A stretch of DNA of 64,000 nucleotides. Origin: Beggiatoa leptomitoformis (GTDB taxonomy: Bacteria > Pseudomonadota > Gammaproteobacteria > Beggiatoales > Beggiatoaceae). Shown here one piece after another: positions 1 through 64,000 of this stretch. The stretch covers positions 3,296,261-3,360,260 of the forward strand of contig NZ_CP012373.2 in assembly GCF_001305575.3 (NCBI RefSeq), given 5' to 3'. The notes beneath the pieces are model-generated. The model was not told where the DNA came from and ran no database searches. It saw nothing but the letters and a program-made list of their open reading frames with translations. Within the stretch, counting starts at the first letter, position 1; each line of letters begins with the position of its first letter. Both the position numbers and the translations under genes were made by a program.

Positions 1-263
1 GTTAATTTTCTTTCAAATCCTTTGCTTGCGCCCGTCACCATATTGCTTACAATTGCGCGGGTTGTTCCAGCCAATGCATTGGATTCTTTGGTTTCTTTGC
101 GTGGTGCGAAGGTAAGTATACCGTCATCGAACACAACTTGCACATCAGCATGAACCTCATGCTCCAGAGAACCTTTACTGCCATTAACCTTCAAGAACTG
201 TCCTTGCAGATTAACATCTGTTCCTTTTGGCACGGCCACAGGATTTTTTGCGATTCTTGACAT
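1..263 (-). CDS. rplF: Large-subunit ribosomal protein L6 (5' part only)
   Basis: Encodes the first 87 residues of L6, which binds 23S rRNA near the factor-binding site. The N-terminus MSRIAKNPVAVPKG and the following beta-rich repeat domain match the family; the rest of the gene lies beyond the left edge. The ATG at 263 is preceded by AGGAGA at good spacing. It follows rpsH by 16 bp in the usual spc-operon order (rplN-rplX-rplE-rpsN-rpsH-rplF). Confidence 0.97.
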   Translation of the reverse strand, partial: MSRIAKNPVAVPKGTDVNLQGQFLKVNGSKGSLEHEVHADVQVVFDDGILTFAPRKETKESNALAGTTRAIVSNMVTGASKGFERKL

Positions 264-279
264 GTTATTCGCAGTCTCC

Positions 280-672
280 TTATGACACAACACATAAGAC
301 TTCACCACCGTGTCCATGCGTACGTGCAACATGGTCGGTCATCAAGCCTTTAGATGTAGAAATAATCGCGATACCCAAGCCATTCAACACACTGGGCAAG
401 CTGTCTTTATCTTTATAAATCCGCAATCCTGGGCGACTGATACGTTTAATCTCAGAAATAACAGGCTTACTTAAATAATATTTCAATTCAAGCGTCAGAA
501 TGGCCTTTACGCCGTCAGATATCTTATAGTCACTAATATAACCCTCTGATTTGAGAATTTTAGCAACTTCAATCTTAATTTTAGAAACGGGCATATCAAC
601 AGTTTGTTTTCTAGTCGATTGCGCATTGCGTATGCGTGTCAGCATATCGGCAATAGGATCAGTCATGCTCAT
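280..672 (-). CDS. rpsH: Small-subunit ribosomal protein S8
   Basis: S8 is a primary 16S rRNA-binding protein of the 30S central domain; in enterobacteria it also represses spc-operon translation by binding near rplE. At 130 residues it equals the E. coli length. [18 protein letters not shown] at the start and [13 protein letters not shown] near the end are diagnostic. A second in-frame Met at position 3 exists, but the first gives the usual family start. It is flanked by rpsN and rplF in one transcription unit. Confidence 0.98.
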
Positions 673-685
673 AGCTATTTTCCCT

Positions 686-991
686 TTACCAACTGGCTTT
701 GACTAAACCGGGAATATAGCCCAGCATTGCCATTTCACGTAATTTATTACGAGCCAATCCAAATTTTCTGTAAAACCCATGTGGACGACCTGTAATACGA
801 CAACGATTACGTATGCGACATGGACTTGAATCACGTGGTAACGCTTGGAACTGTTGACGTGCCAAATCGCGCTCTTCTTCGCTCAATTTCATGTCAACGA
901 TAATTTCTTTCAATTTTGAACGTTTCACCGCGTATTTTTGTACTGCTTTTTTACGCTTTACTTCACGGTTAATCATAGATAACTTTGCCAT
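686..991 (-). CDS. rpsN: Small-subunit ribosomal protein S14, zinc-free type
   Basis: S14 sits in the 30S head near the A site. This is the 101-residue long form, equal to E. coli S14, with [12 protein letters not shown] and the C-terminal KASW. The paired CxxC zinc ligands of the short form are absent, so it should assemble without zinc. It lies between rplE and rpsH with 13-15 bp gaps, consistent with one polycistronic message. Confidence 0.98.
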
Positions 992-1006
992 AGCCTATCT
1001 CGTATC

Positions 1007-1543
1007 CTATCTAAACGGGAATTGGAAAGCACTTAACAGGGCGCGACCTTCTTCATCGCTCTGTGCAGTTGTGGTGATGGTAATGTTCATTCCACGAATG
1101 GCATCGATTTTATCGTAGTCAATTTCGGGGAAAATAATTTGTTCACGTACACCCATACTGTAATTGCCTTGACCATCAAATGCTTTCGCACTAAAGCCAC
1201 GAAAATCGCGAATACGCGGAATAGCAATAGTCACCAAACGATCTAAAAATTCGTACATACGGTCACTACGTAAAGTAACCTTACAACCAATGGGCCAGCC
1301 TTCACGAATTTTAAATCCTGCAATGGATTTTCGTGCAACAGTAACCACTGGTTTTTGACCAGCAATTGCTGTCATATCACCCACAGCTTTCTCGATAATC
1401 TTTTTATCGCCAACTGCTTCGCCTAAACCCATATTCAACGTAATCTTTGTAATGCGTGGCACTTGCATTACGTTTTTGTAGCCAAACTTTTCCATCAATT
1501 GCTTGATGACCGTTTCACGGTAATATGCCTGTAATCTCGTCAT
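1007..1543 (-). CDS. rplE: Large-subunit ribosomal protein L5
   Basis: L5 binds 5S rRNA and forms part of the central protuberance and the intersubunit bridge to S13. Its 178 residues compare with 179 in E. coli. [20 protein letters not shown] at the N-terminus and the central [15 protein letters not shown] and RDFRGFS segments are typical. It sits between rplX (9 bp gap) and rpsN (15 bp gap). The S8-binding translational control site known near rplE in E. coli was not checked here by folding. Confidence 0.98.
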
Positions 1544-1552
1544 GTTAAAAAC

Positions 1553-1873
1553 CTACACGTCAACGACTTCGCCAGTGGATTTAAAATAACGGACTTTTTT
1601 ACCGTCTTCTAAAAATTTAAAGCCAACCTTGTCTATTTTATTGGTATTGGCGTTGACAAGTGCCACATTGGAAATGTGAATTGACAACTCTTTATCAACA
1701 ATTCCACCAGGTTTATTTTGATATGGATTGCCACGTGTATGACGCTTGACCATATTGATATTTTCAACCACGAGACGATCGGCAGAAGGCATAACACGAA
1801 CGACTTTGCCACGCTTTCCTTTGTCTTTACCTGTGATGACTTCGACTTCGTCACCTGTTTTAATCTTACGCAT
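1553..1873 (-). CDS. rplX: Large-subunit ribosomal protein L24
   Basis: L24 is an early assembly initiator for the 50S subunit, bound near the 5' end of 23S rRNA and the tunnel exit. The KOW motif is clear at residues 5-30 ([18 protein letters not shown]). [14 protein letters not shown] follows. Length 106 compares with 104 in E. coli. Located 13 bp after rplN and 9 bp before rplE. Confidence 0.98.
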
Positions 1874-1886
1874 TACCTAAGTCCTC

Positions 1887-2255
1887 TTACAGCACTTCGG
1901 GTGCCAGTGAGATGATCTTCATGAAACTTTCTGTTCTAAGTTCACGTGTCACGGGTCCGAATATGCGAGTTCCAATAGGTTGTTTTTGATTGTTTAATAA
2001 TACAGCTGCATTAGTATCAAAACGAATCACCGAACCATCTGAACGACGAATACCTTTACGAGTTCTAACAACAACGGCACTATAAACTTCGCCTTTTTTC
2101 ACTTTACCACGCGGTATCGCTTCTTTTACGCTAACTTTAATAACATCACCAATATTTGCGTAACGGCGATGTGAACCACCCAGCACCTTGATGCACATTA
2201 ATCGACGCGCACCACTGTTATCTGCCGCCTCAAGCATTGTTTGCATTTGTATCAT
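1887..2255 (-). CDS. rplN: Large-subunit ribosomal protein L14; first gene of the spc block
   Basis: L14 binds 23S rRNA and contacts helix 14 of 16S rRNA at the subunit interface. The N-terminus [18 protein letters not shown] and the internal [14 protein letters not shown] are family signatures; 122 residues is normal. A GGAG lies about 9 bp before the ATG. Unlike its neighbours it is separated from the upstream gene, rpsQ, by 197 bp. This is where E. coli ends the S10 operon and starts the spc operon. Confidence 0.98.
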
Positions 2256-2452
2256 TGCATATGCTCCACATCATAATCCTATAATAGCCTACCGCAAATA
2301 AAGACCGTAATGGTAACATCATTTTTTTCAAATGAAAAGACTCACCACCCTCCTTAGATGTTGAAACAATTTAAGAAGGGTAGTGCGCGGTAGGTAAAAC
2401 GTTGTAAATCAGTTATAAAATGTGTGAACTCACGTAGTTATACGCGGTTCAT
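2256..2452 (-). promoter_or_regulatory. S10/spc intergenic region, probable spc promoter region
   Basis: This 197 bp gap is long for a cluster whose other gaps are mostly under 75 bp. In the rplN direction a TATTAT hexamer lies at 2286-2281, about 30 bp before the rplN start. No convincing -35 box sits 16-18 bp upstream of it; a TTACCA is 24 bp away. No clear rho-independent hairpin for the end of the S10 block was found. The promoter role is inferred from position and from the E. coli operon boundary. Confidence 0.4.
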
Positions 2453-2725
2453 CTACACTTCAGCACGAGTGACTACTTTGTGTAATCGCCATGCTTTTGT
2501 TTTTGAAATTGGACGACACTCTTCGATGAGAACTACATCACCTTCTTGACAGGTGTTTTCTTCATCGTGAACATGCAATTTGGTAGACCGTTTAATGTAC
2601 TTACCATATTTAGGGTGTTTCACCATACGCTCAATGAGTACAGTGACGGTTTTATCCATTTTGTTACTAACGACACGTCCCGTCAATGTGCGTACATTGT
2701 CCGTTTGTTCACCTTGTTCTGTCAT
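2453..2725 (-). CDS. rpsQ: Small-subunit ribosomal protein S17
   Basis: S17 is an OB-fold protein that binds 16S rRNA helices 7 and 11. The core [20 protein letters not shown] and the [15 protein letters not shown] segment are typical. At 90 residues it is a little longer than E. coli S17 because of an N-terminal extension ([10 protein letters not shown]). Its ATG overlaps the rpmC stop by 4 bp, implying translational coupling. It is the last gene of the S10 block. Confidence 0.98.
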
Positions 2726-2919
2726 ACCTGCTTACCTTTCTCAGTTAACATGGTTTTGATGCGTGCAATATCGCGTCGAATCGTTTTAAATTGACTATAA
2801 CGACTGAGCTGACCGTTAGCTTTTTGCATCCGCAAATTGAACTGCTCACGCAAGAGTTCGAGCAATTCATTGTTCAATTCCACGATGCTTTTTTGTCTTA
2901 ATTCACTTGCTTTCATCAC
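2722..2919 (-). CDS. rpmC: Large-subunit ribosomal protein L29
   Basis: L29 is a small two-helix protein near the polypeptide tunnel exit, part of the docking site for trigger factor and SRP together with L23. [19 protein letters not shown] and [13 protein letters not shown] are diagnostic; 65 residues is normal. Two adjacent ATG codons are available at the start. It overlaps rplP upstream and rpsQ downstream by 4 bp each. Confidence 0.97.
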
Positions 2920-3329
2920 ATCACCGTCCGACTAACAAAGGTAGTAGGGACAGAGAGTTTCGCCGATGCAAGACGGAACGCCTCTCGTGCCACATCTTCT
3001 GGCACACCCTCAATCTCATATAACATTTTACCAGGCTGAATCAAAGCAACCCAATATTCAACATTACCTTTTCCCTTACCCATACGTACTTCTAAGGGTT
3101 TTTGGGTAATTGGTTTATCAGGAAATACCCGTATCCACAATTTCCCGCCCCGTTTAACATAGCGAGAAATAGTACGGCGTGCCGCTTCAATTTGACGGGC
3201 GGTCAACTGCCCCCGTCCGATGGCTTTTAAACCATATTCGCCAAAGCTCACTTTATTACCACGCTGGGCAAGACCACGATTCCTGCCCTTCATTTGCTTT
3301 CTAAATTTAGTCCGCTTCGGTTGTAACAT
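2916..3329 (-). CDS. rplP: Large-subunit ribosomal protein L16
   Basis: L16 helps position the A- and P-site tRNAs and binds helices 38 and 89 of 23S r[22 protein letters not shown] and the [17 protein letters not shown] segment identify it; 137 residues is near the usual 136. The conserved Arg in [13 protein letters not shown], where a hydroxylation occurs in E. coli, is retained in context. It follows rpsC by 71 bp and overlaps rpmC by 4 bp. Confidence 0.98.
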
Positions 3330-3400
3330 GACCGCTTATCCTTAATCACTCCTATAGGTTTCTATAGAAGTCACACACCAGAAAACATGCCGCTTTGCAT

Positions 3401-4066
3401 TTAGTTGTCTTTGCTGGCAGTGGTTTCCTGTGGTTGTTTGCCAATGATTTCACCCTTGAAAATCCATACCTTAACGCCAATAACACCGTATGTGGTATGA
3501 GCCTCAGCGAAGCCGTAATCAATATCTGCACGCAGGGTATGTAGTGGCACGCGACCTTCACGATACCATTCCATACGAGCGATCTCTGCGCCGTTTAAAC
3601 GTCCACTGACATTGATTCGAATTCCTTGCGCACCTAAACGTAACGCATTACTAACAGCGCGCTTCATTGCACGTCTGAACATAATACGACGCTCTAGTTG
3701 TTGCGCAACACTAATGGCAACTAAGGCAGCATCAATTTCGGGTTTACGGACTTCTTCCACGCCTACATGGACGGGTACACCCATCATTTCGGACACTTCT
3801 TTCCGTAAAACATCAATATCTTCACCCTTTTTCCCAATAACAATACCGGGACGGGCAGTATGAATGACAATACGTGCGTTACGTGCGGGTCTTTCAATAC
3901 GCACTTCACTAACAGAAGCTTGTGAAAGCTTCTTTTTGATAAACTCACGTACCTTTAAATCGGTATTTAAGTAGTTTGCATAATCTTTTGTACTGGCATA
4001 CCACTTAGATGACCAATCTTTGATCACACCTAAGCGAATGCCTGTTGGATGTACTTTCTGACCCAT
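3401..4066 (-). CDS. rpsC: Small-subunit ribosomal protein S3
   Basis: S3 forms part of the mRNA entry channel and has helicase-like activity with S4 and S5. The start is placed at [13 protein letters not shown], the near-invariant S3 N-terminus. The same frame extends 27 codons upstream, but that stretch overlaps rplV and is not S3-like. The KH domain carries [14 protein letters not shown], with a GKKG loop. The C-terminal domain has [16 protein letters not shown] and [10 protein letters not shown]. 221 residues; 10 bp after rplV. Confidence 0.98.
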
Positions 4067-4076
4067 AAATGCTCTC

Positions 4077-4409
4077 TCAACGATCGGCAACAGCAACCGT
4101 AATATGACTGGTACGTTTAGTAATCCGATTGCCCCGCCCTTTTGCACGAGCGTGCATTCGCTTCATGACAGGACCTTCATCGATGCAGATACGAGCTACC
4201 TTCAACTCATCTACATCAGCCCCTTCATTGTGTTCGGCATTTGCGATTGCTGCTTCCAAGGCTTTTTTAACCATAAGCGCAGCTTTTTTATTGCTGAAAT
4301 TAAGAATATCGAGGGCCTTATCCACAGATAAACCACGAATTAAGTCAGCCACCAAGCGACATTTCTGCGGAGAAATGTGCGCATATTTATATTTGCTAAC
4401 AGTTTCCAT
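4077..4409 (-). CDS. rplV: Large-subunit ribosomal protein L22
   Basis: L22 lines the nascent-peptide tunnel with an extended beta-hairpin; changes in that loop give macrolide resistance in other bacteria. The ATG at 4409 gives [19 protein letters not shown] and 110 residues, exactly the E. coli length. It has a GAGGA ribosome binding site 7 bp upstream. An in-frame GTG four codons earlier lies inside that site and was not chosen. The loop region [17 protein letters not shown] shows no insertion or deletion. Confidence 0.97.
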
Positions 4410-4417
4410 GATATTCC

Positions 4418-4699
4418 TCACTTCTTACCAGCTTTTTTATCCGCAACATGCCCACGATACGTACGGGTTGCAGCGAACTCACCGAGCTTATGTCCCACCA
4501 TGTTTTCATTAATAAACACGGGGATGTGTTGCTTACCGTTATGAACGGCAATCGTCAAACCAACCATATCTGGAATAACCATTGAGCGGCGTGACCATGT
4601 CTTAATAGGACGTTTGTTTGCAGCAGCACCTTGCAATGCCTCAACTTTCTTGAGCAAATGCAAATCTATAAACGGTCCTTTTTTGATTGAACGTGGCAT
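4418..4699 (-). CDS. rpsS: Small-subunit ribosomal protein S19
   Basis: S19 binds 16S rRNA in the 30S head and forms a complex with S13 near the A site. [20 protein letters not shown] and [14 protein letters not shown] followed by [16 protein letters not shown] are textbook family sequence. 93 residues against 92 in E. coli. It is 37 bp downstream of rplB and 8 bp upstream of rplV. Confidence 0.98.
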
Positions 4700-4736
4700 A
4701 GTGTTTTAATCCCGTTAAATCTATGTTCTAGTGATA

Positions 4737-5558
4737 TTATTTACGGCGACGCACAATCATATTGTCTGTGCGTTTGTTTTGCCGTGTCTTCGCTCCCTTA
4801 GTGGGGAAACCCCAAGGAGTGACTGGATGACGACCACCAGAAGTTCTACCTTCGCCCCCACCATGAGGGTGGTCAACAGGGTTCATTGCAACCCCACGTA
4901 CTGTTGGGCGAACACCACGCCAACGTTTCGCACCGGCTTTACCCAGTGATATCAAATTATGCTCGCTGTTACCGACTTCACCAATAACCGCGCGACAATC
5001 AACCAATACCTTACGCATTTCACCAGAGCGTAACCGTAATGTAGCGTATTGTCCCTCACGTGCAACTAATTGCACTGCAGCACCCGCACTACGCGCTAAT
5101 TGCGCGCCTTTGCCAGGCTTGAGTTCTATACAATGTATGACGCTACCAACAGGAATACTACGCAATGGCATACAATTGCCCGCTTTAATGGGTGCATGCG
5201 CTCCAGACATAATTGCGTCACCCACTTTTACATCTTTGGGGGCAATAATGTAACGACGCTCACCATCAATGTATAACACTAAGGCAATATTTGCGCTGCG
5301 ATTTGGATCATATTCAATCCGTTCAATTTTGGCAGGAATATCATCTTTATTCCGCTTAAAATCGATAATCCGATAATGTTGCTTATGCCCGCCCCCCTGA
5401 TGACGCACGGTGATGCGTCCAAAGCTATTGCGTCCACCTTTTTTAGATTGTTTTTCTAATAAGGGCGCATGCGGCTTGCCCTTATGTAGTTCGGCTGTTT
5501 TCACACGAACAACAAAGCGGCGTCCTGGAGAGGTCGGTTTTGCTTTAACAAGTGCCAT
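4737..5558 (-). CDS. rplB: Large-subunit ribosomal protein L2
   Basis: L2 is required for subunit association and peptidyl-transferase activity. At 273 residues it equals the E. coli length. The RNA-binding core includes [19 protein letters not shown]-type sequence near residues 40-60. The conserved catalytic-region segment [14 protein letters not shown] is near residues 223-236, including the essential His in PVDHPHGG. The C-terminus [12 protein letters not shown] is typical. 43 bp after rplW. Confidence 0.99.
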
Positions 5559-5601
5559 GACTATATCCTTAACTGAGTTAACGGCAATTTCACGTTATCT
5601 C

Positions 5602-5895
5602 TCAGTTCCCACTGAAGTTAATATCAAATCCTTCCTGTAATCCCACGTACGCTTTTTTCCAATCAGAACGTTTACCACGGGTGCGTCCGAAGTTCTTGCG
5701 CTTGCCTTTTGCACAAACGGTCTGAACATTGGTCACTTTTACGTTGAATAACAATTCAACAGCCGCTTTAATTTCTTGCTTGGTTGCGGTAGGGAGAACT
5801 TGAAACACATATTGTTGGTTTTTATCTGTTGCTTGCGTTGCTTTTTCAGAAATATGCGGTGCCAACAATACTTGCATTAAACGTGCTTTATTCAT
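5602..5895 (-). CDS. rplW: Large-subunit ribosomal protein L23
   Basis: L23 lies at the tunnel exit and docks trigger factor and [23 protein letters not shown] and [15 protein letters not shown] are family hallmarks, as is the basic loop [20 protein letters not shown]. 97 residues, against about 100 in E. coli. Its start overlaps the rplD stop by 4 bp, so the two are probably translationally coupled. Confidence 0.98.
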
Positions 5896-6512
5896 GCTAA
5901 TCTTTCCTCAATTTGCTTCAAGGCGGATAGCGTTACTAGCACTTTTTCAAAACCGACTAAGCTAACAGGGTCAACGGTTTTTGCGTCGCTCACATCAACT
6001 TGATACAGATTACGTGCTGCAAGATATAAATTCATATCATCCTGATCTGTAATAATCAGCACATTCTCTAAATTTAAACTTTTTAGTTGATTTAATAACG
6101 CCTTAGTTTTAGGTGTTTCTAAACTAAATTGTTCAACAACAACAAAACGCTCTTGCCGAACCAGCTCAGAGAAAATCGAGCACAATGCACCACGGTACAT
6201 TTTTTTGTTCAACTTAACGCTATGGTCACGAGGTTGGGCGGCAAATGTCACACCACCACCCCGCCAAATGGGTCCTCTACTTGTTCCTGCACGTGCACGA
6301 CCAGTACCTTTTTGTCGCCATGGCTTAATACCACCACCGCGAACCATCGCACGAGTCTTTTGTGCTTTTGTACCAGCACGTGCACCAGCTAAATAGCTGA
6401 CAACGGCTTGATGAATAAGAGGCTCATTATACTTTGCCCCAAACACTGCTTCTGATACATTGACTACACCGGCAGTGGCGGCACTTGTCGCAGACTGTAA
6501 ATTCAGTTCCAT
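5892..6512 (-). CDS. rplD: Large-subunit ribosomal protein L4
   Basis: L4 binds 23S rRNA domain I and reaches into the exit tunnel. In E. coli it also represses the S10 operon through the leader before rpsJ. The conserved tunnel loop is visible as [20 protein letters not shown] followed by [17 protein letters not shown]. 206 residues against 201 in E. coli. Whether L4 autoregulation operates here is unknown; the leader before rpsJ is short (62 bp) and holds one strong hairpin. Confidence 0.98.
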
Positions 6513-6523
6513 GACTTTACCCT

Positions 6524-7165
6524 CTAACGTGATTTAACAGCAGGACGTACAATCACGTCACCACCTGTCGCGCCCGGTACAGCACCTTTAACGAGCAATA
6601 AATTTCTTTCTACGTCAACACGAATAACTTCTAGGTTCTGAATGCTACAGCGTTCATTACCCATGTGACCTGACATTCGTTTGCCTTTGAACACACGGCC
6701 AGGTGTTTGACGCTGACCAGTAGAACCAGGTACACGATGTGACCGAGAGTTACCATGTGTCGCATCTTGACCTCTAAAGTTGTGCCGTTTAATCGTTCCC
6801 GCATAACCTTTACCTTTGGTTACGCCAGTTACATCAACTTTTTGACCTGTTTGAAAAATATCAACTTTTATTTCATTACCGGGCTGAAGTTCGGAGCCTT
6901 CACCTTCATTAAGGCGAAACTCCCACAAATTGCGTCCAGGTTCTACGCTTGCTTTTGCATAATGTCCAGCAATAGCTTTATTAACACGTACAGCACGGCG
7001 GGTTCCGCACGTGACTTGTACTGCACTATAGCCATCACTTTCCAGCGTTTTAACTTGTGTCACACGATTAGGTTCTGCTTCAATCACTGTGACCGGAACA
7101 GCACGCCCGTCCTCTTTAAAAACGCGGGTCATACCGCATTTTCGACCGACAATTCCGATTGCCAT
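6524..7165 (-). CDS. rplC: Large-subunit ribosomal protein L3
   Basis: L3 nucleates 50S assembly near the 3' end of 23S rRNA and reaches toward the peptidyl-transferase centre. [20 protein letters not shown] and [17 protein letters not shown] are conserved. The residues around [19 protein letters not shown] include the Gln that PrmB methylates in E. coli. 213 residues, slightly longer than the E. coli protein (209). Gaps of 25 bp to rpsJ and 11 bp to rplD. Confidence 0.98.
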
Positions 7166-7190
7166 TGTTTTAACCTTTATAACATCTCGA

Positions 7191-7502
7191 CTAATTCAAC
7201 TTTATTTGTACGTCAACACCTGCCGCCAAATCCAATTTCATCAATGAATCAACTGTTTTATCAGTTGGATCAATAATATCTAATAAGCGTTTATGGGTGC
7301 GAATTTCATACTGGTCACGCGCATCTTTATTGACATGCGGAGAAATCAAGACGGTGAATTTTTCTTTCTTCGTCGGCAGAGGAATAGGTCCCCGTAGTTG
7401 TGCTCCAGTGCGCTTAGCGGTCTCCACGATTTCGCGCGCCGATTGATCAATCAGACGATGATCAAACGCCTTGAGTCGGATACGAATTCTTTGATTTGCC
7501 AT
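7191..7502 (-). CDS. rpsJ: Small-subunit ribosomal protein S10 / NusE
   Basis: S10 works in the 30S head and, as NusE, in transcription antitermination with NusB. The 103-residue length is identical to E. coli. [20 protein letters not shown] and [20 protein letters not shown] are diagnostic. It is the first gene of the S10 block and lies 62 bp after tuf, with a strong hairpin in the gap. Confidence 0.98.
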
Positions 7503-7527
7503 ATTACTGTTCCAATCACTATGTGTG

Positions 7528-7550
7528 AGAAGAGGGACATGCCCTCTTCT
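7528..7550. other. Perfect 9-bp hairpin between tuf and rpsJ
   Basis: AGAAGAGGG at 7528-7536 pairs with CCCTCTTCT at 7542-7550 around a 5-nt loop. In the direction of transcription (minus) no U-tract follows, so a simple rho-independent terminator is unlikely. It could be an RNA-processing site, a partial terminator, or a reduced S10 leader element for L4 control. Confidence 0.6.
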
Positions 7551-7564
7551 TTATTTCGTTGTTA

Positions 7565-8755
7565 CTATTTAAGAATTTTAGTAACAACACCAGCACCAAC
7601 GGTACGACCGCCTTCACGAATTGCGAAGCGTAAACCCTCAGTCATTGCAATTGGGTTGATTAACTTCACAACTAACTTCACGTTGTCACCAGGCATGACC
7701 ATTTCCACGCCTTCTGGTAAATCACACGCACCTGTTACGTCCGTTGTACGGAAGTAAAACTGAGGGCGATAGCCATTGAAGAAAGGCGTGTGACGACCAC
7801 CCTCTTCTTTACCTAAAATATAAACTTCTGTTTCAAATTCCGTATGGGGGGTGATTGTGCCTGGTTTTGCCAAGACTTGTCCACGTTCCACGTCATCACG
7901 TTTAGTTCCACGTAATAACACACCCACGTTGTCCCCTGCGACACCTTCGTCTAACAGTTTGCGGAACATTTCCACACCTGTGCAGGTTGTTTTGGTGGTA
8001 GGACGAATTCCTACGATTTCCACTTCTTCGCCAACCTTGACTTTACCTTGTTCAATACGACCAGTCACAACTGTACCGCGACCAGAAATAGAGAACACAT
8101 CTTCGATAGGCATTAAGAAAGGCTTACTAATTTCACGAACGGGTTCAGGAATGTATCTATCCATCTCGGCGACGAGCTTGTAAATCGCACTCACGCCAAT
8201 ATCGCTAGCATCCCCTTCTAACGCTTTTAATGCAGAACCAATTACGACAGGTGTATCATCACCGGGGAATTGATACTTGTCTAATAATTCACGCACTTCC
8301 ATTTCAACGAGCTCTAATAATTCCGCATCGTCAACCATATCAGCTTTATTCATAAACACAACAACGTAAGGCACGCCAACTTGACGGGCTAACAGGATGT
8401 GTTCACGGGTTTGAGGCATAGGACCATCGGCAGCAGAGACGACAAGAATTGCGCCGTCCATTTGTGCTGCACCCGTAATCATGTTTTTTACATAGTCAGC
8501 ATGACCTGGGCAGTCAACATGTGCGTAATGACGAGTTTCTGATTGGTATTCAACGTGAGCTGTCGCAATAGTAATACCGCGCGCACGCTCTTCAGGAGCT
8601 TTGTCGATTTGGTCATAGGCTTTGAATTCGCCACCGAATTTTTCCGCCATGCACTTAGTTAATGCCGCTGTCAGGGTGGTTTTACCGTGGTCAACGTGTC
8701 CGATTGTACCTACGTTTACATGCGGTTTAGTGCGTTCAAACTTTGCCTTGGACAT
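7565..8755 (-). CDS. tuf: Translation elongation factor Tu
   Basis: EF-Tu delivers aminoacyl-tRNA to the ribosomal A site under GTP hydrolysis. G-domain motifs are intact: P-loop [14 protein letters not shown] (about residues 18-31), DCPGHADYV (about 81-89) and NKADM (about 136-140). The beta-barrel domains 2 and 3 follow, ending VVTKILK. 396 residues is close to the usual 394. It is the last str gene, between fusA (146 bp gap with repeats) and rpsJ. Gammaproteobacteria often have a second tuf; none is in this window. Confidence 0.99.
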
Positions 8756-8773
8756 CAGTTATATCCTCTTTCT

Positions 8774-8894
8774 ACGATTTTTGATTTACGATTTTTGATT
8801 TACGTTACAAACCTAACCGAAAAAATAAAATAATGATTTTTGACTTTTGAGCGACTCAAGGGTTGCAACAAAAATCAAAAACCAAAAATCAAAA
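8774..8894. repeat. Short tandem and inverted repeats between fusA and tuf
   Basis: A 14-bp unit, ACGATTTTTGATTT, occurs twice head to tail at 8774-8801. Near-complementary copies (AAAAATCAAAA type) occur at 8870-8894, with another ATTTTTGA variant near 8834. The region can therefore fold into a long AT-rich stem in the fusA-tuf intercistronic RNA. This may affect processing or stability between the two genes; the function is not evident. Confidence 0.7.
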
Positions 8895-8901
8895 TGAATA
8901 A

Positions 8902-11007
8902 TTAATTGCTGGAGGCTTTCTTAATGACAGTTTCAGCAACACTATTAGGTGCTTCACTGTACTTGGTAAATTGCATGGTATAGCTAGCACGTCCTTGTGA
9001 TAAGGAACGTAAATCTGTCGCATAACCAAACATTTCACCTAAGGGCACTTCTGCCTTAATGGTTTTACCTGTCGGTGTATCATCCATTCCTTGCAGAATA
9101 CCGCGCCGACGATTTAAGTCGCCCATCACGTCACCCATGTAATCTTCAGGTGTTTCCACTTCAACGGCCATAATTGGTTCAAGGAGAACGGGTTTAGCTT
9201 TTCTAACACCGTCTTTGAATGCCATAGAACCTGCAATTTTGAATGCCATTTCGTTAGAGTCAACTTCGTGGTAAGAACCATCAAAGATAGTGACTTTTAC
9301 GTCAACAACAGGGAAGCCAGCCAAGACCCCATTTTGCATTTGTTCTTGAACACCTTTATCAACTGCGGGTACATACTCTTTTGGTACGACCCCACCAACA
9401 ATTCCGTTGACAAATGCGTAACCACTACCAGCAACTTGTGGTTCAATGCGTAACCAGACATGACCATATTGACCACGACCACCTGATTGACGCACAAACT
9501 TGCCTTCTTGTTCGACGCTTGCACGAATAGTTTCACGATATGCCACTTGTGGCGCACCAATATTCGCTTCAACGTTAAACTCACGCTTCATGCGGTCAAT
9601 AATGATTTCGAGATGTAATTCGCCCATCCCAGAAATAATGGTTTGTCCTGTTTCTTCATCAGTCCGCACGCGGAAAGAAGGGTCTTCTGCTGCCAGTTTT
9701 GACAACGCAATCCCCATTTTTTCTTGGTCAGCTTTAGTTTTTGGTTCGATAGCAACAGAAATAACAGGTTCTGGAAACTCCATTCTTTCTAATGTGATGA
9801 TGTTGTTGACATCACATAAGGTTTCACCAGTAGTTACATCTTTTAAACCAATCGCGGCAGCAATATCACCTGCACGGACTTCTTTGATTTCTTCGCGGGT
9901 ATTCGCGTGCATTTGCACAATACGTCCGACCCGTTCCTTTTTGCCTTTAACAGGATTGTAAACAGTGTCGCCTGAATTCAGTACGCCAGAGTAAACACGG
10001 AAAAAGGTTAGAGAACCAACGAATGGATCGGTTGCAATTTTGAACGCAAGGGCGGAGAAGGGTTCTTCATCTTCAGCTTTCCGTTCTGCTTCCGTACCAT
10101 TAGCATCGTCTAAGATCCCTTTAACGGGAGGGATATCAATAGGAGAAGGCATATACTCAACAATTGCATCCAACATCGCTTGCACGCCTTTGTTTTTAAA
10201 GGCAGAACCACAGATTGTTGGAACAACTTCTCCTGCTAAAGTACGTGTACGAATACCGTGCTTGATTTCTTCGACAGATAAATCCCCTTCATTCAGGTAT
10301 TTATCCATTAATTCTTCGTTAGCCTCGGCGGCGGATTCAATTAACTTCTCACGCCATTCTTCACAAGCTGTTTGCATATCCGCAGGGATATCACGCTCTT
10401 CAAAACGCATCCCTTGGTTTTCGATATCCCAATAGATGGCTTTCATCTTGATGAGGTCAACAACCCCTTCAAATTTGTCTTCTTGACCAATAGGGAGTTG
10501 TAGAACAGCAGGATTGCCCGCTAAACGGGTTTTAATCTGCTCAACCACTTTCAAAAAGTTTGCGCCAGCGCGATCCATTTTGTTAACGAATGCAAGACGA
10601 GGCACACCATATTTGTTTGCTTGCCGCCATACGGTTTCAGATTGTGGTTGAACACCACCCACTGCACAAAAAACGGCACACGCGCCGTCTAACACCCGTA
10701 ATGAGCGTTCGACTTCAATGGTAAAATCGACGTGACCAGGTGTGTCAATAATATTGATACGATGTTCATCAAATTGTTGACCCATACCACGCCAAAAACA
10801 TGTAACTGCCGCAGAGGTAATGGTAATACCACGCTCTTGCTCTTGCACCATCCAGTCGGTGGTTGCTGCGCCATCATGTACTTCACCAATTTTGTGGGAA
10901 CGACCTGTATAGAACAATACACGCTCAGTCGTCGTTGTTTTTCCCGCATCGATGTGCGCCATAATACCGATATTACGGTATCGCTCAATGGGTGTTTTTC
11001 GTGCCAC
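8902..11007 (-). CDS. fusA: Translation elongation factor G
   Basis: EF-G catalyses GTP-driven translocation and, with RRF, ribosome recycling. The G-domain shows [19 protein letters not shown] at residues 17-35, DTPGHVDFT and [11 protein letters not shown]. Domain IV includes [13 protein letters not shown], and the C-terminal domain has [16 protein letters not shown]. 701 residues is the normal full length, with no frameshift. Located 44 bp after rpsG and 146 bp before tuf. Confidence 0.99.
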
Positions 11008-11052
11008 GTTAAGAACCTTTTAAACAAGCAAGTAAGGGTTGAGCCAAATAAA

Positions 11053-11523
11053 TTACCAGCGGAAATGCGAGAATGCTTTGTTCGCTTCTGCCATACGATG
11101 TACGTCTTCACGTTTTTTGATTGCTGACCCTTTGTTTTCAAAGGCATCTAAAATCTCAGCCGCCAAACGTAATCCCATAGATTTTTCACCGCGACTCCGT
11201 GCACAATCGGCTAACCAGCGCATTGCAAGCGCGGTGCGACGAACAGGACGCACTTCTACGGGTACTTGATAGTTAGAACCCCCAACGCGTCTGGATTTCA
11301 CTTCAACGACGGGTCTTACATTATCAAGGGCCTTAATAAAAATCTCTAAAGGATCACCTTTGTTCTTCTCGGCGATTTGATCTAACGCACCGTAAACGAT
11401 GTGTTCAGCGACCGATTTTTTTCCACTTTTCATGACTATATTGATAAATTTAGCAACGGTTTCGTTACCGAATTTGGGATCTGGCAATATAGCGCGTTTT
11501 GCGACGACTCTTCTTCTTGGCAT
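11053..11523 (-). CDS. rpsG: Small-subunit ribosomal protein S7
   Basis: S7 nucleates 30S head assembly and contacts the E-site tRNA. In E. coli it represses the str operon by binding the rpsL-rpsG intercistronic [23 protein letters not shown] and [18 protein letters not shown] are signature segments. 156 residues, as in strains with the short C-terminus. The rpsL-rpsG gap is 54 bp, shorter than the E. coli control region. Confidence 0.98.
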
Positions 11524-11577
11524 AAAATTGAACTCAACTTTTAGCTTTAACTCAATACTTAGAAACGGATTACAGCA

Positions 11578-11952
11578 TTAGGATTTTGGACGCTTCGCTC
11601 CATATTTGGAACGTCCTTGCCGTCTTGCGTTTACTCCAGAGGTATCTAAACACCCACGCACTGTGTGATAACGCACACCGGGTAAGTCTTTCACACGTCC
11701 GCCACGAATCAACACGACCGAGTGCTCTTGTAAGTTATGTCCTTCCCCACCGATATAAGTGGTTACTTCCATACCATTAGTTAACCGCACACGCGCAACT
11801 TTACGCATTGCGGAGTTTGGCTTTTTGGGGGTAGTGGTATAAACACGCGTACACACGCCCCGCTTTTGCGGACACCCATTAAGGGCAGGCACATTGCTCT
11901 TAGTCTGTGGCGATTTGCGCGGTTTACGCACTAACTGATTAATTGTTGCCAT
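11578..11952 (-). CDS. rpsL: Small-subunit ribosomal protein S12
   Basis: S12 acts in the decoding centre. The start [19 protein letters not shown] at 11952 gives 124 residues, the E. coli length. An in-frame upstream extension of 16 codons is not S12-like and was discarded. The loop [18 protein letters not shown] keeps the wild-type Lys where streptomycin-resistance changes occur. The second loop [17 protein letters not shown] is also wild type. First gene of the str-S10-spc cluster; rpoBC is not upstream of it in this window. Confidence 0.98.
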
Positions 11953-12032
11953 AATTGCTCCGAATACAGGGGCTGGTACTACGACAGACGAAAAAAACAA
12001 TCATCTGTTAAAAAAAACAATGAAATAAAAAT

Positions 12033-12061
12033 GAGCTGGAACTTTAAGTGAATTCCAGCTC
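12033..12061 (-). promoter_or_regulatory. Leader hairpin upstream of rpsL, possible attenuator
   Basis: GAGCTGGAA at 12033-12041 and TTCCAGCTC at 12053-12061 form a perfect 9-bp stem with an 11-nt loop. Read in the rpsL direction it begins a few bases after the predicted transcription start and is followed by T-rich sequence (ATTTTTATTTCATTG, then a run of eight T). It could act as a terminator-like attenuator or a 5' stabilising stem. Function is inferred only from position and shape. Confidence 0.6.
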
Positions 12062-12075
12062 TTTAGAGCCGAAAG

Positions 12076-12104
12076 ATAATAATGATGTTTTACTACTCTG
12101 TCAA
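12076..12104 (-). promoter_or_regulatory. Sigma-70 promoter of the str-S10 cluster
   Basis: On the minus strand a perfect TTGACA (12104-12099) is followed by a 17-bp spacer and TATTAT (12081-12076). This predicts a transcript start near 12069, about 117 bases before the rpsL ATG. The hexamers and spacing are near consensus, as expected for a ribosomal operon. Confidence 0.88.
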
Positions 12105-12292
12105 GTTATTAGAAAGGAAATTTTTAATTATTTTGTGGAGTTGTGGCACACAGAATTGTATTTTAGACAATATTGCAGATTACTATCTTATTCAGCTTCA
12201 ACGATATGAATTACTTTTACAAAAGTTTGTCATCCTAGCGTATTTTGTATAATGCGTCACATGATTTTTGCTGACTTCTCAGATGATACTGC

Positions 12293-12321
12293 TTGACATT
12301 CCTTAGCTAACCTCGTTTAAT
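12293..12321 (+). promoter_or_regulatory. Sigma-70 promoter for the cobalamin riboswitch and btuB
   Basis: TTGACA at 12293-12298, a 17-bp spacer and TTTAAT at 12316-12321 predict a start near 12328, right at the 5' edge of the riboswitch. A second, weaker pair (TTGTCA with TATAAT near 12247, 15-bp spacer) lies upstream. Confidence 0.8.
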
Positions 12322-12333
12322 CCCTCGCTACTG

Positions 12334-12515
12334 AATAGGTGCGAGTTGTTTACTCGCTTAAACGGGAAAGTGGTGTAAAGCCAATACTGCCCCCGCAACG
12401 GTAAGTAAGTTAAAGAATAATCAATCTGTTATAGTCACTGTGTTTATGCATGGGAAGACGATTGGTTATGAATAATCTGTATTATTCGCTTACGAGTCCG
12501 GAGACCGACCTATGA
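12334..12515 (+). promoter_or_regulatory. Cobalamin (AdoCbl) riboswitch
   Basis: The conserved core is visible: GCGAGT/ACTCGC stem at about 12341-12357, TTAAACGGGAA, then GGTGTAAAGCC and the B12-box segment CTGCCCCCGCAACGGTAAG around 12389-12407. The closing element GAGTCCGGAGACCGACCT is at about 12494-12511. The downstream stretch 12531-12561 can form small hairpins (GTTGC/GCAAC with a GGAGG loop) that may be the expression platform or the kissing-loop partner. It should lower btuB expression when cobalamin is plentiful. Confidence 0.95.
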
Positions 12516-12653
12516 AGTTTGTACTGTCGTGTTGCGGAGGGCAACAGGCTGATGCCTTGTTATAATTAAGTTGTGGTAACGCGTCATTGTGTCTGTCTTT
12601 ATTTCTTAACCTCTGCACACTTTCATTTTCGGGTTTTTACGAGGAAGTGTGTC

Positions 12654-14519
12654 ATGTCTATCTCTAATATCCTTTATCCCCTATTTAGAAGAAAATTTGT
12701 TAATCATAGGTTAGCTGTTGTTTTTCCTTGTTTAATATCATTAAGTTTTTCTTGTTTTGCAACTGAGACGGTTCAACCAACGGTTGTTGTCACCGCCACA
12801 CGCACTGCACAAAGTATTGATGAATCAATGGCTTCTGTCACGGTGATAGACCGTGAAACTATTGCGCGGAGTCAAGCCCTAACGGTTACTGATTTGTTAA
12901 AAGGGTTGGCGGGTGTTGATGTTGTTACCAGTGGTGGTTTGGGACAAGCCAGTTCTATCTTTATGCGTGGGGCAGAATCTGACCATGTGTTAGTGTTGAT
13001 TGATGGTGTTAAAGTTGGTTCTGCAACGCTTGGTACAACCGCATTTCAATACTTGCCACCTAGCCAAATTGATCACATTGAAGTTGTACGTGGAACACGG
13101 TCGGCACTTTATGGCTCTGAAGCTATTGGTGGGGTTATTCAGATTTTTACACGTCAAGGTAGTGGTGAACCACATACACAAGCCAGTCTTGGTATGGGTA
13201 ATCATAATACCTATGAAGCAACCGCTAATCATGGCGGTAAAATCGATAAAACGACTTATAGCGTAGCTGTGGATTATTTGCAAAGTGATGGTTTTAATGC
13301 GTGCAATGGTAGTGAATCACGCGCCTGTTACACGGTAGAGCCTGATGCTGACGGTTACGATAACACCTCATTCAGTGCGCAAGTTAGCCATCAATTTAGT
13401 CGTGAATTTCAAGCGGGTGTTTACACGTTACGTGCCGAAGGTAATAACCAATTTGACTCGATGTTTGCTAATGAAATCGACTTTACGCAGCAAGTTGTTG
13501 GGCTTAAAGCACAACTTGCCGTTACTCAAGCATGGGACATGTCATTAAACATTGGACAAAGCCAAGATGAACAAGATAATTTTGGTCATGAAACCAGTTC
13601 CAACAACTATCAAACGAAACGTAATAATGCTAACTGGCAAAACAATTTTAGTATTAGTGATAACCAGTTATTCACATTAGGTTATGATTATCTTGAAGAT
13701 AAGCTAGATAGCACAACCGAATATGCTAGCACTACTCGGCAAAATAATGGCGTGTTTGGGCAATACCAAATGCAATGGGAAGCCTTTAACATCATTATCG
13801 GTGGACGGTATGATGATAACGAGCAATTTGGTGGACAAACAACAGGAAACATCAATTTAGGATATAAAATTAATCCCACGTTACAAACCTTTATTGCCTA
13901 CGGTACCGCATTTAAAGCCCCCTCATTTAACGAATTATATTATCCCTATTTTGGTAATCCTGATTTAGAACCCGAAGAGGCAGACAGCGTAGAAATTGGT
14001 TTACAAGCGAATGAAGCAACTTATCACTGGTCACTTAACCTCTATCGTAATCAAGTTAAACAACTGATTGCAACCAGCTATGATGCAAGTACCGATAGCT
14101 ATCTACCTAATAATGTAGATAAAGCAAGCATTCAAGGTATTGAAGCTGATGTGGGTACGACATGGGGAGCATGGACGGCAACGGGAAATGTAACATGGCT
14201 AGACCATGAAGATGATGCAACGGGTAACTGGTTACCTCGTCGGGCGCGACAATCAGCAAAAGCTGCTCTGCATTATCAATTTGAACAAGGGCGTATCGGT
14301 GGTGAAGTTCTCGCACAAGGTTCACGCTATGAAGACACCGCTAATCAACGCCAAGTTGCAGGCTATGGCATCCTCAATTTAAACAGCGAATATTCCCTTA
14401 GTAAACAATGGATGCTCCGCGCTCGCCTCGATAACGTCTTAGACAGAGAATACGAACTTGCACAGTATTATCATACGGCTGGGCGTGGTTTCTTTGTTAG
14501 TGTCCATTACAGCGATTAA
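12654..14519 (+). CDS. btuB: TonB-dependent vitamin B12 outer-membrane receptor
   Basis: Imports cobalamin across the outer membrane using TonB energy. The ATG at 12654 has GAGGA 9 bp upstream and gives 621 residues with a signal peptide; an in-frame GTG 81 bp earlier has no such site. After the signal comes a TonB-box-like TVVVTATR, then the plug domain with VTVIDRETIARSQALTVTDL and YGSEAIGGVIQI. The beta-barrel ends GRGFFVSVHYSD, BtuB-like. Control by the cobalamin riboswitch upstream and the binding-protein gene downstream support the substrate call. Confidence 0.92.
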   Translation: MSISNILYPLFRRKFVNHRLAVVFPCLISLSFSCFATETVQPTVVVTATRTAQSIDESMASVTVIDRETIARSQALTVTDLLKGLAGVDVVTSGGLGQASSIFMRGAESDHVLVLIDGVKVGSATLGTTAFQYLPPSQIDHIEVVRGTRSALYGSEAIGGVIQIFTRQGSGEPHTQASLGMGNHNTYEATANHGGKIDKTTYSVAVDYLQSDGFNACNGSESRACYTVEPDADGYDNTSFSAQVSHQFSREFQAGVYTLRAEGNNQFDSMFANEIDFTQQVVGLKAQLAVTQAWDMSLNIGQSQDEQDNFGHETSSNNYQTKRNNANWQNNFSISDNQLFTLGYDYLEDKLDSTTEYASTTRQNNGVFGQYQMQWEAFNIIIGGRYDDNEQFGGQTTGNINLGYKINPTLQTFIAYGTAFKAPSFNELYYPYFGNPDLEPEEADSVEIGLQANEATYHWSLNLYRNQVKQLIATSYDASTDSYLPNNVDKASIQGIEADVGTTWGAWTATGNVTWLDHEDDATGNWLPRRARQSAKAALHYQFEQGRIGGEVLAQGSRYEDTANQRQVAGYGILNLNSEYSLSKQWMLRARLDNVLDREYELAQYYHTAGRGFFVSVHYSD

Positions 14520-14530
14520 TTTTCACCTAC

Positions 14531-14553
14531 TGCGCGGTGCAACTGCCCGCGCA
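14531..14553. other. Intercistronic hairpin between btuB and the binding-protein gene
   Basis: TGCGCGG at 14531-14537 pairs with CCGCGCA at 14547-14553. No T-run follows, so it is more likely a stabilising or processing stem than a terminator; the downstream gene probably remains in the operon. Confidence 0.5.
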
Positions 14554-14574
14554 CCTCATAGCGACTAACGCATT

Positions 14575-15531
14575 ATGTGGCAAAAAAATTACCTAACTTA
14601 CTTATTTATATCAATTCTCTTAGCAATCCTTGCCAGTTTTTTTTATCCGCAACAACAAACTTATTTGCCTACAAAGCCTAATCATTTATCTGCAAATCCT
14701 CAATTTCCCCGCTTTTTACAAGATGAACAAGGCGAACAAATCACTGTTTCAGCCTATCCACAGCGGATTGTGTCGCAAACGCTCGCAACAGATGAAATCC
14801 TTCTTGCTCTTTGTCCACCAAGCCGTTTAATCGCAGTGAGTGCCTTAGCGCGTGACCAAAACTATAGTTTAGTCACAGCACAAGCCCAACAAGTTGCCAT
14901 GCAAACAGTGGGAGGTATAGAACAAATTTTAAGTTTACAACCCGATTTAATTTTCATCGCCAGCTATAGCCGTGCAGAAATGGTGGCTTTACTGCAAAAC
15001 AGCGGTATTCCCCTAATTCGTTTCACCCGTTTTGATAATATAAAAGATATTCAACAACATATTCGTATGGTTGGTTATGCGATTGGTACAGAACAATTAG
15101 CAGATAATTTAATCAAAGAGATGAATCAACGGCTTGCTAAAATAACAACCCGTTTACCGCACACGGATAAACCATTACGAGTTTTATCCTATGATTTGGC
15201 GGGTTATACCGCAGGAAAAAATACGACTTTTGACGACATGTTACACTACCTTAATGCTATTAACGTATTGGCAGAACAAGGTATTATAGGACACAGCAAA
15301 ATCAGTGTAGAAAATATCGCTAAGTGGCAACCCGATGTCATTATCAGCGGTGCGAATGCAGATGTCATTGAACAAACCCGCCAACAATTACTGAATGACC
15401 CCGTGATTGCAACAACCCATGCAGGGCAAACAGGACGGATAATCGTGTTAGATAATCGCTATTTACTTTCAGTTTCTCAGCATATTGTCACGGGTATAGA
15501 AAAATTGGCTGATGCCCTGTATCAACAATAA
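14575..15531 (+). CDS. Periplasmic cobalamin/iron-complex binding protein, BtuF/FecB family
   Basis: A 318-residue class III periplasmic binding protein that would hand a corrinoid or iron complex to an ABC permease. An N-terminal hydrophobic segment (residues 7-23) is a signal or anchor. PQRIVSQTLATDEILLAL and GGIEQILSLQPDLIFIA are typical of the helical-backbone fold, as is KWQPDVIISGANADVI near residue 258. It lies 55 bp after btuB and under the same riboswitch, favouring a BtuF role. No btuC or btuD is adjacent, so the permease must be elsewhere. No clear ribosome binding site was seen. Confidence 0.8.
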   Translation: MWQKNYLTYLFISILLAILASFFYPQQQTYLPTKPNHLSANPQFPRFLQDEQGEQITVSAYPQRIVSQTLATDEILLALCPPSRLIAVSALARDQNYSLVTAQAQQVAMQTVGGIEQILSLQPDLIFIASYSRAEMVALLQNSGIPLIRFTRFDNIKDIQQHIRMVGYAIGTEQLADNLIKEMNQRLAKITTRLPHTDKPLRVLSYDLAGYTAGKNTTFDDMLHYLNAINVLAEQGIIGHSKISVENIAKWQPDVIISGANADVIEQTRQQLLNDPVIATTHAGQTGRIIVLDNRYLLSVSQHIVTGIEKLADALYQQ

Positions 15532-15907
15532 ATTTTTGCAAAAACATAATATTCATATAAACAATAAATAACACAATTTTCTACGACTCCATAAATCCTA
15601 ATTCACACAGATTTTAACAAGAAGACAGATAACACCGTTTGCGTCCGTAGTACTCATGCTACCGTTGTAAATAGTCTGTTTAAAGGGTTTTTAGTCCCTA
15701 AGGCAAAATACGCAACATTTACCCAAAAAATGAATTAAAAAACTTTAATATTCCATCAACTCCGCAACTATCACTACAGATAATTATAATTTTTATCCTC
15801 GATTTGTTGAATACCATTAAACGGCAACATAAACGATTTACTTGGTTTTTACAGGGATAAACCCCAACCTACTTTCCCACTTGTATCGTTATCCTATGGA
15901 GATTGAT
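15532..15907 (+). other. Intergenic region before the M16 peptidase pair
   Basis: AT-rich, 376 bp. It holds a 12-bp palindrome TTTTTGCAAAAA at 15534-15545 just after the binding-protein stop. A weak GGG/CCC stem lies near 15685-15698. A good ribosome binding site (GGAG) sits 6 bp before the 15908 start. No small gene or RNA was recognised. Confidence 0.5.
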
Positions 15908-17308
15908 ATGCATTTTAACCCATTATCGTATTTATTACTGATAGGACTGCCATTTTTAATAGCACCTGTACACGCTGATAGCACAAAAACTGAGGAATTC
16001 ACCCTAGAAAATGGATTACACATTATCGTTAAACCTGACCACCGTTCCCCCGTTGTTACCAGCCAAATTTGGTATAAAGTCGGTAGCAGTTATGAGCAAG
16101 AAGGGCATACAGGACTGTCGCACTTTCTAGAACACCTCATGTTTAAAGGCACAGAAAAGCATCCTGTTGGCGACTTTTCCCGCATCATGTCAGAAAATGG
16201 CGCATCACAAAATGCGTTTACCAGCGCAGATTTTACCGCTTTCTTTCAAACCTTAGAAAAAAGCCGCCTTGCCATTAGTTTCGAATTAGAAGCCGATAGA
16301 ATGCGAGCCTTACAATTTGATGATAGTGAATTACAAAAAGAAAAACGTGTCGTGATGGAAGAGCGACGTAACCGCACAGAAGACGAACCCAGCAGCCTAT
16401 TACAAGAACATTTTCGTGCCGTTGCATACACTACCAGTTCTTACCAAAACCCTGTTGTAGGTTGGATGAATGACATTGAAAATTATAATATGGCGGATGT
16501 CCGTGCTTGGTATCAACAATGGTACGCGCCAAATAATGCAACCATCGTTGTCGTCGGTGATGTTGAGCCACAAGCTGTTTTTCAACTAGCAAAACAATAT
16601 TTTGCCAACCTCAGCCCCAGTGTTATCACGCCCCCGCCTGCGCGTCGTGAAATAGAGCAATTGGGTGAGCGTCGGGTTATTGTCAAACGTCCCGCCAAAT
16701 TACCTATTTTAACCATGGGCTATAAAGTCCCAACGCTTGCAACCATCGCACCCGCTGATGTAACGGATGTCTATGCGTTAGAAGTGTTAGCCTATACCTT
16801 AAGTCTTGGCAATAGCGCGCGCTTAGATAAAGAAGTGGTGCGTCGCCAAGAAATTGCCAATTCAGCCTCTGCAACTTACGACTTAACTGCCCGTTTAGAA
16901 AGTCTTTTTACGCTAAGTGGTGTTCCCACTCAAAAACATACAATAACGGAATTAGAAACCGCATTACGTGAGCAGATTACACGCTTGCAGACAACCTTAG
17001 TTGATAAAGCCGAATTAGAACGGGTTAAAACCTTGCTGATTGCCAGTAACGTTTACGAACAAGATTCTGTTTTTTATCAAGCGATGAAAATTGGTATATG
17101 GACAACCGTTGGATTAGATTGGCATCTTCTTGAACAATATGTAGATAATATTAAAGCGGTAACACCAGAACAAATACAAGCAGTTGCTAAAAAGTATCTG
17201 ATTGATGACCATCTTACCATTGGTCAACTAGAGCCTTTGCCGATTGATAGTGCTGACGAAAACAGGCACGCAGCCCCCGCACATGCCATACAAGGAGCTA
17301 TTCAATGA
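15908..17308 (+). CDS. Periplasmic M16 zinc peptidase, catalytic partner
   Basis: An insulinase-family (M16B) protease of 466 residues. The ATG at 15908 has GGAG 6 bp upstream and gives a signal peptide ending about VHA-DS (residue 23). A longer frame from a TTG lacks this signal context. The inverted zinc motif HFLEH is at residues 72-76, and the downstream glutamate region is ELQKEKRVVMEERRNR. The C-terminal half is the usual non-catalytic M16 repeat. Its stop overlaps the next M16 gene by 4 bp, so the two probably form a heterodimer. Confidence 0.92.
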   Translation: MHFNPLSYLLLIGLPFLIAPVHADSTKTEEFTLENGLHIIVKPDHRSPVVTSQIWYKVGSSYEQEGHTGLSHFLEHLMFKGTEKHPVGDFSRIMSENGASQNAFTSADFTAFFQTLEKSRLAISFELEADRMRALQFDDSELQKEKRVVMEERRNRTEDEPSSLLQEHFRAVAYTTSSYQNPVVGWMNDIENYNMADVRAWYQQWYAPNNATIVVVGDVEPQAVFQLAKQYFANLSPSVITPPPARREIEQLGERRVIVKRPAKLPILTMGYKVPTLATIAPADVTDVYALEVLAYTLSLGNSARLDKEVVRRQEIANSASATYDLTARLESLFTLSGVPTQKHTITELETALREQITRLQTTLVDKAELERVKTLLIASNVYEQDSVFYQAMKIGIWTTVGLDWHLLEQYVDNIKAVTPEQIQAVAKKYLIDDHLTIGQLEPLPIDSADENRHAAPAHAIQGAIQ

Positions 17309-18609
17309 GAATTATTCATTTACTAACAATAGGTTTTACCTGTTACTGTGCTAATGTGTTAGCAATGGTAGATATTCAACACTGGACAACCAGTAATGGT
17401 GCGCAAGTCTATTTTGTTCCTGCATCAGAATTACCCATCGTTGATTTAAGCGTCGTTTTTAATGCAGGCAGTGTACACGATGAAGATAAAGGCGGGATTG
17501 CACTACTAACCAATGGATTATTGAATGAGGGGGCTAACGGCTTATCTGCGGATGCAATAGCCGAACAATTTGACAATCTTGGGGCTATATTTGGTAACGA
17601 CCTTGACAAAGAAATGTCAGAACTTTCTCTCCGTAGCTTAAGTGACCCTGCCCAACTTGAACCCGCCTTAACCCTTTTCGCTAACTTATTGGCAAAACCA
17701 GATTTTCCTCCCCAAGCCTTTGAGCGAGTGCGCCAACAAATTTTATTAGGTCTGAATAGCGAAGAACAATCACCTAATGATATTGCAGGAAAAGCTTTTC
17801 AAAAAGCCATTTATGGCAAACATCCTTATGCGAATCCCAAAATGGGTACTGTAGAAAGTGTCAAGGCACTAACACCAGAAATGGTTAAAACGTTTTATCA
17901 GCGTTACTATGTTGCAAAAAATGCAACAATTTCCCTAGTTGGCGCAATTGATCGTCCAACGGCTGAACGCATTGCAGAAACCCTTGTTAAACAACTGCCT
18001 GCTGGTGAGCCTGCGCCTGCATTACCCGCTGTTGCCGACTTACAAAAAGCGGAAACGATACATATCCCTTATCCTGCAACGCAAACCCATATATTAGTTG
18101 GACAACCCAGCCATTCCCGTCATGACCCCGACTATTTCTCCCTCTATGTCGGTAATCATATTTTAGGTGGAAATGGCCTAGTTTCACGAGTTTCTCAAGA
18201 AGTGCGAGAAAAACGCGGTTTAGCCTATACTGCCTACAGTTATTTTACCCCAATGGAAGAACGCGGTGCATTTAATGCAGGCTTACAAACCCGCAACGAC
18301 CAAGCACAACAAGCCTTAGCGGTACTACGTGATACATTACAAACCTTTATTGATAAAGGGGTGACAGAAGCAGAACTCATCGCTGCAAAAAAGAATATTA
18401 CGGGAGGGTTTCCACTAAAAATCGACAGTAATATAAATATTGTCAATTATCTGGCAGTCATCGGCTTTTATCACCTACCCCTAGACTATCTACAAAAATT
18501 TAACGATAGAATAGAGGCGGTGACTGTAGAGTCAATCAACGCGGCTTTTAAAACCCACTTACAACTAGATAAACAAGTGACCGTCACCGTAGGCAACACA
18601 GCAATGTAG
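17305..18609 (+). CDS. M16 peptidase family protein lacking the zinc motif
   Basis: A 434-residue exported M16 homologue (signal MRIIHLLTIGFTCYCANVLA). At the position of the HxxEH motif it has LLTNGLLNEG, so it cannot bind zinc in the usual way. It keeps the arginine/tyrosine substrate-closure region RVSQEVREKRGLAYTAYSYF that catalytic partners lack. That split is typical of M16B heterodimers: one chain supplies zinc, the other substrate contacts. It overlaps the catalytic gene by 4 bp, a sign of coupled synthesis. Confidence 0.92.
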   Translation: MRIIHLLTIGFTCYCANVLAMVDIQHWTTSNGAQVYFVPASELPIVDLSVVFNAGSVHDEDKGGIALLTNGLLNEGANGLSADAIAEQFDNLGAIFGNDLDKEMSELSLRSLSDPAQLEPALTLFANLLAKPDFPPQAFERVRQQILLGLNSEEQSPNDIAGKAFQKAIYGKHPYANPKMGTVESVKALTPEMVKTFYQRYYVAKNATISLVGAIDRPTAERIAETLVKQLPAGEPAPALPAVADLQKAETIHIPYPATQTHILVGQPSHSRHDPDYFSLYVGNHILGGNGLVSRVSQEVREKRGLAYTAYSYFTPMEERGAFNAGLQTRNDQAQQALAVLRDTLQTFIDKGVTEAELIAAKKNITGGFPLKIDSNINIVNYLAVIGFYHLPLDYLQKFNDRIEAVTVESINAAFKTHLQLDKQVTVTVGNTAM

Positions 18610-18624
18610 CCTTGATGTAAAACA

Positions 18625-18654
18625 GGGTTGGTGCGACTTTATTCGCACTCACCC
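18625..18654. terminator. Hairpin between convergent genes
   Basis: GGGT-TG-GTGCGA, loop CTTTAT, TCGCAC-TC-ACCC. It lies between the 3' ends of the M16 pair (+) and the persulfide dioxygenase (-), so it may terminate both. No long T-run follows on either strand. Its core resembles the hairpins at 25865-25886 and 53479-53494. Confidence 0.6.
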
Positions 18655-18655
18655 A

Positions 18656-19402
18656 TTACACCAGTGTTTCACATAACTGCTGATATTCTTCAAAAATATT
18701 TGGTGGACACATACCACACTGCTTATTACTGGGTACTGCAAACGCCATTTTGCGCGGATTTGGTGTTTTCAAACCATTCATTAGTTCAATAAATGCTTGT
18801 TTAGACTTATTATTAGATAAACGAGGATTACGCTGTTTTTCTTGGGCAATACTGCTAATAAAACGACCCTCATAATCATGTCCGGGATAAACCAACGTCT
18901 CATTAGGCAATGTAAAAAGTTTATGTTGAATACTATCATATAACTGCCCTGCATTTCCCGCTTGAAAATCTGTTCTACCGCAAGCATCTATCAATAGTGC
19001 ATCCCCTGAAAAAAGCATCAAATGTGTTCCTGTATCCACATAATACGCATGATGTGAAGACGTATGACCGGGGGTATAAAGCGGATGGATTTGTACCTCT
19101 CCCACACAAAGTGGCGTTCCTTCTTCTATCCCTATATCCGCACAAGGCAATTGTTCTATCGCAGGTAATGCAATCAGACAGCCTGTACGTTGTCGTAATT
19201 GATAACCGCCACTCAAATGGTCAGCATGAATATGTGTTTCTAAGGTATAACGCAAAGTCAAGCCTAACGCATTGAGTATGCTTATATCACGCTCAACAGT
19301 TTCTAGCACAGGGTCAATTAACACAGCCGTTTTTGTGATTGGACAACCCAACAAATAAGTATAAGTAGATGAACTAGACTCAAATAATTGTTGAAAAATC
19401 AT
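18656..19402 (-). CDS. ETHE1-type persulfide dioxygenase (MBL fold)
   Basis: Likely oxidises glutathione persulfide to sulfite in the cytoplasm, part of sulfide or sulfane-sulfur handling. The metallo-beta-lactamase site is THIHADH (His57, His59, Asp61, His62), with His113 in PGHTSSH, Asp134 in FSGDALL and His175 in YPGHDYEGR. ETHE1 markers are LIDPVLETVERD near the start and CGRTDFQAGN at 141-150. The 248-residue length fits. Strong AGGAG ribosome binding site. A glyoxalase II or rhodanese-linked MBL hydrolase is the alternative. Confidence 0.82.
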   Translation of the reverse strand: MIFQQLFESSSSTYTYLLGCPITKTAVLIDPVLETVERDISILNALGLTLRYTLETHIHADHLSGGYQLRQRTGCLIALPAIEQLPCADIGIEEGTPLCVGEVQIHPLYTPGHTSSHHAYYVDTGTHLMLFSGDALLIDACGRTDFQAGNAGQLYDSIQHKLFTLPNETLVYPGHDYEGRFISSIAQEKQRNPRLSNNKSKQAFIELMNGLKTPNPRKMAFAVPSNKQCGMCPPNIFEEYQQLCETLV

Positions 19403-19661
19403 GAAATAATCTCCTAATGATTACCATAATAAGCAATATTGAATATTCTAAGCATGGCGATGAATCAACAGGCGATCAAGTTTAAGCGGGATATTTAGAA
19501 ATAGGTGATAACAATTTATTTTAAATATATTCTATATGGTTATCTGTAGCTACCGAAAAATCATGCTAGAAAATGGCACAGTGCTTGCGTTTTCCTATTC
19601 AACATGGCTTTTCTCATCATGACATCGTGCGGTCTGAATAAAATAATGCGTCTTTAGACCA

Positions 19662-22163
19662 ATGATAGGGAATGTCATTAGATTTACTACCAGTCGCTCA
19701 TCTAACGCTTGCCAAGGCATTATCATCGTGTCAACTCGAAAAAGCTTACAGGAAACACTCATTACGCTGCGTGAGGAATACGCAAAACAACTACCGCAAA
19801 CCATAACGGACATTCTCACACTTGGGCAACAGTTACAAAAACAATGGACACTAGAAAACCTGCGCCAATTTCAACAAAAAATACATCGGATTGCAGGTAA
19901 CGCGGGCAGCTTTGGATTTTTAACCCTCAGTCAAACAGCACGCGTACTAGATACCTTGCTAGTTGAAATACTAGAGCGCAATACACCCGTAGAACAACAT
20001 GAATTAACAGAAATTGTGCGTCGTTTAGAACACATTCAACAAGCCTCATTAGTTGCCGACGAACCAACCAAAACTATTTCCACACCGCCGCCTACCGTGC
20101 AAATGCCCACGGTGGAAAAAATCATCTATTTAGTCGATGACGACATACAACTGGCCAACTTATTAGCGGAACATCTGAAAAGTTATGGCTATAACGTCAA
20201 AGCATTCAACAATACACATGGTTTAAGTGGTCTGATTCAAGTACATCCACCCGCCTTAATTATCATGGATGTCATGCTAGCAGAGGGTGAACTTGCAGGA
20301 CCGCAAATTATGTATGCGATTCAAAAAAACCGCCGTGAACCGCTACCCGTTATTTTTATTTCCGCCCGTACCGATATGACAGCACGACTAGCTGCCGTAC
20401 GTGCAAATGGAGATGCCTATTTCAACAAACCCCTAGATATTCCTGTACTAGTCAGCAAAATAAAGCAACTTACTGAAAATCCTAAACCTAAAACACCGCG
20501 TCGAATTTTAATTATTGATGATACCAATCGTTACGGCGAAAACTACGCAAAAATACTGCAACAATCGGGTTTACAAACGGCTGTTTTAAAAGAACCCTTA
20601 CGCATTATTGATGCCCTAGACAAATTTCCCCCCGCGCTGATCTTGATTAATACCCAACTTCAAACGCTCAATGCCATTGAATTAGCCGTTGTTATACGCC
20701 AGCAGGAAAAATATAAACGCTTACCCCTGATTTTTTTCGCGCAACAATTTGACCAAACCCTACGTCGAGCAGCGGTAAAAGGCATTGCCGACGATTTTCT
20801 TAACGAAACCATAGAAGCCGATGCACTGGTCGCAACAATTATTAATCGCCTAAAGCATAACGAACACCAACTCCAAAATACTGATTATTTACACAGTGAC
20901 ATCACAACAGGGTTATATAACCGTCAATACCTACTTTCCCAATTAGAACTGATTAAAATGGCATCCTCAGCCTATCCGCTAGTCGCCTTATATATCAACA
21001 TTGACAGCTATCGTGGGATTAGCAAAATTTTAGGTTATAACGCCATTGATAAAGCAATGTATGAAACTGCACAATTTCTTCAACAACAAGTCAATAAAAG
21101 CGATTTATTAGCGCGCTTTAGCGACAACGTTTTTGTAATTATCAGCATTGACCGTGCCGTACATGAAGCAAAAGCACTCGCTAACTCCATTCGCGCAACA
21201 CTAGAAAGCTATGTATTAGAAATTAACGGACAACAAGTAGTAACAACATGTAGCATAGGAATTGGCGTTTATAATGACGACATCGCCAATGGCGCATCAA
21301 CGGCAATCAGCCAAGCAGAATCAGCCTGTCAACAAGCTCAAGAAGCAGGTGGCAATCGGATACAACTGCATAACGCCGCCGAAAATATAAAACGCGACCA
21401 ATATCGACAAACTTATTGGCAAGAAACCATTAAATCTGCCTTAGTTAATAACGGTTTTTATCTTGTTTATCAACCGATTGTTAGCCTGCATGGACGTGCT
21501 GATAAATTATATGATGTGTTATTGCGCCTACACAGCGATGACCATCCCGATGGAATTAAAGCACATGAATTTCTACCCATTGCAGAACAGCATGGATTAA
21601 TTGAAGAAATTGACCGCTGGGTCATCAAACAAGCTGTATTAAGTTTAATGCAACGCTATCATGAAAGAGAGGAAATTAGCTTTTTCATCCGCTTATCGGG
21701 TACATCTCTCTCAAACCCCAATTTACCTGCTTATATTCGTAAATGCCTGAGTGTTAGCGGTGTTCCCTATCACGCAGTGATTTTTAACATCTCACAAAAT
21801 GTGGCTGTGAGTCACTTGAAAGAAACCCAAATATTTATTAAAAATATCAAATCATTGGGTTGTCGCATTGCATTGCAAGATTTTAACGGCAAGTCCAGTG
21901 CGTTCCAACTGTTAAAATTACTGGAAGCAAACTTTATTAAACTCAATATTGATCTGGTTAAAACATTAACAAATAAAGCTGATACACTAAGCAATATCAA
22001 ACAGATAGCTGATAAAGCTCACACCCAAACCAGTGCAGTGATTGTGCCTTTTATTGAAGATGCAACGACACTAAGTTTATTGTGGGAATGTGCGATTGAT
22101 TATATTGAAGGTAACTTTATTCAAATACCGATTGATACATTAAGCTATGATTTTTCAGGATAA
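19662..22163 (+). CDS. Hpt-REC-REC-GGDEF-EAL protein with degenerate catalytic sites
   Basis: A cytoplasmic signalling protein of 833 residues. Domains: Hpt with phospho-acceptor His75 (KIHRIAGNAGSFGF); REC1 about 153-270 with Asp203; REC2 about 280-395 with Asn330 where the acceptor Asp should be; GGDEF about 405-570; EAL about 590-825. The GGDEF signature is replaced by RFSDNVFV. EAL reads YDVLLRL, and the DDFG metal motif reads QDFNG. It probably binds, rather than makes or degrades, c-di-GMP. A GTG at 19728 with AAGG upstream is an alternative start, since the ATG at 19662 has no ribosome binding site. Confidence 0.88.
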   Translation: MIGNVIRFTTSRSSNACQGIIIVSTRKSLQETLITLREEYAKQLPQTITDILTLGQQLQKQWTLENLRQFQQKIHRIAGNAGSFGFLTLSQTARVLDTLLVEILERNTPVEQHELTEIVRRLEHIQQASLVADEPTKTISTPPPTVQMPTVEKIIYLVDDDIQLANLLAEHLKSYGYNVKAFNNTHGLSGLIQVHPPALIIMDVMLAEGELAGPQIMYAIQKNRREPLPVIFISARTDMTARLAAVRANGDAYFNKPLDIPVLVSKIKQLTENPKPKTPRRILIIDDTNRYGENYAKILQQSGLQTAVLKEPLRIIDALDKFPPALILINTQLQTLNAIELAVVIRQQEKYKRLPLIFFAQQFDQTLRRAAVKGIADDFLNETIEADALVATIINRLKHNEHQLQNTDYLHSDITTGLYNRQYLLSQLELIKMASSAYPLVALYINIDSYRGISKILGYNAIDKAMYETAQFLQQQVNKSDLLARFSDNVFVIISIDRAVHEAKALANSIRATLESYVLEINGQQVVTTCSIGIGVYNDDIANGASTAISQAESACQQAQEAGGNRIQLHNAAENIKRDQYRQTYWQETIKSALVNNGFYLVYQPIVSLHGRADKLYDVLLRLHSDDHPDGIKAHEFLPIAEQHGLIEEIDRWVIKQAVLSLMQRYHEREEISFFIRLSGTSLSNPNLPAYIRKCLSVSGVPYHAVIFNISQNVAVSHLKETQIFIKNIKSLGCRIALQDFNGKSSAFQLLKLLEANFIKLNIDLVKTLTNKADTLSNIKQIADKAHTQTSAVIVPFIEDATTLSLLWECAIDYIEGNFIQIPIDTLSYDFSG

Positions 22164-22167
22164 TATT

Positions 22168-22509
22168 ATGAATCAATTTGCAGAAGAACAATGGCAACCC
22201 GTTGCCGAACTTTATGACATAGCACAAGGAGGAATTACAACCTTTGAAATTGCAGGACAAACGTTGCTTTTCAGTCGCCAAGGCAAACAAGTACATTGTT
22301 TTGCTAACTTGTGTACACATTTAGACCGTCCATTAGACATGGGAAATGTTCGTAATGGTATTATTGTTTGTCCTTTTCACGGCTATGAATTTGACCTAGA
22401 AACAGGCGATTGTTTGAACGCATTTAGCAAGCCGTTAAAATCATATCCTGTGCGGGTGGTAGATGGACTTGTTCAAGTATGTGTTGTCACAGAAAAAGTA
22501 GAATCTTAA
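22168..22509 (+). CDS. Small Rieske [2Fe-2S] ferredoxin
   Basis: A 113-residue soluble Rieske protein, the type that feeds electrons to oxygenases or nitrite reductase-like systems. Cluster ligands are CTH (Cys49, His51) and CPFHG (Cys68, His71). The ATG at 22168 has AGGA 8 bp upstream; an earlier in-frame ATG overlaps the previous gene. It begins 4 bp after that gene, so it is co-transcribed with the degenerate GGDEF-EAL protein. No oxygenase partner is adjacent. Confidence 0.9.
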   Translation: MNQFAEEQWQPVAELYDIAQGGITTFEIAGQTLLFSRQGKQVHCFANLCTHLDRPLDMGNVRNGIIVCPFHGYEFDLETGDCLNAFSKPLKSYPVRVVDGLVQVCVVTEKVES

Positions 22510-22561
22510 AATTAAAATCTACTGTTGCGTTTTCCGCTAGTTATTCGTAAAGCTAAAGTAG

Positions 22562-23380
22562 CTACTTGATTTTTTCTTGTTGTTTTGCCTGCTGCCAAAA
22601 AAACTCCAATTCCTCAAGGCTTAAATCGTGCATTTGCTTGTTTGCCTCACGAATTGCAGTTTCCATCCACATAAAACGACGCATGAATTTTTTATTAGTT
22701 TTTTCTAGGGCATTTTCGGGATTAATACCCACAAAACGTGCGTAATTCACCAGAGAAAACAAAATATCCCCAAACTCATTTTCTGCCTCAATAAAGTTGT
22801 GTGGTTTTTGGCTGACAGGGTCTATATGTTCAACAAACTCTTGAATCTCTTCTTTTACCTTGTGCCACACGCTGCTTAAATCATCAGGTCGCCAATCAAA
22901 CCCCATACCGCGTGCTTTTTCTTGAATACGAATAGCTTTTACCAAAGCGGGTAACATGTTTGGTACGCCTGCTAACGCACTGTAATTGCCTTTTTCTTGC
23001 AGTTTTAATTGCTCCCAATGACGTTTTACCGTGTCAGCATCGTCCGCATTGACTGTTCCATAAACATGCGGATGACGTGCAATTAACTTTTCACAAAGCC
23101 CATTCATAACATCTGCAATATCAAACACATCTTGCTCAGCTGTTATTTTAGCGTAAAACACCAAATGCAACATTAAATCGCCTAATTCCTTTTTTATCGC
23201 GTTTAAATCATTTTCTAAAATAGCATCAGACAATTCATAAGTTTCTTCAATAGTTAAATAACGTAAAGAATCTAGTGTTTGCTCCTTATCCCAAGGGCAT
23301 TGAGCGCGTAATTCATTTACTATGGTTAATAAACGTTGTAAAGCATCGGTGTAGCGAACATCTGTTGGATTTACATTCAT
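22562..23380 (-). CDS. mazG: Nucleoside triphosphate pyrophosphohydrolase
   Basis: MazG hydrolyses canonical and damaged NTPs to NMP and pyrophosphate, affecting ppGpp and mutagenic nucleotide pools. Two all-alpha NTP-PPase domains are present. The first has EETYELSDAI and KKELGDLMLHLVFYAK, the second EEIQEFVEHI and ENEFGDILFSLVNYAR. The start MNVNPTDVRYTDAL (272 residues) fits the family; an in-frame extension of 24 residues upstream does not. Convergent with the Rieske gene across 52 bp. Confidence 0.96.
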   Translation of the reverse strand: MNVNPTDVRYTDALQRLLTIVNELRAQCPWDKEQTLDSLRYLTIEETYELSDAILENDLNAIKKELGDLMLHLVFYAKITAEQDVFDIADVMNGLCEKLIARHPHVYGTVNADDADTVKRHWEQLKLQEKGNYSALAGVPNMLPALVKAIRIQEKARGMGFDWRPDDLSSVWHKVKEEIQEFVEHIDPVSQKPHNFIEAENEFGDILFSLVNYARFVGINPENALEKTNKKFMRRFMWMETAIREANKQMHDLSLEELEFFWQQAKQQEKIK

Positions 23381-23688
23381 TGTCTTTTTATACTTTGTGA
23401 AAAAAGGGTTATAGAGTACGAGATACCTGTAAAAATGCAAGTGTAAAAGCAATGCGTATATTTCCTTATTAGCAAAAAGTTAATCTTTTGCCAAAATAGA
23501 AGGACGTTAGCGAAAATGACGTTATTTATAATAGTTTTGATGAAAATAAAAATACAAGTAGTTATTGGACTGCTATTAAATTTTGTCAAAACCCCTTCTA
23601 AAAAATTAATTATAAATAGTTACTTAACCTTATATGAGATGAAGTAAGTTTTTCGTTAAAAACTTATTATTCATGCTTAGGATGAAAC
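23381..23688. other. AT-rich divergent intergenic region
   Basis: This 308 bp region separates mazG (-) from the secreted protein gene (+). It is very AT-rich and must hold promoters for both, but no strong -35/-10 pair stands out. Its only clear structure is the hairpin at 23645-23666. Confidence 0.5.
23645..23666 (+). promoter_or_regulatory. Perfect 9-bp hairpin in the 5' leader of the secreted C-H-D protein
   Basis: TAAGTTTTT, loop CGTT, AAAAACTTA. It ends 22 bp before the ATG at 23689 and just before the AGGA ribosome binding site. It could influence translation, or be an operator, but nothing in the sequence decides between them. Confidence 0.5.
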
Positions 23689-25812
23689 ATGAAATATAAA
23701 CTTTTATTTGTGAGTTTGTCTGTCGCTTTATGGGGATTTTCTACAATCGCTCAGGCGGAGGCATTGCCTGAGTTGGGTAAAGGTAAAGCAACGGATAGTG
23801 CAGGTTTACATAGCAATGTCACCAGTCTATTTAAAGGGGGCATTGCTGTTGGGACAAATACAAGCGCATTATCAGCCGCGTTGAAATTAGCAGAGCCTGT
23901 CAATATTACAGGAACTATTGAAGTTGACCCTGCGGATGTGGGTAAAACGGCGGATATTGTTGTCTATGCCGCCTTTAAACTCGAACCGACAGGGGCAGAA
24001 TATTACTTCATGTTGCGGAAAACACCAGATGGTGGATTTGATATCCCACTATGGGACCATAAACTGGAAAATCTGGCGGCATTTGACACCGTTACTTTAG
24101 CAGAAACACAAGAAGTATCTTTATACAAAGGTAATTTTGTTGCAACAGGATTATTAGATATTTACTTCGGTTATGTATTAACCAATGAAGATGGGTCAAA
24201 AAAACTCGTTACCAATCCCGAGCCGATTGCAGCCCGCATTAACCCCAATGAAGCATCACCCAGCCCAACAGGCGAATTTTTCGCCAGCTATAGTTTCCGT
24301 CCAAATCCCAACGGGTATGGATTTGAAAACTATGGCAACGATGCTCAATCAGCCAATGATATGAGCGCAGAAGACATGATTGCTTTGTTTGGGCGCGAAA
24401 AAGTGTGTCGTTCTGTAACGGGAGATTGTGTATTAAATGCGACGGCGCAAGAATGGATGGATAAACAAATCAAGGGAATGGATGGTGGACATTGTGAAGG
24501 GATGGCAGTGACCAGTTTGCGCCTCTGGCAAAGTTTAGAGTTTAAGGGCAAACGCATTCCTTCCGATTTTCAAGCAGGGACAAATACTACTTATGAGGTA
24601 GGGAAAGATGCTGTCCGTAATTACATTGCCTACTATTTTGTAACGCAATTTCTTGAAGAAGTATCTGCTGCTACGCAAAGTTTTCGTAAAAAACCCTCAG
24701 AAGTTTTACAAACGCTAATTGATGGTATGAATAATAATGTTGTCTATAGCGTGGGTTTTTACCAACCTGGTTATAAGGGCGGTCATGCCGTTACGCCTTA
24801 CGCAGTTCAGAAAAAAAGCGAAACCGAATTCTGGATTTATGTCTATGACAATAATTTCCCCAATGATAACAATCGTGTTATTAAGGTTGATAAAAGCGCG
24901 GAAACATGGGTATATGAAGGGGGGGCAACTCGCCCAGATGAACCCGCTTCAGATTATCGCGGTAGCGCGGAAACACTCACTTTAGAATTAACGCCTCAAA
25001 CAGTACGAGAAGGCAAATTTGCTTGCCCCTTCTGTACCACAGAAACAACGTCAACCAACACCTTGCGCGCAACCTCTGCACCAAAGATGTTGGACTTTGC
25101 CATGACGGGTGAGGGGACATTGATGGTACAACTTGCTGACGGCAGACGTGTTGGTTACGACCCTCTGTCGGGAGAAACCGTTAATGAGATTGATCAGGCA
25201 CAAAAAGTGAATGGTAAATCGGGGTTAGGCAAAAACCTTCCCCCCCAAATCTCTATTCCTTACCCCAATAATAATGAGCCGATTGTTATATTAATCAGCG
25301 GTAAAGGAGATTCTGAGGAGTCAGAAACAGATTTATCTGTGACAGCACCCGGATTTGTTGTTGGTTTTGAAGGAATTTACCTTGATCCTGACGAGATACT
25401 GATGATTACACTGCGTCCTGACGGCAAGGAACTGAGTTTTATTGCCAGTGCGGATGGTGAAACGCCCAATGTTTTTATGGCATTTGACCCTGAAAACAAT
25501 ACTGGAGCGGGTTATACAGTGGATGTCGGTGGTATCAGTTTAGACGCAGGTAAGAAAGTTACTTTTACCATAGATAATGGTGCGCTATTGGTAAAAGATG
25601 AGGATGGAAACGAAGACGATTACGATATTAACATTGTGCGTGTTGACGATAACGGGCGTAAAACATTTAAAAAAGATGATGTTGCTGTTCCCGCCAATGC
25701 AACAGCACGTGTTAGTTTTACAAATTGGACGGGCGATAGTGGTGAAATTGATTTACAGTTAGATGAAGAAGGCGATGGTTTTGATGATGATGCTAAAGTG
25801 CCATTAAATTAA
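23689..25812 (+). CDS. Large secreted protein with a Cys-His-Asp (papain-like) arrangement
   Basis: A 707-residue exported protein (signal peptide cut about AQA-EA, residue 23). Residues 60-185 look like a beta-sandwich. The middle part has GGHCEGMAV (Cys269), GGHAVTPYAV (His366) and YVYDNNFP (Asp387), in the order and spacing of C39/papain-like or transglutaminase-like enzymes. A CPFC pair is at 446-449, and the acidic C-terminus ends in EEGDGFDDDAK. Cleavage or transfer activity is inferred, not shown. A strong terminator follows. I do not recognise a named family. Confidence 0.75.
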   Translation: MKYKLLFVSLSVALWGFSTIAQAEALPELGKGKATDSAGLHSNVTSLFKGGIAVGTNTSALSAALKLAEPVNITGTIEVDPADVGKTADIVVYAAFKLEPTGAEYYFMLRKTPDGGFDIPLWDHKLENLAAFDTVTLAETQEVSLYKGNFVATGLLDIYFGYVLTNEDGSKKLVTNPEPIAARINPNEASPSPTGEFFASYSFRPNPNGYGFENYGNDAQSANDMSAEDMIALFGREKVCRSVTGDCVLNATAQEWMDKQIKGMDGGHCEGMAVTSLRLWQSLEFKGKRIPSDFQAGTNTTYEVGKDAVRNYIAYYFVTQFLEEVSAATQSFRKKPSEVLQTLIDGMNNNVVYSVGFYQPGYKGGHAVTPYAVQKKSETEFWIYVYDNNFPNDNNRVIKVDKSAETWVYEGGATRPDEPASDYRGSAETLTLELTPQTVREGKFACPFCTTETTSTNTLRATSAPKMLDFAMTGEGTLMVQLADGRRVGYDPLSGETVNEIDQAQKVNGKSGLGKNLPPQISIPYPNNNEPIVILISGKGDSEESETDLSVTAPGFVVGFEGIYLDPDEILMITLRPDGKELSFIASADGETPNVFMAFDPENNTGAGYTVDVGGISLDAGKKVTFTIDNGALLVKDEDGNEDDYDINIVRVDDNGRKTFKKDDVAVPANATARVSFTNWTGDSGEIDLQLDEEGDGFDDDAKVPLN

Positions 25813-25864
25813 AACAGCAGCAACGGATTTATCCCTGTTAGACCTGATGCAGTAGATGAAGTAA

Positions 25865-25896
25865 AGGTGCGAATTTATTCGCACCTATCATTTTTT
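25865..25896 (+). terminator. Rho-independent terminator
   Basis: AGGTGCGAA, loop TTTA, TTCGCACCT (25865-25886), then ATCA and a run of six T. It ends transcription of the secreted C-H-D protein gene. The stem belongs to the GCGAAT/ATTCGC hairpin set seen elsewhere in the window. Confidence 0.85.
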
Positions 25897-25990
25897 GTAT
25901 GTATTAACCGCTTTTTTATTTAAACTGTCCACTTGTTAAAATGATTATCGTTGTTTCCCAAATTAGAACCAGAAAAAACAGGATAATAAC

Positions 25991-26902
25991 ATGCGCTATT
26001 TTTTTCCTTATTTTTACCTATTCCTATTTATACTACCCGCACAAGCAGTAGAAATCACTCCCAACGAAGTGTATATCGAAATTTATAAAATTTCACAAGA
26101 TATTAATTTATTAAAACAACACTTTAATATTGAAAAAAATGCAATTCAGCCAGAAACAAAAGTAGCTCTATATCCGCGTCACGTGTGGCAGAAAACATAT
26201 CAAATTATGTTAAAAATTAACATGTTTAGAGAAAAAAATGGCTTACCATCGCTGAGCATTATTTCCCGAGAACCCGAAGAAGAAATGAAACCATTAGTTG
26301 TTTACGGACAAGTCATACGGATTGCAACAGAAATTGATTTACTAAAACGCCATTTTGATATTCAAACACCGCCATCGTTACTGCCTACTTTTTCCAATCA
26401 CACTACAATGGATAACTATGATTTCTTAAATCATCTTTCCTACGAAATGGATTTATTAACGGGAGCACCTTTTAATGCACAACAAGTGTTCGCCGAAACC
26501 ATACGTGTACATGATGACATAAGCGTTATTTTAGATGCCTTAGAAGTGCAAGATACAACCAATCCCCCGCTGGCTGACCCAACGGCAACCTTAGAACAAA
26601 CATTTCAAGCCGTTCAAGTGTTGTTACGAGAATTACAGCGATTACAAACCCATTTTAATTTAGACAAGTTAAAACTGAACGATTATGTTTATTCCTCAAA
26701 ATCAATAAATAACAATATATCAGAAACAGAAGTGTTTAGTTCATTGGGGATTGTTTTAGCAGAGTTACAACCGATTAAAGCCCGTTTGGGATTAACTTAC
26801 TTCATTACACCAGCTGCCCAACATTATAATGACAAACAAGCATCTGATATACTAAGAATTATTCAATGGGATATTCAACGATTAAAAGTTATCAAATTTT
26901 AG
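25991..26902 (+). CDS. Exported helical-repeat protein of unknown function
   Basis: 303 residues with a signal peptide ending about AQA-VE (residue 19). The mature part consists of degenerate amphipathic helices spaced about 36-44 residues apart, beginning near 27, 65, 104, 166, 204, 248 and 284. Compare ISQDINLLKQHFNI, IATEIDLLKRHFDI and LLRELQRLQTHFNL. No catalytic motif or Cys pair is present. The next gene, a membrane kinase with a periplasmic sensor region, starts 72 bp after it, so it may be a ligand or accessory for that sensor. No family recognised. Confidence 0.75.
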   Translation: MRYFFPYFYLFLFILPAQAVEITPNEVYIEIYKISQDINLLKQHFNIEKNAIQPETKVALYPRHVWQKTYQIMLKINMFREKNGLPSLSIISREPEEEMKPLVVYGQVIRIATEIDLLKRHFDIQTPPSLLPTFSNHTTMDNYDFLNHLSYEMDLLTGAPFNAQQVFAETIRVHDDISVILDALEVQDTTNPPLADPTATLEQTFQAVQVLLRELQRLQTHFNLDKLKLNDYVYSSKSINNNISETEVFSSLGIVLAELQPIKARLGLTYFITPAAQHYNDKQASDILRIIQWDIQRLKVIKF

Positions 26903-26974
26903 TGTTGATATATCATTTTGATATTAACTCGTGACAGAAAAATAAAAACAGAAAAACTACCAAAGGATATAAAA

Positions 26975-29900
26975 ATGACTGGCAACTATTTTCGTTACAT
27001 CACCCGTTTGGGTATCGATCGTAAATTAGGGGCATTATTGCTAATAACGGCAATTTTGCCCTTTTTAATTAGTGGTTCTTATGGATATTTTATTTCATCA
27101 ACGGTTATGACGGAAAAAATTATTACCGCGAGTGAACAAGATGTTAAAAAAACCAGTGAAAGTCTGGTTAATTATTTGAGCAACATACCTGGCGATTTAC
27201 GTTTTTTATCTTCCTCTTACGCAGTCACTTTTTATTTTCAATGGCGTAGCATCGATGAACCTTACAAACGTACCGAATGGGAAAAAAATACTAAACATTT
27301 ATTATTTTCCTTCTTAGATGCCTCAAGCTACTACACGCAAATTCAAGTTTTAGATGCGGATGGTATGGAACTAATTCGTGTCAATAAAAACCAAGAAAAT
27401 GAGAAAACCACCTTAGCCACAAATGCTGAGTTGCAAAATCGTAAAATGGATAGTTATTTTCAACACACGCTCGGCTTGAAGGCAGGACAAGTCTATTTAA
27501 ATAAATTAGTAATTGATAACACAACACAGAAAGAAAATATGTTGTATTACGCAATGCCTATTATTGATAAAAATAATGTTTTTCAAGGGATTATTGTATT
27601 ACAGTTCAACATGAATTTCTTAACAAACGCGCTTAAAGAGAACAGTCAAGAAGATAGTTACTTATTAATCAATAAAAAAGGTGGTTATCTTTATGATTCT
27701 AATATAGATAAAGTTGTTAATAACAAAACATTTGCTCAAGATTACCCTGCTTTATTCAAAGAGATGCAAGACAAAACAACAACTGGTTATTTTGTTGATA
27801 ATAATTTTATCACCAGTTTTACAACGGTATATCCTTTGCCTGATGTGGTTGATGACTACTGGTTTTTAATCAAACAAACAAATAAAGCACTGGCCCTTAA
27901 AGATTTATTGGCTTTCAAACAATTACTTTTTAGCGTAGCTGCCATTATTTTGATAATTATCATTATTGTGGCAAATTTTGTAACACGTCGTCCCTTAAAT
28001 GCACTATTACAAGTTAATCAGCACATGAAGCTATTGGCAATGGGACAATTGCCAGTTAAAAACGTTGAATATCAATCAACTGATGAGTTGGGCGAGTTAG
28101 TAGAATCTGCCAGACTATTAAAAAACAGCATCCGCACGGTTATAGAACGGACAAGAGCCATTGCAAGCGGTGATTATTCCACTGAAATAGAATTGCTTTC
28201 TGAGCAAGACCAGCTAGGTAGTTCTTTGCGAGAAATGACCGCGTTTTTACGCACGGCGAAACAACAGGATGACGCACAAAACTGGTTGAAAACAGGGCAA
28301 ATGCAATTAAGCCAAACGCTCAGTGGTGAGCAAGATATTTTAAAATTAGTTGAAAATATAATTAATTTTCTCACCCCTTATGTTAATGCACAAGTTGGTG
28401 CGGTCTATATTTATCAAGAAAATAATCAAACGCTTAAGCTATTAGCTAGCCATGCTTTTGTGTGGCGGAAAAATGCGGATAACGTCTTTAAATTGGGAGA
28501 AGGAATTGTTGGACAAGCGGCATTAGAGAAAAAATCTTTTGTGATTACCAACGCGCCAGAAAACTACGTTGTTATTCAAAGTGGTTTAGGGTCGGGAACG
28601 CCCCAACATTTATTGGTCTCACCTTTCTTGTATGAAAACGTATTGTGTGGTGTGATTGAACTTGCCTCATTTGATGCGTTTACGCCGTTACAAATAGACT
28701 TTATTAACCAAATTATGCCCAATATTGCTGTTGCCGCAACAACAGCGGAATCGCGCACAAAAATGCAACAATTGCTGTTGCAAAGTCGGATGCAAGAAGA
28801 AGAACTCAAAACACAGAATGAAGAATTACAAAGTCAATCGGAAGAATTGCAAACCCAACAAGAAGAATTGCGTCAAACGAATGATGAGCTGGAAATTCGC
28901 GCTCGTGAATTAGAAGTGCAAAAAGAGGAAATTCGCAAGAAAAATATTAACATGGAAAAAGCGCAAGCCGCTATTGAAGCCAAAGCGCATGAGTTAGAAC
29001 TTGCCAGTAAGTACAAATCTGAGTTTCTTGCCAATATGTCGCATGAATTGCGTACTCCCTTAAATAGTCTGCTTATTTTGTCAAATTTACTCATAGAAAA
29101 TCCACAGGGTAATTTAACGCAACAACAGATTGATTATGCGAAAACCATCAATGGCGCAGGAGCAGATTTACTCAATCTAATCAATGAAATTTTGGATTTA
29201 TCTAAGGTAGAAGCAGGTAAAATTGAAGCGCATCCTGAAGAGGTTTCATTACGAGAACTGATTGAATCTAATCGCTTAAAGTTTCAACACATTGCCGACC
29301 AGAAGGGATTACGCTTTAGTATCGATATTATAGAGCCATTACCCGATACAATTTTTACAGATACCCATCGTTTAAAACAAATCATTAATAATTTACTGGC
29401 GAATGCCTTTAAATTTACCTTAGAAGGTGGTGTTACTTTATCGGTTGTCCGTCCCTCGCAATCGCTGGAAGCACTGGAAAGAATCAATCTTATTCCTAGC
29501 AGAACCATTGCGTTAAGTGTAACAGATACGGGGATTGGCATTCCTAAAGAAAAGCAAGCTATTGTTTTTGAAGCATTCCAACAGGCTGATGGAACAACCA
29601 GCCGTCGATTTGGAGGAACTGGGTTAGGTTTGTCGATTTCTCGGCAATTATCGCGCTTATTAGGGGGAGAGATTTGTTTGCAAAGTGAGGAAGGCAAGGG
29701 CAGTTGTTTTACCCTGTATTTGCCTGAACGTTTAGACGGAAAGCCCGCCAGTAAAACGCCACCCACCTTGACAATCGCAACAAAAAATTCCACGCCCGTA
29801 TCATCGGATGATAATAATTCGGGGATTCATAGCATGGATAAATTGTCGGGTTCTGTCAGTCAAAATATAGAACCGCCTAAAACAACGGTGACAGATGATA

Positions 29901-31108
29901 ATTTAAGTGATGACCGTTACGCATTGAAACCCAATGATAAGTTTATCCTTATCATTGAGGATGACCGAAAATTTTTAAAGATTTTAATGGATTTAGCCCG
30001 TGAAAAGGATTTCAAATGTTTGGTTGCTGAGGATGGTAAGGATGGTTTAGAACTTGCCCAAACTTATAAACCCCATGCCATTATTTTGGATGTAGGCTTG
30101 CCTAAAGTGGATGGATGGACGGTTATGGAGCGGTTAAAAGAAAACCCTGAAACCCGTCATATTCCTGTACATTTTATGTCAGGTGCAGACCAAGAGCGGG
30201 AAGCGAAAAAAATGGGGGCAATCGGTTATTTATTAAAGCCTATTAGTTTGAGCGAATTAGGTGAAGCTTTTAAGAAAATTGAGCGGTTTATTGATAAAAC
30301 CCTTAAAACCTTATTGGTTGTTGTCGATAGTGATGTTCGTCAAGCAGAAATCCAACAATTGGTGAGTTCTAGTGATGTGCAATCTCTATTTATCAAGACA
30401 TTAACTGATGCGCAGGAAAGCTTACTGAATAATCGTTTTGATTGTTTGATTGTTGATATTGATATAGAACACGGGCAGGGATTGCAATTATTGGCGTTTT
30501 TACACAATACCGAGCGATTATCTCAAATTCCTGTGATTTTATACACGGCACGCGAGTTGACAGTTGATGAAGAAATTGTGCTGCGTCGTTATGAGGATAA
30601 CCTGACCGTAAAAATGGTGAGTTCGCCTGAACGCTTATTGGATGAAACAACATTGTTTTTACATCAGATAGAAGAAAAGTTACCTGATGAAAAACGTAAA
30701 ATGTTACGTTTAGTACATGATAAAGAAGCTATTTTATCTAATAAAAAGGTGTTAATTGTTGATGATGATGTGCGTAATACCTTTGCATTAACGACAGTTT
30801 TAGAAAACAAGAATATGCAGGTGTTAGTCAGCGAAAATGGGAAAGAGGGGCTGGACATGTTGAGCTTGAATCCTGATATTTCTATGGTTTTGATGGATGT
30901 CATGATGCCAGAAATGGATGGATATGAAGCAATGCGTGCCATTCGAGCACAGTTGCGTTTCCGTAAATTGCCCATTATTGCATTAACGGCAAAAGCCATG
31001 AAAGGCGATAAGGCCAAGTGTATTGAGGCGGGGGCTAATGATTATCTAACGAAACCTGTTGATACTGATAAGTTATTATCGTTAATGCGTGTATGGTTAT
31101 ATCGTTAA
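26975..31108 (+). CDS. Membrane hybrid histidine kinase: sensor, HAMP, GAF, kinase, three REC
   Basis: A 1377-residue inner-membrane sensor. The ATG at 26975 has AAGGA 9 bp upstream; the frame opens earlier at a TTG without support. TM1 is about 18-40 and TM2 about 315-340, flanking a periplasmic Cache-like sensor. Then come HAMP (to about 400), GAF (about 435-595), a Glu/Gln-rich coiled coil (about 600-672), HisKA with His690 (NMSHELRTPL) and HATPase with DTGIGIP and GGTGLGLSI. REC1 has Asp1039 and REC3 Asp1308. REC2 (Asp1161) is atypical. No DNA-binding output is present. Confidence 0.93.
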   Translation: MTGNYFRYITRLGIDRKLGALLLITAILPFLISGSYGYFISSTVMTEKIITASEQDVKKTSESLVNYLSNIPGDLRFLSSSYAVTFYFQWRSIDEPYKRTEWEKNTKHLLFSFLDASSYYTQIQVLDADGMELIRVNKNQENEKTTLATNAELQNRKMDSYFQHTLGLKAGQVYLNKLVIDNTTQKENMLYYAMPIIDKNNVFQGIIVLQFNMNFLTNALKENSQEDSYLLINKKGGYLYDSNIDKVVNNKTFAQDYPALFKEMQDKTTTGYFVDNNFITSFTTVYPLPDVVDDYWFLIKQTNKALALKDLLAFKQLLFSVAAIILIIIIIVANFVTRRPLNALLQVNQHMKLLAMGQLPVKNVEYQSTDELGELVESARLLKNSIRTVIERTRAIASGDYSTEIELLSEQDQLGSSLREMTAFLRTAKQQDDAQNWLKTGQMQLSQTLSGEQDILKLVENIINFLTPYVNAQVGAVYIYQENNQTLKLLASHAFVWRKNADNVFKLGEGIVGQAALEKKSFVITNAPENYVVIQSGLGSGTPQHLLVSPFLYENVLCGVIELASFDAFTPLQIDFINQIMPNIAVAATTAESRTKMQQLLLQSRMQEEELKTQNEELQSQSEELQTQQEELRQTNDELEIRARELEVQKEEIRKKNINMEKAQAAIEAKAHELELASKYKSEFLANMSHELRTPLNSLLILSNLLIENPQGNLTQQQIDYAKTINGAGADLLNLINEILDLSKVEAGKIEAHPEEVSLRELIESNRLKFQHIADQKGLRFSIDIIEPLPDTIFTDTHRLKQIINNLLANAFKFTLEGGVTLSVVRPSQSLEALERINLIPSRTIALSVTDTGIGIPKEKQAIVFEAFQQADGTTSRRFGGTGLGLSISRQLSRLLGGEICLQSEEGKGSCFTLYLPERLDGKPASKTPPTLTIATKNSTPVSSDDNNSGIHSMDKLSGSVSQNIEPPKTTVTDDNLSDDRYALKPNDKFILIIEDDRKFLKILMDLAREKDFKCLVAEDGKDGLELAQTYKPHAIILDVGLPKVDGWTVMERLKENPETRHIPVHFMSGADQEREAKKMGAIGYLLKPISLSELGEAFKKIERFIDKTLKTLLVVVDSDVRQAEIQQLVSSSDVQSLFIKTLTDAQESLLNNRFDCLIVDIDIEHGQGLQLLAFLHNTERLSQIPVILYTARELTVDEEIVLRRYEDNLTVKMVSSPERLLDETTLFLHQIEEKLPDEKRKMLRLVHDKEAILSNKKVLIVDDDVRNTFALTTVLENKNMQVLVSENGKEGLDMLSLNPDISMVLMDVMMPEMDGYEAMRAIRAQLRFRKLPIIALTAKAMKGDKAKCIEAGANDYLTKPVDTDKLLSLMRVWLYR

Positions 31109-31109
31109 T

Positions 31110-32159
31110 ATGTTGGATTACAACGTATTTGCGTCAAATATTAAGCAATGGGGTATCGAACTGGGGTTTCAGCAAGTAGGTATTAGTGATATAGACCTAA
31201 CGACAGCAGAACAAACGTTAATACAATGGCTTAATGATGGTTATCATGGTGACATGGCGTTTATGGCAAAGCATGGCACAAAACGCAGTCGTCCTGCTGA
31301 ATTAGTGCCTGATACTTTACGGGTTATTTCCGTGAGGATGGACTATTTACCCGAATCTCAAATGCAAATGTTGGCGGTGTTAAATCAATCTGGAAGTGCT
31401 TATATTTCCCGCTATGCCTTAGGACGCGATTATCACAAGGTATTACGACAACGTTTAAAACAGTTAGCCATACGTATTACAAAAGAAATTGATGGACAAA
31501 TATATCGCGTATTTGTTGATAGCGCGCCCGTATTAGAAAAGCCCTTAGCAGAAAAAGCGGGATTAGGTTGGATAGGTAAACATACTAATCTTATCAATCG
31601 TCAAGTAGGGTCATATTTTTTTTTAGGGGAAATTTATGTAGATTTACCCTTACCCGTGGATGTTCCTGTCAATGCCCATTGTGGACGTTGTCAGGCTTGC
31701 TTGACGATATGCCCAACGCAGGCAATTATTGCGCCTTATCAACTGGATGCTAGACGATGTATTGCTTACCTGACCATTGAATTTAAGGGCAGTATTCCTA
31801 TTGAGTTGCGCCCACTAATCGGTAATCGCATTTATGGCTGTGACGATTGTCAGTTGGTTTGCCCATGGAATCGCTTTGCACAATTGACAACAGAAAGTGA
31901 TTTTTTACCCCGTCAAGCACTGATTAACCCGCCGTTGATAACTTTATTTAACTGGACTGAAGCCGAATTTTTGCAACAGACGGAAGGCAGTGCTATTCGT
32001 CGCATTGGATATGAAAGTTGGTTGCGTAATATCGCTGTTGCATTGGGAAATGCTACCCCAACGACAGACATTATTGCCTGTTTACAACAGCGTTTATCAG
32101 TCCCATCGACCATTGTGCGCGAGCATGTTGAATGGGCATTACAACGATTACAGAGGTAA
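31110..32159 (+). CDS. queG: Epoxyqueuosine reductase
   Basis: Performs the last step of queuosine synthesis in tRNA, reducing epoxyqueuosine with cobalamin and two [4Fe-4S] clusters. The ferredoxin-like motifs are CGRCQACLTICPTQAI (from about residue 191) and CDDCQLVCPW. The N-terminal cobalamin-binding domain has GFQQVGISD and RYALGRDYHKVLR. The ATG at 31110 gives 349 residues and starts 1 bp after the kinase stop; an in-frame GTG inside the kinase gene was rejected. Its cobalamin need links it to the B12 uptake genes at 12334-15531. Confidence 0.95.
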   Translation: MLDYNVFASNIKQWGIELGFQQVGISDIDLTTAEQTLIQWLNDGYHGDMAFMAKHGTKRSRPAELVPDTLRVISVRMDYLPESQMQMLAVLNQSGSAYISRYALGRDYHKVLRQRLKQLAIRITKEIDGQIYRVFVDSAPVLEKPLAEKAGLGWIGKHTNLINRQVGSYFFLGEIYVDLPLPVDVPVNAHCGRCQACLTICPTQAIIAPYQLDARRCIAYLTIEFKGSIPIELRPLIGNRIYGCDDCQLVCPWNRFAQLTTESDFLPRQALINPPLITLFNWTEAEFLQQTEGSAIRRIGYESWLRNIAVALGNATPTTDIIACLQQRLSVPSTIVREHVEWALQRLQR

Positions 32160-32807
32160 TTATTCTGTTTTGCTTTCTAGTGGCATATCTATCATATTTA
32201 ATTGTGCAACAGCCGCATTGGGTTTTACAACGACAACAGACACCATGCCATTCGCGCTTTTTTGTAATCGCTCAGCATTCGCAACCGCATCCTCATAATT
32301 CTCATACAAACTGCCACCCCCTTGTTTTGCATATTGGTGAAAAACATCATTCCATTCTAATATTTGTGAAGACTCTTTTAACTGAATTTTATAGAGCCGT
32401 TGTGGGGGCGTTGTGCCACAAGCAGTGGCTTTTTGAGGAGTCGCAAGTGGTGTGGCGACAGGTTTACGTTTATTACGTTCAGCATCATGCCAACCTGTAT
32501 CCCAACAAGTACGTTGCAGGGTATGTAGCTGATAAGGATTTTGTTGACGGTCAACACCTTGATAAAAAGCGGTTTCGCCCTTTTTCAAATAAACTGAGCG
32601 TTCTTTATCTTCTTCTGTGACCCCTGTAGAAATCTCGACTAGCATGGTATCAATAAGCTCGGTTAATTCCGCCATCGACCAGTTTTTACGATTTTCCATT
32701 TTTAATCGTTGTAATAAATAGCGTAAGGCGCGCAATGTATCCGATGCCGCATCGCGTTGCGCTTGTGTTTCTAATTTTAGTTTATTATCAACGTCTATTG
32801 TGTTCAT
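32160..32807 (-). CDS. Uncharacterised cytoplasmic protein
   Basis: 215 residues from the ATG at 32807, which has GGAG 6 bp upstream; a GTG five codons earlier lacks a site. There is no signal or membrane segment. The N-terminal third is charged and helical (TLRALRYLLQRLKMENRKNW). The middle is a Pro/Thr-rich linker (about 115-135). The C-terminal part reads YKIQLKESSQILEWNDVFHQ and looks like a small alpha/beta domain. Its stop codon abuts the queG stop on the other strand with no spacer. No family recognised. Confidence 0.7.
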   Translation of the reverse strand: MNTIDVDNKLKLETQAQRDAASDTLRALRYLLQRLKMENRKNWSMAELTELIDTMLVEISTGVTEEDKERSVYLKKGETAFYQGVDRQQNPYQLHTLQRTCWDTGWHDAERNKRKPVATPLATPQKATACGTTPPQRLYKIQLKESSQILEWNDVFHQYAKQGGGSLYENYEDAVANAERLQKSANGMVSVVVVKPNAAVAQLNMIDMPLESKTE

Positions 32808-32911
32808 GTTATCTCCGCCCACGTGTGCAATAAATCCGTGCTTTTCGGTTTAGGATAACTCGATATGACCTGATGGTGATGTATTTGCGTTATAAAAATT
32901 GAGCTGATTTT

Positions 32912-34018
32912 TCAGGCTATTTTAGTCGACTGCGTAATGCCTACTCCCATCATTTTTGAAAGCGCGGCTAAAAAAAGGGTTTCATTGACAATGGTCATGT
33001 CAAAAGAACGGCTTAAACTTTCGGCTTCTTCGTTGCTGATTCCCAACACAAATAAAATCGATTCTGAGTGGGTTAAACGCAGGCGTTTTCGTAATTGCTG
33101 ATATTTATATAAGGAATCGCGAAACTCGCCCGACTTGCATTCAATCCATAAAGGAATACTACCTTGTATCAGGAAGAACAAGTCAATTTCATTTCGTTCA
33201 TTGTCTGGAAAACTAATTTTTCCGCCTCGAAAATAACCAAACTTTACCCGCTTTTCCCATAATAATGAGGTCACTTTCATAAATATGTACCATTCCAACC
33301 AATCGCCATTGAAAAAATTGACAATTTTTCGTGCAGGTTGTAATGATAAATAAACACGGTCTTTTGTTTTATTGTCAATGTTATAGCGGGTAATAAACGC
33401 ACATTTATAAAGCAACTGAATAAAATCTTTTAATTTTTTAATTTCTACTTCAGAATAATGACCGAAATGAAAGCACAAGCGTGCATTTTCTTTAGTTTGT
33501 AATCTTTTGATAGAGGCAATTAGTTTGTTGAGTAAGGCGTAATTGTCTCCAAGTTCTACCGCAACTTCGTCAAAATAGCCTGAAATATCCATTAATTGAT
33601 CATCAAGGGTTAGCGCAATCTGGCGGGACTTGAACCAGTTTTGCAAACTATCTAAATCATTTTCAAACGGAAAATCATTTTTGTGGGAAAACGCATAACC
33701 TTTGTCCAGTGCCTGTGCAGTAGATGTGGGTTTAGGTGATTTTAATTGCGCGCTTTCACCATTATTGAACGTATTGAATAAGGCTCCAATATTATTACTT
33801 TGTGGTTTCGTTGCCGCGATAGTTTCAGCGGCTTTTGCGCGGGCGGTAAGGGCGATTTGTTTGAGTTCTTTATTTTTATCGGTCAGTTTTTGAATTAAAA
33901 CAATTGTATCATGTACTTGAGCAGTTTTTTTACACAGTGGACAGGCAACCGTTCTAGCTATATGTTGATTAGCAACCTCTCGTAAATACCCACAACTTGC
34001 ACAACGTAGTATTGCCAT
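32912..34018 (-). CDS. Zinc-ribbon protein with a C-terminal PD-(D/E)XK nuclease-like domain
   Basis: 368 residues from the ATG at 34018. An N-terminal zinc ribbon has Cys6, Cys9, Cys26 and Cys29 (CASCG...CPLC). A helical, Lys/Ala-rich linker follows (about 38-110). The C-terminal domain has WLEWYIF (Glu242), NEIDLFF (Asp279) and IECKSG (Glu293, Lys295), the E-D-ExK pattern of PD-(D/E)XK enzymes. It resembles the nuclease part of DUF1887/Card1-type proteins, but the CARF sensor half is missing. Standalone gene with no CRISPR or defence neighbours. Substrate unknown. Confidence 0.75.
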   Translation of the reverse strand: MAILRCASCGYLREVANQHIARTVACPLCKKTAQVHDTIVLIQKLTDKNKELKQIALTARAKAAETIAATKPQSNNIGALFNTFNNGESAQLKSPKPTSTAQALDKGYAFSHKNDFPFENDLDSLQNWFKSRQIALTLDDQLMDISGYFDEVAVELGDNYALLNKLIASIKRLQTKENARLCFHFGHYSEVEIKKLKDFIQLLYKCAFITRYNIDNKTKDRVYLSLQPARKIVNFFNGDWLEWYIFMKVTSLLWEKRVKFGYFRGGKISFPDNERNEIDLFFLIQGSIPLWIECKSGEFRDSLYKYQQLRKRLRLTHSESILFVLGISNEEAESLSRSFDMTIVNETLFLAALSKMMGVGITQSTKIA

Positions 34019-34385
34019 TTTTTTAAAACCCCTCAAAATTAATTTTTTATAAGCAATGTTATGAAGTATCACCTCAAGATTATCTCGAAATTATTAGGAA
34101 TGATGCAGTTGCGAGGAGTACAATTGCATCAGCCCTGATTATAAAGGAAATATAGAAGTACATAAAGCTTTGGTGGTATTTATGAAAGCACGAAGCTTGG
34201 CGAGATATTTAATGTAAAGCAGAGACCAGCTAAGTTTTATAAATTTAACGGGTCTTTTGGGGTGTGACTAAGGGATTATAGGTTGGTTTTCATTGCAACT
34301 GGTAAACACCACTAGCCCACCTTTTTGAAGGTAGGCTAGTTGACCTATTTGCAGGTAACGAATTTATGCGTAACGATAAAAATGT
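34019..34385. other. Intergenic region between the zinc-ribbon gene and ccpA
   Basis: 367 bp; both flanking genes are on the minus strand, so it should hold the promoter of the zinc-ribbon gene and the end of ccpA. Apart from the hairpin at 34311-34340 no gene, RNA or repeat was recognised. Confidence 0.5.
34311..34340 (-). terminator. Hairpin downstream of ccpA
   Basis: ACTAGCC-C-ACC at 34311-34321 pairs with GGT-A-GGCTAGT at 34330-34340, with one mismatch and an 8-nt loop. It lies 46 bp after the ccpA stop. The T-run is weak, so termination is probable rather than certain. Confidence 0.6.
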
Positions 34386-35381
34386 TTACTTTTCGTTAAA
34401 TGGTTGAGGATGTAGTGTTTTGTCACCAGAAGGTGGCAATATGGGGATTAAGAAGCTAGGTTGTTCACCTGTAAGCGTTTTTAAGAAGGCGACAACCTTG
34501 GCATTTTCTTCAGCAGTAAATTTCTTACCCAGTTGTAACCGTCCCATGGTATCGACTGCTTCGGTTAATGTTTTTGCCGCGCCATCATGGAAGTACGGGT
34601 AGGTTAATTCTACGTTGCGCAGTGTTGGCACTTTAAAGAAAAAGCGATCAGCATCTTTACCTGTGACGGCTTTACGTCCTTCTGCTGGGTTATCTGTTTT
34701 ATAGGGTTCAACTAATCCCATTTTTTGGAAAGAGCTACCACCTACAGCAGCCCCATTATGACAGGCAACACAGCCACTTTCTTTGAACAACTTATAGCCT
34801 GCTTGTTCGTCTGCGCTTAATGCATCTTTTTTGCCTAATAACCATTGGTCAAAACGAGAGTTTGGCGTAACAAGTGTTTTTTCAAATTCTGCAATGGCTT
34901 GCGTTACTTCATCAATGGTTACTTTCTCTGTACCAAAGACTTGTTTAAACTCTGCTACGTATTGAGGTATAGAAGCTAAAACCTCTACGGCCAATTCGTG
35001 AGTGAATGCCATTTCTTTTGGATTGGCAATTGGTCCGCCTGCTTGTGCTTTCAAATCAGCCGCACGTCCATCCCAAAACTGCGCAATATTCATACTGGCA
35101 TTCAGCACGGTAGGGGAGTTGATAGGACCTTGTTGCCAATTGTGTCCAATGGAAGTTGTTAAATTATCCGTGCCGCCCATGCTCAAGTTGTGGCAAGAAT
35201 TACAGGAAATAAAACCTGATTTAGAGAGACGTGGGTCAAAATACAGTTTTTTGCCCAACTCTGCTTGAGCCGCATTAATGGATTTTGCGGGGGTAATTGG
35301 TTGAATGGGTTCGTCGGCAAAGACCGATTGTATTAACACACTGGCGGTTAAGGTAGCCAATATTAATGTGTTAAATTGCAT
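34386..35381 (-). CDS. ccpA: Di-haem cytochrome c peroxidase
   Basis: Periplasmic enzyme that reduces hydrogen peroxide to water using electrons from cytochrome c or a cupredoxin. The signal peptide ends about VFA-DE (residue 22). Two c-type haem sites are present: CNSCH (60-64, low-potential peroxidatic) and CVACH (204-208). The distal segment VPTLRNVELTYPYFHDGA is characteristic. 331 residues; GAGGA ribosome binding site. It is divergent from the HExxH gene across a short region with a 21-bp palindrome. MauG-like proteins are the less likely alternative. Confidence 0.93.
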   Translation of the reverse strand: MQFNTLILATLTASVLIQSVFADEPIQPITPAKSINAAQAELGKKLYFDPRLSKSGFISCNSCHNLSMGGTDNLTTSIGHNWQQGPINSPTVLNASMNIAQFWDGRAADLKAQAGGPIANPKEMAFTHELAVEVLASIPQYVAEFKQVFGTEKVTIDEVTQAIAEFEKTLVTPNSRFDQWLLGKKDALSADEQAGYKLFKESGCVACHNGAAVGGSSFQKMGLVEPYKTDNPAEGRKAVTGKDADRFFFKVPTLRNVELTYPYFHDGAAKTLTEAVDTMGRLQLGKKFTAEENAKVVAFLKTLTGEQPSFLIPILPPSGDKTLHPQPFNEK

Positions 35382-35462
35382 ATTATTTCCTCTTAACAGG
35401 TCGTTAAAAATAGGGATTCAATAATCTCGTGGTTTTGCACAATATAACGATAGCTTATTGAG

Positions 35463-35483
35463 TATTTAGACTGAGTCTAAATA
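35463..35483. promoter_or_regulatory. 21-bp perfect palindrome, candidate operator
   Basis: TATTTAGACT-G-AGTCTAAATA: 10-bp arms around one base. It lies in the 162 bp between the divergent ccpA and HExxH genes, about 82 bp from the ccpA start and 61 bp from the other. The dyad is typical of a dimeric repressor or activator site. The regulator is unknown; TTTAGA-type arms recall Irr/Fur-class boxes, but that is only a resemblance. Confidence 0.6.
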
Positions 35484-35543
35484 TAACTCGAAATAGGCAT
35501 AAGACACAATAAACTATTTTTCTTAATTCATTATTAACGCATT

Positions 35544-36041
35544 ATGAACAATCATCATGTTTTAACTTGTATAGATGTACCTTTATTAGCCTTGGAGCAA
35601 CTATTAGCACGTTTTGGAATAACATTAATTATGTTAGAAAAAGGAGCTATCATTGAAGGGAGTTATTGGGGAGAAGCTGAAGCGGGTTTAGTACAGAATC
35701 GAGTTTATGTCCGTCCTGACACACCGATTCATTCTCTTTTACATGAAGCATGTCATTATATTTGTATGGATAAACAACGTCGTGATGAATTACATACAGA
35801 CGCAGGAGGCGAATATATAGAAGAAAATGGTGTATGTTATTTACAGATTGTGTTGGCTGATTATATTCCTACAATGGATAAAGCCCGTATGTGGGCAGAT
35901 ATGGATGCATGGGGTTATACCTTTCGTTTAGGGTCAAGCCAAGCATGGTTTGAAGAAGATGCTACTGATGCAAAAATGTGGTTGATTGAACATCAATTAC
36001 TTGATATGTTAGGATATCCTACATGGAAAGTACGCGCGTAA
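35544..36041 (+). CDS. Uncharacterised HExxH (zincin-like) protein
   Basis: 165 residues, no signal peptide or membrane helix. SLLHEACHYICMD carries His67-Glu68-xx-His71, a zinc-peptidase-like motif. GGEYIEENGVCYLQ follows, with Glu93 or Glu94 as a possible third ligand. The C-terminus is Trp-rich and acidic (ARMWADMDAWGYTFRLG). A cytoplasmic metallopeptidase is possible, but the compact size is unusual. Divergent from ccpA and followed by a strong terminator. Confidence 0.75.
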   Translation: MNNHHVLTCIDVPLLALEQLLARFGITLIMLEKGAIIEGSYWGEAEAGLVQNRVYVRPDTPIHSLLHEACHYICMDKQRRDELHTDAGGEYIEENGVCYLQIVLADYIPTMDKARMWADMDAWGYTFRLGSSQAWFEEDATDAKMWLIEHQLLDMLGYPTWKVRA

Positions 36042-36050
36042 AACGGACAT

Positions 36051-36085
36051 AAAAAAACGCGACTTCTTGTGAAAGTCGCGTTTTT
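36051..36085. terminator. Bidirectional rho-independent terminator
   Basis: AAAAACGCGACTT (36053-36065), 7-nt loop, AAGTCGCGTTTTT (36073-36085). A-run and T-run on either side make it work for both the HExxH gene (+) and actP (-). Confidence 0.92.
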
Positions 36086-36132
36086 AAGGGGAATTTACTT
36101 TTTAGGGATAGTTGAAGTAAATTCGCGTTATC

Positions 36133-37812
36133 TTAGTGAGAAACAGCCCCTTCAGCACCAATACCTGTTTGGCAACGCATATCTTGTGCATCAAACGCAG
36201 CACGGTCAATCTTTGCACGCTCGCTGGTGTCTAAAATAGAGACCAACCAAATGGTAAAGAATGAGGCAGCCATAGAGAATAAGGCAGGATAAGCATAACC
36301 AAATGGTGCAGAACCTTTAGGATTACCTAAGGTTGCTTCCCAAACGGTAGGGCCTAAAACCACTAACACAACCGCAACAATTAAGCCCACAAATCCACCA
36401 ATGGTTGCACCTCTCGTTGTTAATCCTTTCCAATAAATAGAGAGGAACAACACGGGGAAGTTAGCACTTGCCGCCACAGTAAAGGCCAAGTAAACCATAA
36501 AGGCGACGTTTTGCTTTTCAAACACAATTCCCAACCAAATGGCAATAATACCTAATACTAAGGTTGTAATTTTTGAAACGCGCATTTCACTCACTTCATT
36601 AGATTTGCCTGCAAAGAAGACATTTGCATATAAATCATGAGAAACAGCGGATGCACCTGCTAAGGTTAAGCCTGCAACAACTGCAAGAATAGTTGCAAAG
36701 GCAACAGCAGAAATAAAGCCTAAGAAGATATTGCCACCAACTGCATGGGCCAGATGTAACGCAGGCATGTTACTACCACCAATTAACGCACCTTTAGCAA
36801 CATCACCATCAACTAAGTATTGAGGATCGGTTGAAACAAACAGAATCGCGCCAAAACCGATAATGAAGGTTAAAATGTAGAAGTAACCAATAAAGCCTGT
36901 TGCATAAAATACGGATTTTCTAGCTTCTTTCGCATCTGGCACAGTAAAGAAACGCATTAAAATATGTGGTAAACCCGCTGTACCGAACATTAAACCTAAA
37001 CCCAAAGAAATAGCAGAAATGGGGTCGTGGACTAACACACCGGGGGCTAGAATCTTATCGCCTTCCTTGTGAACTTTAGAGGCTTCGGAGAATAATGTAT
37101 TGAAGTCAAAGCCAACTTTTTGCAGTACCATGAAAGCCATAAATGTTGCACCCGTTAACAGCAACATTGCTTTAATGATTTGTACCCATGTTGTTGCTAA
37201 CATACCACCAAAAGTTACATACATCACCATTAATATGCCAACTAATACAACAGCTTGATAGTGTTCTAAGCCGAATAATAATTGAATTAATTGACCTGCA
37301 CCAACCATTTGTGCAATGAGATATAGAATAACAGTGACGATAGAACCACATGCTGCCATGGTTCTTACAGGTTTTTGTGATAAACGATAGGAGACCACAT
37401 CCGCAAAGGTATATTTACCTAAGTTACGTAGTTGTTCTGCAATTAAAAATAAAACGATAGGCCAACCGACTAACCAACCAATAGAGAAAATTAAACCATC
37501 AAAACCTTTGGTGTACACCATCGCAGAAATCCCTAAAAAGGATGCCGCTGACATGTAATCACCCGCAATGGCTAAGCCATTTTGAAACCCTGTAATACCA
37601 CCACCAGCCGTATAGAAATCTTTTGCGGTTTTTGTTTTTTGTGCTGCCCAGTAAGTAACGCCCAGTGTTGCACCCACAAAGACGAAAAACATAACAATCG
37701 CAGGAATGTTTAACGCTTGTTTTTCAACAGCACCTAAATCACCTGCCCCGAAAGCTGCCATCGTACCCAGCATCAGGGTTGTGAAAATAGCAAATAGTGT
37801 AAGATTGCGCAT
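36133..37812 (-). CDS. actP: Cation/acetate symporter
   Basis: An inner-membrane sodium:solute symporter (SSS family) taking up acetate and similar short acids. 559 residues with about 13 membrane segments, preceded by a signal-like N-terminus as in Act[21 protein letters not shown] and [20 protein letters not shown] are ActP-type motifs. The start overlaps the stop of the DUF485 gene by one base (TAATG), and GAGGA precedes it. Acetate uptake fits a heterotrophic or mixotrophic sulfur oxidiser. Confidence 0.93.
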
Positions 37813-38120
37813 TACTTAATATCCTCCTTGATTTCTCTGGTCAATCTGTCAAATAATGAGTTTGCAATAAGAACATAAACCCCTGTTAGTACAAATGAAC
37901 TAACAATAACGCCAACACCAATGGGAATACCCCAAGTGATAACCTCATCAGGATTAATACGGGTTCCTAACCAATCCTTGTGGAGTGCAATAACAAGGAT
38001 AAAACCGTAGTAAATAGCGCAAACAACTGCTGACAGAAACCACCCCAAAAAACTCCGCGTTTTGACTAATCGTTGATATTTTGGATTGTTTCTGACTTTC
38101 TCGACAATGCTTTCTTGCAT
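37812..38120 (-). CDS. DUF485 membrane protein, ActP partner (YjcH-like)
   Basis: 102 residues with two membrane helices (about 25-47 and 63-86). The N-terminus [17 protein letters not shown] and the [19 protein letters not shown] helix are the DUF485 pattern. In E. coli this gene (yjcH) lies between acs and actP; here acs is not adjacent. AGGAG ribosome binding site. It is coupled to actP by one-base overlap. Confidence 0.92.
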
Positions 38121-38568
38121 TAGAGGTCTCCTTTGTGATAAATAACTGTTTTTGATAAGCTATTTAGGCTTAATTATGATTAGAATTAACGTTCTTAATA
38201 TATCTGGAAAAGATTTTTTTGGCAATCAGATTTTTGCATAAAAAAAACTAATCTGTGAGCGAACCTAACGTAAGTTAAGGGTAAAAAAATGACCCGTTAT
38301 TTCAGAGTTAAAAAAAACGATGCAATACACAAAACCTGATTAAAATAGTCAAGAAAATTTTTTATCTCCAATTTTTTGTAATTGGTGGTCAATCATCAAA
38401 TTGCATAATGGCGGTTTTATACTGTTTATCCATACATTATAATGGTAATCAGAATCTATAAGCAGATTTATATAACAGATTGTTAATAATAAAGTAGTCT
38501 TATAAATAATGGACAAAATGAAAAGACGCTTTTGCCATTAACCTGATAACTTTACTAGGAGAATAGGA
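38121..38568. other. Divergent intergenic region, actP unit versus ssb
   Basis: 448 bp, very AT-rich. Possible stem CAGATT/AATCTG near 38227-38255 and GGGT/ACCC near 38279-38295. A weak TTGTTA/TATAAA pair (38480-38506, short spacer) may serve ssb. No small gene recognised. Long regulated promoters are common before acetate genes, but no CRP-like site was confirmed. Confidence 0.45.
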
Positions 38569-39081
38569 ATGTCTAGTGTCAACAAGGTCATTTTAGTGGG
38601 TCGTTTGGGTAATGACCCAGAGATTCGTTATAGTGCGGCAGGTTCTGCAATGGCAAATATTAGTATTGCAACCAGCGAGCAATGGAAAGATAAACAATCG
38701 GGGCAAAAACAAGAACGTACCGAGTGGCATCGCGTGGTTTTTTTTGACCGCTTGGCTGAAATTGTGGGGGAATATTTACGTAAAGGTTCTTTAATTTATG
38801 TAGAGGGACGGTTACAAACCCGCAAATGGCAAGATAAAGACGGGACCGACCGTTATACAACTGAAATTATTGCAAAAGAAATGAATATGCTAGGAGGACG
38901 TAGTGATTCCTCATCAGCCGACTACGCGCAAAACACGAGTAATTATGCACCGCCACCCGCCCCTGTAACAGAGTCAGCAGCACCGCCAACAGCAACACGG
39001 ACAACACCCGCGCCAGCAAATCGTCCCCCTGTTGTGAGCAGTCCTCCCCCCAGCGATTTTGATGATGACATTCCTTTTTAA
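38569..39081 (+). CDS. ssb: Single-stranded DNA-binding protein
   Basis: Binds ssDNA as a tetramer in replication, repair and recombination. The OB fold starts [20 protein letters not shown] and contains [12 protein letters not shown] and [17 protein letters not shown] disordered Pro/Ala-rich linker follows. The conserved acidic tip DDDIPF recruits partner proteins. 170 residues, normal. Ribosome binding site AGGAGAATAGG. Single gene with its own terminator. Confidence 0.97.
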
Positions 39082-39115
39082 AGGGACAAACATCCGTTAT
39101 TTTGTATAGTGATGT

Positions 39116-39143
39116 GTAGAAATACGGTGGGATGTATTTCTAC
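39116..39143 (+). terminator. Hairpin terminator after ssb
   Basis: GTAGAAATAC (39116-39125), 8-nt loop, GTATTTCTAC (39134-39143): perfect 10-bp arms, followed by the T-rich CTTATTATTAATT. It lies 35 bp after the ssb stop. Confidence 0.7.
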
Positions 39144-39260
39144 CTTATTATTAATTGTGTGGTAATTTTACGCTTCTGCGTTAATGAATAAGACATCAAT
39201 AATAAGCATCATTGCAGATTATTTTCTTTTTTAATCCAAGCTGACCTTGACCTAACTTTC

Positions 39261-40700
39261 ATGACTGTTTCTTTACCTGATTTCTCCCTTGCGCGTGTGT
39301 TGGTTGTTGGTGATGTGATGTTGGACCGTTATTGGCATGGTGCAACGTCCCGTATTTCTCCTGAAGCCCCTGTTCCGATTGTACATATTCAACAAGTAAC
39401 GGAGCAAGCGGGTGGAGCTGGTAATGTTGCCTTAAATATTAGTGCATTAGGCGCGAAAGCAACGTTAATCAGTGTTACAGGGGATGATACCGCTGCTAAT
39501 ACGGTAGAAAATTTACTCCAACAAGCAAAAGTTGCTTGTCGTTTACATCGTCTTGCGCATATTCCAACGATTACTAAACTCCGTGTATTAAGTCGTCATC
39601 AGCAACTTATCCGCCTAGATTTTGAGGAAAAATTTACGCTGTTAGCGGAAGATAAAGTTTTATTGTTACAAGTTCAAGATTGTCTGGCTAATGTTGATGT
39701 GTTGGTTTTATCTGATTATGGTAAGGGCGTGTTAGCCGACCCGCAGTCGCTCATTCAACTTGCTCGTCAAGCTCATAAAGCCGTGTTAGTTGACCCTAAA
39801 GGACAAGACTTTACAAAATATCGTGGCGCGACGATTATCACGCCGAATTTGTCCGAATTTGAAACGATTGTAGGACACTGTTGTAATGAGCAAGTCCTTG
39901 TAGAACGTGGGGAAAACCTACGGCTTCAATTACAACTAGATGCGTTACTCATCACGCGCAGTGAAAAAGGCATGACTTTGTTACGACATGCACAACCCGC
40001 TCTGCACTTACCTACTCATGCCCGTGATGTTTATGATGTCACTGGTGCAGGTGATACAGTCATAGGGGTTTTATCCGCAGGACTTGCCGCAGGCATGGAA
40101 CTTGGACAAGCGACGACTTTAGCGAATCATGCGGCGGGGTTAGTCGTCAGCAAGCTAGGCACGGCTACCGTGAGCATCGCCGAGTTAGAAACCGCATTGC
40201 ATATCACACATAGCCAAGCGATTCAGACCCTTTATGGATTACAAAAGATTATAAATATCGCCCGCGCTAATGGAGAACGTATCGTTATGACTAATGGTTG
40301 TTTTGATATTCTCCACGCAGGACACATACAATATTTATCTCAAGCACGGCAACTAGGTGACCGCCTGATTGTGGCAATGAATGATGATGCCTCTGTACGT
40401 CGCCTAAAAGGGGCTAGCCGTCCGATTAATTCCTTAGAACACCGCATGACTGTCTTAAGTGCGCTAGATTGTGTCGACTGGGTTATCCCTTTTAGTGAAG
40501 ACACACCAGAATCTTTAATTTGCCAATTACTTCCTGATATTTTAGTCAAAGGCGGAGATTACCAAATTGACCAAATTGCAGGGGGTCGCTGTGTATTGGA
40601 CAATGGCGGTAAAGTATTGGTATTAGATTATCTTGCAGGATGTTCAACAACTGCAACGCTACAGGCATTACAAAATAGCCAAATAAATTTAGAAAAGTAA
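39261..40700 (+). CDS. hldE: Bifunctional heptose-7-phosphate kinase / heptose-1-phosphate adenylyltransferase
   Basis: Makes ADP-D-glycero-beta-D-manno-heptose for the LPS inner core. The N-terminal PfkB-type kinase (about 1-320) has AGGAGNVALNISALGA and the anion hole DVTGAGDTVIG. The C-terminal nucleotidyltransferase (about 340-479) has TNGCFDILHAGHIQYL. 479 residues, the usual fused length. hldD follows 12 bp downstream, so the two steps are co-expressed. No clear ribosome binding site. Confidence 0.97.
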   Translation: MTVSLPDFSLARVLVVGDVMLDRYWHGATSRISPEAPVPIVHIQQVTEQAGGAGNVALNISALGAKATLISVTGDDTAANTVENLLQQAKVACRLHRLAHIPTITKLRVLSRHQQLIRLDFEEKFTLLAEDKVLLLQVQDCLANVDVLVLSDYGKGVLADPQSLIQLARQAHKAVLVDPKGQDFTKYRGATIITPNLSEFETIVGHCCNEQVLVERGENLRLQLQLDALLITRSEKGMTLLRHAQPALHLPTHARDVYDVTGAGDTVIGVLSAGLAAGMELGQATTLANHAAGLVVSKLGTATVSIAELETALHITHSQAIQTLYGLQKIINIARANGERIVMTNGCFDILHAGHIQYLSQARQLGDRLIVAMNDDASVRRLKGASRPINSLEHRMTVLSALDCVDWVIPFSEDTPESLICQLLPDILVKGGDYQIDQIAGGRCVLDNGGKVLVLDYLAGCSTTATLQALQNSQINLEK

Positions 40701-40712
40701 CGAGGGATAGGC

Positions 40713-41660
40713 ATGATTATTGTCACAGGTGGGGCGGGTTTTATCGGTAGCAATGTCATTAAAACCCTAAACAATAAGGGTTATGAAGAAATACTGGTTG
40801 TAGATAACCTCAAAAATGGGGAAAAGTTTAAAAATTTAGTTGACTGCACTATTGCCGATTTCCTAGACAAAAAAGGGTTTTTAACTCGAATTCAATCTAA
40901 TGAACACGTTTGCAATAATGTAGAAGCCGTTTTTCATCTGGGTGCTTGTTCTAGCACGACTGAATGGGATGGCGAATACATGATGCAAAACAACTTTGCT
41001 TATTCCAAAACCCTGCTACATTTTTGCCTTTCACGCAAAATTCCCTTTATTTATGCGTCTAGTGCCTCTGTTTACGGCAGTGGTACAACGTTTAAAGAAG
41101 AACCTTCCTATGAATCCCCTTTAAATGTTTATGGCTATTCAAAATTTCTCTTTGACCATTATGTCCGCGCCCGTTTAGAAACCAGTCCTTCACAAATTGT
41201 TGGCTTACGTTACTTTAACGTTTATGGTCCTCGGGAACAGCATAAAGCTAGTATGGCCAGCGTTGCATATCATCTTAATAATCAAGTGATTAATTCGGGT
41301 AATGTCTGCTTATTTGAAGGATGTGATGGTTATGGCAATGGGGAACAACAACGGGATTTTGTTTATGTTGGAGATGTTGCCGATGTAAATTGTTGGTTTT
41401 TTGAAAATCGGGATAAATCAGGTATTTTTAATGTGGGGACAGGACGTAGTCAAAGTTTTAATGCGGTTGCTCGTGCGGTCGTAGCATGGCATGGTCGTGG
41501 GCAAATAGAATATGTTCCCTTTCCACAACATTTACAGGGACGTTATCAAAGTTTTACACAAGCCGACATCAGCAACTTACGTGCAATAGGCTACGAACAA
41601 CCGTTTAAAACCGTTGAGGAAGGTGTACGTTTATATTTAGATTGGCTCAATAAAATCTGA
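40713..41660 (+). CDS. hldD: ADP-L-glycero-D-manno-heptose 6-epimerase
   Basis: Epimerises the ADP-heptose made by HldE for LPS core synthesis. NAD(P)-binding Rossmann motif [10 protein letters not shown] is at residues 6-15. The catalytic SDR Tyr-Lys is in [25 protein letters not shown] follows. 315 residues, normal. GAGGGA ribosome binding site, 12 bp after hldE. Confidence 0.97.
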
Positions 41661-41675
41661 GCCTGAAAGCCTGCC

Positions 41676-41747
41676 TGAATCAGAATTATCAGAATTTAAA
41701 ACCGTTAATTCCCCTTATCCTGTTAATTCAGTAAGTTCTGATTCAGT
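41676..41747. repeat. CTGAATCAG-type inverted repeat, copy A
   Basis: Outer arms CTGAATCAGAA and its complement TTCTGATTCAG bound a 72-bp imperfect dyad. The inner parts also pair loosely (TTAATTCCCC against CCTGTTAATTC). It lies between the convergent hldD and ureF. Same family as copies at 58988-59079, 61401-61509 and 62921-63014. Confidence 0.75.
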
Positions 41748-41775
41748 TCTATTGATAGTATCCGTTTTAATATTT

Positions 41776-42450
41776 TTAAGAGCGAAATAATCGAGAATAC
41801 TGCGTTTCATGCAAAGCACTGCCTATGGCCAACATAGGCGCAAAAAAGCCAATGTCCGCATCAGTTAATGACAAACTATGCTCGACACAATGTGGGATAA
41901 TAGCTTGTGTTGTTAATAAGATACGTTGTCCTGCACTTTGTCCTAATGGAATCAGTTTAACGGCTGCCATCGTTTGATTTTCTAACCAACTCCACGCATA
42001 ACCCATTAAAGTTTCCTCTAAAGGAATATGCCAGTGTACAGCGGCTAAACTAAATACAGTGGCATAACAAACTGGGGTATCTTTTTGATAATAAATAGAG
42101 GCTTGTGGTAGTTCTAGTGTGGTTAATAATCTAGCTAATGTTTGCCCTAAGTGGCGGTCTTCAGCGCGGAGTTCTGCGGATTCCCGCGAGGCGTATAAAT
42201 AACTATTCCAATATTCAACTTGTGTTTGATTTGTTGTTTGCCATGCCCTATACAATCGCACAAGCACGGCAAGGTCTAAATGACTTAGCGTATGTTGCAG
42301 TAAACCTGCTATCCATGCTTGCGCACTTGCTTCATCAACAACCCACTTTTGTTGAATGGCCGATTCTAACCCTTGCGAATAAGCGAACATGCCGATGGGC
42401 AATGTAGGGCTGACAAGGTGGCAAAGATGGAGCAAGGGCGCAAGGTGCAT
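41776..42450 (-). CDS. ureF: Urease accessory protein UreF
   Basis: UreF works with UreD/H and UreG to load nickel into urease. The helical protein of 224 residues has SPTLPIGMFAYSQGLESAI at the N-terminus and RESAELRAEDRHLGQTLARL in the middle, both UreF signatures. It begins 1 bp after murE, with AGGA 7 bp upstream, so it is co-transcribed with murE. No urease structural or other accessory gene is in this window. Confidence 0.9.
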   Translation of the reverse strand: MHLAPLLHLCHLVSPTLPIGMFAYSQGLESAIQQKWVVDEASAQAWIAGLLQHTLSHLDLAVLVRLYRAWQTTNQTQVEYWNSYLYASRESAELRAEDRHLGQTLARLLTTLELPQASIYYQKDTPVCYATVFSLAAVHWHIPLEETLMGYAWSWLENQTMAAVKLIPLGQSAGQRILLTTQAIIPHCVEHSLSLTDADIGFFAPMLAIGSALHETQYSRLFRS

Positions 42451-42451
42451 T

Positions 42452-43927
42452 TTATTGTCCTGATAAAATTTCTTGAACTAATGCACGGTCGCTAAACGGC
42501 AGATATTCCGAACCAATCTCTTGATAATCTTCATGCCCCTTACCTGCAATCAATACAATATCGTTTGGAATGGCTTGTTGAATCGCATAATGAATGGCTT
42601 GTTCACGGTTGGGAATAATCGTGGGTTGTACAGGGGCATTAGGGTTACAACCTCTTAATATATCTTTGATAATAACATTAGATTCTTCGTGTCGTGGGTT
42701 ATCATCAGTAATAATCATTTGGTCAGCAATAGCTTGGACAATTTCCCCCATTAAAGGACGTTTTCCTCGGTCACGATTACCACCACAACCAAACACGCAA
42801 TAAAGCTGCCCTTTACAATGGGTACGCAAGGTTAAAAGCACTTTTTGTAAGGCATCAGGGGTATGGGCATAATCCACAATGACCGTTGGGCTGTGTGCGT
42901 TGCTAAAATATTCCATGCGTCCAGCAACAGGCGTGATGGTGGACAGAGACGGTAAAATATTTTCTATCGCGATGTTATAACTCAGTAATACACCAATAGT
43001 TGCCAGTATATTGCTGATATTAAATTGCCCAAAAATAGGAACAGCAACCTGATATTGTCCCGTAGGAGTGGTTATTTCTAAGGTGCATCCACGCAAGTCA
43101 CGGTTTAAAATCGTTGCAGAAATCATGGGTTTATTCATAATATTATCTGTTTCTAACCCATAAGTAATGCAGCGAACTTCGCTAGGTAAGCGGGCTAAAA
43201 AGTTGCGCCCCATGGGGTCATCGATGTTAATAACCGCTGTTTCTAAACCTTCCCATTGAAATAAAAGCCGTTTTGCTTCGGCGTATTCTTCCATTGTTTG
43301 GTGATAATCCAAATGGTCACGGCTTAAATTCGTAAAAACAGCGGTTTTGAAAGGAATGGTATTCACACGACCTTGTACCAGTGCATGTGAGGAGACTTCC
43401 ATCACAACATCATGGACGTTTTTATCCCGTAATTCGGCAAAAATGGCTTGTAAACGCAACGCATCTGGGGTGGTATAGTGAATATTTTCTAGGTTGCCAT
43501 AGCAGCCGTAACCCAATGTACCGATTAAACCTGCTGGTTGTTGTTGGCTTAATAATTGGGCAATAAAATGGCTGACGGATGTTTTACCATTTGTGCCTGT
43601 TACCCCTGTTACACGCATTGTTTTTGCAGGGTGTTTATAAAAGCGGGCGACAATTTCGCCAAGGTGTTGGCTTAAGTGTGGGATTGATAAACAAGGCGTT
43701 TCTGTTGCTAAGATTTCTAAACGAGAAAGCGGTGCTTCTTTAAGAATCGCAACGGCACCACGTGCAATGGCATCAGCAATATAGTGTTCTCCATGAATTT
43801 TAGTCCCTGCCAGTGCAAAGAATAAATCACCCGCTTGTACATGACGACTGTCCAGTTTTAATCCCTTAATCAACGGATTATTTTGTTGAGAAAGTTGCTT
43901 GTTATTTAATAAATCGGATAGGTACAT
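42452..43927 (-). CDS. murE: UDP-MurNAc-dipeptide : meso-DAP ligase
   Basis: Adds meso-diaminopimelate in peptidoglycan precursor synthesis. The Mur-ligase P-loop is TGVTGTNGKTSVSHFIAQ (about residue 105). The C-terminal DDNPRHEESN contains the DNPR motif that selects meso-DAP. 491 residues, normal. Here murE stands outside the usual dcw cluster (no ftsI or murF neighbours) and is followed by ureF. Confidence 0.95.
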   Translation of the reverse strand: MYLSDLLNNKQLSQQNNPLIKGLKLDSRHVQAGDLFFALAGTKIHGEHYIADAIARGAVAILKEAPLSRLEILATETPCLSIPHLSQHLGEIVARFYKHPAKTMRVTGVTGTNGKTSVSHFIAQLLSQQQPAGLIGTLGYGCYGNLENIHYTTPDALRLQAIFAELRDKNVHDVVMEVSSHALVQGRVNTIPFKTAVFTNLSRDHLDYHQTMEEYAEAKRLLFQWEGLETAVINIDDPMGRNFLARLPSEVRCITYGLETDNIMNKPMISATILNRDLRGCTLEITTPTGQYQVAVPIFGQFNISNILATIGVLLSYNIAIENILPSLSTITPVAGRMEYFSNAHSPTVIVDYAHTPDALQKVLLTLRTHCKGQLYCVFGCGGNRDRGKRPLMGEIVQAIADQMIITDDNPRHEESNVIIKDILRGCNPNAPVQPTIIPNREQAIHYAIQQAIPNDIVLIAGKGHEDYQEIGSEYLPFSDRALVQEILSGQ

Positions 43928-43952
43928 ATTGCTGGTTGCTTGTAAGTGAATG

Positions 43953-44396
43953 TTATTTAGAAGGGGGTTTATTATTCTCTGGTTTTACAGGTTTGGATAA
44001 TGACTGGGGTAGCTTATCAGGGGTTACGGGGGCTGGTGTTGGCTCGGAAATAGGGACGCATCGGACAAAAGGCAATTCTCGTATTAACCCACAAGTAGAA
44101 TTAGGCGGAACGAACAATGTTTTAAATAACGCGATTACAAAAACAGTTCCGACAATCACCGAGAGTAATTTTAGTAACATGATAGAAATTTCCACCAATC
44201 GCTGAAGTATTTCTATCGTATTCTTGAGCAAAAACAGCAGTGCTTTTGCTAAGCCTAAGGTAATGGCAACAATGACTAAAATCGTTACAAGTTGCTTAAC
44301 AGGCAACCCTGATGAGGTAAAAGCACTTTTTATGAATGCTTGTACAGGCACAAACAGGCTGATACATAATGCTATAAAATCATCCCATAGTGGCAT
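43953..44396 (-). CDS. Small membrane protein with Pro-rich tail, unknown function
   Basis: 147 residues. Two to three hydrophobic stretches are visible: about 8-20, then the longer LVTILVIVAITLGLAKALLF, and MLLKLLSVIVGTVFVIALF. A Pro/Lys-rich C-terminal tail (about 115-147) follows two Cys residues. It lies between the repeat-protein gene and murE on the same strand, with 99 and 25 bp gaps. No family recognised; a membrane-complex subunit is possible. Confidence 0.65.
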   Translation of the reverse strand: MPLWDDFIALCISLFVPVQAFIKSAFTSSGLPVKQLVTILVIVAITLGLAKALLFLLKNTIEILQRLVEISIMLLKLLSVIVGTVFVIALFKTLFVPPNSTCGLIRELPFVRCVPISEPTPAPVTPDKLPQSLSKPVKPENNKPPSK

Positions 44397-44495
44397 GTCA
44401 ACAGAAATCCTGTGTCAGGGTTGCCTTAAGTGAGTAGCAATACAATCATATCTCGTTAAAAATAGAGGATAAAACTGTTCACCTTGGTGGCAGAA

Positions 44496-45725
44496 TCAAC
44501 GTTTCAATTTTGCTTCTGCTTTTTTGCGCAATTCTAGCAGGGTTTTATCTGTAGGATTGAGTTGTAATCCTGCATCAATATAGCTAAGGCTGGCTTTATA
44601 ATCCCCTTGTTTTTGCTTGGTTGTTGCGTGGATTTGATATTGTTTAACAATATTTTTAATGCCTTCTTCTGCTTTTTTGTTTTTTGGTGAAATTTCTAAT
44701 ACTTTACTGTAGCTTGCGTAGGCGTTATCGCCTTCTGGGGTTAAATATTTCCGTTGAATAACTTGTTGGTCGCCTTTGCTAACGAGGGCTTTTAATAAGT
44801 CTTGTAACAGTACTTTAGCCATTTCGCTACTGGGGTAGATCGTAATAATTTCTTGATAAGTCGCATAAGCATTGTTTGCTTCGGGTGAGAGTAAATCCCC
44901 TTTTTGCATTTGGACAGAGGCACGTTTTTGAAGGGCATTGAGCATGGCATCCATTAACCCTTGTGTTTCTTTATGATCGGGAGCAATTTCACCGAGTTTA
45001 CGATACATTTCATAAGCCCCTCCAGAAACAGTAATGCGTCCTCTTTCTACGGCGCGTTTGCTCTGTTCTAAATAACGACTGATAATTTGCTCGCGAACTT
45101 TTTCTGCCTCTGTTGGCGAAATTTTTTCCAACGCTTGGTACGTTTCAAACGCATTATCCCCCTCAGGCGTGGTTAAACGGGTACGTTCGATTTGTTTTTG
45201 CGCTTTGTTGACTAAATCAGCAATGGGATCGCTTGGTACGGGAGGAGGCGTAGGTGTAGCAACAGGCGTTGTTGTGGATGTTTCTACGGGTTTATTATCC
45301 GTTGGTGAACTTTCTGCAACGGTTGTTTCTGTGCTGGCTTTTGGCGGTTCAGTCGTTGTTGTTGCGGATTTATTGTCGACTGGTTTGGTCGGAGCAATAG
45401 GCATTCCGCTAGCGTGTTCGGTGGCTGGGGGTTTTTCAACAAAATTTGCTGGTTGTTTAGCAACTTCCACTGGTTTTAACGGTGGCATTACTGTTTGAGA
45501 TGGTTTTGTAAAACTGCTTTTTGTATCAGTTGTTATGTTCGTAGAAGCGGTTTCGTCAGGTGTATCCCACATAGACATGATGGGGACAAAATATAAAATC
45601 GCGCTAATGATACCAATCACAATTGCACTACTGGTGAGTAGAAGCATATATTTACGTGCTGGTGTTTGATTTGCAACAACAATCCTATCTTTAAAGACTG
45701 GATCAGAACCCATCTTAATTTGCAT
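44496..45725 (-). CDS. Inner-membrane-anchored TPR-like repeat protein
   Basis: 409 residues: short cytoplasmic N-terminus, one membrane helix (28-50), a Thr/Pro/Lys-rich periplasmic linker (about 55-165), then four repeats of about 48 residues starting near 184, 231, 278 and 327. Each has the pattern PEGDNAYxxYxxxLxIxP. A final TPR-like helix pair covers 370-405. The first ATG has AGGG 9 bp upstream; an ATG four codons later is less well placed. It probably scaffolds a periplasmic complex; no enzyme motif. Confidence 0.75.
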   Translation of the reverse strand: MQIKMGSDPVFKDRIVVANQTPARKYMLLLTSSAIVIGIISAILYFVPIMSMWDTPDETASTNITTDTKSSFTKPSQTVMPPLKPVEVAKQPANFVEKPPATEHASGMPIAPTKPVDNKSATTTTEPPKASTETTVAESSPTDNKPVETSTTTPVATPTPPPVPSDPIADLVNKAQKQIERTRLTTPEGDNAFETYQALEKISPTEAEKVREQIISRYLEQSKRAVERGRITVSGGAYEMYRKLGEIAPDHKETQGLMDAMLNALQKRASVQMQKGDLLSPEANNAYATYQEIITIYPSSEMAKVLLQDLLKALVSKGDQQVIQRKYLTPEGDNAYASYSKVLEISPKNKKAEEGIKNIVKQYQIHATTKQKQGDYKASLSYIDAGLQLNPTDKTLLELRKKAEAKLKR

Positions 45726-45858
45726 TGTGTATGACCCTTAAGCCGTATTTTAAAAAAATGGTGAACTATCAATTATAAGGTTATATAGTACGATTTAAAC
45801 AGACTTTACCTGTAACCCTTAACAAGTCTTACAGGAATATGTGCGACAGGGAGTAATG

Positions 45859-46227
45859 ATGAAATTACATTTAGACGGTGCAGACAATATCTATTTTGTA
45901 CAAGCCTATGATCACGACAGTGTAACAATTAGAGAAAAGAGATATTGTGACAATTTGTTAGTCATGCCAAAACGGCTTGAAATATGGACAGCAACGGCGT
46001 TTGCAGCTTTAACAATAGCAGACTTTAGCTTATTGACGACATGGAAACCTGAAGTTGTCTTGTTAGGAACTGCCGACAAATTGCGTTTTCCACCCACAGA
46101 AATATTATCTTCCTTAATTCAGCAAGGAATTGGTGTAGAAGTGATGGACAGGTACGCGGCTTGTCGCACCTTTAATATTCTGGTTGCTGAAGGGCGTGAT
46201 GTAGCTGCGGCACTACTGTTTCATTAA
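45859..46227 (+). CDS. Mth938-like (DUF498) domain protein
   Basis: 122 residues; the whole protein is one Mth938/Xcc981-like domain. The characteristic core is WKPEVVLLGTADKLRFPP, followed by GIGVEVMDRYAACRTFNIL. Function of the family is unsettled; the human relative NDUFAF3 assists complex I assembly. The second ATG of ATGATG is chosen because AGGGAG is then at normal spacing. Its 3' end overlaps argE by 15 bp on the opposite strand. Confidence 0.88.
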   Translation: MKLHLDGADNIYFVQAYDHDSVTIREKRYCDNLLVMPKRLEIWTATAFAALTIADFSLLTTWKPEVVLLGTADKLRFPPTEILSSLIQQGIGVEVMDRYAACRTFNILVAEGRDVAAALLFH

Positions 46228-47382
46228 TACCTCGTTTGTTAGACGTTGCATAAAACGCTCGCATAAAATAAGTTGTTCTTGGGTGATAAATTCATTGGGT
46301 TTATGCGCTTGTTGAATACTACCCGGTCCACAAATAACGGTTGAAATACCCGCTTGTTGAAATAATCCACCCTCTGTGCCGAAACTGACTTTACCTACTT
46401 GATTAGTATTCATAAGTTGTTTTGCCAGCGTTACAATTTCTGCGGTTTCTGCGGTGTCTAGGCTTGCAAATGCAGCCATTTCTTCCCAACGAAACCCCGT
46501 TTGTTTTGCCACCATGTGCATTTCTGGCAACAGTTTTCGCTCGGCATATTCAATAATCTCGGCTAATAATTGTCGTCCGTTTTGTTCGGGCAAGTAACGG
46601 AATTCAAACTCAAATGTGCAGGTTTCAGGCACAATGTTTAAGGCAATCCCACCTTGCACTTTACCTGTATGAACGGTGGTATAAGGCGGGTCAAATGCCT
46701 CATCCCAAGGGCCTTCATCACGAAAACGGCGTGCCATATTTTTTAATTGACTAATTACTTCAGCGGCATATTCAACCGCATTAACCCCTTGATGCGTTAA
46801 GCTAGAATGACAGGCTTGTCCATGTACATGACAACGCACGCTAACTTTACCTTTATGTGCGCGAATAACCTGCATATTGGTAGGCTCACCAATCACACAT
46901 AAACGAGGTTTAATGGGTTGCTCCGCAAGATTTGCAATTAAACGTCGTACCCCTAAACAACCTACTTCTTCATCATAAGAAAAAGCTAAGTGAACAGGGG
47001 TTATTAAGGCGTGTTCTATCCAATAAGGTACAAAGGCAAGACACACAGCAATAAAACCTTTCATGTCTGTACTGCCCCGTCCAAATAATTTGTTTTGTTG
47101 TACGGAGAGTTGAAAAGGGTTGCTTTGCCAATCTTGTCCATCTACAGGCACAACATCTGTGTGTCCTGACAGTAAGACACCACCAACACGTGCTTTACCT
47201 AACGTAGCGTATAAATTAGCCTTTTTCTTGTTATCGTCGAATGTTAATGTAGAGTCAATTTGCCAACGTGCTAAATAATCACGTACAAACTCAATTAATT
47301 GTAGATTTGAGTGTCGGCTAGTCGTATCAAATGCAACTAACTGCGCCAGTAAAGACTGACTAATAGGCGGAATGGATGACAT
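46213..47382 (-). CDS. argE: Acetylornithine deacetylase
   Basis: Cleaves N-acetylornithine to ornithine in arginine synthesis; a di-metal M20 peptidase-family enzyme. Metal-binding regions: SGHTDVVPVDG, GRGSTDMKGFIA, SYDEEVGCLGV and VIGEPTNM. 389 residues. Co-transcribed with the small membrane protein upstream (3 bp gap). Other M20 hydrolases such as DapE are similar, but the GHTDVVPVDGQDW context favours ArgE. Confidence 0.92.
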   Translation of the reverse strand: MSSIPPISQSLLAQLVAFDTTSRHSNLQLIEFVRDYLARWQIDSTLTFDDNKKKANLYATLGKARVGGVLLSGHTDVVPVDGQDWQSNPFQLSVQQNKLFGRGSTDMKGFIAVCLAFVPYWIEHALITPVHLAFSYDEEVGCLGVRRLIANLAEQPIKPRLCVIGEPTNMQVIRAHKGKVSVRCHVHGQACHSSLTHQGVNAVEYAAEVISQLKNMARRFRDEGPWDEAFDPPYTTVHTGKVQGGIALNIVPETCTFEFEFRYLPEQNGRQLLAEIIEYAERKLLPEMHMVAKQTGFRWEEMAAFASLDTAETAEIVTLAKQLMNTNQVGKVSFGTEGGLFQQAGISTVICGPGSIQQAHKPNEFITQEQLILCERFMQRLTNEVLMKQ

Positions 47383-47385
47383 TAT

Positions 47386-47682
47386 TTAATCACTCATTTT
47401 GTCTAAACGCTGTTTTAAATCGGTAAACATTTGACGGAGAATTACTAATTCTTTTTGCATTTTTTTATAATCATCCATGATTTGTAAATAACCAATAGCT
47501 AACCACATGAAAACTAAAGGCGCACTTAATACATAAATAACATTCCCAAGTTCGCTAGGTGTCATAATTTGTAATAAGCGTAAATCCAATTCCAACATAA
47601 ATAAGATGCTGAATAACCAAAAAAATGTTAAACCTAATCCCAATAGAATATAGTGTTTAAAGCTAGAGGATGTCGCTGACAT
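47386..47682 (-). CDS. Small two-helix membrane protein, unknown function
   Basis: 98 residues. Membrane helices about 10-30 and 44-66, then a charged helical tail DDYKKMQKELVILRQMFTDL likely to form a coiled coil. AAGGGA ribosome binding site. It lies 3 bp before argE on the same strand. No family recognised. Confidence 0.7.
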   Translation of the reverse strand: MSATSSSFKHYILLGLGLTFFWLFSILFMLELDLRLLQIMTPSELGNVIYVLSAPLVFMWLAIGYLQIMDDYKKMQKELVILRQMFTDLKQRLDKMSD

Positions 47683-47873
47683 AGTTTAATCCCTTTTGTT
47701 TTAATAGATAACATGAATTAAAACAGTGTTATCCATGCTACTTTCACAAATTTCACAAACGGTTGAATAATAATCTGTGTAAATCAATTACCATTATTAT
47801 GACGTTTCTTTGTTCAAATTGGGTAAAAACACACGCTTTATTTAAATAAATGGCTAAAACAAAAGGATATATC

Positions 47874-48341
47874 ATGGCTTATTGGCTAATGAAATCGGAA
47901 CCAACGGCTTTTAGTATTGATGATTTAGAACGGTTAACGGTGAGCGGTTGGGATGGCGTGCGTAATTATCAGGCGCGTAATATGTTACGAGATCAAATGC
48001 AAGTAGGTGATTTAGCCTTTTTTTATCATTCTAATAGCAAACCTGCGGGCATTGTAGGGGTTATGCGTGTTGTAAAAGCGGGCTATCCTGATGATACGGC
48101 ACTAGATGCAAGCAACCCACATTATGACCCAAGCAGTACACCTGATAATCCACGCTGGTATCAGGTAGATGTCGCATTTGTACAAAAATTTCCACGTTTA
48201 TTAAGCTTGGCAATGTTAAAGCAACATGTATTACTGCAAGAGATGCAGGTGTTACGGAAAGGCAATCGTTTATCCATCACACCTGTTGCGGCTGACGAGT
48301 GGTTATTTATTCAAGAATTGGTAAAAACAGAGGTTTTTTAA
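47874..48341 (+). CDS. EVE-domain protein
   Basis: 155 residues, the size of the thymocyte nuclear protein 1-like bacterial EVE family. YWLMKSEPTAFSIDDL, GWDGVRNYQARNMLRDQM and DLAFFYHSNSKPAGIVG are family signatures. EVE domains are PUA-like and are proposed to bind modified bases in DNA or RNA. The ATG at 47874 has AAAGGA 8 bp upstream; an earlier in-frame ATG has no site. Convergent with the kinase gene at 4 bp. Confidence 0.93.
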   Translation: MAYWLMKSEPTAFSIDDLERLTVSGWDGVRNYQARNMLRDQMQVGDLAFFYHSNSKPAGIVGVMRVVKAGYPDDTALDASNPHYDPSSTPDNPRWYQVDVAFVQKFPRLLSLAMLKQHVLLQEMQVLRKGNRLSITPVAADEWLFIQELVKTEVF

Positions 48342-48345
48342 AGTA

Positions 48346-49779
48346 TTACGCAGGTGTAGGAATTGCTATAACGACTTCCGTGCCTGCTTTTCCATCTAAC
48401 CGATTGGTAATAGAGCAGTTTCCCCCAATTCCCCACAGCAGTTGAGAAACCATTGCTAAGCCTAATCCCATTCCTGCAATTTCACCTGTAAAGTATTTAC
48501 CACTTTGATAATAAGGCTGCAAAACCTTTTTTAGTTCAGTTGCCGCAATGGTAGTACCATCATCAACAATATGTAGAACTAACAAATGTTCTTCTTTATT
48601 TTCTTCTGCGGAAATACTCATGCTAGGTTGTTTTTCGGGGTGAAATTTTTTCGCATTTATTAATAACTCACGTAAAATCAATTCTATGGCTTGCCCAGAA
48701 ATTAAAACTTCCGTGGTTAATGGAACGGCATCAAATTGAACGACAAGCTGTTTTAATCCCATTTCTTCACATAATTGGCGGAAAATATATTCAATTCCTG
48801 CCAACACTTGTGTAAATCCCCCATAAAAAATCCCTGTAGAATCCAAATATTGCAGTATTCCTGAGATTTGGTCGGCTAATCGTTCAGCACTTCCTTGTGC
48901 TAATTTCATATAATCATGGGCTTGAGCGTTTGTAAAATCCTCTTCTTTGAAAATATTCAGAATACTTAAGCCATTCAATGGTGTCAGTAGCTTATGTGAA
49001 ATAGAGCTATTAAATGCCCAACGTTGACGAGCAAGTACGATTTTTTCCGTTACATCCATCAAGCGTAATAAATAACCATTTTCCACTCTCGCTGGCAGGG
49101 GTAACACATCAATTTGTAACCATAAGGGGGGATGTTCACGGCTTTCAGGTAAAACTAAATAGCGAATTAGTTCATTGTGTTGCCAGCTAGTCCACGCCTC
49201 GGGTGGTTGAGGATTGTATTGTTGTTGAATGATTTTGAAAAAATCTTGTTCTAATAAGCGACTTTTGTTTGTGCCTAAAAATACACAGGCTTGGGGATTT
49301 GCATATTTGATAATATTTTCGGGTGTAATCAGGACATAGCCTTCATCTGCATTTTCTACAACCCATGCAAATTTAGCCCGCTCATTCAAAAGACAACGTT
49401 GTCGATTTAAGCGTGTAATGGTACGAACTCGGGCGCGCAATTCTAAACGGTCAAAAGGTTTGCTAATAAAATCATCCGCACCCACATCAATACCCCGTAA
49501 TAATGAATCACGGCTATCTAAGGTGGTAACGATAATCACAGGTACTTCAGCCAATAGCGGGTTTTGACGGAGATGTTGACAACATTCATAACCGTCCATA
49601 ATGGGCATCATGACATCAAGTAAAATTAAATCAGGTAGAACACTTTCCGCTTTTTTTAAGGCTTCTACGCCATTATTTGCAAACTCAAGTTGATACCCTT
49701 CCATTAATAATAGACTTTCTAGGGTATTACGTCCGATTTCCTCATCATCCACAATTAAAATACAACTTTGTGTACTCAT
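48346..49779 (-). CDS. Response-regulator/PAS/histidine kinase protein
   Basis: 477 residues, no membrane segment. REC (1-120, Asp55 in LILLDVMMP), PAS-like (about 135-245), HisKA with His262 in SSISHKLLTPLNG, and HATPase with ELLINAKKFH and GMGLGLAMV. The G1-box equivalent DDGTTIAA is altered from the usual DxGxG, so ATP binding may be weakened. REC placed first means it is probably driven by another kinase. The AEC transporter gene lies 34 bp upstream on the same strand. Confidence 0.88.
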   Translation of the reverse strand: MSTQSCILIVDDEEIGRNTLESLLLMEGYQLEFANNGVEALKKAESVLPDLILLDVMMPIMDGYECCQHLRQNPLLAEVPVIIVTTLDSRDSLLRGIDVGADDFISKPFDRLELRARVRTITRLNRQRCLLNERAKFAWVVENADEGYVLITPENIIKYANPQACVFLGTNKSRLLEQDFFKIIQQQYNPQPPEAWTSWQHNELIRYLVLPESREHPPLWLQIDVLPLPARVENGYLLRLMDVTEKIVLARQRWAFNSSISHKLLTPLNGLSILNIFKEEDFTNAQAHDYMKLAQGSAERLADQISGILQYLDSTGIFYGGFTQVLAGIEYIFRQLCEEMGLKQLVVQFDAVPLTTEVLISGQAIELILRELLINAKKFHPEKQPSMSISAEENKEEHLLVLHIVDDGTTIAATELKKVLQPYYQSGKYFTGEIAGMGLGLAMVSQLLWGIGGNCSITNRLDGKAGTEVVIAIPTPA

Positions 49780-49813
49780 AGCGTTATCCCAAATAAAGAT
49801 AGGTAGCGAGATG

Positions 49814-50692
49814 TTATGCAGGTAATGCCAAGAGTAGTGCCAGTGGCATAGTAATTAAACTCATTAAATTACCCAACATGACAATAGAGGCAACTTTTTG
49901 TGGTTCTTGTTGATATTGCTCAGCAATCATGTAATTCATCACTGCTGGCGGTAACATCGCGTAGATAAGTACCAAGCCAGCTTGTTCAGGCGTAAACGTT
50001 AAAAAAGGCATTGCACCCGCTAAAACTAATACACCTGATAGAGGACACCAAATTGCCCCGCGTAACCCAATTTCCCAATCAGCAAAATTGACGTTAATCA
50101 AGCGTACGCCCAGCGCGAATAACATCAAAGGAACAGAAATTTGTCCCAACATTTTTAAGGGTTCTAATAGTAATGTGGGGACGGGTAGTTTAAAAAAACT
50201 GAGTGTAATGCCCATTAACGTCGCTAAAATCATCGGTTTTTTTAATATATTTAACCAGTTGGTATGATGATTCATCATATACGAACCAACGGTGAAATGC
50301 AGGGCATTACTAACGATAAATAACACCACCGCCGCAGGCATAATCGCCTCATCAAAGGCAAAATAAGCCACAGGTAACCCCATATTACCTGTATTTGCAA
50401 ACATCATAGATGGTATAAATGTTTTTGCATTTAAACCCAGCAACCGCACCACAGGCAACATTAATAAACCACTGCCCATCACTAGCAAAAAGGCGACAAT
50501 AGCCAGTTGAGAATACTCTAATAAATTAAATGATTTATCTGTAAGAATACTAAACAATAAACAAGGCGTGAAGACCTCTAAATTAATACGGTTTGCAATG
50601 CTCATGTCTATAGGGTGACGACGCGCATAAAAGTAGCCAATAGCTACTATCGCAAAAACAGGGAAAAGAATGCTAAAAACACGTAGTAACAT
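49814..50692 (-). CDS. AEC-family transporter (auxin efflux carrier fold)
   Basis: 292 residues with about 10 membrane helices. NRINLEVFTPCLLFSILTDK and FANTGNMGLPVAYFAF are AEC motifs. Bacterial members export or import small organic acids such as malate or malonate, but the substrate is not predictable. No ribosome binding site before the ATG. Followed by the REC-PAS-kinase gene. Confidence 0.88.
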   Translation of the reverse strand: MLLRVFSILFPVFAIVAIGYFYARRHPIDMSIANRINLEVFTPCLLFSILTDKSFNLLEYSQLAIVAFLLVMGSGLLMLPVVRLLGLNAKTFIPSMMFANTGNMGLPVAYFAFDEAIMPAAVVLFIVSNALHFTVGSYMMNHHTNWLNILKKPMILATLMGITLSFFKLPVPTLLLEPLKMLGQISVPLMLFALGVRLINVNFADWEIGLRGAIWCPLSGVLVLAGAMPFLTFTPEQAGLVLIYAMLPPAVMNYMIAEQYQQEPQKVASIVMLGNLMSLITMPLALLLALPA

Positions 50693-50873
50693 AGGAGGTC
50701 ATCACATTAACTGCGGAATAATATACTAAAAAATTGAAGCAGACGTGCTGTATTTGTCGGCTGAGATACTTATTATCGAATATTTCTGACTTGGAATATA
50801 GAATAGATATATTGAATCAGTTAGCTGATTTATTTAAGAAATTTCTTTAAATGGCATTTACCAGAATATTATT

Positions 50874-53321
50874 TTACGCGCTTTCTATTTCTATACGAAT
50901 AGATTCCCATGTTTGCATTAATTGCCATTGACCCACGGAAACAATCCGTTGTCTGGCTAATTCTAAATTATCTTTTGCATCGGTTTGGCGTTTACTGTAA
51001 TAAGCAATCCGCGCATTTAACAAAGATAAATCGGCAACATGTAACCCATTATTGAGGTGATAAATTAAACGAACAATCCGTTGATACAACTTCTCGGTTT
51101 TATTGCTCATCTCTTCAGCACTGGTTGGTAGCCGTCTTTTTCGTTGAGCATCTAATATCAAATGCGTTTGTAACAAGCGTGCTTCTACTTCATACAAACG
51201 CATGTTAGTACGATTCACAATTTCAATGGTTTCATTAATATCCTTTTGAGCGCGCAAAATATCGCCTAATTGCCGATAAATATTAGCACGTACTAACAAC
51301 GCTTCAGGCATAAATAAAAATAATTCTGTCTGGCGCATATCCTGCAACACATTATTTAAAAAAGCTAATGCATCAACAGGTTTTTGCAACGCACTTAATA
51401 TACGTCCCATACTTAAATTTGCAAACGCAACACTACTCACGCCTAATTCACTTTCAGCAAGGGTTAAAATAGTCTGCCCTCGCTGTAAAATATCTTCTCG
51501 CGCTGCGGTATCTTGCGCCATATCCAACAATAAGTTGCAATATTGCGCGCCTGCAAGCGAATACAAATAGGGATGTTGAGGCTGGTCTTCTTGCTGTATC
51601 TGCTCGGCTAACTTGAACGCACTTAAACTATATTCCAAATCCCCCAATTGATGTAAAACCGCCGCAAATTTAGCATGACTTTGCATCCGACTAGACAAAT
51701 GATGTCCTCGCTCTGCCCACTCTATCGCTTGTTGGGCAACTTCCTCTGCCTCGCACAATTTACCCAATGCCGTTAATAAATCCACCCGATTAACAATACT
51801 CAACGCAGCATTATGCCAATCTTCTTGACGTTGCTTTAACTCAGCCGCTGCTTGCAACGGTTCTAAAGCCTCCTCTAAACGTCCTAAAGCACACAATAAA
51901 AAAGCGGTTTGTGCGAACAAAAAAGCCTGCTCTTTTTCAGGCAATGTACTCTGTGGCGTTGTCCAATTTTTCTGGGGGAAAAAATGCGCTAATAATGCCA
52001 AATCCGCCGAAAACGAACCAAAAGTATTAATACTAAAATACGCATCCTCATGCAGAATGCTATCACTATAAACCAGCATTGCCGCTTGATATTCCCCCGC
52101 CATACATCCATGTGCAACCGCACGATATAACGGCTCTAAATCACCAAACGTATCAGGAACATCTTTACTCAGCGTTGTTTGAAAATATTGAAATAAAACA
52201 TGATGTGCCTGTTCCCACAAATCCAACCGTTGCGTACGTAACTGCTCCCGAAAATACGCCCGAATAACAGGATGTGTATCCCACGAATGCGTGTTATGCG
52301 TGTTATATGTGTAAAGCAAACCCACTTTTGCCAGCCGTTGTCTAATATCCTGCCACTCTTCTGCTGAACACGTTGCAACAGATTGCGCTAATTTTGCCTG
52401 CCGAAACAACACCTCATGCTCCGCCTCACTCATCGCGCGGTCAAACAAACTCAACAACTGCAAAAACACCCGTTCGGGCGCATTACTTGCCCAACAATTT
52501 TCATCATAAAAACGCAATACTCGTAAGGCTTGTCCACCCCACTCCTCATCAGCAAACAAGGCAGGCAACTGAGTTGGTGCGGTTGTTAAATCATTTGCAT
52601 ACGCATCAACCAACATTCCCCCCAATAAGCTTAATGCTAGTGCGTGTCCACCCAATAATTTAGCCAACCCAACCAGTTGCCACGTTGTTCCCTGTACGCC
52701 CAATAGTTTTAAAAAATTCGCACTTTCACCCGCATTTAAATTATCTACATTTAAATGACAAACAGATTTACTATCCCTATCTTGTAATTCAATAATAGGC
52801 TGACGAGAAGTTAATAATACTAACTGTTTTTCATCAAAAGATTGCGCTTTCAGTTCCTGCAAAAATGTCTTAAACCCCAAATCAGCACATACCCCCCCTT
52901 TTGTACTGACGGGATATTGCAAGGGTTCTATACCATCTAAAACAAGAATAAATGCCTGCTCATGTAATAACTCGACTAAACGCTTTGCTTTAGCCTCATC
53001 ATTTTGAGGTAATGCACCTTGATGACCAAAAAAAATTAAAGCCTGTTCAAAAAAAATACTAGAAGAAAACTGTGGGTAATCATTTCCTTGACCATAAAAC
53101 GACCACCCAAACACAAAACATGCCCCCTGATAATCTGGCGCAATACTTGTCAACCACTCTCTCAATACCATTGACTTACCCACACCCGCAGCCGCCGTGA
53201 TTGTAAGCACGGAAATATGCTTATTAAGGAACGCACTATCAATCTCAGTCAATAAAGTCTTACGTCCAATACAAGGATGAGAAAAAGTGGGTAAATTATC
53301 AATATTAACGGTAGGTTGCAT
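50874..53321 (-). CDS. STAND-like P-loop ATPase with C-terminal TPR array
   Basis: 815 residues. The ATPase starts almost at the N-terminus: Walker A TAAAGVGKS (Lys49, Ser50), Walker B FILVLDGIEP (Asp129), and sensor TSRQP. A winged-helix-like region and the element HPVIRAYFREQL follow. From about 450 to the end there are helix pairs of TPR type (LGRLEEALEPLQAAAEL, LGDLEYSLSAFKLAEQI). The layout is that of a STAND switch with sensor repeats, but no effector domain (TIR, nuclease, protease) is fused. The role could be signalling or defence. Confidence 0.82.
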   Translation of the reverse strand: MQPTVNIDNLPTFSHPCIGRKTLLTEIDSAFLNKHISVLTITAAAGVGKSMVLREWLTSIAPDYQGACFVFGWSFYGQGNDYPQFSSSIFFEQALIFFGHQGALPQNDEAKAKRLVELLHEQAFILVLDGIEPLQYPVSTKGGVCADLGFKTFLQELKAQSFDEKQLVLLTSRQPIIELQDRDSKSVCHLNVDNLNAGESANFLKLLGVQGTTWQLVGLAKLLGGHALALSLLGGMLVDAYANDLTTAPTQLPALFADEEWGGQALRVLRFYDENCWASNAPERVFLQLLSLFDRAMSEAEHEVLFRQAKLAQSVATCSAEEWQDIRQRLAKVGLLYTYNTHNTHSWDTHPVIRAYFREQLRTQRLDLWEQAHHVLFQYFQTTLSKDVPDTFGDLEPLYRAVAHGCMAGEYQAAMLVYSDSILHEDAYFSINTFGSFSADLALLAHFFPQKNWTTPQSTLPEKEQAFLFAQTAFLLCALGRLEEALEPLQAAAELKQRQEDWHNAALSIVNRVDLLTALGKLCEAEEVAQQAIEWAERGHHLSSRMQSHAKFAAVLHQLGDLEYSLSAFKLAEQIQQEDQPQHPYLYSLAGAQYCNLLLDMAQDTAAREDILQRGQTILTLAESELGVSSVAFANLSMGRILSALQKPVDALAFLNNVLQDMRQTELFLFMPEALLVRANIYRQLGDILRAQKDINETIEIVNRTNMRLYEVEARLLQTHLILDAQRKRRLPTSAEEMSNKTEKLYQRIVRLIYHLNNGLHVADLSLLNARIAYYSKRQTDAKDNLELARQRIVSVGQWQLMQTWESIRIEIESA

Positions 53322-53671
53322 GGCTGCCTAAACAAATGAAAGAAGTAAAATGCGACAAATAACATCTAATCCATATTTATGACTAACTGATGACAAAAAC
53401 ACAGATTATTAAGTATATTAAAACTATTTGACTTTTAGAGAGTTTACCATGATGAATATCTGTATCACAAATTGAAAAGGCGAATAAATTCGCCGTTAGA
53501 GAATGCCAAATCAGCAAAAATTGACAGAACCAAATACGTATGTACGAAACATTATTTTTAACAAAAGACACATCAACCCAAAATTTTTATGACTATCATA
53601 ATCAACTGGATTATTAACAGATTATATCCTTTACAGCCTACAATACGCGTTCAAACAATGTTTAATACCCC
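53322..53671. other. Intergenic region between the STAND and Bcr genes
   Basis: 350 bp, AT-rich, with the hairpin at 53479-53494. It should contain the STAND-gene promoter and the 3' end of the efflux gene. Nothing else recognised. Confidence 0.5.
53479..53494. repeat. GGCGAAT/ATTCGCC palindrome
   Basis: A perfect 7-bp stem with a two-base centre (AA). It shares the GCGAAT core with the hairpins at 18625-18654 and 25865-25886 and is 3' of the Bcr-family gene. Confidence 0.7.
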
Positions 53672-54865
53672 TCAACTGACAATAACCCGACGTTGCACCA
53701 ATCCAAAATAACTTATTAAACTCGCAAATCCCATGATTGCAACACAACACGCCATTACCAACGTAGTTCCTGTATGCAAATGTCCAACCACCATCCCCAT
53801 AACTGCCGCCATCATAGACTGGGTAAAACCAAACAACGCTGAAGCGGTTCCCGTCATTTCAGGAAAAGGAGCGAGCGCGCCCGCCATCGCCTGAGGCATC
53901 ACAATTCCCCCACCAGCGGAAAAAAACATCATTGGTAAAATAACTATCCACACATTATAAATCCCCAAACCTGCCGCGCTAACCATTATAAAACCCGCGC
54001 CACACATCACCACCGCACCAATAAGCACCAAACGATTGACACCCAACTGCAAACTAAATTTCCCCGACACAATCGTTCCTGTCATATAGCCCGCAATGAT
54101 AACCATAAAAAAATAGCCAAAATGCTGTTTTTCAACCCCTAAAAAATCAATTAACACAAAAGCAGAACCTGAAATAAACGCAAATAAACCACCATAAGCA
54201 AAACTACAACACAACACATAACCGTTATACCTTCTATTCATCACTAACACACGGTAATTTCTAAACATAATGAATGGATTTAACACTGCTTGACTATTAT
54301 CAGGACGAGTTTCAGGTACATAAAACAAAATAGTTACAATCATCAACACCCCATACAAACTCAAAAACACAAATACCGAGTGCCAATCAAACCACGTTGT
54401 TAAATATCCCCCCAAAATGGGTGCAATTGCAGGTGCAACCGCCATCGCCGTTGCAATATAAGACAATACTTTAGCCGCCTTAACAGCCCCATAAATATCC
54501 CGAACAACCGTTCTACCCAACACAGGACCAACACAACCCCCCAATGCCTGCAAAAACCGCAAAATAATCAACCCATCAATGGATTGCACAAATATACACC
54601 CAACGGTTGCAGCCGTAAAAATAACCATCCCGCCCAACATCACAGGTTTACGTCCAAAGCGGTCGGCTAATGGACCATACACCAATTGCCCAACGGCAAA
54701 ACCCACAAGAAAAATACTTAGTGTTAACTGAACCTGATCGATAGACGTTGAAAAAACCGTGACTAACATTGGTAAACTGGGCAAATACATATCAGTGGAT
54801 AAAGGACCTAAAGCAACACAAGCAGCAAGAATCATTGCTATTGTTAATGATTGAGGATTACGCAT
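53672..54865 (-). CDS. Bcr/CflA-family drug efflux transporter
   Basis: A 12-helix MFS proton antiporter, 397 residues from MRNPQSLTIAMILAACVALG. GPLSTDMYLPSLP and YGPLADRFGRKPVML are diagnostic of the Bcr/CflA group. Relatives export bicyclomycin, chloramphenicol or cysteine. The frame extends 19 residues further upstream, but the family start favours 54865. No strong ribosome binding site at either. Confidence 0.9.
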   Translation of the reverse strand: MRNPQSLTIAMILAACVALGPLSTDMYLPSLPMLVTVFSTSIDQVQLTLSIFLVGFAVGQLVYGPLADRFGRKPVMLGGMVIFTAATVGCIFVQSIDGLIILRFLQALGGCVGPVLGRTVVRDIYGAVKAAKVLSYIATAMAVAPAIAPILGGYLTTWFDWHSVFVFLSLYGVLMIVTILFYVPETRPDNSQAVLNPFIMFRNYRVLVMNRRYNGYVLCCSFAYGGLFAFISGSAFVLIDFLGVEKQHFGYFFMVIIAGYMTGTIVSGKFSLQLGVNRLVLIGAVVMCGAGFIMVSAAGLGIYNVWIVILPMMFFSAGGGIVMPQAMAGALAPFPEMTGTASALFGFTQSMMAAVMGMVVGHLHTGTTLVMACCVAIMGFASLISYFGLVQRRVIVS

Positions 54866-55128
54866 GAATAATGAACTACTCCAAAAATTATTAAACAACA
54901 AATAATTAAAAATATATGCCATACGATAATATTTAACTTATAAAGCTATCTTTTGTACGCATACGAACAAATAATGGCGGAATAATCAGTGCAACACAAG
55001 AAGATTAACGTGGGAAAACGACGCAACATACCTGTTTAACCTATTTTTGAACCCTTGAAACTTTGATTTCCCTTATTTAGAAAGACTATTATGCTTAACA
55101 TTAAAATTATCATTATTGAATGTATTGC

Positions 55129-55865
55129 AGAGAACCACACATGTCACGCTATCTAAACCCCTACACAGATTTTGGCTTCAAAAAACTCTTTGGTGAAGAA
55201 GCTAACAAAGATTTACTCATAGATTTTCTAAATCAACTCCTGCCTGCCCATCACCAAATTCAAAGCCTACAATTCAAAAACACCGAAAAACTCCCCCTTT
55301 ACCCCGAAGACCGCAAAGCCTTTTTCGATATTTACTGCACCAGTCCTTCAGGAGAAAAGTTCATCGTTGAAATGCAACGTGCCCGTATGGACTTCTTCAA
55401 AGACCGCTCTTTATTCTACGTTACCTTTCCCATTCAAGAACAAGCGAAGAAAGGCGTGTGGAACTTTCAACTATCGACGGTCTATTTCATTGGTATATTA
55501 GATTGCATTATTGAAGAACCTAATGATTCAACACAATTTCGCCAAGAGGTCAGTTTAAAAGACCAAGATGGAAAAATCTTTTACGACAAACTGCATTTCT
55601 GTTTTTTACAAATGCCCTTATTCAACAAATCAGCAGATGAATTAGCCAATCATTTTGAGAAATGGGTATATTTCTTAAAGAATCTGAGTAATTTTGAAGA
55701 AATCCCGAGAATTCTAAATGAAGCGGTATTTCAAAAAGCATTTGAGATAGCAGAATTATCCAATTTAAAACCGCGTCAAGCCCAGCAATATCAAAAGAGT
55801 TTAATGAATTATTGGTCGAATAAGGCGGTATTGGATACGGCATTTGCAGAAGGGAAAGAGGAGGG
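55129..55865 (+). repeat. Tandem duplication, unit 1 (Rpn core)
   Basis: About 737 bp matching 56084-56820 at about 98% by eye (around 15 differences). The match starts at AGAGAACCACACATG and ends in the linker coding for EGKEEGL. Offset is 955 bp. Confidence 0.92.
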
Positions 55866-56058
55866 ATTAGCCGAAGGACTTGCCGAAGGAGAGGCAAAAG
55901 GTAAAGCAGAGGGATTAGCTGAAGGAGAGGCAAAAGGTAAAGCCGAAGGAGAATTAAAAGCAAAACTAACCATTGCACGACAACTCAAAGCGCAAGGTCT
56001 ATCTTTAGACGTTATCATGCAAGTCACAGGACTTTCTCAGCAACAAATTGAATCATAA
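55141..56058 (+). CDS. Rpn-family PD-(D/E)XK protein, copy 1
   Basis: 305 residues. RYLNPYTDFGFKKLFGEEAN is the typical Rpn/PDDEXK_2 start. The nuclease core has FFDIYCTSPSGEKFIVEMQ, with Asp in FFD and the E-x-Q version of the ExK motif. An Ala/Glu/Gly-rich repeated linker (36-bp unit) follows. The C-terminus is a helical module with GLSLDVIMQVTGLSQQQIE. Relatives include recombination-promoting nucleases and former transposase annotations. The start is after a weak AGAGA site. Confidence 0.88.
   Translation: MSRYLNPYTDFGFKKLFGEEANKDLLIDFLNQLLPAHHQIQSLQFKNTEKLPLYPEDRKAFFDIYCTSPSGEKFIVEMQRARMDFFKDRSLFYVTFPIQEQAKKGVWNFQLSTVYFIGILDCIIEEPNDSTQFRQEVSLKDQDGKIFYDKLHFCFLQMPLFNKSADELANHFEKWVYFLKNLSNFEEIPRILNEAVFQKAFEIAELSNLKPRQAQQYQKSLMNYWSNKAVLDTAFAEGKEEGLAEGLAEGEAKGKAEGLAEGEAKGKAEGELKAKLTIARQLKAQGLSLDVIMQVTGLSQQQIES
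55885..55943 (+). repeat. 36-bp coding tandem repeat in the Rpn linker
   Basis: GAAGGAGAGGCAAAAGGTAA and following bases recur at 55885 and 55921 (36-bp period, 12 residues of the AEGLAEGEAKGK type). Such in-frame repeats allow linker length to change by slippage or recombination. Copy 2 has a different arrangement here. Confidence 0.8.
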
Positions 56059-56083
56059 TGATGGTAACCGTACACTCAGTTTT

Positions 56084-56820
56084 AGAGAACCACACATGTC
56101 ACGCTATCTAAACCCCTACACAGATTTTGGCTTCAAAAAACTCTTTGGTGAAGAAGCTAACAAAGATTTACTCATAGATTTTCTAAATCAACTCCTGCCT
56201 GCCCATCACCAAATTCAAAGCCTACAATTCAAAAATACTGAAAAACTCCCCCTTTACCCCGAAGACCGTAAAGCCTTTTTCGATATTTACTGCACCAGTC
56301 CTTCAGGAGAAAAGTTCATCGTTGAAATGCAACGCGCCCGTATGGACTTCTTCAAAGACCGCTCCTTATTCTACGTTACCTTTCCCATTCAAGAACAAGC
56401 GAAGAAAGGCGTGTGGAACTTTCAACTATCGACGGTTTATTTCATTGGTATATTAGATTGCATTATTGAAGAACCTAATGATTCAACACAATTTCGCCAA
56501 GAGGTCAGTTTAAAAGACCAAGATGGAAAAATCTTTTACGACAAACTGCATTTCTGTTTTTTACAAATGCCCTTATTCAACAAATCGGCAGATGAATTAG
56601 CCAATCATTTTGAGAAATGGGTATATTTCCTCAAGAATCTAAGTAATTTTGAAGAAATCCCAAGAATTCTGAATGAAGCGGTATTTCAAAAAGCATTTGA
56701 GATAGCGGAATTATCCAATTTAAAACCGCGTCAAGCCCAGCAATATCAGAAGAGTTTAATGAATTATTGGTCGAATAAGGCGGTATTGGAGACGGCATTT
56801 GCAGAAGGGAAAGAGGAGGG
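56084..56820 (+). repeat. Tandem duplication, unit 2 (Rpn core)
   Basis: Second copy of the 55129-55865 unit. Nearly all differences are silent; one gives Asp to Glu near the linker. Confidence 0.92.
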
Positions 56821-57046
56821 GTTGCTTGAAGGGAAAGCGGAGGGATTAGCTGAAGGACTTGCTGAAGGGGAATTAAAAGGTAAACGGGTGGGTGAGGCTA
56901 ATTTATTATGCAAACTGTTAGAAAAACGCTTTGGAAAACTGTCTGTAACGGTACAGGAGAAAATCATACATGCTTCTTTGCAACAACTGGAAATTTGGAC
57001 AGATAAGTTGTTAGATATACAAAAACCAGATGATTTATTTAAATAA
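56096..57046 (+). CDS. Rpn-family PD-(D/E)XK protein, copy 2 with a different C-terminus
   Basis: 316 residues. The first about 235 residues equal copy 1 except one Asp/Glu change, so the nuclease core is the same. After the EGKEEG linker the protein differs: ANLLCKLLEKRFGKLS, then LEIWTDKLLDIQKPDDLF, resembling the DUF4351 tail of other Rpn proteins. It starts 37 bp after copy 1. Two core-identical proteins with different tails suggests module exchange at the repeated linker. Confidence 0.88.
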   Translation: MSRYLNPYTDFGFKKLFGEEANKDLLIDFLNQLLPAHHQIQSLQFKNTEKLPLYPEDRKAFFDIYCTSPSGEKFIVEMQRARMDFFKDRSLFYVTFPIQEQAKKGVWNFQLSTVYFIGILDCIIEEPNDSTQFRQEVSLKDQDGKIFYDKLHFCFLQMPLFNKSADELANHFEKWVYFLKNLSNFEEIPRILNEAVFQKAFEIAELSNLKPRQAQQYQKSLMNYWSNKAVLETAFAEGKEEGLLEGKAEGLAEGLAEGELKGKRVGEANLLCKLLEKRFGKLSVTVQEKIIHASLQQLEIWTDKLLDIQKPDDLFK

Positions 57047-57134
57047 TTTTAAATTAACTTATTAGCTCTCTTTACTGTAGCTACTACCGCAAAGAAAGCC
57101 AGTATTATCGCGTTCGTCACACGCTCCAATAACA

Positions 57135-57686
57135 CTAATGAATTAATCCTGCTACATACTGCACAACAATCTCGCGCGGTGTGCCATAGGGCATTAGACG
57201 CACTAATTTACCTGTTGAATCAATAATAAACAATTGACTAGCATGTTCTACGCTATAACCTTGCTCAGTTTTGGGTAAATAACGAAAACTTGTGCCGTAT
57301 TGTTTACAAACATTGCGTATTTCTGCCACTGAACCGCGTAACCCCACAAAATTAGGGCTGAAATATTGTAAATATGTTTTTAACTTCTCGGCGGTATCGC
57401 GCTCAGGGTCAACCGTGATAAATAATACGGTCACTTTATCCCGTTGTGTAGCAGGCAATGCGTTAATGACTTGTTTTAATTCTGTAAGTGTTGTGGGACA
57501 AATATCAGGGCAAGATAAAAAACCAAACGTTAATAAAACGACTTGTCCCGCATAGTCCTGCAATGCAACGGATTTACCTTCAGTATTGGTTAAACTAAAA
57601 TTCCCACCCAATGGTGCAGCCGTAACAAAAATACTTTGTAAACAAAAATATAAAAAACACCATCGATAAAAAATAAAGTGTTGCAT
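57135..57686 (-). CDS. SCO1/SenC-family copper chaperone
   Basis: 183 residues from the ATG at 57686 (GAGGA 8 bp upstream), with a hydrophobic N-terminal anchor or signal (5-23). Thioredoxin-like fold with the copper site SCPDICP (Cys59, Cys63) and His148 in SVEHASQ. SCO proteins deliver copper to the CuA centre of cytochrome oxidase or act in thiol redox. No oxidase subunit is adjacent. Longer in-frame starts were rejected. Confidence 0.92.
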   Translation of the reverse strand: MQHFIFYRWCFLYFCLQSIFVTAAPLGGNFSLTNTEGKSVALQDYAGQVVLLTFGFLSCPDICPTTLTELKQVINALPATQRDKVTVLFITVDPERDTAEKLKTYLQYFSPNFVGLRGSVAEIRNVCKQYGTSFRYLPKTEQGYSVEHASQLFIIDSTGKLVRLMPYGTPREIVVQYVAGLIH

Positions 57687-57936
57687 TGTTTTTTCCTCGT
57701 GAGCGTCTAGCGGGGTAAATTTATTCATGCCTATCCTGTCGACGATTTGCCATGCGTATAATATCTTTAGCACTTATGCCATTCAAAAAATAGTGCTAAA
57801 TGGGGATTTACCGCATTAATAGACACAAAAATTTTGGTACAGGTCATGCTTTGTTTAATACGTTTTACACGCATAAAAACTGTCTGTAAGCACTGCTTAC
57901 TTCCCTTTCTCTTCTCTCGTGATAACCGTTATCTGT

Positions 57937-58983
57937 ATGAAAAAACCAAATAATAACAATGGAAAACCGACATCATCTACACGCATTCCAGCAGGGGTTG
58001 AACAAGACGGTGCAACGGTTTATAAAACGGGTACTTATCAAATGTTTTGGGATTGTGAATATTGCAACACACCAAAATTATTAGGTATTACTCATCGTTT
58101 TTGCCCTAATTGTGGTGCGCCACAAGCGACAGAAAAACGCTATTTTCCTAAAAAAGGTGAGGAAATCGCGCTTGAAAATCATGATTATGTTGGCGCAGAC
58201 CAGTTATGTCCTGCTTGCGAAACGGCAAACGCGGCAAAAGCAGAATTCTGTCAACAATGCGGTTCACCTTTAACCGAAGCCGCACGCGCAAAATTAGTTC
58301 AAGATGAAAATCAGGCTAAAAAACCAGATTCAAAGAAAAATAATCGGTTATATTGGATTATTGCGGGTGTGTTATTACTGCTTATTGGTGGCGGTGTTGG
58401 TATTTTTTGGACAAAAAACGTTGGGTTAACGCTAACCGCTTATAGTTGGGAACGGGTGATTGAGATTGAAGATTACCGTGCGCGTAATGATAATACTTGG
58501 TGTGATAGCGTTCCAACAGAGGCGTATAGCGTATCGCGCAAGTCAGAAATTCGTTCTTATCGTGATGTTCCTGATGGTGAGGCTTGTACCGCGCGTCGCG
58601 TTGACCAAGGGGATGGCACATTTCGCACAGAAGATGTGTGTAAACCTAAGTATAAAAGTGAACCTATTTATGCAGATAAATGTTATTACAGCATAGACCG
58701 TTGGCAATTTTCTCGTTCTGTGACCACGCAAGACAGAAATCATGAGCCGCAGTGGGGAGCATATCAATTAAAAGGCAATGGCGGAACGTGTCAGGGTTGT
58801 GAACGCGAGGGAAAACGCCAAGCACATTATTATCTGCATTTAACGGATAATGGGAAGAAGTCTTATCAATGTGATGTTGATGAAAAACAATGGCAAACTG
58901 TCGAGTTAAAATCGCAGTGGAAAATGTCGGTCGGTGGAATACTGGGCGAGGCACGATGCGGAACATTGCAGAAATTGCCGTAA
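57937..58983 (+). CDS. Membrane protein with two cytoplasmic zinc ribbons
   Basis: 348 residues. Two zinc ribbons at the N-terminus: Cys40, Cys43, Cys56, Cys59 (CEYCN...FCPNCG) and Cys91, Cys94, Cys105, Cys108 (CPACE...FCQQCG). One membrane helix (139-158) follows a Lys/Asn-rich linker. The remaining about 185 residues are outside and Cys/Tyr/Trp-rich (WERVIEIEDYRARNDNTWCD). The ATG at 57937 follows an in-frame GTG. No family named; the architecture resembles zinc-ribbon membrane sensors. Confidence 0.72.
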   Translation: MKKPNNNNGKPTSSTRIPAGVEQDGATVYKTGTYQMFWDCEYCNTPKLLGITHRFCPNCGAPQATEKRYFPKKGEEIALENHDYVGADQLCPACETANAAKAEFCQQCGSPLTEAARAKLVQDENQAKKPDSKKNNRLYWIIAGVLLLLIGGGVGIFWTKNVGLTLTAYSWERVIEIEDYRARNDNTWCDSVPTEAYSVSRKSEIRSYRDVPDGEACTARRVDQGDGTFRTEDVCKPKYKSEPIYADKCYYSIDRWQFSRSVTTQDRNHEPQWGAYQLKGNGGTCQGCEREGKRQAHYYLHLTDNGKKSYQCDVDEKQWQTVELKSQWKMSVGGILGEARCGTLQKLP

Positions 58984-58987
58984 AAAT

Positions 58988-59079
58988 TGTCTGAATCAGA
59001 ATTTTCAGAATTAATAGGATTAAAGACAAGAAAATGATGGTTTTTAATCCTGAGAATTCAGTGAATTTTGATTCAGACA
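58988..59079. repeat. CTGAATCAG-type inverted repeat, copy B
   Basis: TGTCTGAATCAGAATTTTCA on the left and its near complement on the right, 92 bp overall; AGGATTAAAG and TTTAATCCT also pair. It fills the gap between two convergent stop codons, so it may act as a terminator for both. Confidence 0.88.
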
Positions 59080-59092
59080 CGCTTTTCAAATA

Positions 59093-61315
59093 TTAAAACT
59101 TGATTTTCCAGCATTGGTGAATCTTGGGGTTGCGTGCATAGTCAAATGGTAAGCTAGCAGCGGAAACATCTTCAATATTTAAATCACCCAGTGCGTACAT
59201 ATCTAGTTTAAATCGTTGGTAATTCGTGGAAAAAATTAATAATCCATCACGGGTTAAGCAGTGCATTGCCGCACGGATTAAACCAACATGGTCGCGTTGT
59301 ACGTCTAAGGTATCTTCCATGCGTTTGGAATTGGAAAACGTAGGCGGGTCAAGAAAAATTAAATCGTAACGTGGTAATCGGTAGGGTGAATTTACGAGTC
59401 GTTCTGCTTCTTCTTCTAACCAAGTAAAACAATCTGCTTGAACAAAATGATGGCGGTGGTCACTAAAGCCATTTCGCGCTAAATTGCGTTTTGCCCAATT
59501 TAAATAAACATTAGACATATCAACGGTTGTAGTGCCACTCGCACCGCCTAATGCGGCTTGTACAGTTGCCGAGCCTGTGTAAGCAAAGAGGTTTAAAAAA
59601 CGTTTGCCTTGCGCAAGTTCATAAATCCATTGACGGGTTATACGATGGTCTAAAAATAGGCCTGTATCTAAATAATCGGTAAAATTAACCAGCAAAACCG
59701 CTTTTCCTTCATGAACTTCATAAAACTGTCCCGCTTCGTCAAATTTTTCATATTGGGCGCGTCCTTTTTGTTGACGACGTACTTTTACAAATAAATCGGC
59801 GAGCGGAATTTTTAAAACGGCACTACAGGCTTGTAAGGCTTCTTGAAAGCGGGTTTCGGCTTTTTGAGGGTCTATGCTTTTTGGGGGAGCGTATTCTTGA
59901 ATATGTATCCATTGTTCGTATTTATCTACCGCAATTGCATATTCAGGCATGTCCGCATCATACAAACGGTAACAGCGAATATCATCTTGTTTTGCCCAAC
60001 TTCCTAAACTTTTTAAGTTTTTTTGCAGGCGATTAGCAAACATGCGGGCGTTATCGGACAAACTTTCTAATGGCACGGGCATTTTTGCCAATTGTGCAGG
60101 GGTCGCGGGTGTGAACATACCATCGGTTTGTGTGGGCTTGGTGTAGCGCATAAACCATTCTGGGGTAACGTTAAAACGTAAAAATTTGCATTCTAACGCG
60201 CCGTTATACAGGGTATAAACTTTCTCCGCCCGAATCCCAATTTGTTTACCCAACTCAGCATTTCCCGATAAAACGCCCGCTTGCCAGCCAACAAAGTGTT
60301 CTCGTAAGGTACTGCCTAAAAAGCTAAATAATTGACGGATGGAGTCAACTTCGCCCAAACGTTCTCCATAGGGTGGATTAACAATAAATAGTCCTGTAGA
60401 ACGTGCTGGTGCGGTGGTTTGTGCAAGGGCGCGACGTTCAACGTGAATTTTGCCGTGTAACCCTGCGTTTTCAATATTCCGAATAGCCACTCGAATGGCT
60501 GTTGCATCTGCGTCATAACCCACTATCGGCGGTAAAGTTGCAAGCCCTGCCTGTTTGCGGGCGGAAGCTTCAGCAATTAAATCTTTCCAAATTTTTGGCA
60601 CATGTTGCAGCCAACGAGAAAAACCAAAGTAGGGACGCAATAAAGCAGGGGCAATATCACCCGCGATAAATGCACCTTCTATTAATAAAGTGCCTGAACC
60701 ACACATAGGGTCTAGTAACATGCCCCCTGTTTGGGCTATTTCTTTCCATCGGGTGCGGGCTAATAAGGCAGCGGCAAGGTTTTCTTTCAGCGGTGCGGCA
60801 ATACCTGTTTCCCGATAGGCGCGACGATGCAGGCTATCACCTGATAAATCTAGGCTAATAGTGGCTGTATCTTGATGTAGATAAACATTAATTCGTAAAT
60901 CAGGTTGGTCTAGGGCAACATTCGGGCGGGTGTTGTAGCGATTGCGAAATTGGTCAACTATCGCATCTTTTACCCGTAATGCGCCAAAATGGGTATGGGT
61001 AATTGCGGAGTGTAGGCTGGTGAAATCGACAGCAATACTGCCCGCTGGGTCTAAATGTTCTGTCCAGTCGATATCGAGAACGCCTTCATATAACGCCTCA
61101 TCCTGTGGCGCGGGAAAGGTCGCTAGGGGTAATAACACACGGTTTGCAATGCGTGACCATAAGCAGACTTGATAGGCTTGGCGTAGTGTGCCTTGAAAGC
61201 TAACGCCTGCGCGGGTGGGTTTAACTGCGGAAAGTCCTAGCGCGGTTAATTCATCCGCTAGTAAGGGTTCCATGCCTTTTGGAGAGGTTGCAAACAGGGA
61301 AAGTAAATCAGACAT
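59093..61315 (-). CDS. rlmL: Bifunctional 23S rRNA m2G2445 / m7G2069 methyltransferase
   Basis: 740 residues with both activities fused, as in gammaproteobacteria. The N-terminal THUMP domain covers about 45-155. The RlmL MTase has LLDPMCGSGTLLIEGA and the NPPY motif (IVNPPYGERLGE). The RlmK half has FLNLFAYTGSATVQAA and LDPPTFSNSKRM. Complete, no frameshift. It is downstream of nadA on the same strand with an inverted repeat between. Confidence 0.96.
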   Translation of the reverse strand: MSDLLSLFATSPKGMEPLLADELTALGLSAVKPTRAGVSFQGTLRQAYQVCLWSRIANRVLLPLATFPAPQDEALYEGVLDIDWTEHLDPAGSIAVDFTSLHSAITHTHFGALRVKDAIVDQFRNRYNTRPNVALDQPDLRINVYLHQDTATISLDLSGDSLHRRAYRETGIAAPLKENLAAALLARTRWKEIAQTGGMLLDPMCGSGTLLIEGAFIAGDIAPALLRPYFGFSRWLQHVPKIWKDLIAEASARKQAGLATLPPIVGYDADATAIRVAIRNIENAGLHGKIHVERRALAQTTAPARSTGLFIVNPPYGERLGEVDSIRQLFSFLGSTLREHFVGWQAGVLSGNAELGKQIGIRAEKVYTLYNGALECKFLRFNVTPEWFMRYTKPTQTDGMFTPATPAQLAKMPVPLESLSDNARMFANRLQKNLKSLGSWAKQDDIRCYRLYDADMPEYAIAVDKYEQWIHIQEYAPPKSIDPQKAETRFQEALQACSAVLKIPLADLFVKVRRQQKGRAQYEKFDEAGQFYEVHEGKAVLLVNFTDYLDTGLFLDHRITRQWIYELAQGKRFLNLFAYTGSATVQAALGGASGTTTVDMSNVYLNWAKRNLARNGFSDHRHHFVQADCFTWLEEEAERLVNSPYRLPRYDLIFLDPPTFSNSKRMEDTLDVQRDHVGLIRAAMHCLTRDGLLIFSTNYQRFKLDMYALGDLNIEDVSAASLPFDYARNPKIHQCWKIKF

Positions 61316-61400
61316 TGTCGGTCATTATCTCGGTATCGATGGGGACTTGATATTATCACTTACGGTTTCACGCGATGTTGAAATCTATTTCTAAAGCAGC

Positions 61401-61509
61401 TTGCCTGAGCCAGAATTAACATTATTTTCATAATGTTAGAATTAAAAAACCGTCGTTTATTTGTCTTTTAATGCTATTAATTTGGTTTTGAACATTCTGG
61501 TTCAGACAA
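61401..61509. repeat. CTGAATCAG-type inverted repeat, copy C
   Basis: Outer arms TTGCCTGAGCCAGAAT and ATTCTGGTTCAGACAA bound a 109-bp element, with ATTAA-rich inner segments that pair weakly. It follows nadA and precedes rlmL; a terminator or processing role is possible. Confidence 0.8.
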
Positions 61510-61519
61510 AAATGAATCA

Positions 61520-62620
61520 TTAAGGACTAACGTCAAACATGCGTTGTAACGCTAATTTTGCCTGTGCTGTTTCTGAAGCGGCAACTTTAATTTGATTTAC
61601 AATCCGTCCTGCAACTAGGTTTTCTAATGTCCATAACAAATGTTGGGGGTCAGTACGAAACATTGTGGAACACATGCACACGGTCGGCGACATGAAATGG
61701 ACATTAATACCTAATGGTTTACATTCTTGTGCAAGGCGATTAACCAAATTTAGCTCCGTCCCTACTAGCCAACGACTTCCCGCAGGCGAGGCTTTGACGG
61801 TGTTAATAATGTATTCGGTTGAGCCAACTTCATCAGATTTTTGACAGACATCAAACATTGCTTCGGGGTGAGAAATTACTTTAACATCAGGGTATTTTGC
61901 CCGAAAATTATCAATATGTTGCGGTTGAAACATCTGATGTACAGAGCAAAATCCTTTCCACAAAATCATTTTTGCGTTGGCGATTTGTTCGGGCGTTAAA
62001 CCGCCACGGGGTTGGTTAAAATCCCAGACAACCATTTGTTCTAATGGAATGCCCATTTTATAGCCCGTGTTTCGTCCCAAATGTTGGTCAGGGAAAAATA
62101 GGATTTTTTCTTTTTGTGCAAAAGACCATTCTAATACTTGTCGCGCATTGCTAGAGGTGCAAACAATACCACCGTGTCGACCACAAAACGCTTTTAAATC
62201 AGCGGCTGAGTTAATATAAGTTACGGGTGTTATGGCGGTTTCTACATCAACATAACGGGATAATTCCTGCCATGCACGTTCAACGGTTGCCAGATTTGCC
62301 ATATCCGCCATAGAACAACCCGCCGCTAAATCGGGCAGAATCGATATTTGTTCAGGACGGGTCATAATATCCGCGACTTCCGCCATAAAATGCACCCCAC
62401 AAAATATAATGTAGCGTGCTTTAGACTGTGCTGCTTGTTTAGACAGTTTTAAAGAATCACCTGAAAAATCAGCGTATTTAAATACTTCTTCACGTTGATA
62501 GTGATGTCCTAAAATCACCAGTTGTTCGCCGAGTGTTGCTTTTGCCGCCCGAATACGTGCGTCACATTCTGCATCGCTCAGAACAACATAGCGGTCAATT
62601 TCAAATGCAGGAGTACCCAT
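61520..62620 (-). CDS. nadA: Quinolinate synthase
   Basis: Condenses iminoaspartate with dihydroxyacetone phosphate in NAD synthesis; needs a [4Fe-4S] cluster. LGHHYQREEVFKYADFSGDS is typical, and Cys residues in AAGCSMAD, GIVCTSSNARQ and TVCMCSTMFR include the cluster ligands. 366 residues; GAGG ribosome binding site 8 bp upstream. nadB and nadC are not adjacent. Confidence 0.96.
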   Translation of the reverse strand: MGTPAFEIDRYVVLSDAECDARIRAAKATLGEQLVILGHHYQREEVFKYADFSGDSLKLSKQAAQSKARYIIFCGVHFMAEVADIMTRPEQISILPDLAAGCSMADMANLATVERAWQELSRYVDVETAITPVTYINSAADLKAFCGRHGGIVCTSSNARQVLEWSFAQKEKILFFPDQHLGRNTGYKMGIPLEQMVVWDFNQPRGGLTPEQIANAKMILWKGFCSVHQMFQPQHIDNFRAKYPDVKVISHPEAMFDVCQKSDEVGSTEYIINTVKASPAGSRWLVGTELNLVNRLAQECKPLGINVHFMSPTVCMCSTMFRTDPQHLLWTLENLVAGRIVNQIKVAASETAQAKLALQRMFDVSP

Positions 62621-62646
62621 GTTTATCGCCTCATAAAAGTTAGTTG

Positions 62647-62810
62647 TGTTTTACAACTTACTATCACCTGTTAATCCCTTAAGCGAGTGTTTTGTAAACA
62701 GTCCCTTAAGTTTTAACCACACACAACCGATGTTAATTAAACGAGGTGTTTCTAGGTATCCCCACAAAAAATGCGGAAATAAACAGGTGATAGTCTTGTT
62801 TTACAACTTA
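62647..62810. repeat. Mixed direct and inverted repeats
   Basis: TGTTTTACAACTTA occurs at 62647-62660 and 62797-62810 (direct, 150 bp apart). ACTATCACCTGTT at 62660-62672 is the exact complement of 62782-62794. CCCTTAAG occurs twice in between (62676 and 62703). The layout could be a small MITE remnant or a regulatory array for nadA. Confidence 0.8.
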
Positions 62811-62920
62811 CATGGTAGTGGCTATTGGTGTTTTAATCAATGGCGACAAGGCAATTTTTTCAGCAATGTGACAAAAACAATGTCCGCACAAATTTATTTA
62901 TGCGAACTTGGTTTTTTGGG

Positions 62921-63014
62921 TTGTCTGAATCAATATGAATTGTATTTAATACATTAATTTTACTGGTGTTTATTTTTACGCAATTTGCATAATCTTAACA
63001 GTTCTGATTCGGAT
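62921..63014. repeat. CTGAATCAG-type inverted repeat, degenerate copy D
   Basis: Left arm TTGTCTGAATCA is intact; the right side has TTCTGATTCGGATA, a decayed complement. It ends 5 bp before the stop of the TamA-like gene, again at a gene 3' end. Confidence 0.5.
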
Positions 63015-63019
63015 ATGCG

Positions 63020-64000
63020 TTAAAAATCAGGACCAATAACGAGATGAACTTTAATTGAACTATCTTCTTGTGCAATGGGCGTTGCAACATCTAAACGGAC
63101 TAAGCCAACAGGCGAATACCAGCGAATACCTGCGCCCGCGCCTTGTCTGAGTTTTAACTCGTTATATGTGTTAAACGCATTGCCCATGTCATAAAAAACG
63201 GCAACGCTCCAATCTTGCAAAAACTTATATTCATATTCAGCACTGGCAATTAATAAATGCTTGCCTGCAATTGCGGAGTTTTCTTGCAAAATCGATTCAT
63301 AAGCATAACCTCTTACGGTTCTGTCGCCCCCTGTTAAAAACTGTAGTGATTTAGGCAACACACTGCCTGTTATATCGGTATCCAGTAGCTTTACAGTCTT
63401 TGCTTGGGTGTAGGCTATATCGCCACGCAATAACACTCGCCCTTTATTAAACAATGGACGAATAAACATGCCATGTAAATGTGCTTGTGCAAACGATAAG
63501 TTTGAGCCTAAGCCGTCGATTGCGCCTGCTAAATTTAGCCCTACTTGTTGTCCGCGTGTGGTGTAACGACGATTATCGGCTTCTGTATAAGTCCAATGCA
63601 CAGATGGCATAAGCACTTTAAAATTGGCATCTAACACTTCTAACTCGTCCGCGCCTATATCCCCTGTTGCGATTAAATAATCAATTAAATAATAATCTTC
63701 TGGTGTGGTTAGTAAACTTAATAAATTATATTTTTCAGTAAAGTAGGTTAAGCCAATGACTTCTTCTACGGGTAGAAACCAATCGCGTGATTCTTGTTTA
63801 TTCACACTTAAAGAAAACATTTCGCGTCTGGTTGAACCTTTTGCATTAGCATTTACCGAATCGCCAAAACCCAGCCCCAATGCCAAGTTATTCGCGTCTA
63901 TATCTTCACCTTCATAACGGAAATTAAACGTTAAATCCTTTTTTTGTACTTGGCTAAAAGGGATAACATAGCCAATATCACCGATGTATTTATTTCTTTC
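63020..64000 (-). CDS. TamA/BamA-type outer-membrane protein (C-terminal part)
   Basis: The last 326 residues of an Omp85-superfamily beta-barrel; the gene continues past the right edge. Features: GGDRTVRGYAYESI (the VRGY motif of loop 6), AGIRWYSPVGLVRLDVATPI and the terminal Phe of VIGPDF, the beta-signal. The POTRA domains are outside the window. TamA, with TamB, aids autotransporter and phospholipid-related assembly; BamA is less likely from the short barrel end. Confidence 0.88.
   Translation of the reverse strand, partial: ERNKYIGDIGYVIPFSQVQKKDLTFNFRYEGEDIDANNLALGLGFGDSVNANAKGSTRREMFSLSVNKQESRDWFLPVEEVIGLTYFTEKYNLLSLLTTPEDYYLIDYLIATGDIGADELEVLDANFKVLMPSVHWTYTEADNRRYTTRGQQVGLNLAGAIDGLGSNLSFAQAHLHGMFIRPLFNKGRVLLRGDIAYTQAKTVKLLDTDITGSVLPKSLQFLTGGDRTVRGYAYESILQENSAIAGKHLLIASAEYEYKFLQDWSVAVFYDMGNAFNTYNELKLRQGAGAGIRWYSPVGLVRLDVATPIAQEDSSIKVHLVIGPDF

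Follow-up and report, generated by a model that had tools for sequence, protein, structure and literature searches.

The window, that is, the whole stretch of DNA that was analysed, comprises 64,000 nt (3296261–3360260) of a one-contig genome of 4,265,317 bases. Two Rpn genes lie head to tail on its forward strand: A1 (55141..56058, 305 aa), with a PF12784 core, a linker of four-residue repeats and an RpnS-type tail, and A2 (56096..57046, 316 aa), with an A1-like core and a DUF4351 tail. The 5′ edge of the duplicated unit is a 12-base leader, AGAGAACCACAC (55129..55140), which abuts the A1 start codon and recurs at 56084–56095 ahead of the A2 ATG; the repeat units begin at 55129 and 56084, with a spacing of 955. 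The PD-(D/E)XK core (codons 1–232) occupies 55141..55836 in A1, where it is assigned by profile match and catalytic residues, and 56096..56791 in A2, where it differs by one amino acid. The linker follows at 55837..55960 in A1 (12-base, that is 4-residue, repeats, predicted to form a portion of one long helix) and at 56792..56879 in A2 (4-residue repeats), and the tail at 55961..56055 in A1 and 56880..57043 in A2. Between the genes lies a 37-base spacer (56059..56095), the final 12 of which make up the second copy of the leader. In an ungapped comparison the units share 722 of 737 bases, and 14 of the 15 differences are silent, the remaining one being Asp232Glu. Fourteen of codons 1–232 differ; in 13 of them the change is silent, codon 179 having two altered bases, and the fourteenth is codon 232, with its Asp to Glu change. 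These figures agree with the initial annotation, which had described head-to-tail units about 98% identical over about 737 bp, some 14 of 15 differences being synonymous, with a single Asp to Glu replacement, now placed at codon 232, and unrelated C-terminal modules, of the GLSLDVIMQVTGLS type in A1 and DUF4351 in A2.

A second pair, B1 (3383304–3384221) and B2 (3384259–3385128), both with RpnS tails, lies 32 kb from A1/A2, and the 37-base spacer is identical in the two pairs. Judged from their profile matches, the A1 and A2 cores belong to the Rpn family, scoring above both curated cut-offs, that of PF12784 (218.4 and 218 bits, respectively; cut-off 27.4; E about 2e-64) and that of TIGR01784 (111.7 and 89.6 bits; cut-off 52.1). 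Named records having the A/B-type core include Thioploca and Thiomargarita. By the NG86 method, A1 and A2 differ over 232 codons by a dS of 0.105 and a dN of 0.0036; the path through codon 179 contributes one of the two nonsynonymous counts. Among the cores of A1, A2, B1 and B2, 28 of 696 sites are variable and the amino acid changes at codon 232 only; pairwise dS ranges from 0.088 to 0.140 and dN from 0 to 0.0036, the nonzero dN values including the codon 179 path. All four cores are under strong purifying selection, and the earlier proposal that both copies are maintained under selection is borne out by this dN/dS comparison. Residues D10, D63, E77 and Q79 are invariant in an alignment of 45 sequences. 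In residue type and order they correspond to D11, D63, E82 and Q84, the catalytic residues of RpnA given in PMC5350276, the mapping being by order and spacing rather than by alignment.

A scan of 54900–57300 found seven promoters, as against 6.0 expected, and zero terminator-like sites. PADLOC gave no match among the four neighbouring proteins examined; a match of A1 itself to a 'putative invertase' (E 3.6e-4) was discounted, since it lies on the repeat linker (residues 227–288). A viral collection yielded one partial match. On the reverse strand, at 50874–53321, lies a gene whose 815-aa product has TPR repeats and, close to its N-terminal end, a P-loop-like AAAGVGKS; this product has no PADLOC match and is possibly a STAND-type protein. 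An intergenic 40-base inverted repeat, with arms 80% complementary and 12 bases apart, is found at 58988–59079. The segment 47874–54871 is syntenic but inverted in G001, a genome of the same genus (2433846–2426425), and the synteny ends directly before the rpn pair.

The two tails are of different classes. A profile built from 17 A1-type tails finds the structure of the E. coli RpnA-S antitoxin, 7TH0, as its first match (E=1.7e-8), as against E=0.17 for the A1 tail sequence alone. In the second-look list of structural matches, 7TH0 is also the top match of the A1 AlphaFold model (mean pLDDT 81), with 1.3 Å over 46 residues and a Z of 7.1, a value below 8 and by itself weak for helical folds; the matches that follow, at Z 4.6, include the putative Trp repressors 3kor and 3frw. 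By profile and predicted fold, the A1 tail has the RpnS antitoxin fold, a three-helix bundle. The A2 tail matches DUF4351 (PF14261, E=1.5e-10). The model of A2 (mean pLDDT 73) predicts a long helix, residues 211–279, which leads out of the core into the tail and is followed by three short helices; the long helix predicted for A1 spans residues 211–284. For the tail of the A2 model only generic helical matches were obtained, with 7TH0 absent among the matches listed, and two weak matches of the DUF4351 profile in the PDB (E 0.0016 and 0.91) were taken as chance. Comparing the DUF4351 and RpnS-type profiles with hhalign gives a probability of 32%, too low to establish homology, so that an equal function of the two tails would rest on their equal position.

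The mismatches between A1 and A2 start within the linker, where the two genes differ in their repeats (about nine in A1 and about six in A2, by manual count of the translations). In the comparison of A2 with B2, the match persists to GAATTAAAAG (56870–56879) and only then switches, which places the tail switch at the end of the linker, at about 55961 in A1 and 56880 in A2. The initial annotation had regarded the linker repeat as the site at which tails are exchanged; the border does lie at the linker, but the switch is at its end. It had also set against such exchange the case of both tails on unrelated cores with no breakpoint at the linker. DUF4351 tails do occur in this genome on unrelated-looking Rpn cores as well, linker breakpoints nonetheless being present. 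Recombination of cores and tails with a border at the linker is supported, and is best seen in core families D and E/F of the same genome.

A1/A2 arose by tandem duplication. The genome also contains a related gene, C1 (4076073–4077014), with an RpnS tail and 88% core identity; an RpnS tail is likewise found in G025, on a core 80% identical. G001 has two single genes with cores 86% identical, both DUF4351-tailed, and it is to these tails, borne on the same core type, that the A2 tail is closest (58–66% identity). Sequence comparison thus identifies A2 as a chimera, in which an A/B-type core and linker are joined to a DUF4351 tail from a lineage found in the sister species. The core tree groups A/B with the G001 genes (support 89/88 for protein and 60/33 for DNA); in topology tests the alternatives were not rejected (p-AU 0.40 and 0.19), and either tail may have come first in the lineage. 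The same-genus rpn loci have no flanks in common with the rpn locus of the window. Among the best 80 of 550 GTDB core loci, the only DUF4351-like tails seen with a local profile were those of L176 (Methylococcaceae) and, weakly, L246; with the Pfam DUF4351 profile L176 scores 24.5 bits (cut-off 25) and L246 gives no match.

In a survey of ORFs of at least 240 aa with tail-like patterns, from loci chosen for carrying rpn genes, 132 within-genome pairs in 23 groups had cores at least 97% identical; 24 of these pairs, in seven groups, have tails at most 65% identical, pairs within one group not being independent. One pair of G019 (436816/434902), counted as discordant at 64%, is an artefact: the tail is the same with a longer C-terminal end, and the comparison used the last 36 residues. 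Three core families swap tails in the window's genome, namely A/B, D (five units, 3583758–3589823) and E/F (3107521–3110012 together with 2482988–2484632), so that the swap, which the initial annotation described for the A1/A2 pair, is not a property of that pair alone. Synonymous divergence (pS) of cores and tails was compared by Fisher tests in all 32 pairs of five groups, from rounded counts. In the 18 discordant pairs of these three families (tails ≤65%), core pS is 0.059–0.179 and tail pS 0.28–0.72, the tail values being rough since divergent tails align poorly; the excess in the tail is significant at p<0.01 in 15 pairs and at p<0.05 in 17. Where the tails are more than 65% identical, seven of eight pairs have no contrast and one reaches p<0.05 (E1–F2, tails 69%). 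The higher synonymous divergence of the tails means that, in this genome, the history of the tails is separate from that of the cores. Positive selection alone, speeding the change of tails, was rejected here, as synonymous sites jump as well. It stays possible for the loci of an uncultured Methylomonas (CAKZJE) and a Planctomycetaceae (JAIRPZ), where none of five discordant pairs has the contrast because silent sites of the cores are already diverged (pS 0.29–0.48). In G001, eleven near-identical genes (55 pairs) include no discordant tail. Tail exchange is therefore demonstrated for the window's genome only.

Stand-alone tail ORFs of both classes lie downstream of full-length genes. One is located behind C1 (4075814–4076083), one of 70 aa behind a full-length gene of G025, and two 93-aa DUF4351 frames behind the gene at 1442181–1443167; in the database scans they occur in four of 81 loci (L177, L188, L192 and L206). 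A candidate in G011 (C73:41885–42193) was excluded, since its frame goes on into part of a core where the contig ends. These ORFs fit the published separate rpnS genes, which in some species carry a DUF4351 annotation (PMC10327210). At L040 (3417241–3419004), an Rpn-like full-length gene (3417976–3419004) is followed by two head-to-tail DUF4351 ORFs of 126 and 113 aa with an identical 22-base upstream sequence. At L034 (3930212–3933007), an Rpn gene of another family lies beside separate C-terminal (3931283–3931939) and N-terminal (3932633–3933007) pieces, about 690 bases apart, as though one gene had been interrupted. As to internal starts, Met222 is a candidate in A1 (55804..55806), where it would yield an RpnS-like protein from a weak Shine–Dalgarno (SD) sequence, and, by sequence, in A2 (56759..56761). 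Its SD energy is −2.4 kcal in the window, +0.6 in the same-genus copies and −0.4 in C1, so the SD is not kept in relatives. TTG243 in A2 (56822), B1 and B2 has an SD of −7.9 kcal, within the purine-rich repeats, and is absent from A1. In the SD scan of A1, A2, B1, B2, C1 and the same-genus copies, a clear internal start yielding RpnS was not evident.

Several of these features recall known systems. The label 'promotes recombination', which the initial annotation had adopted for Rpn proteins, derives from an over-expression study (PMC5350276), whereas the later work describes Rpn as toxin–antitoxin phage defence (PMC10327210). In E. coli, RpnL is a toxic endonuclease blocked by RpnS through complex formation, one additional four-residue repeat in RpnC abolished cross-inhibition, and RpnP2 restricts several T-even phages (PMC10327210). 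Like A1/A2, E. coli RpnA–E and RpnP2 combine a PD-(D/E)XK core, a four-residue-repeat helix and a small C-terminal module, and occur in tandem arrays with stand-alone tail genes (PMC10327210). In contrast to them, the near-identical cores of A1 and A2 bear tails of two domain classes and belong to PF12784 rather than PF04754, to which the E. coli proteins are assigned (PMC5350276), and the two genes have no clear internal start. The two G001 genes and the Methylococcaceae protein L176 have the core and tail class of A2, but no mixed pair like A1/A2 was seen among them. CDI/Rhs polymorphic toxins also join a constant part to exchangeable C-terminal tips, with orphan tails downstream. There, however, it is the toxin that is exchanged, while A1/A2 keep the nuclease constant and change the presumed inhibitor.

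We consider it rather probable that A1 and A2 are tandem-duplicated RpnL/RpnS nucleases with recombining cores, whose tails would give self-specific inhibition and thereby insulated pairs acting against phage. Recombination would keep the two cores near-identical, while the C-terminal modules differ from the point where the repeat helix ends. In its full length, each protein (RpnL) would act as a DNA endonuclease restrained by its own tail module, and the inhibitor (RpnS) would be that tail, produced either as a small protein of its own or from a stand-alone gene. A differently tailed copy would then escape the inhibitor of the other, resulting in two insulated toxin–antitoxin pairs. Given the dependence on repeat number in RpnC, A1 and A2 should have been mutually insulated already before their tail classes came to differ (about nine versus about six repeats). 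Nuclease activity, the antitoxin role of the tails, insulation and phage defence are ascribed to these genes by analogy with the E. coli family, and that DUF4351 would do the job of RpnS is the least certain element. Less probably, recombination may drive a wider system in this lineage, in which several loci would share one selected nuclease core and trade, at the border of the repeat helix, inhibitor cassettes belonging to two or more unrelated classes, the RpnS bundle and DUF4351 among them, thereby generating new mutually immune anti-phage pairs. The Rpn nuclease, suspected of starting repeat changes and duplications by the authors of PMC10327210, may in that case itself initiate the exchange.

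Alternatively, conversion may act passively on the cores, old tails staying put where homology ends, and the diversity of tails would be a by-product with no insulation. This would account for the nearly star-like relationship of the four A/B cores (28 variable sites, few shared splits), and conversion tracts would stop at the linker, as observed. It is rather unlikely, though, in view of identical tails at separate places, which imply that whole units or tails move: the tails of D2 and D5 are identical although D3 and D4 intervene, and those of E3 and F1 are identical about 626 kb apart, with cores differing at about 12 synonymous sites. An ordinary tandem duplication followed by one chance replacement of a tail, with no functional meaning, would be in keeping with tandem rpn arrays being known (PMC10327210) and frequent in the loci examined here, with 16 of 23 groups lacking any discordant tail, and with the tail class changing only in A2: tails at most 30% identical occur in three of 132 pairs, those of A2 with A1, B1 and B2. 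This explanation is made unlikely by the purifying selection that acts on both cores (dS about 0.1) and by the same decoupling in two further families of the genome.

The initial annotation had suggested a two-specificity nuclease pair, with the tails as modules for DNA target or partner specificity. A role of the tail in DNA sequence preference has been proposed (PMC5350276), and the likeness of the A1 tail model to putative Trp repressors (3kor and 3frw, Z 4.6) points the same way. RpnA is, however, described as a nonspecific endonuclease, and RpnA-S is a dimerizing antitoxin (PMC10327210); the tails are better read as oligomerization/antitoxin modules of the RpnS kind, as homology shows for the A1 tail only, and the specificity proposal appears improbable. 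An assembly error, to which near-identical tandem copies are prone and which was named at the outset as a possible refutation, is hardly credible for two copies with 15 differing sites and distinct tails, in a one-contig genome with a second, diverged pair bearing the same spacer 32 kb away.

The family, its arrays and its variable tails have been described (PMC10327210); what is new here is the replacement of the tail class on one core. In the texts examined on Rpn/recombination-promoting nucleases and DUF4351, we found no report that core and tail histories are separate, or that one core carries tails of different classes. Earlier publications emphasize variation in repeat number, whereas here whole tails are replaced on constant cores, once by another domain class. 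A1 and A2 thus offer a natural matched pair for asking whether DUF4351 is a second class of antitoxin and whether the tails alone set toxin–antitoxin specificity. The exchange of tails suggests that the bacterium swaps the very part that is thought to restrain the nuclease.
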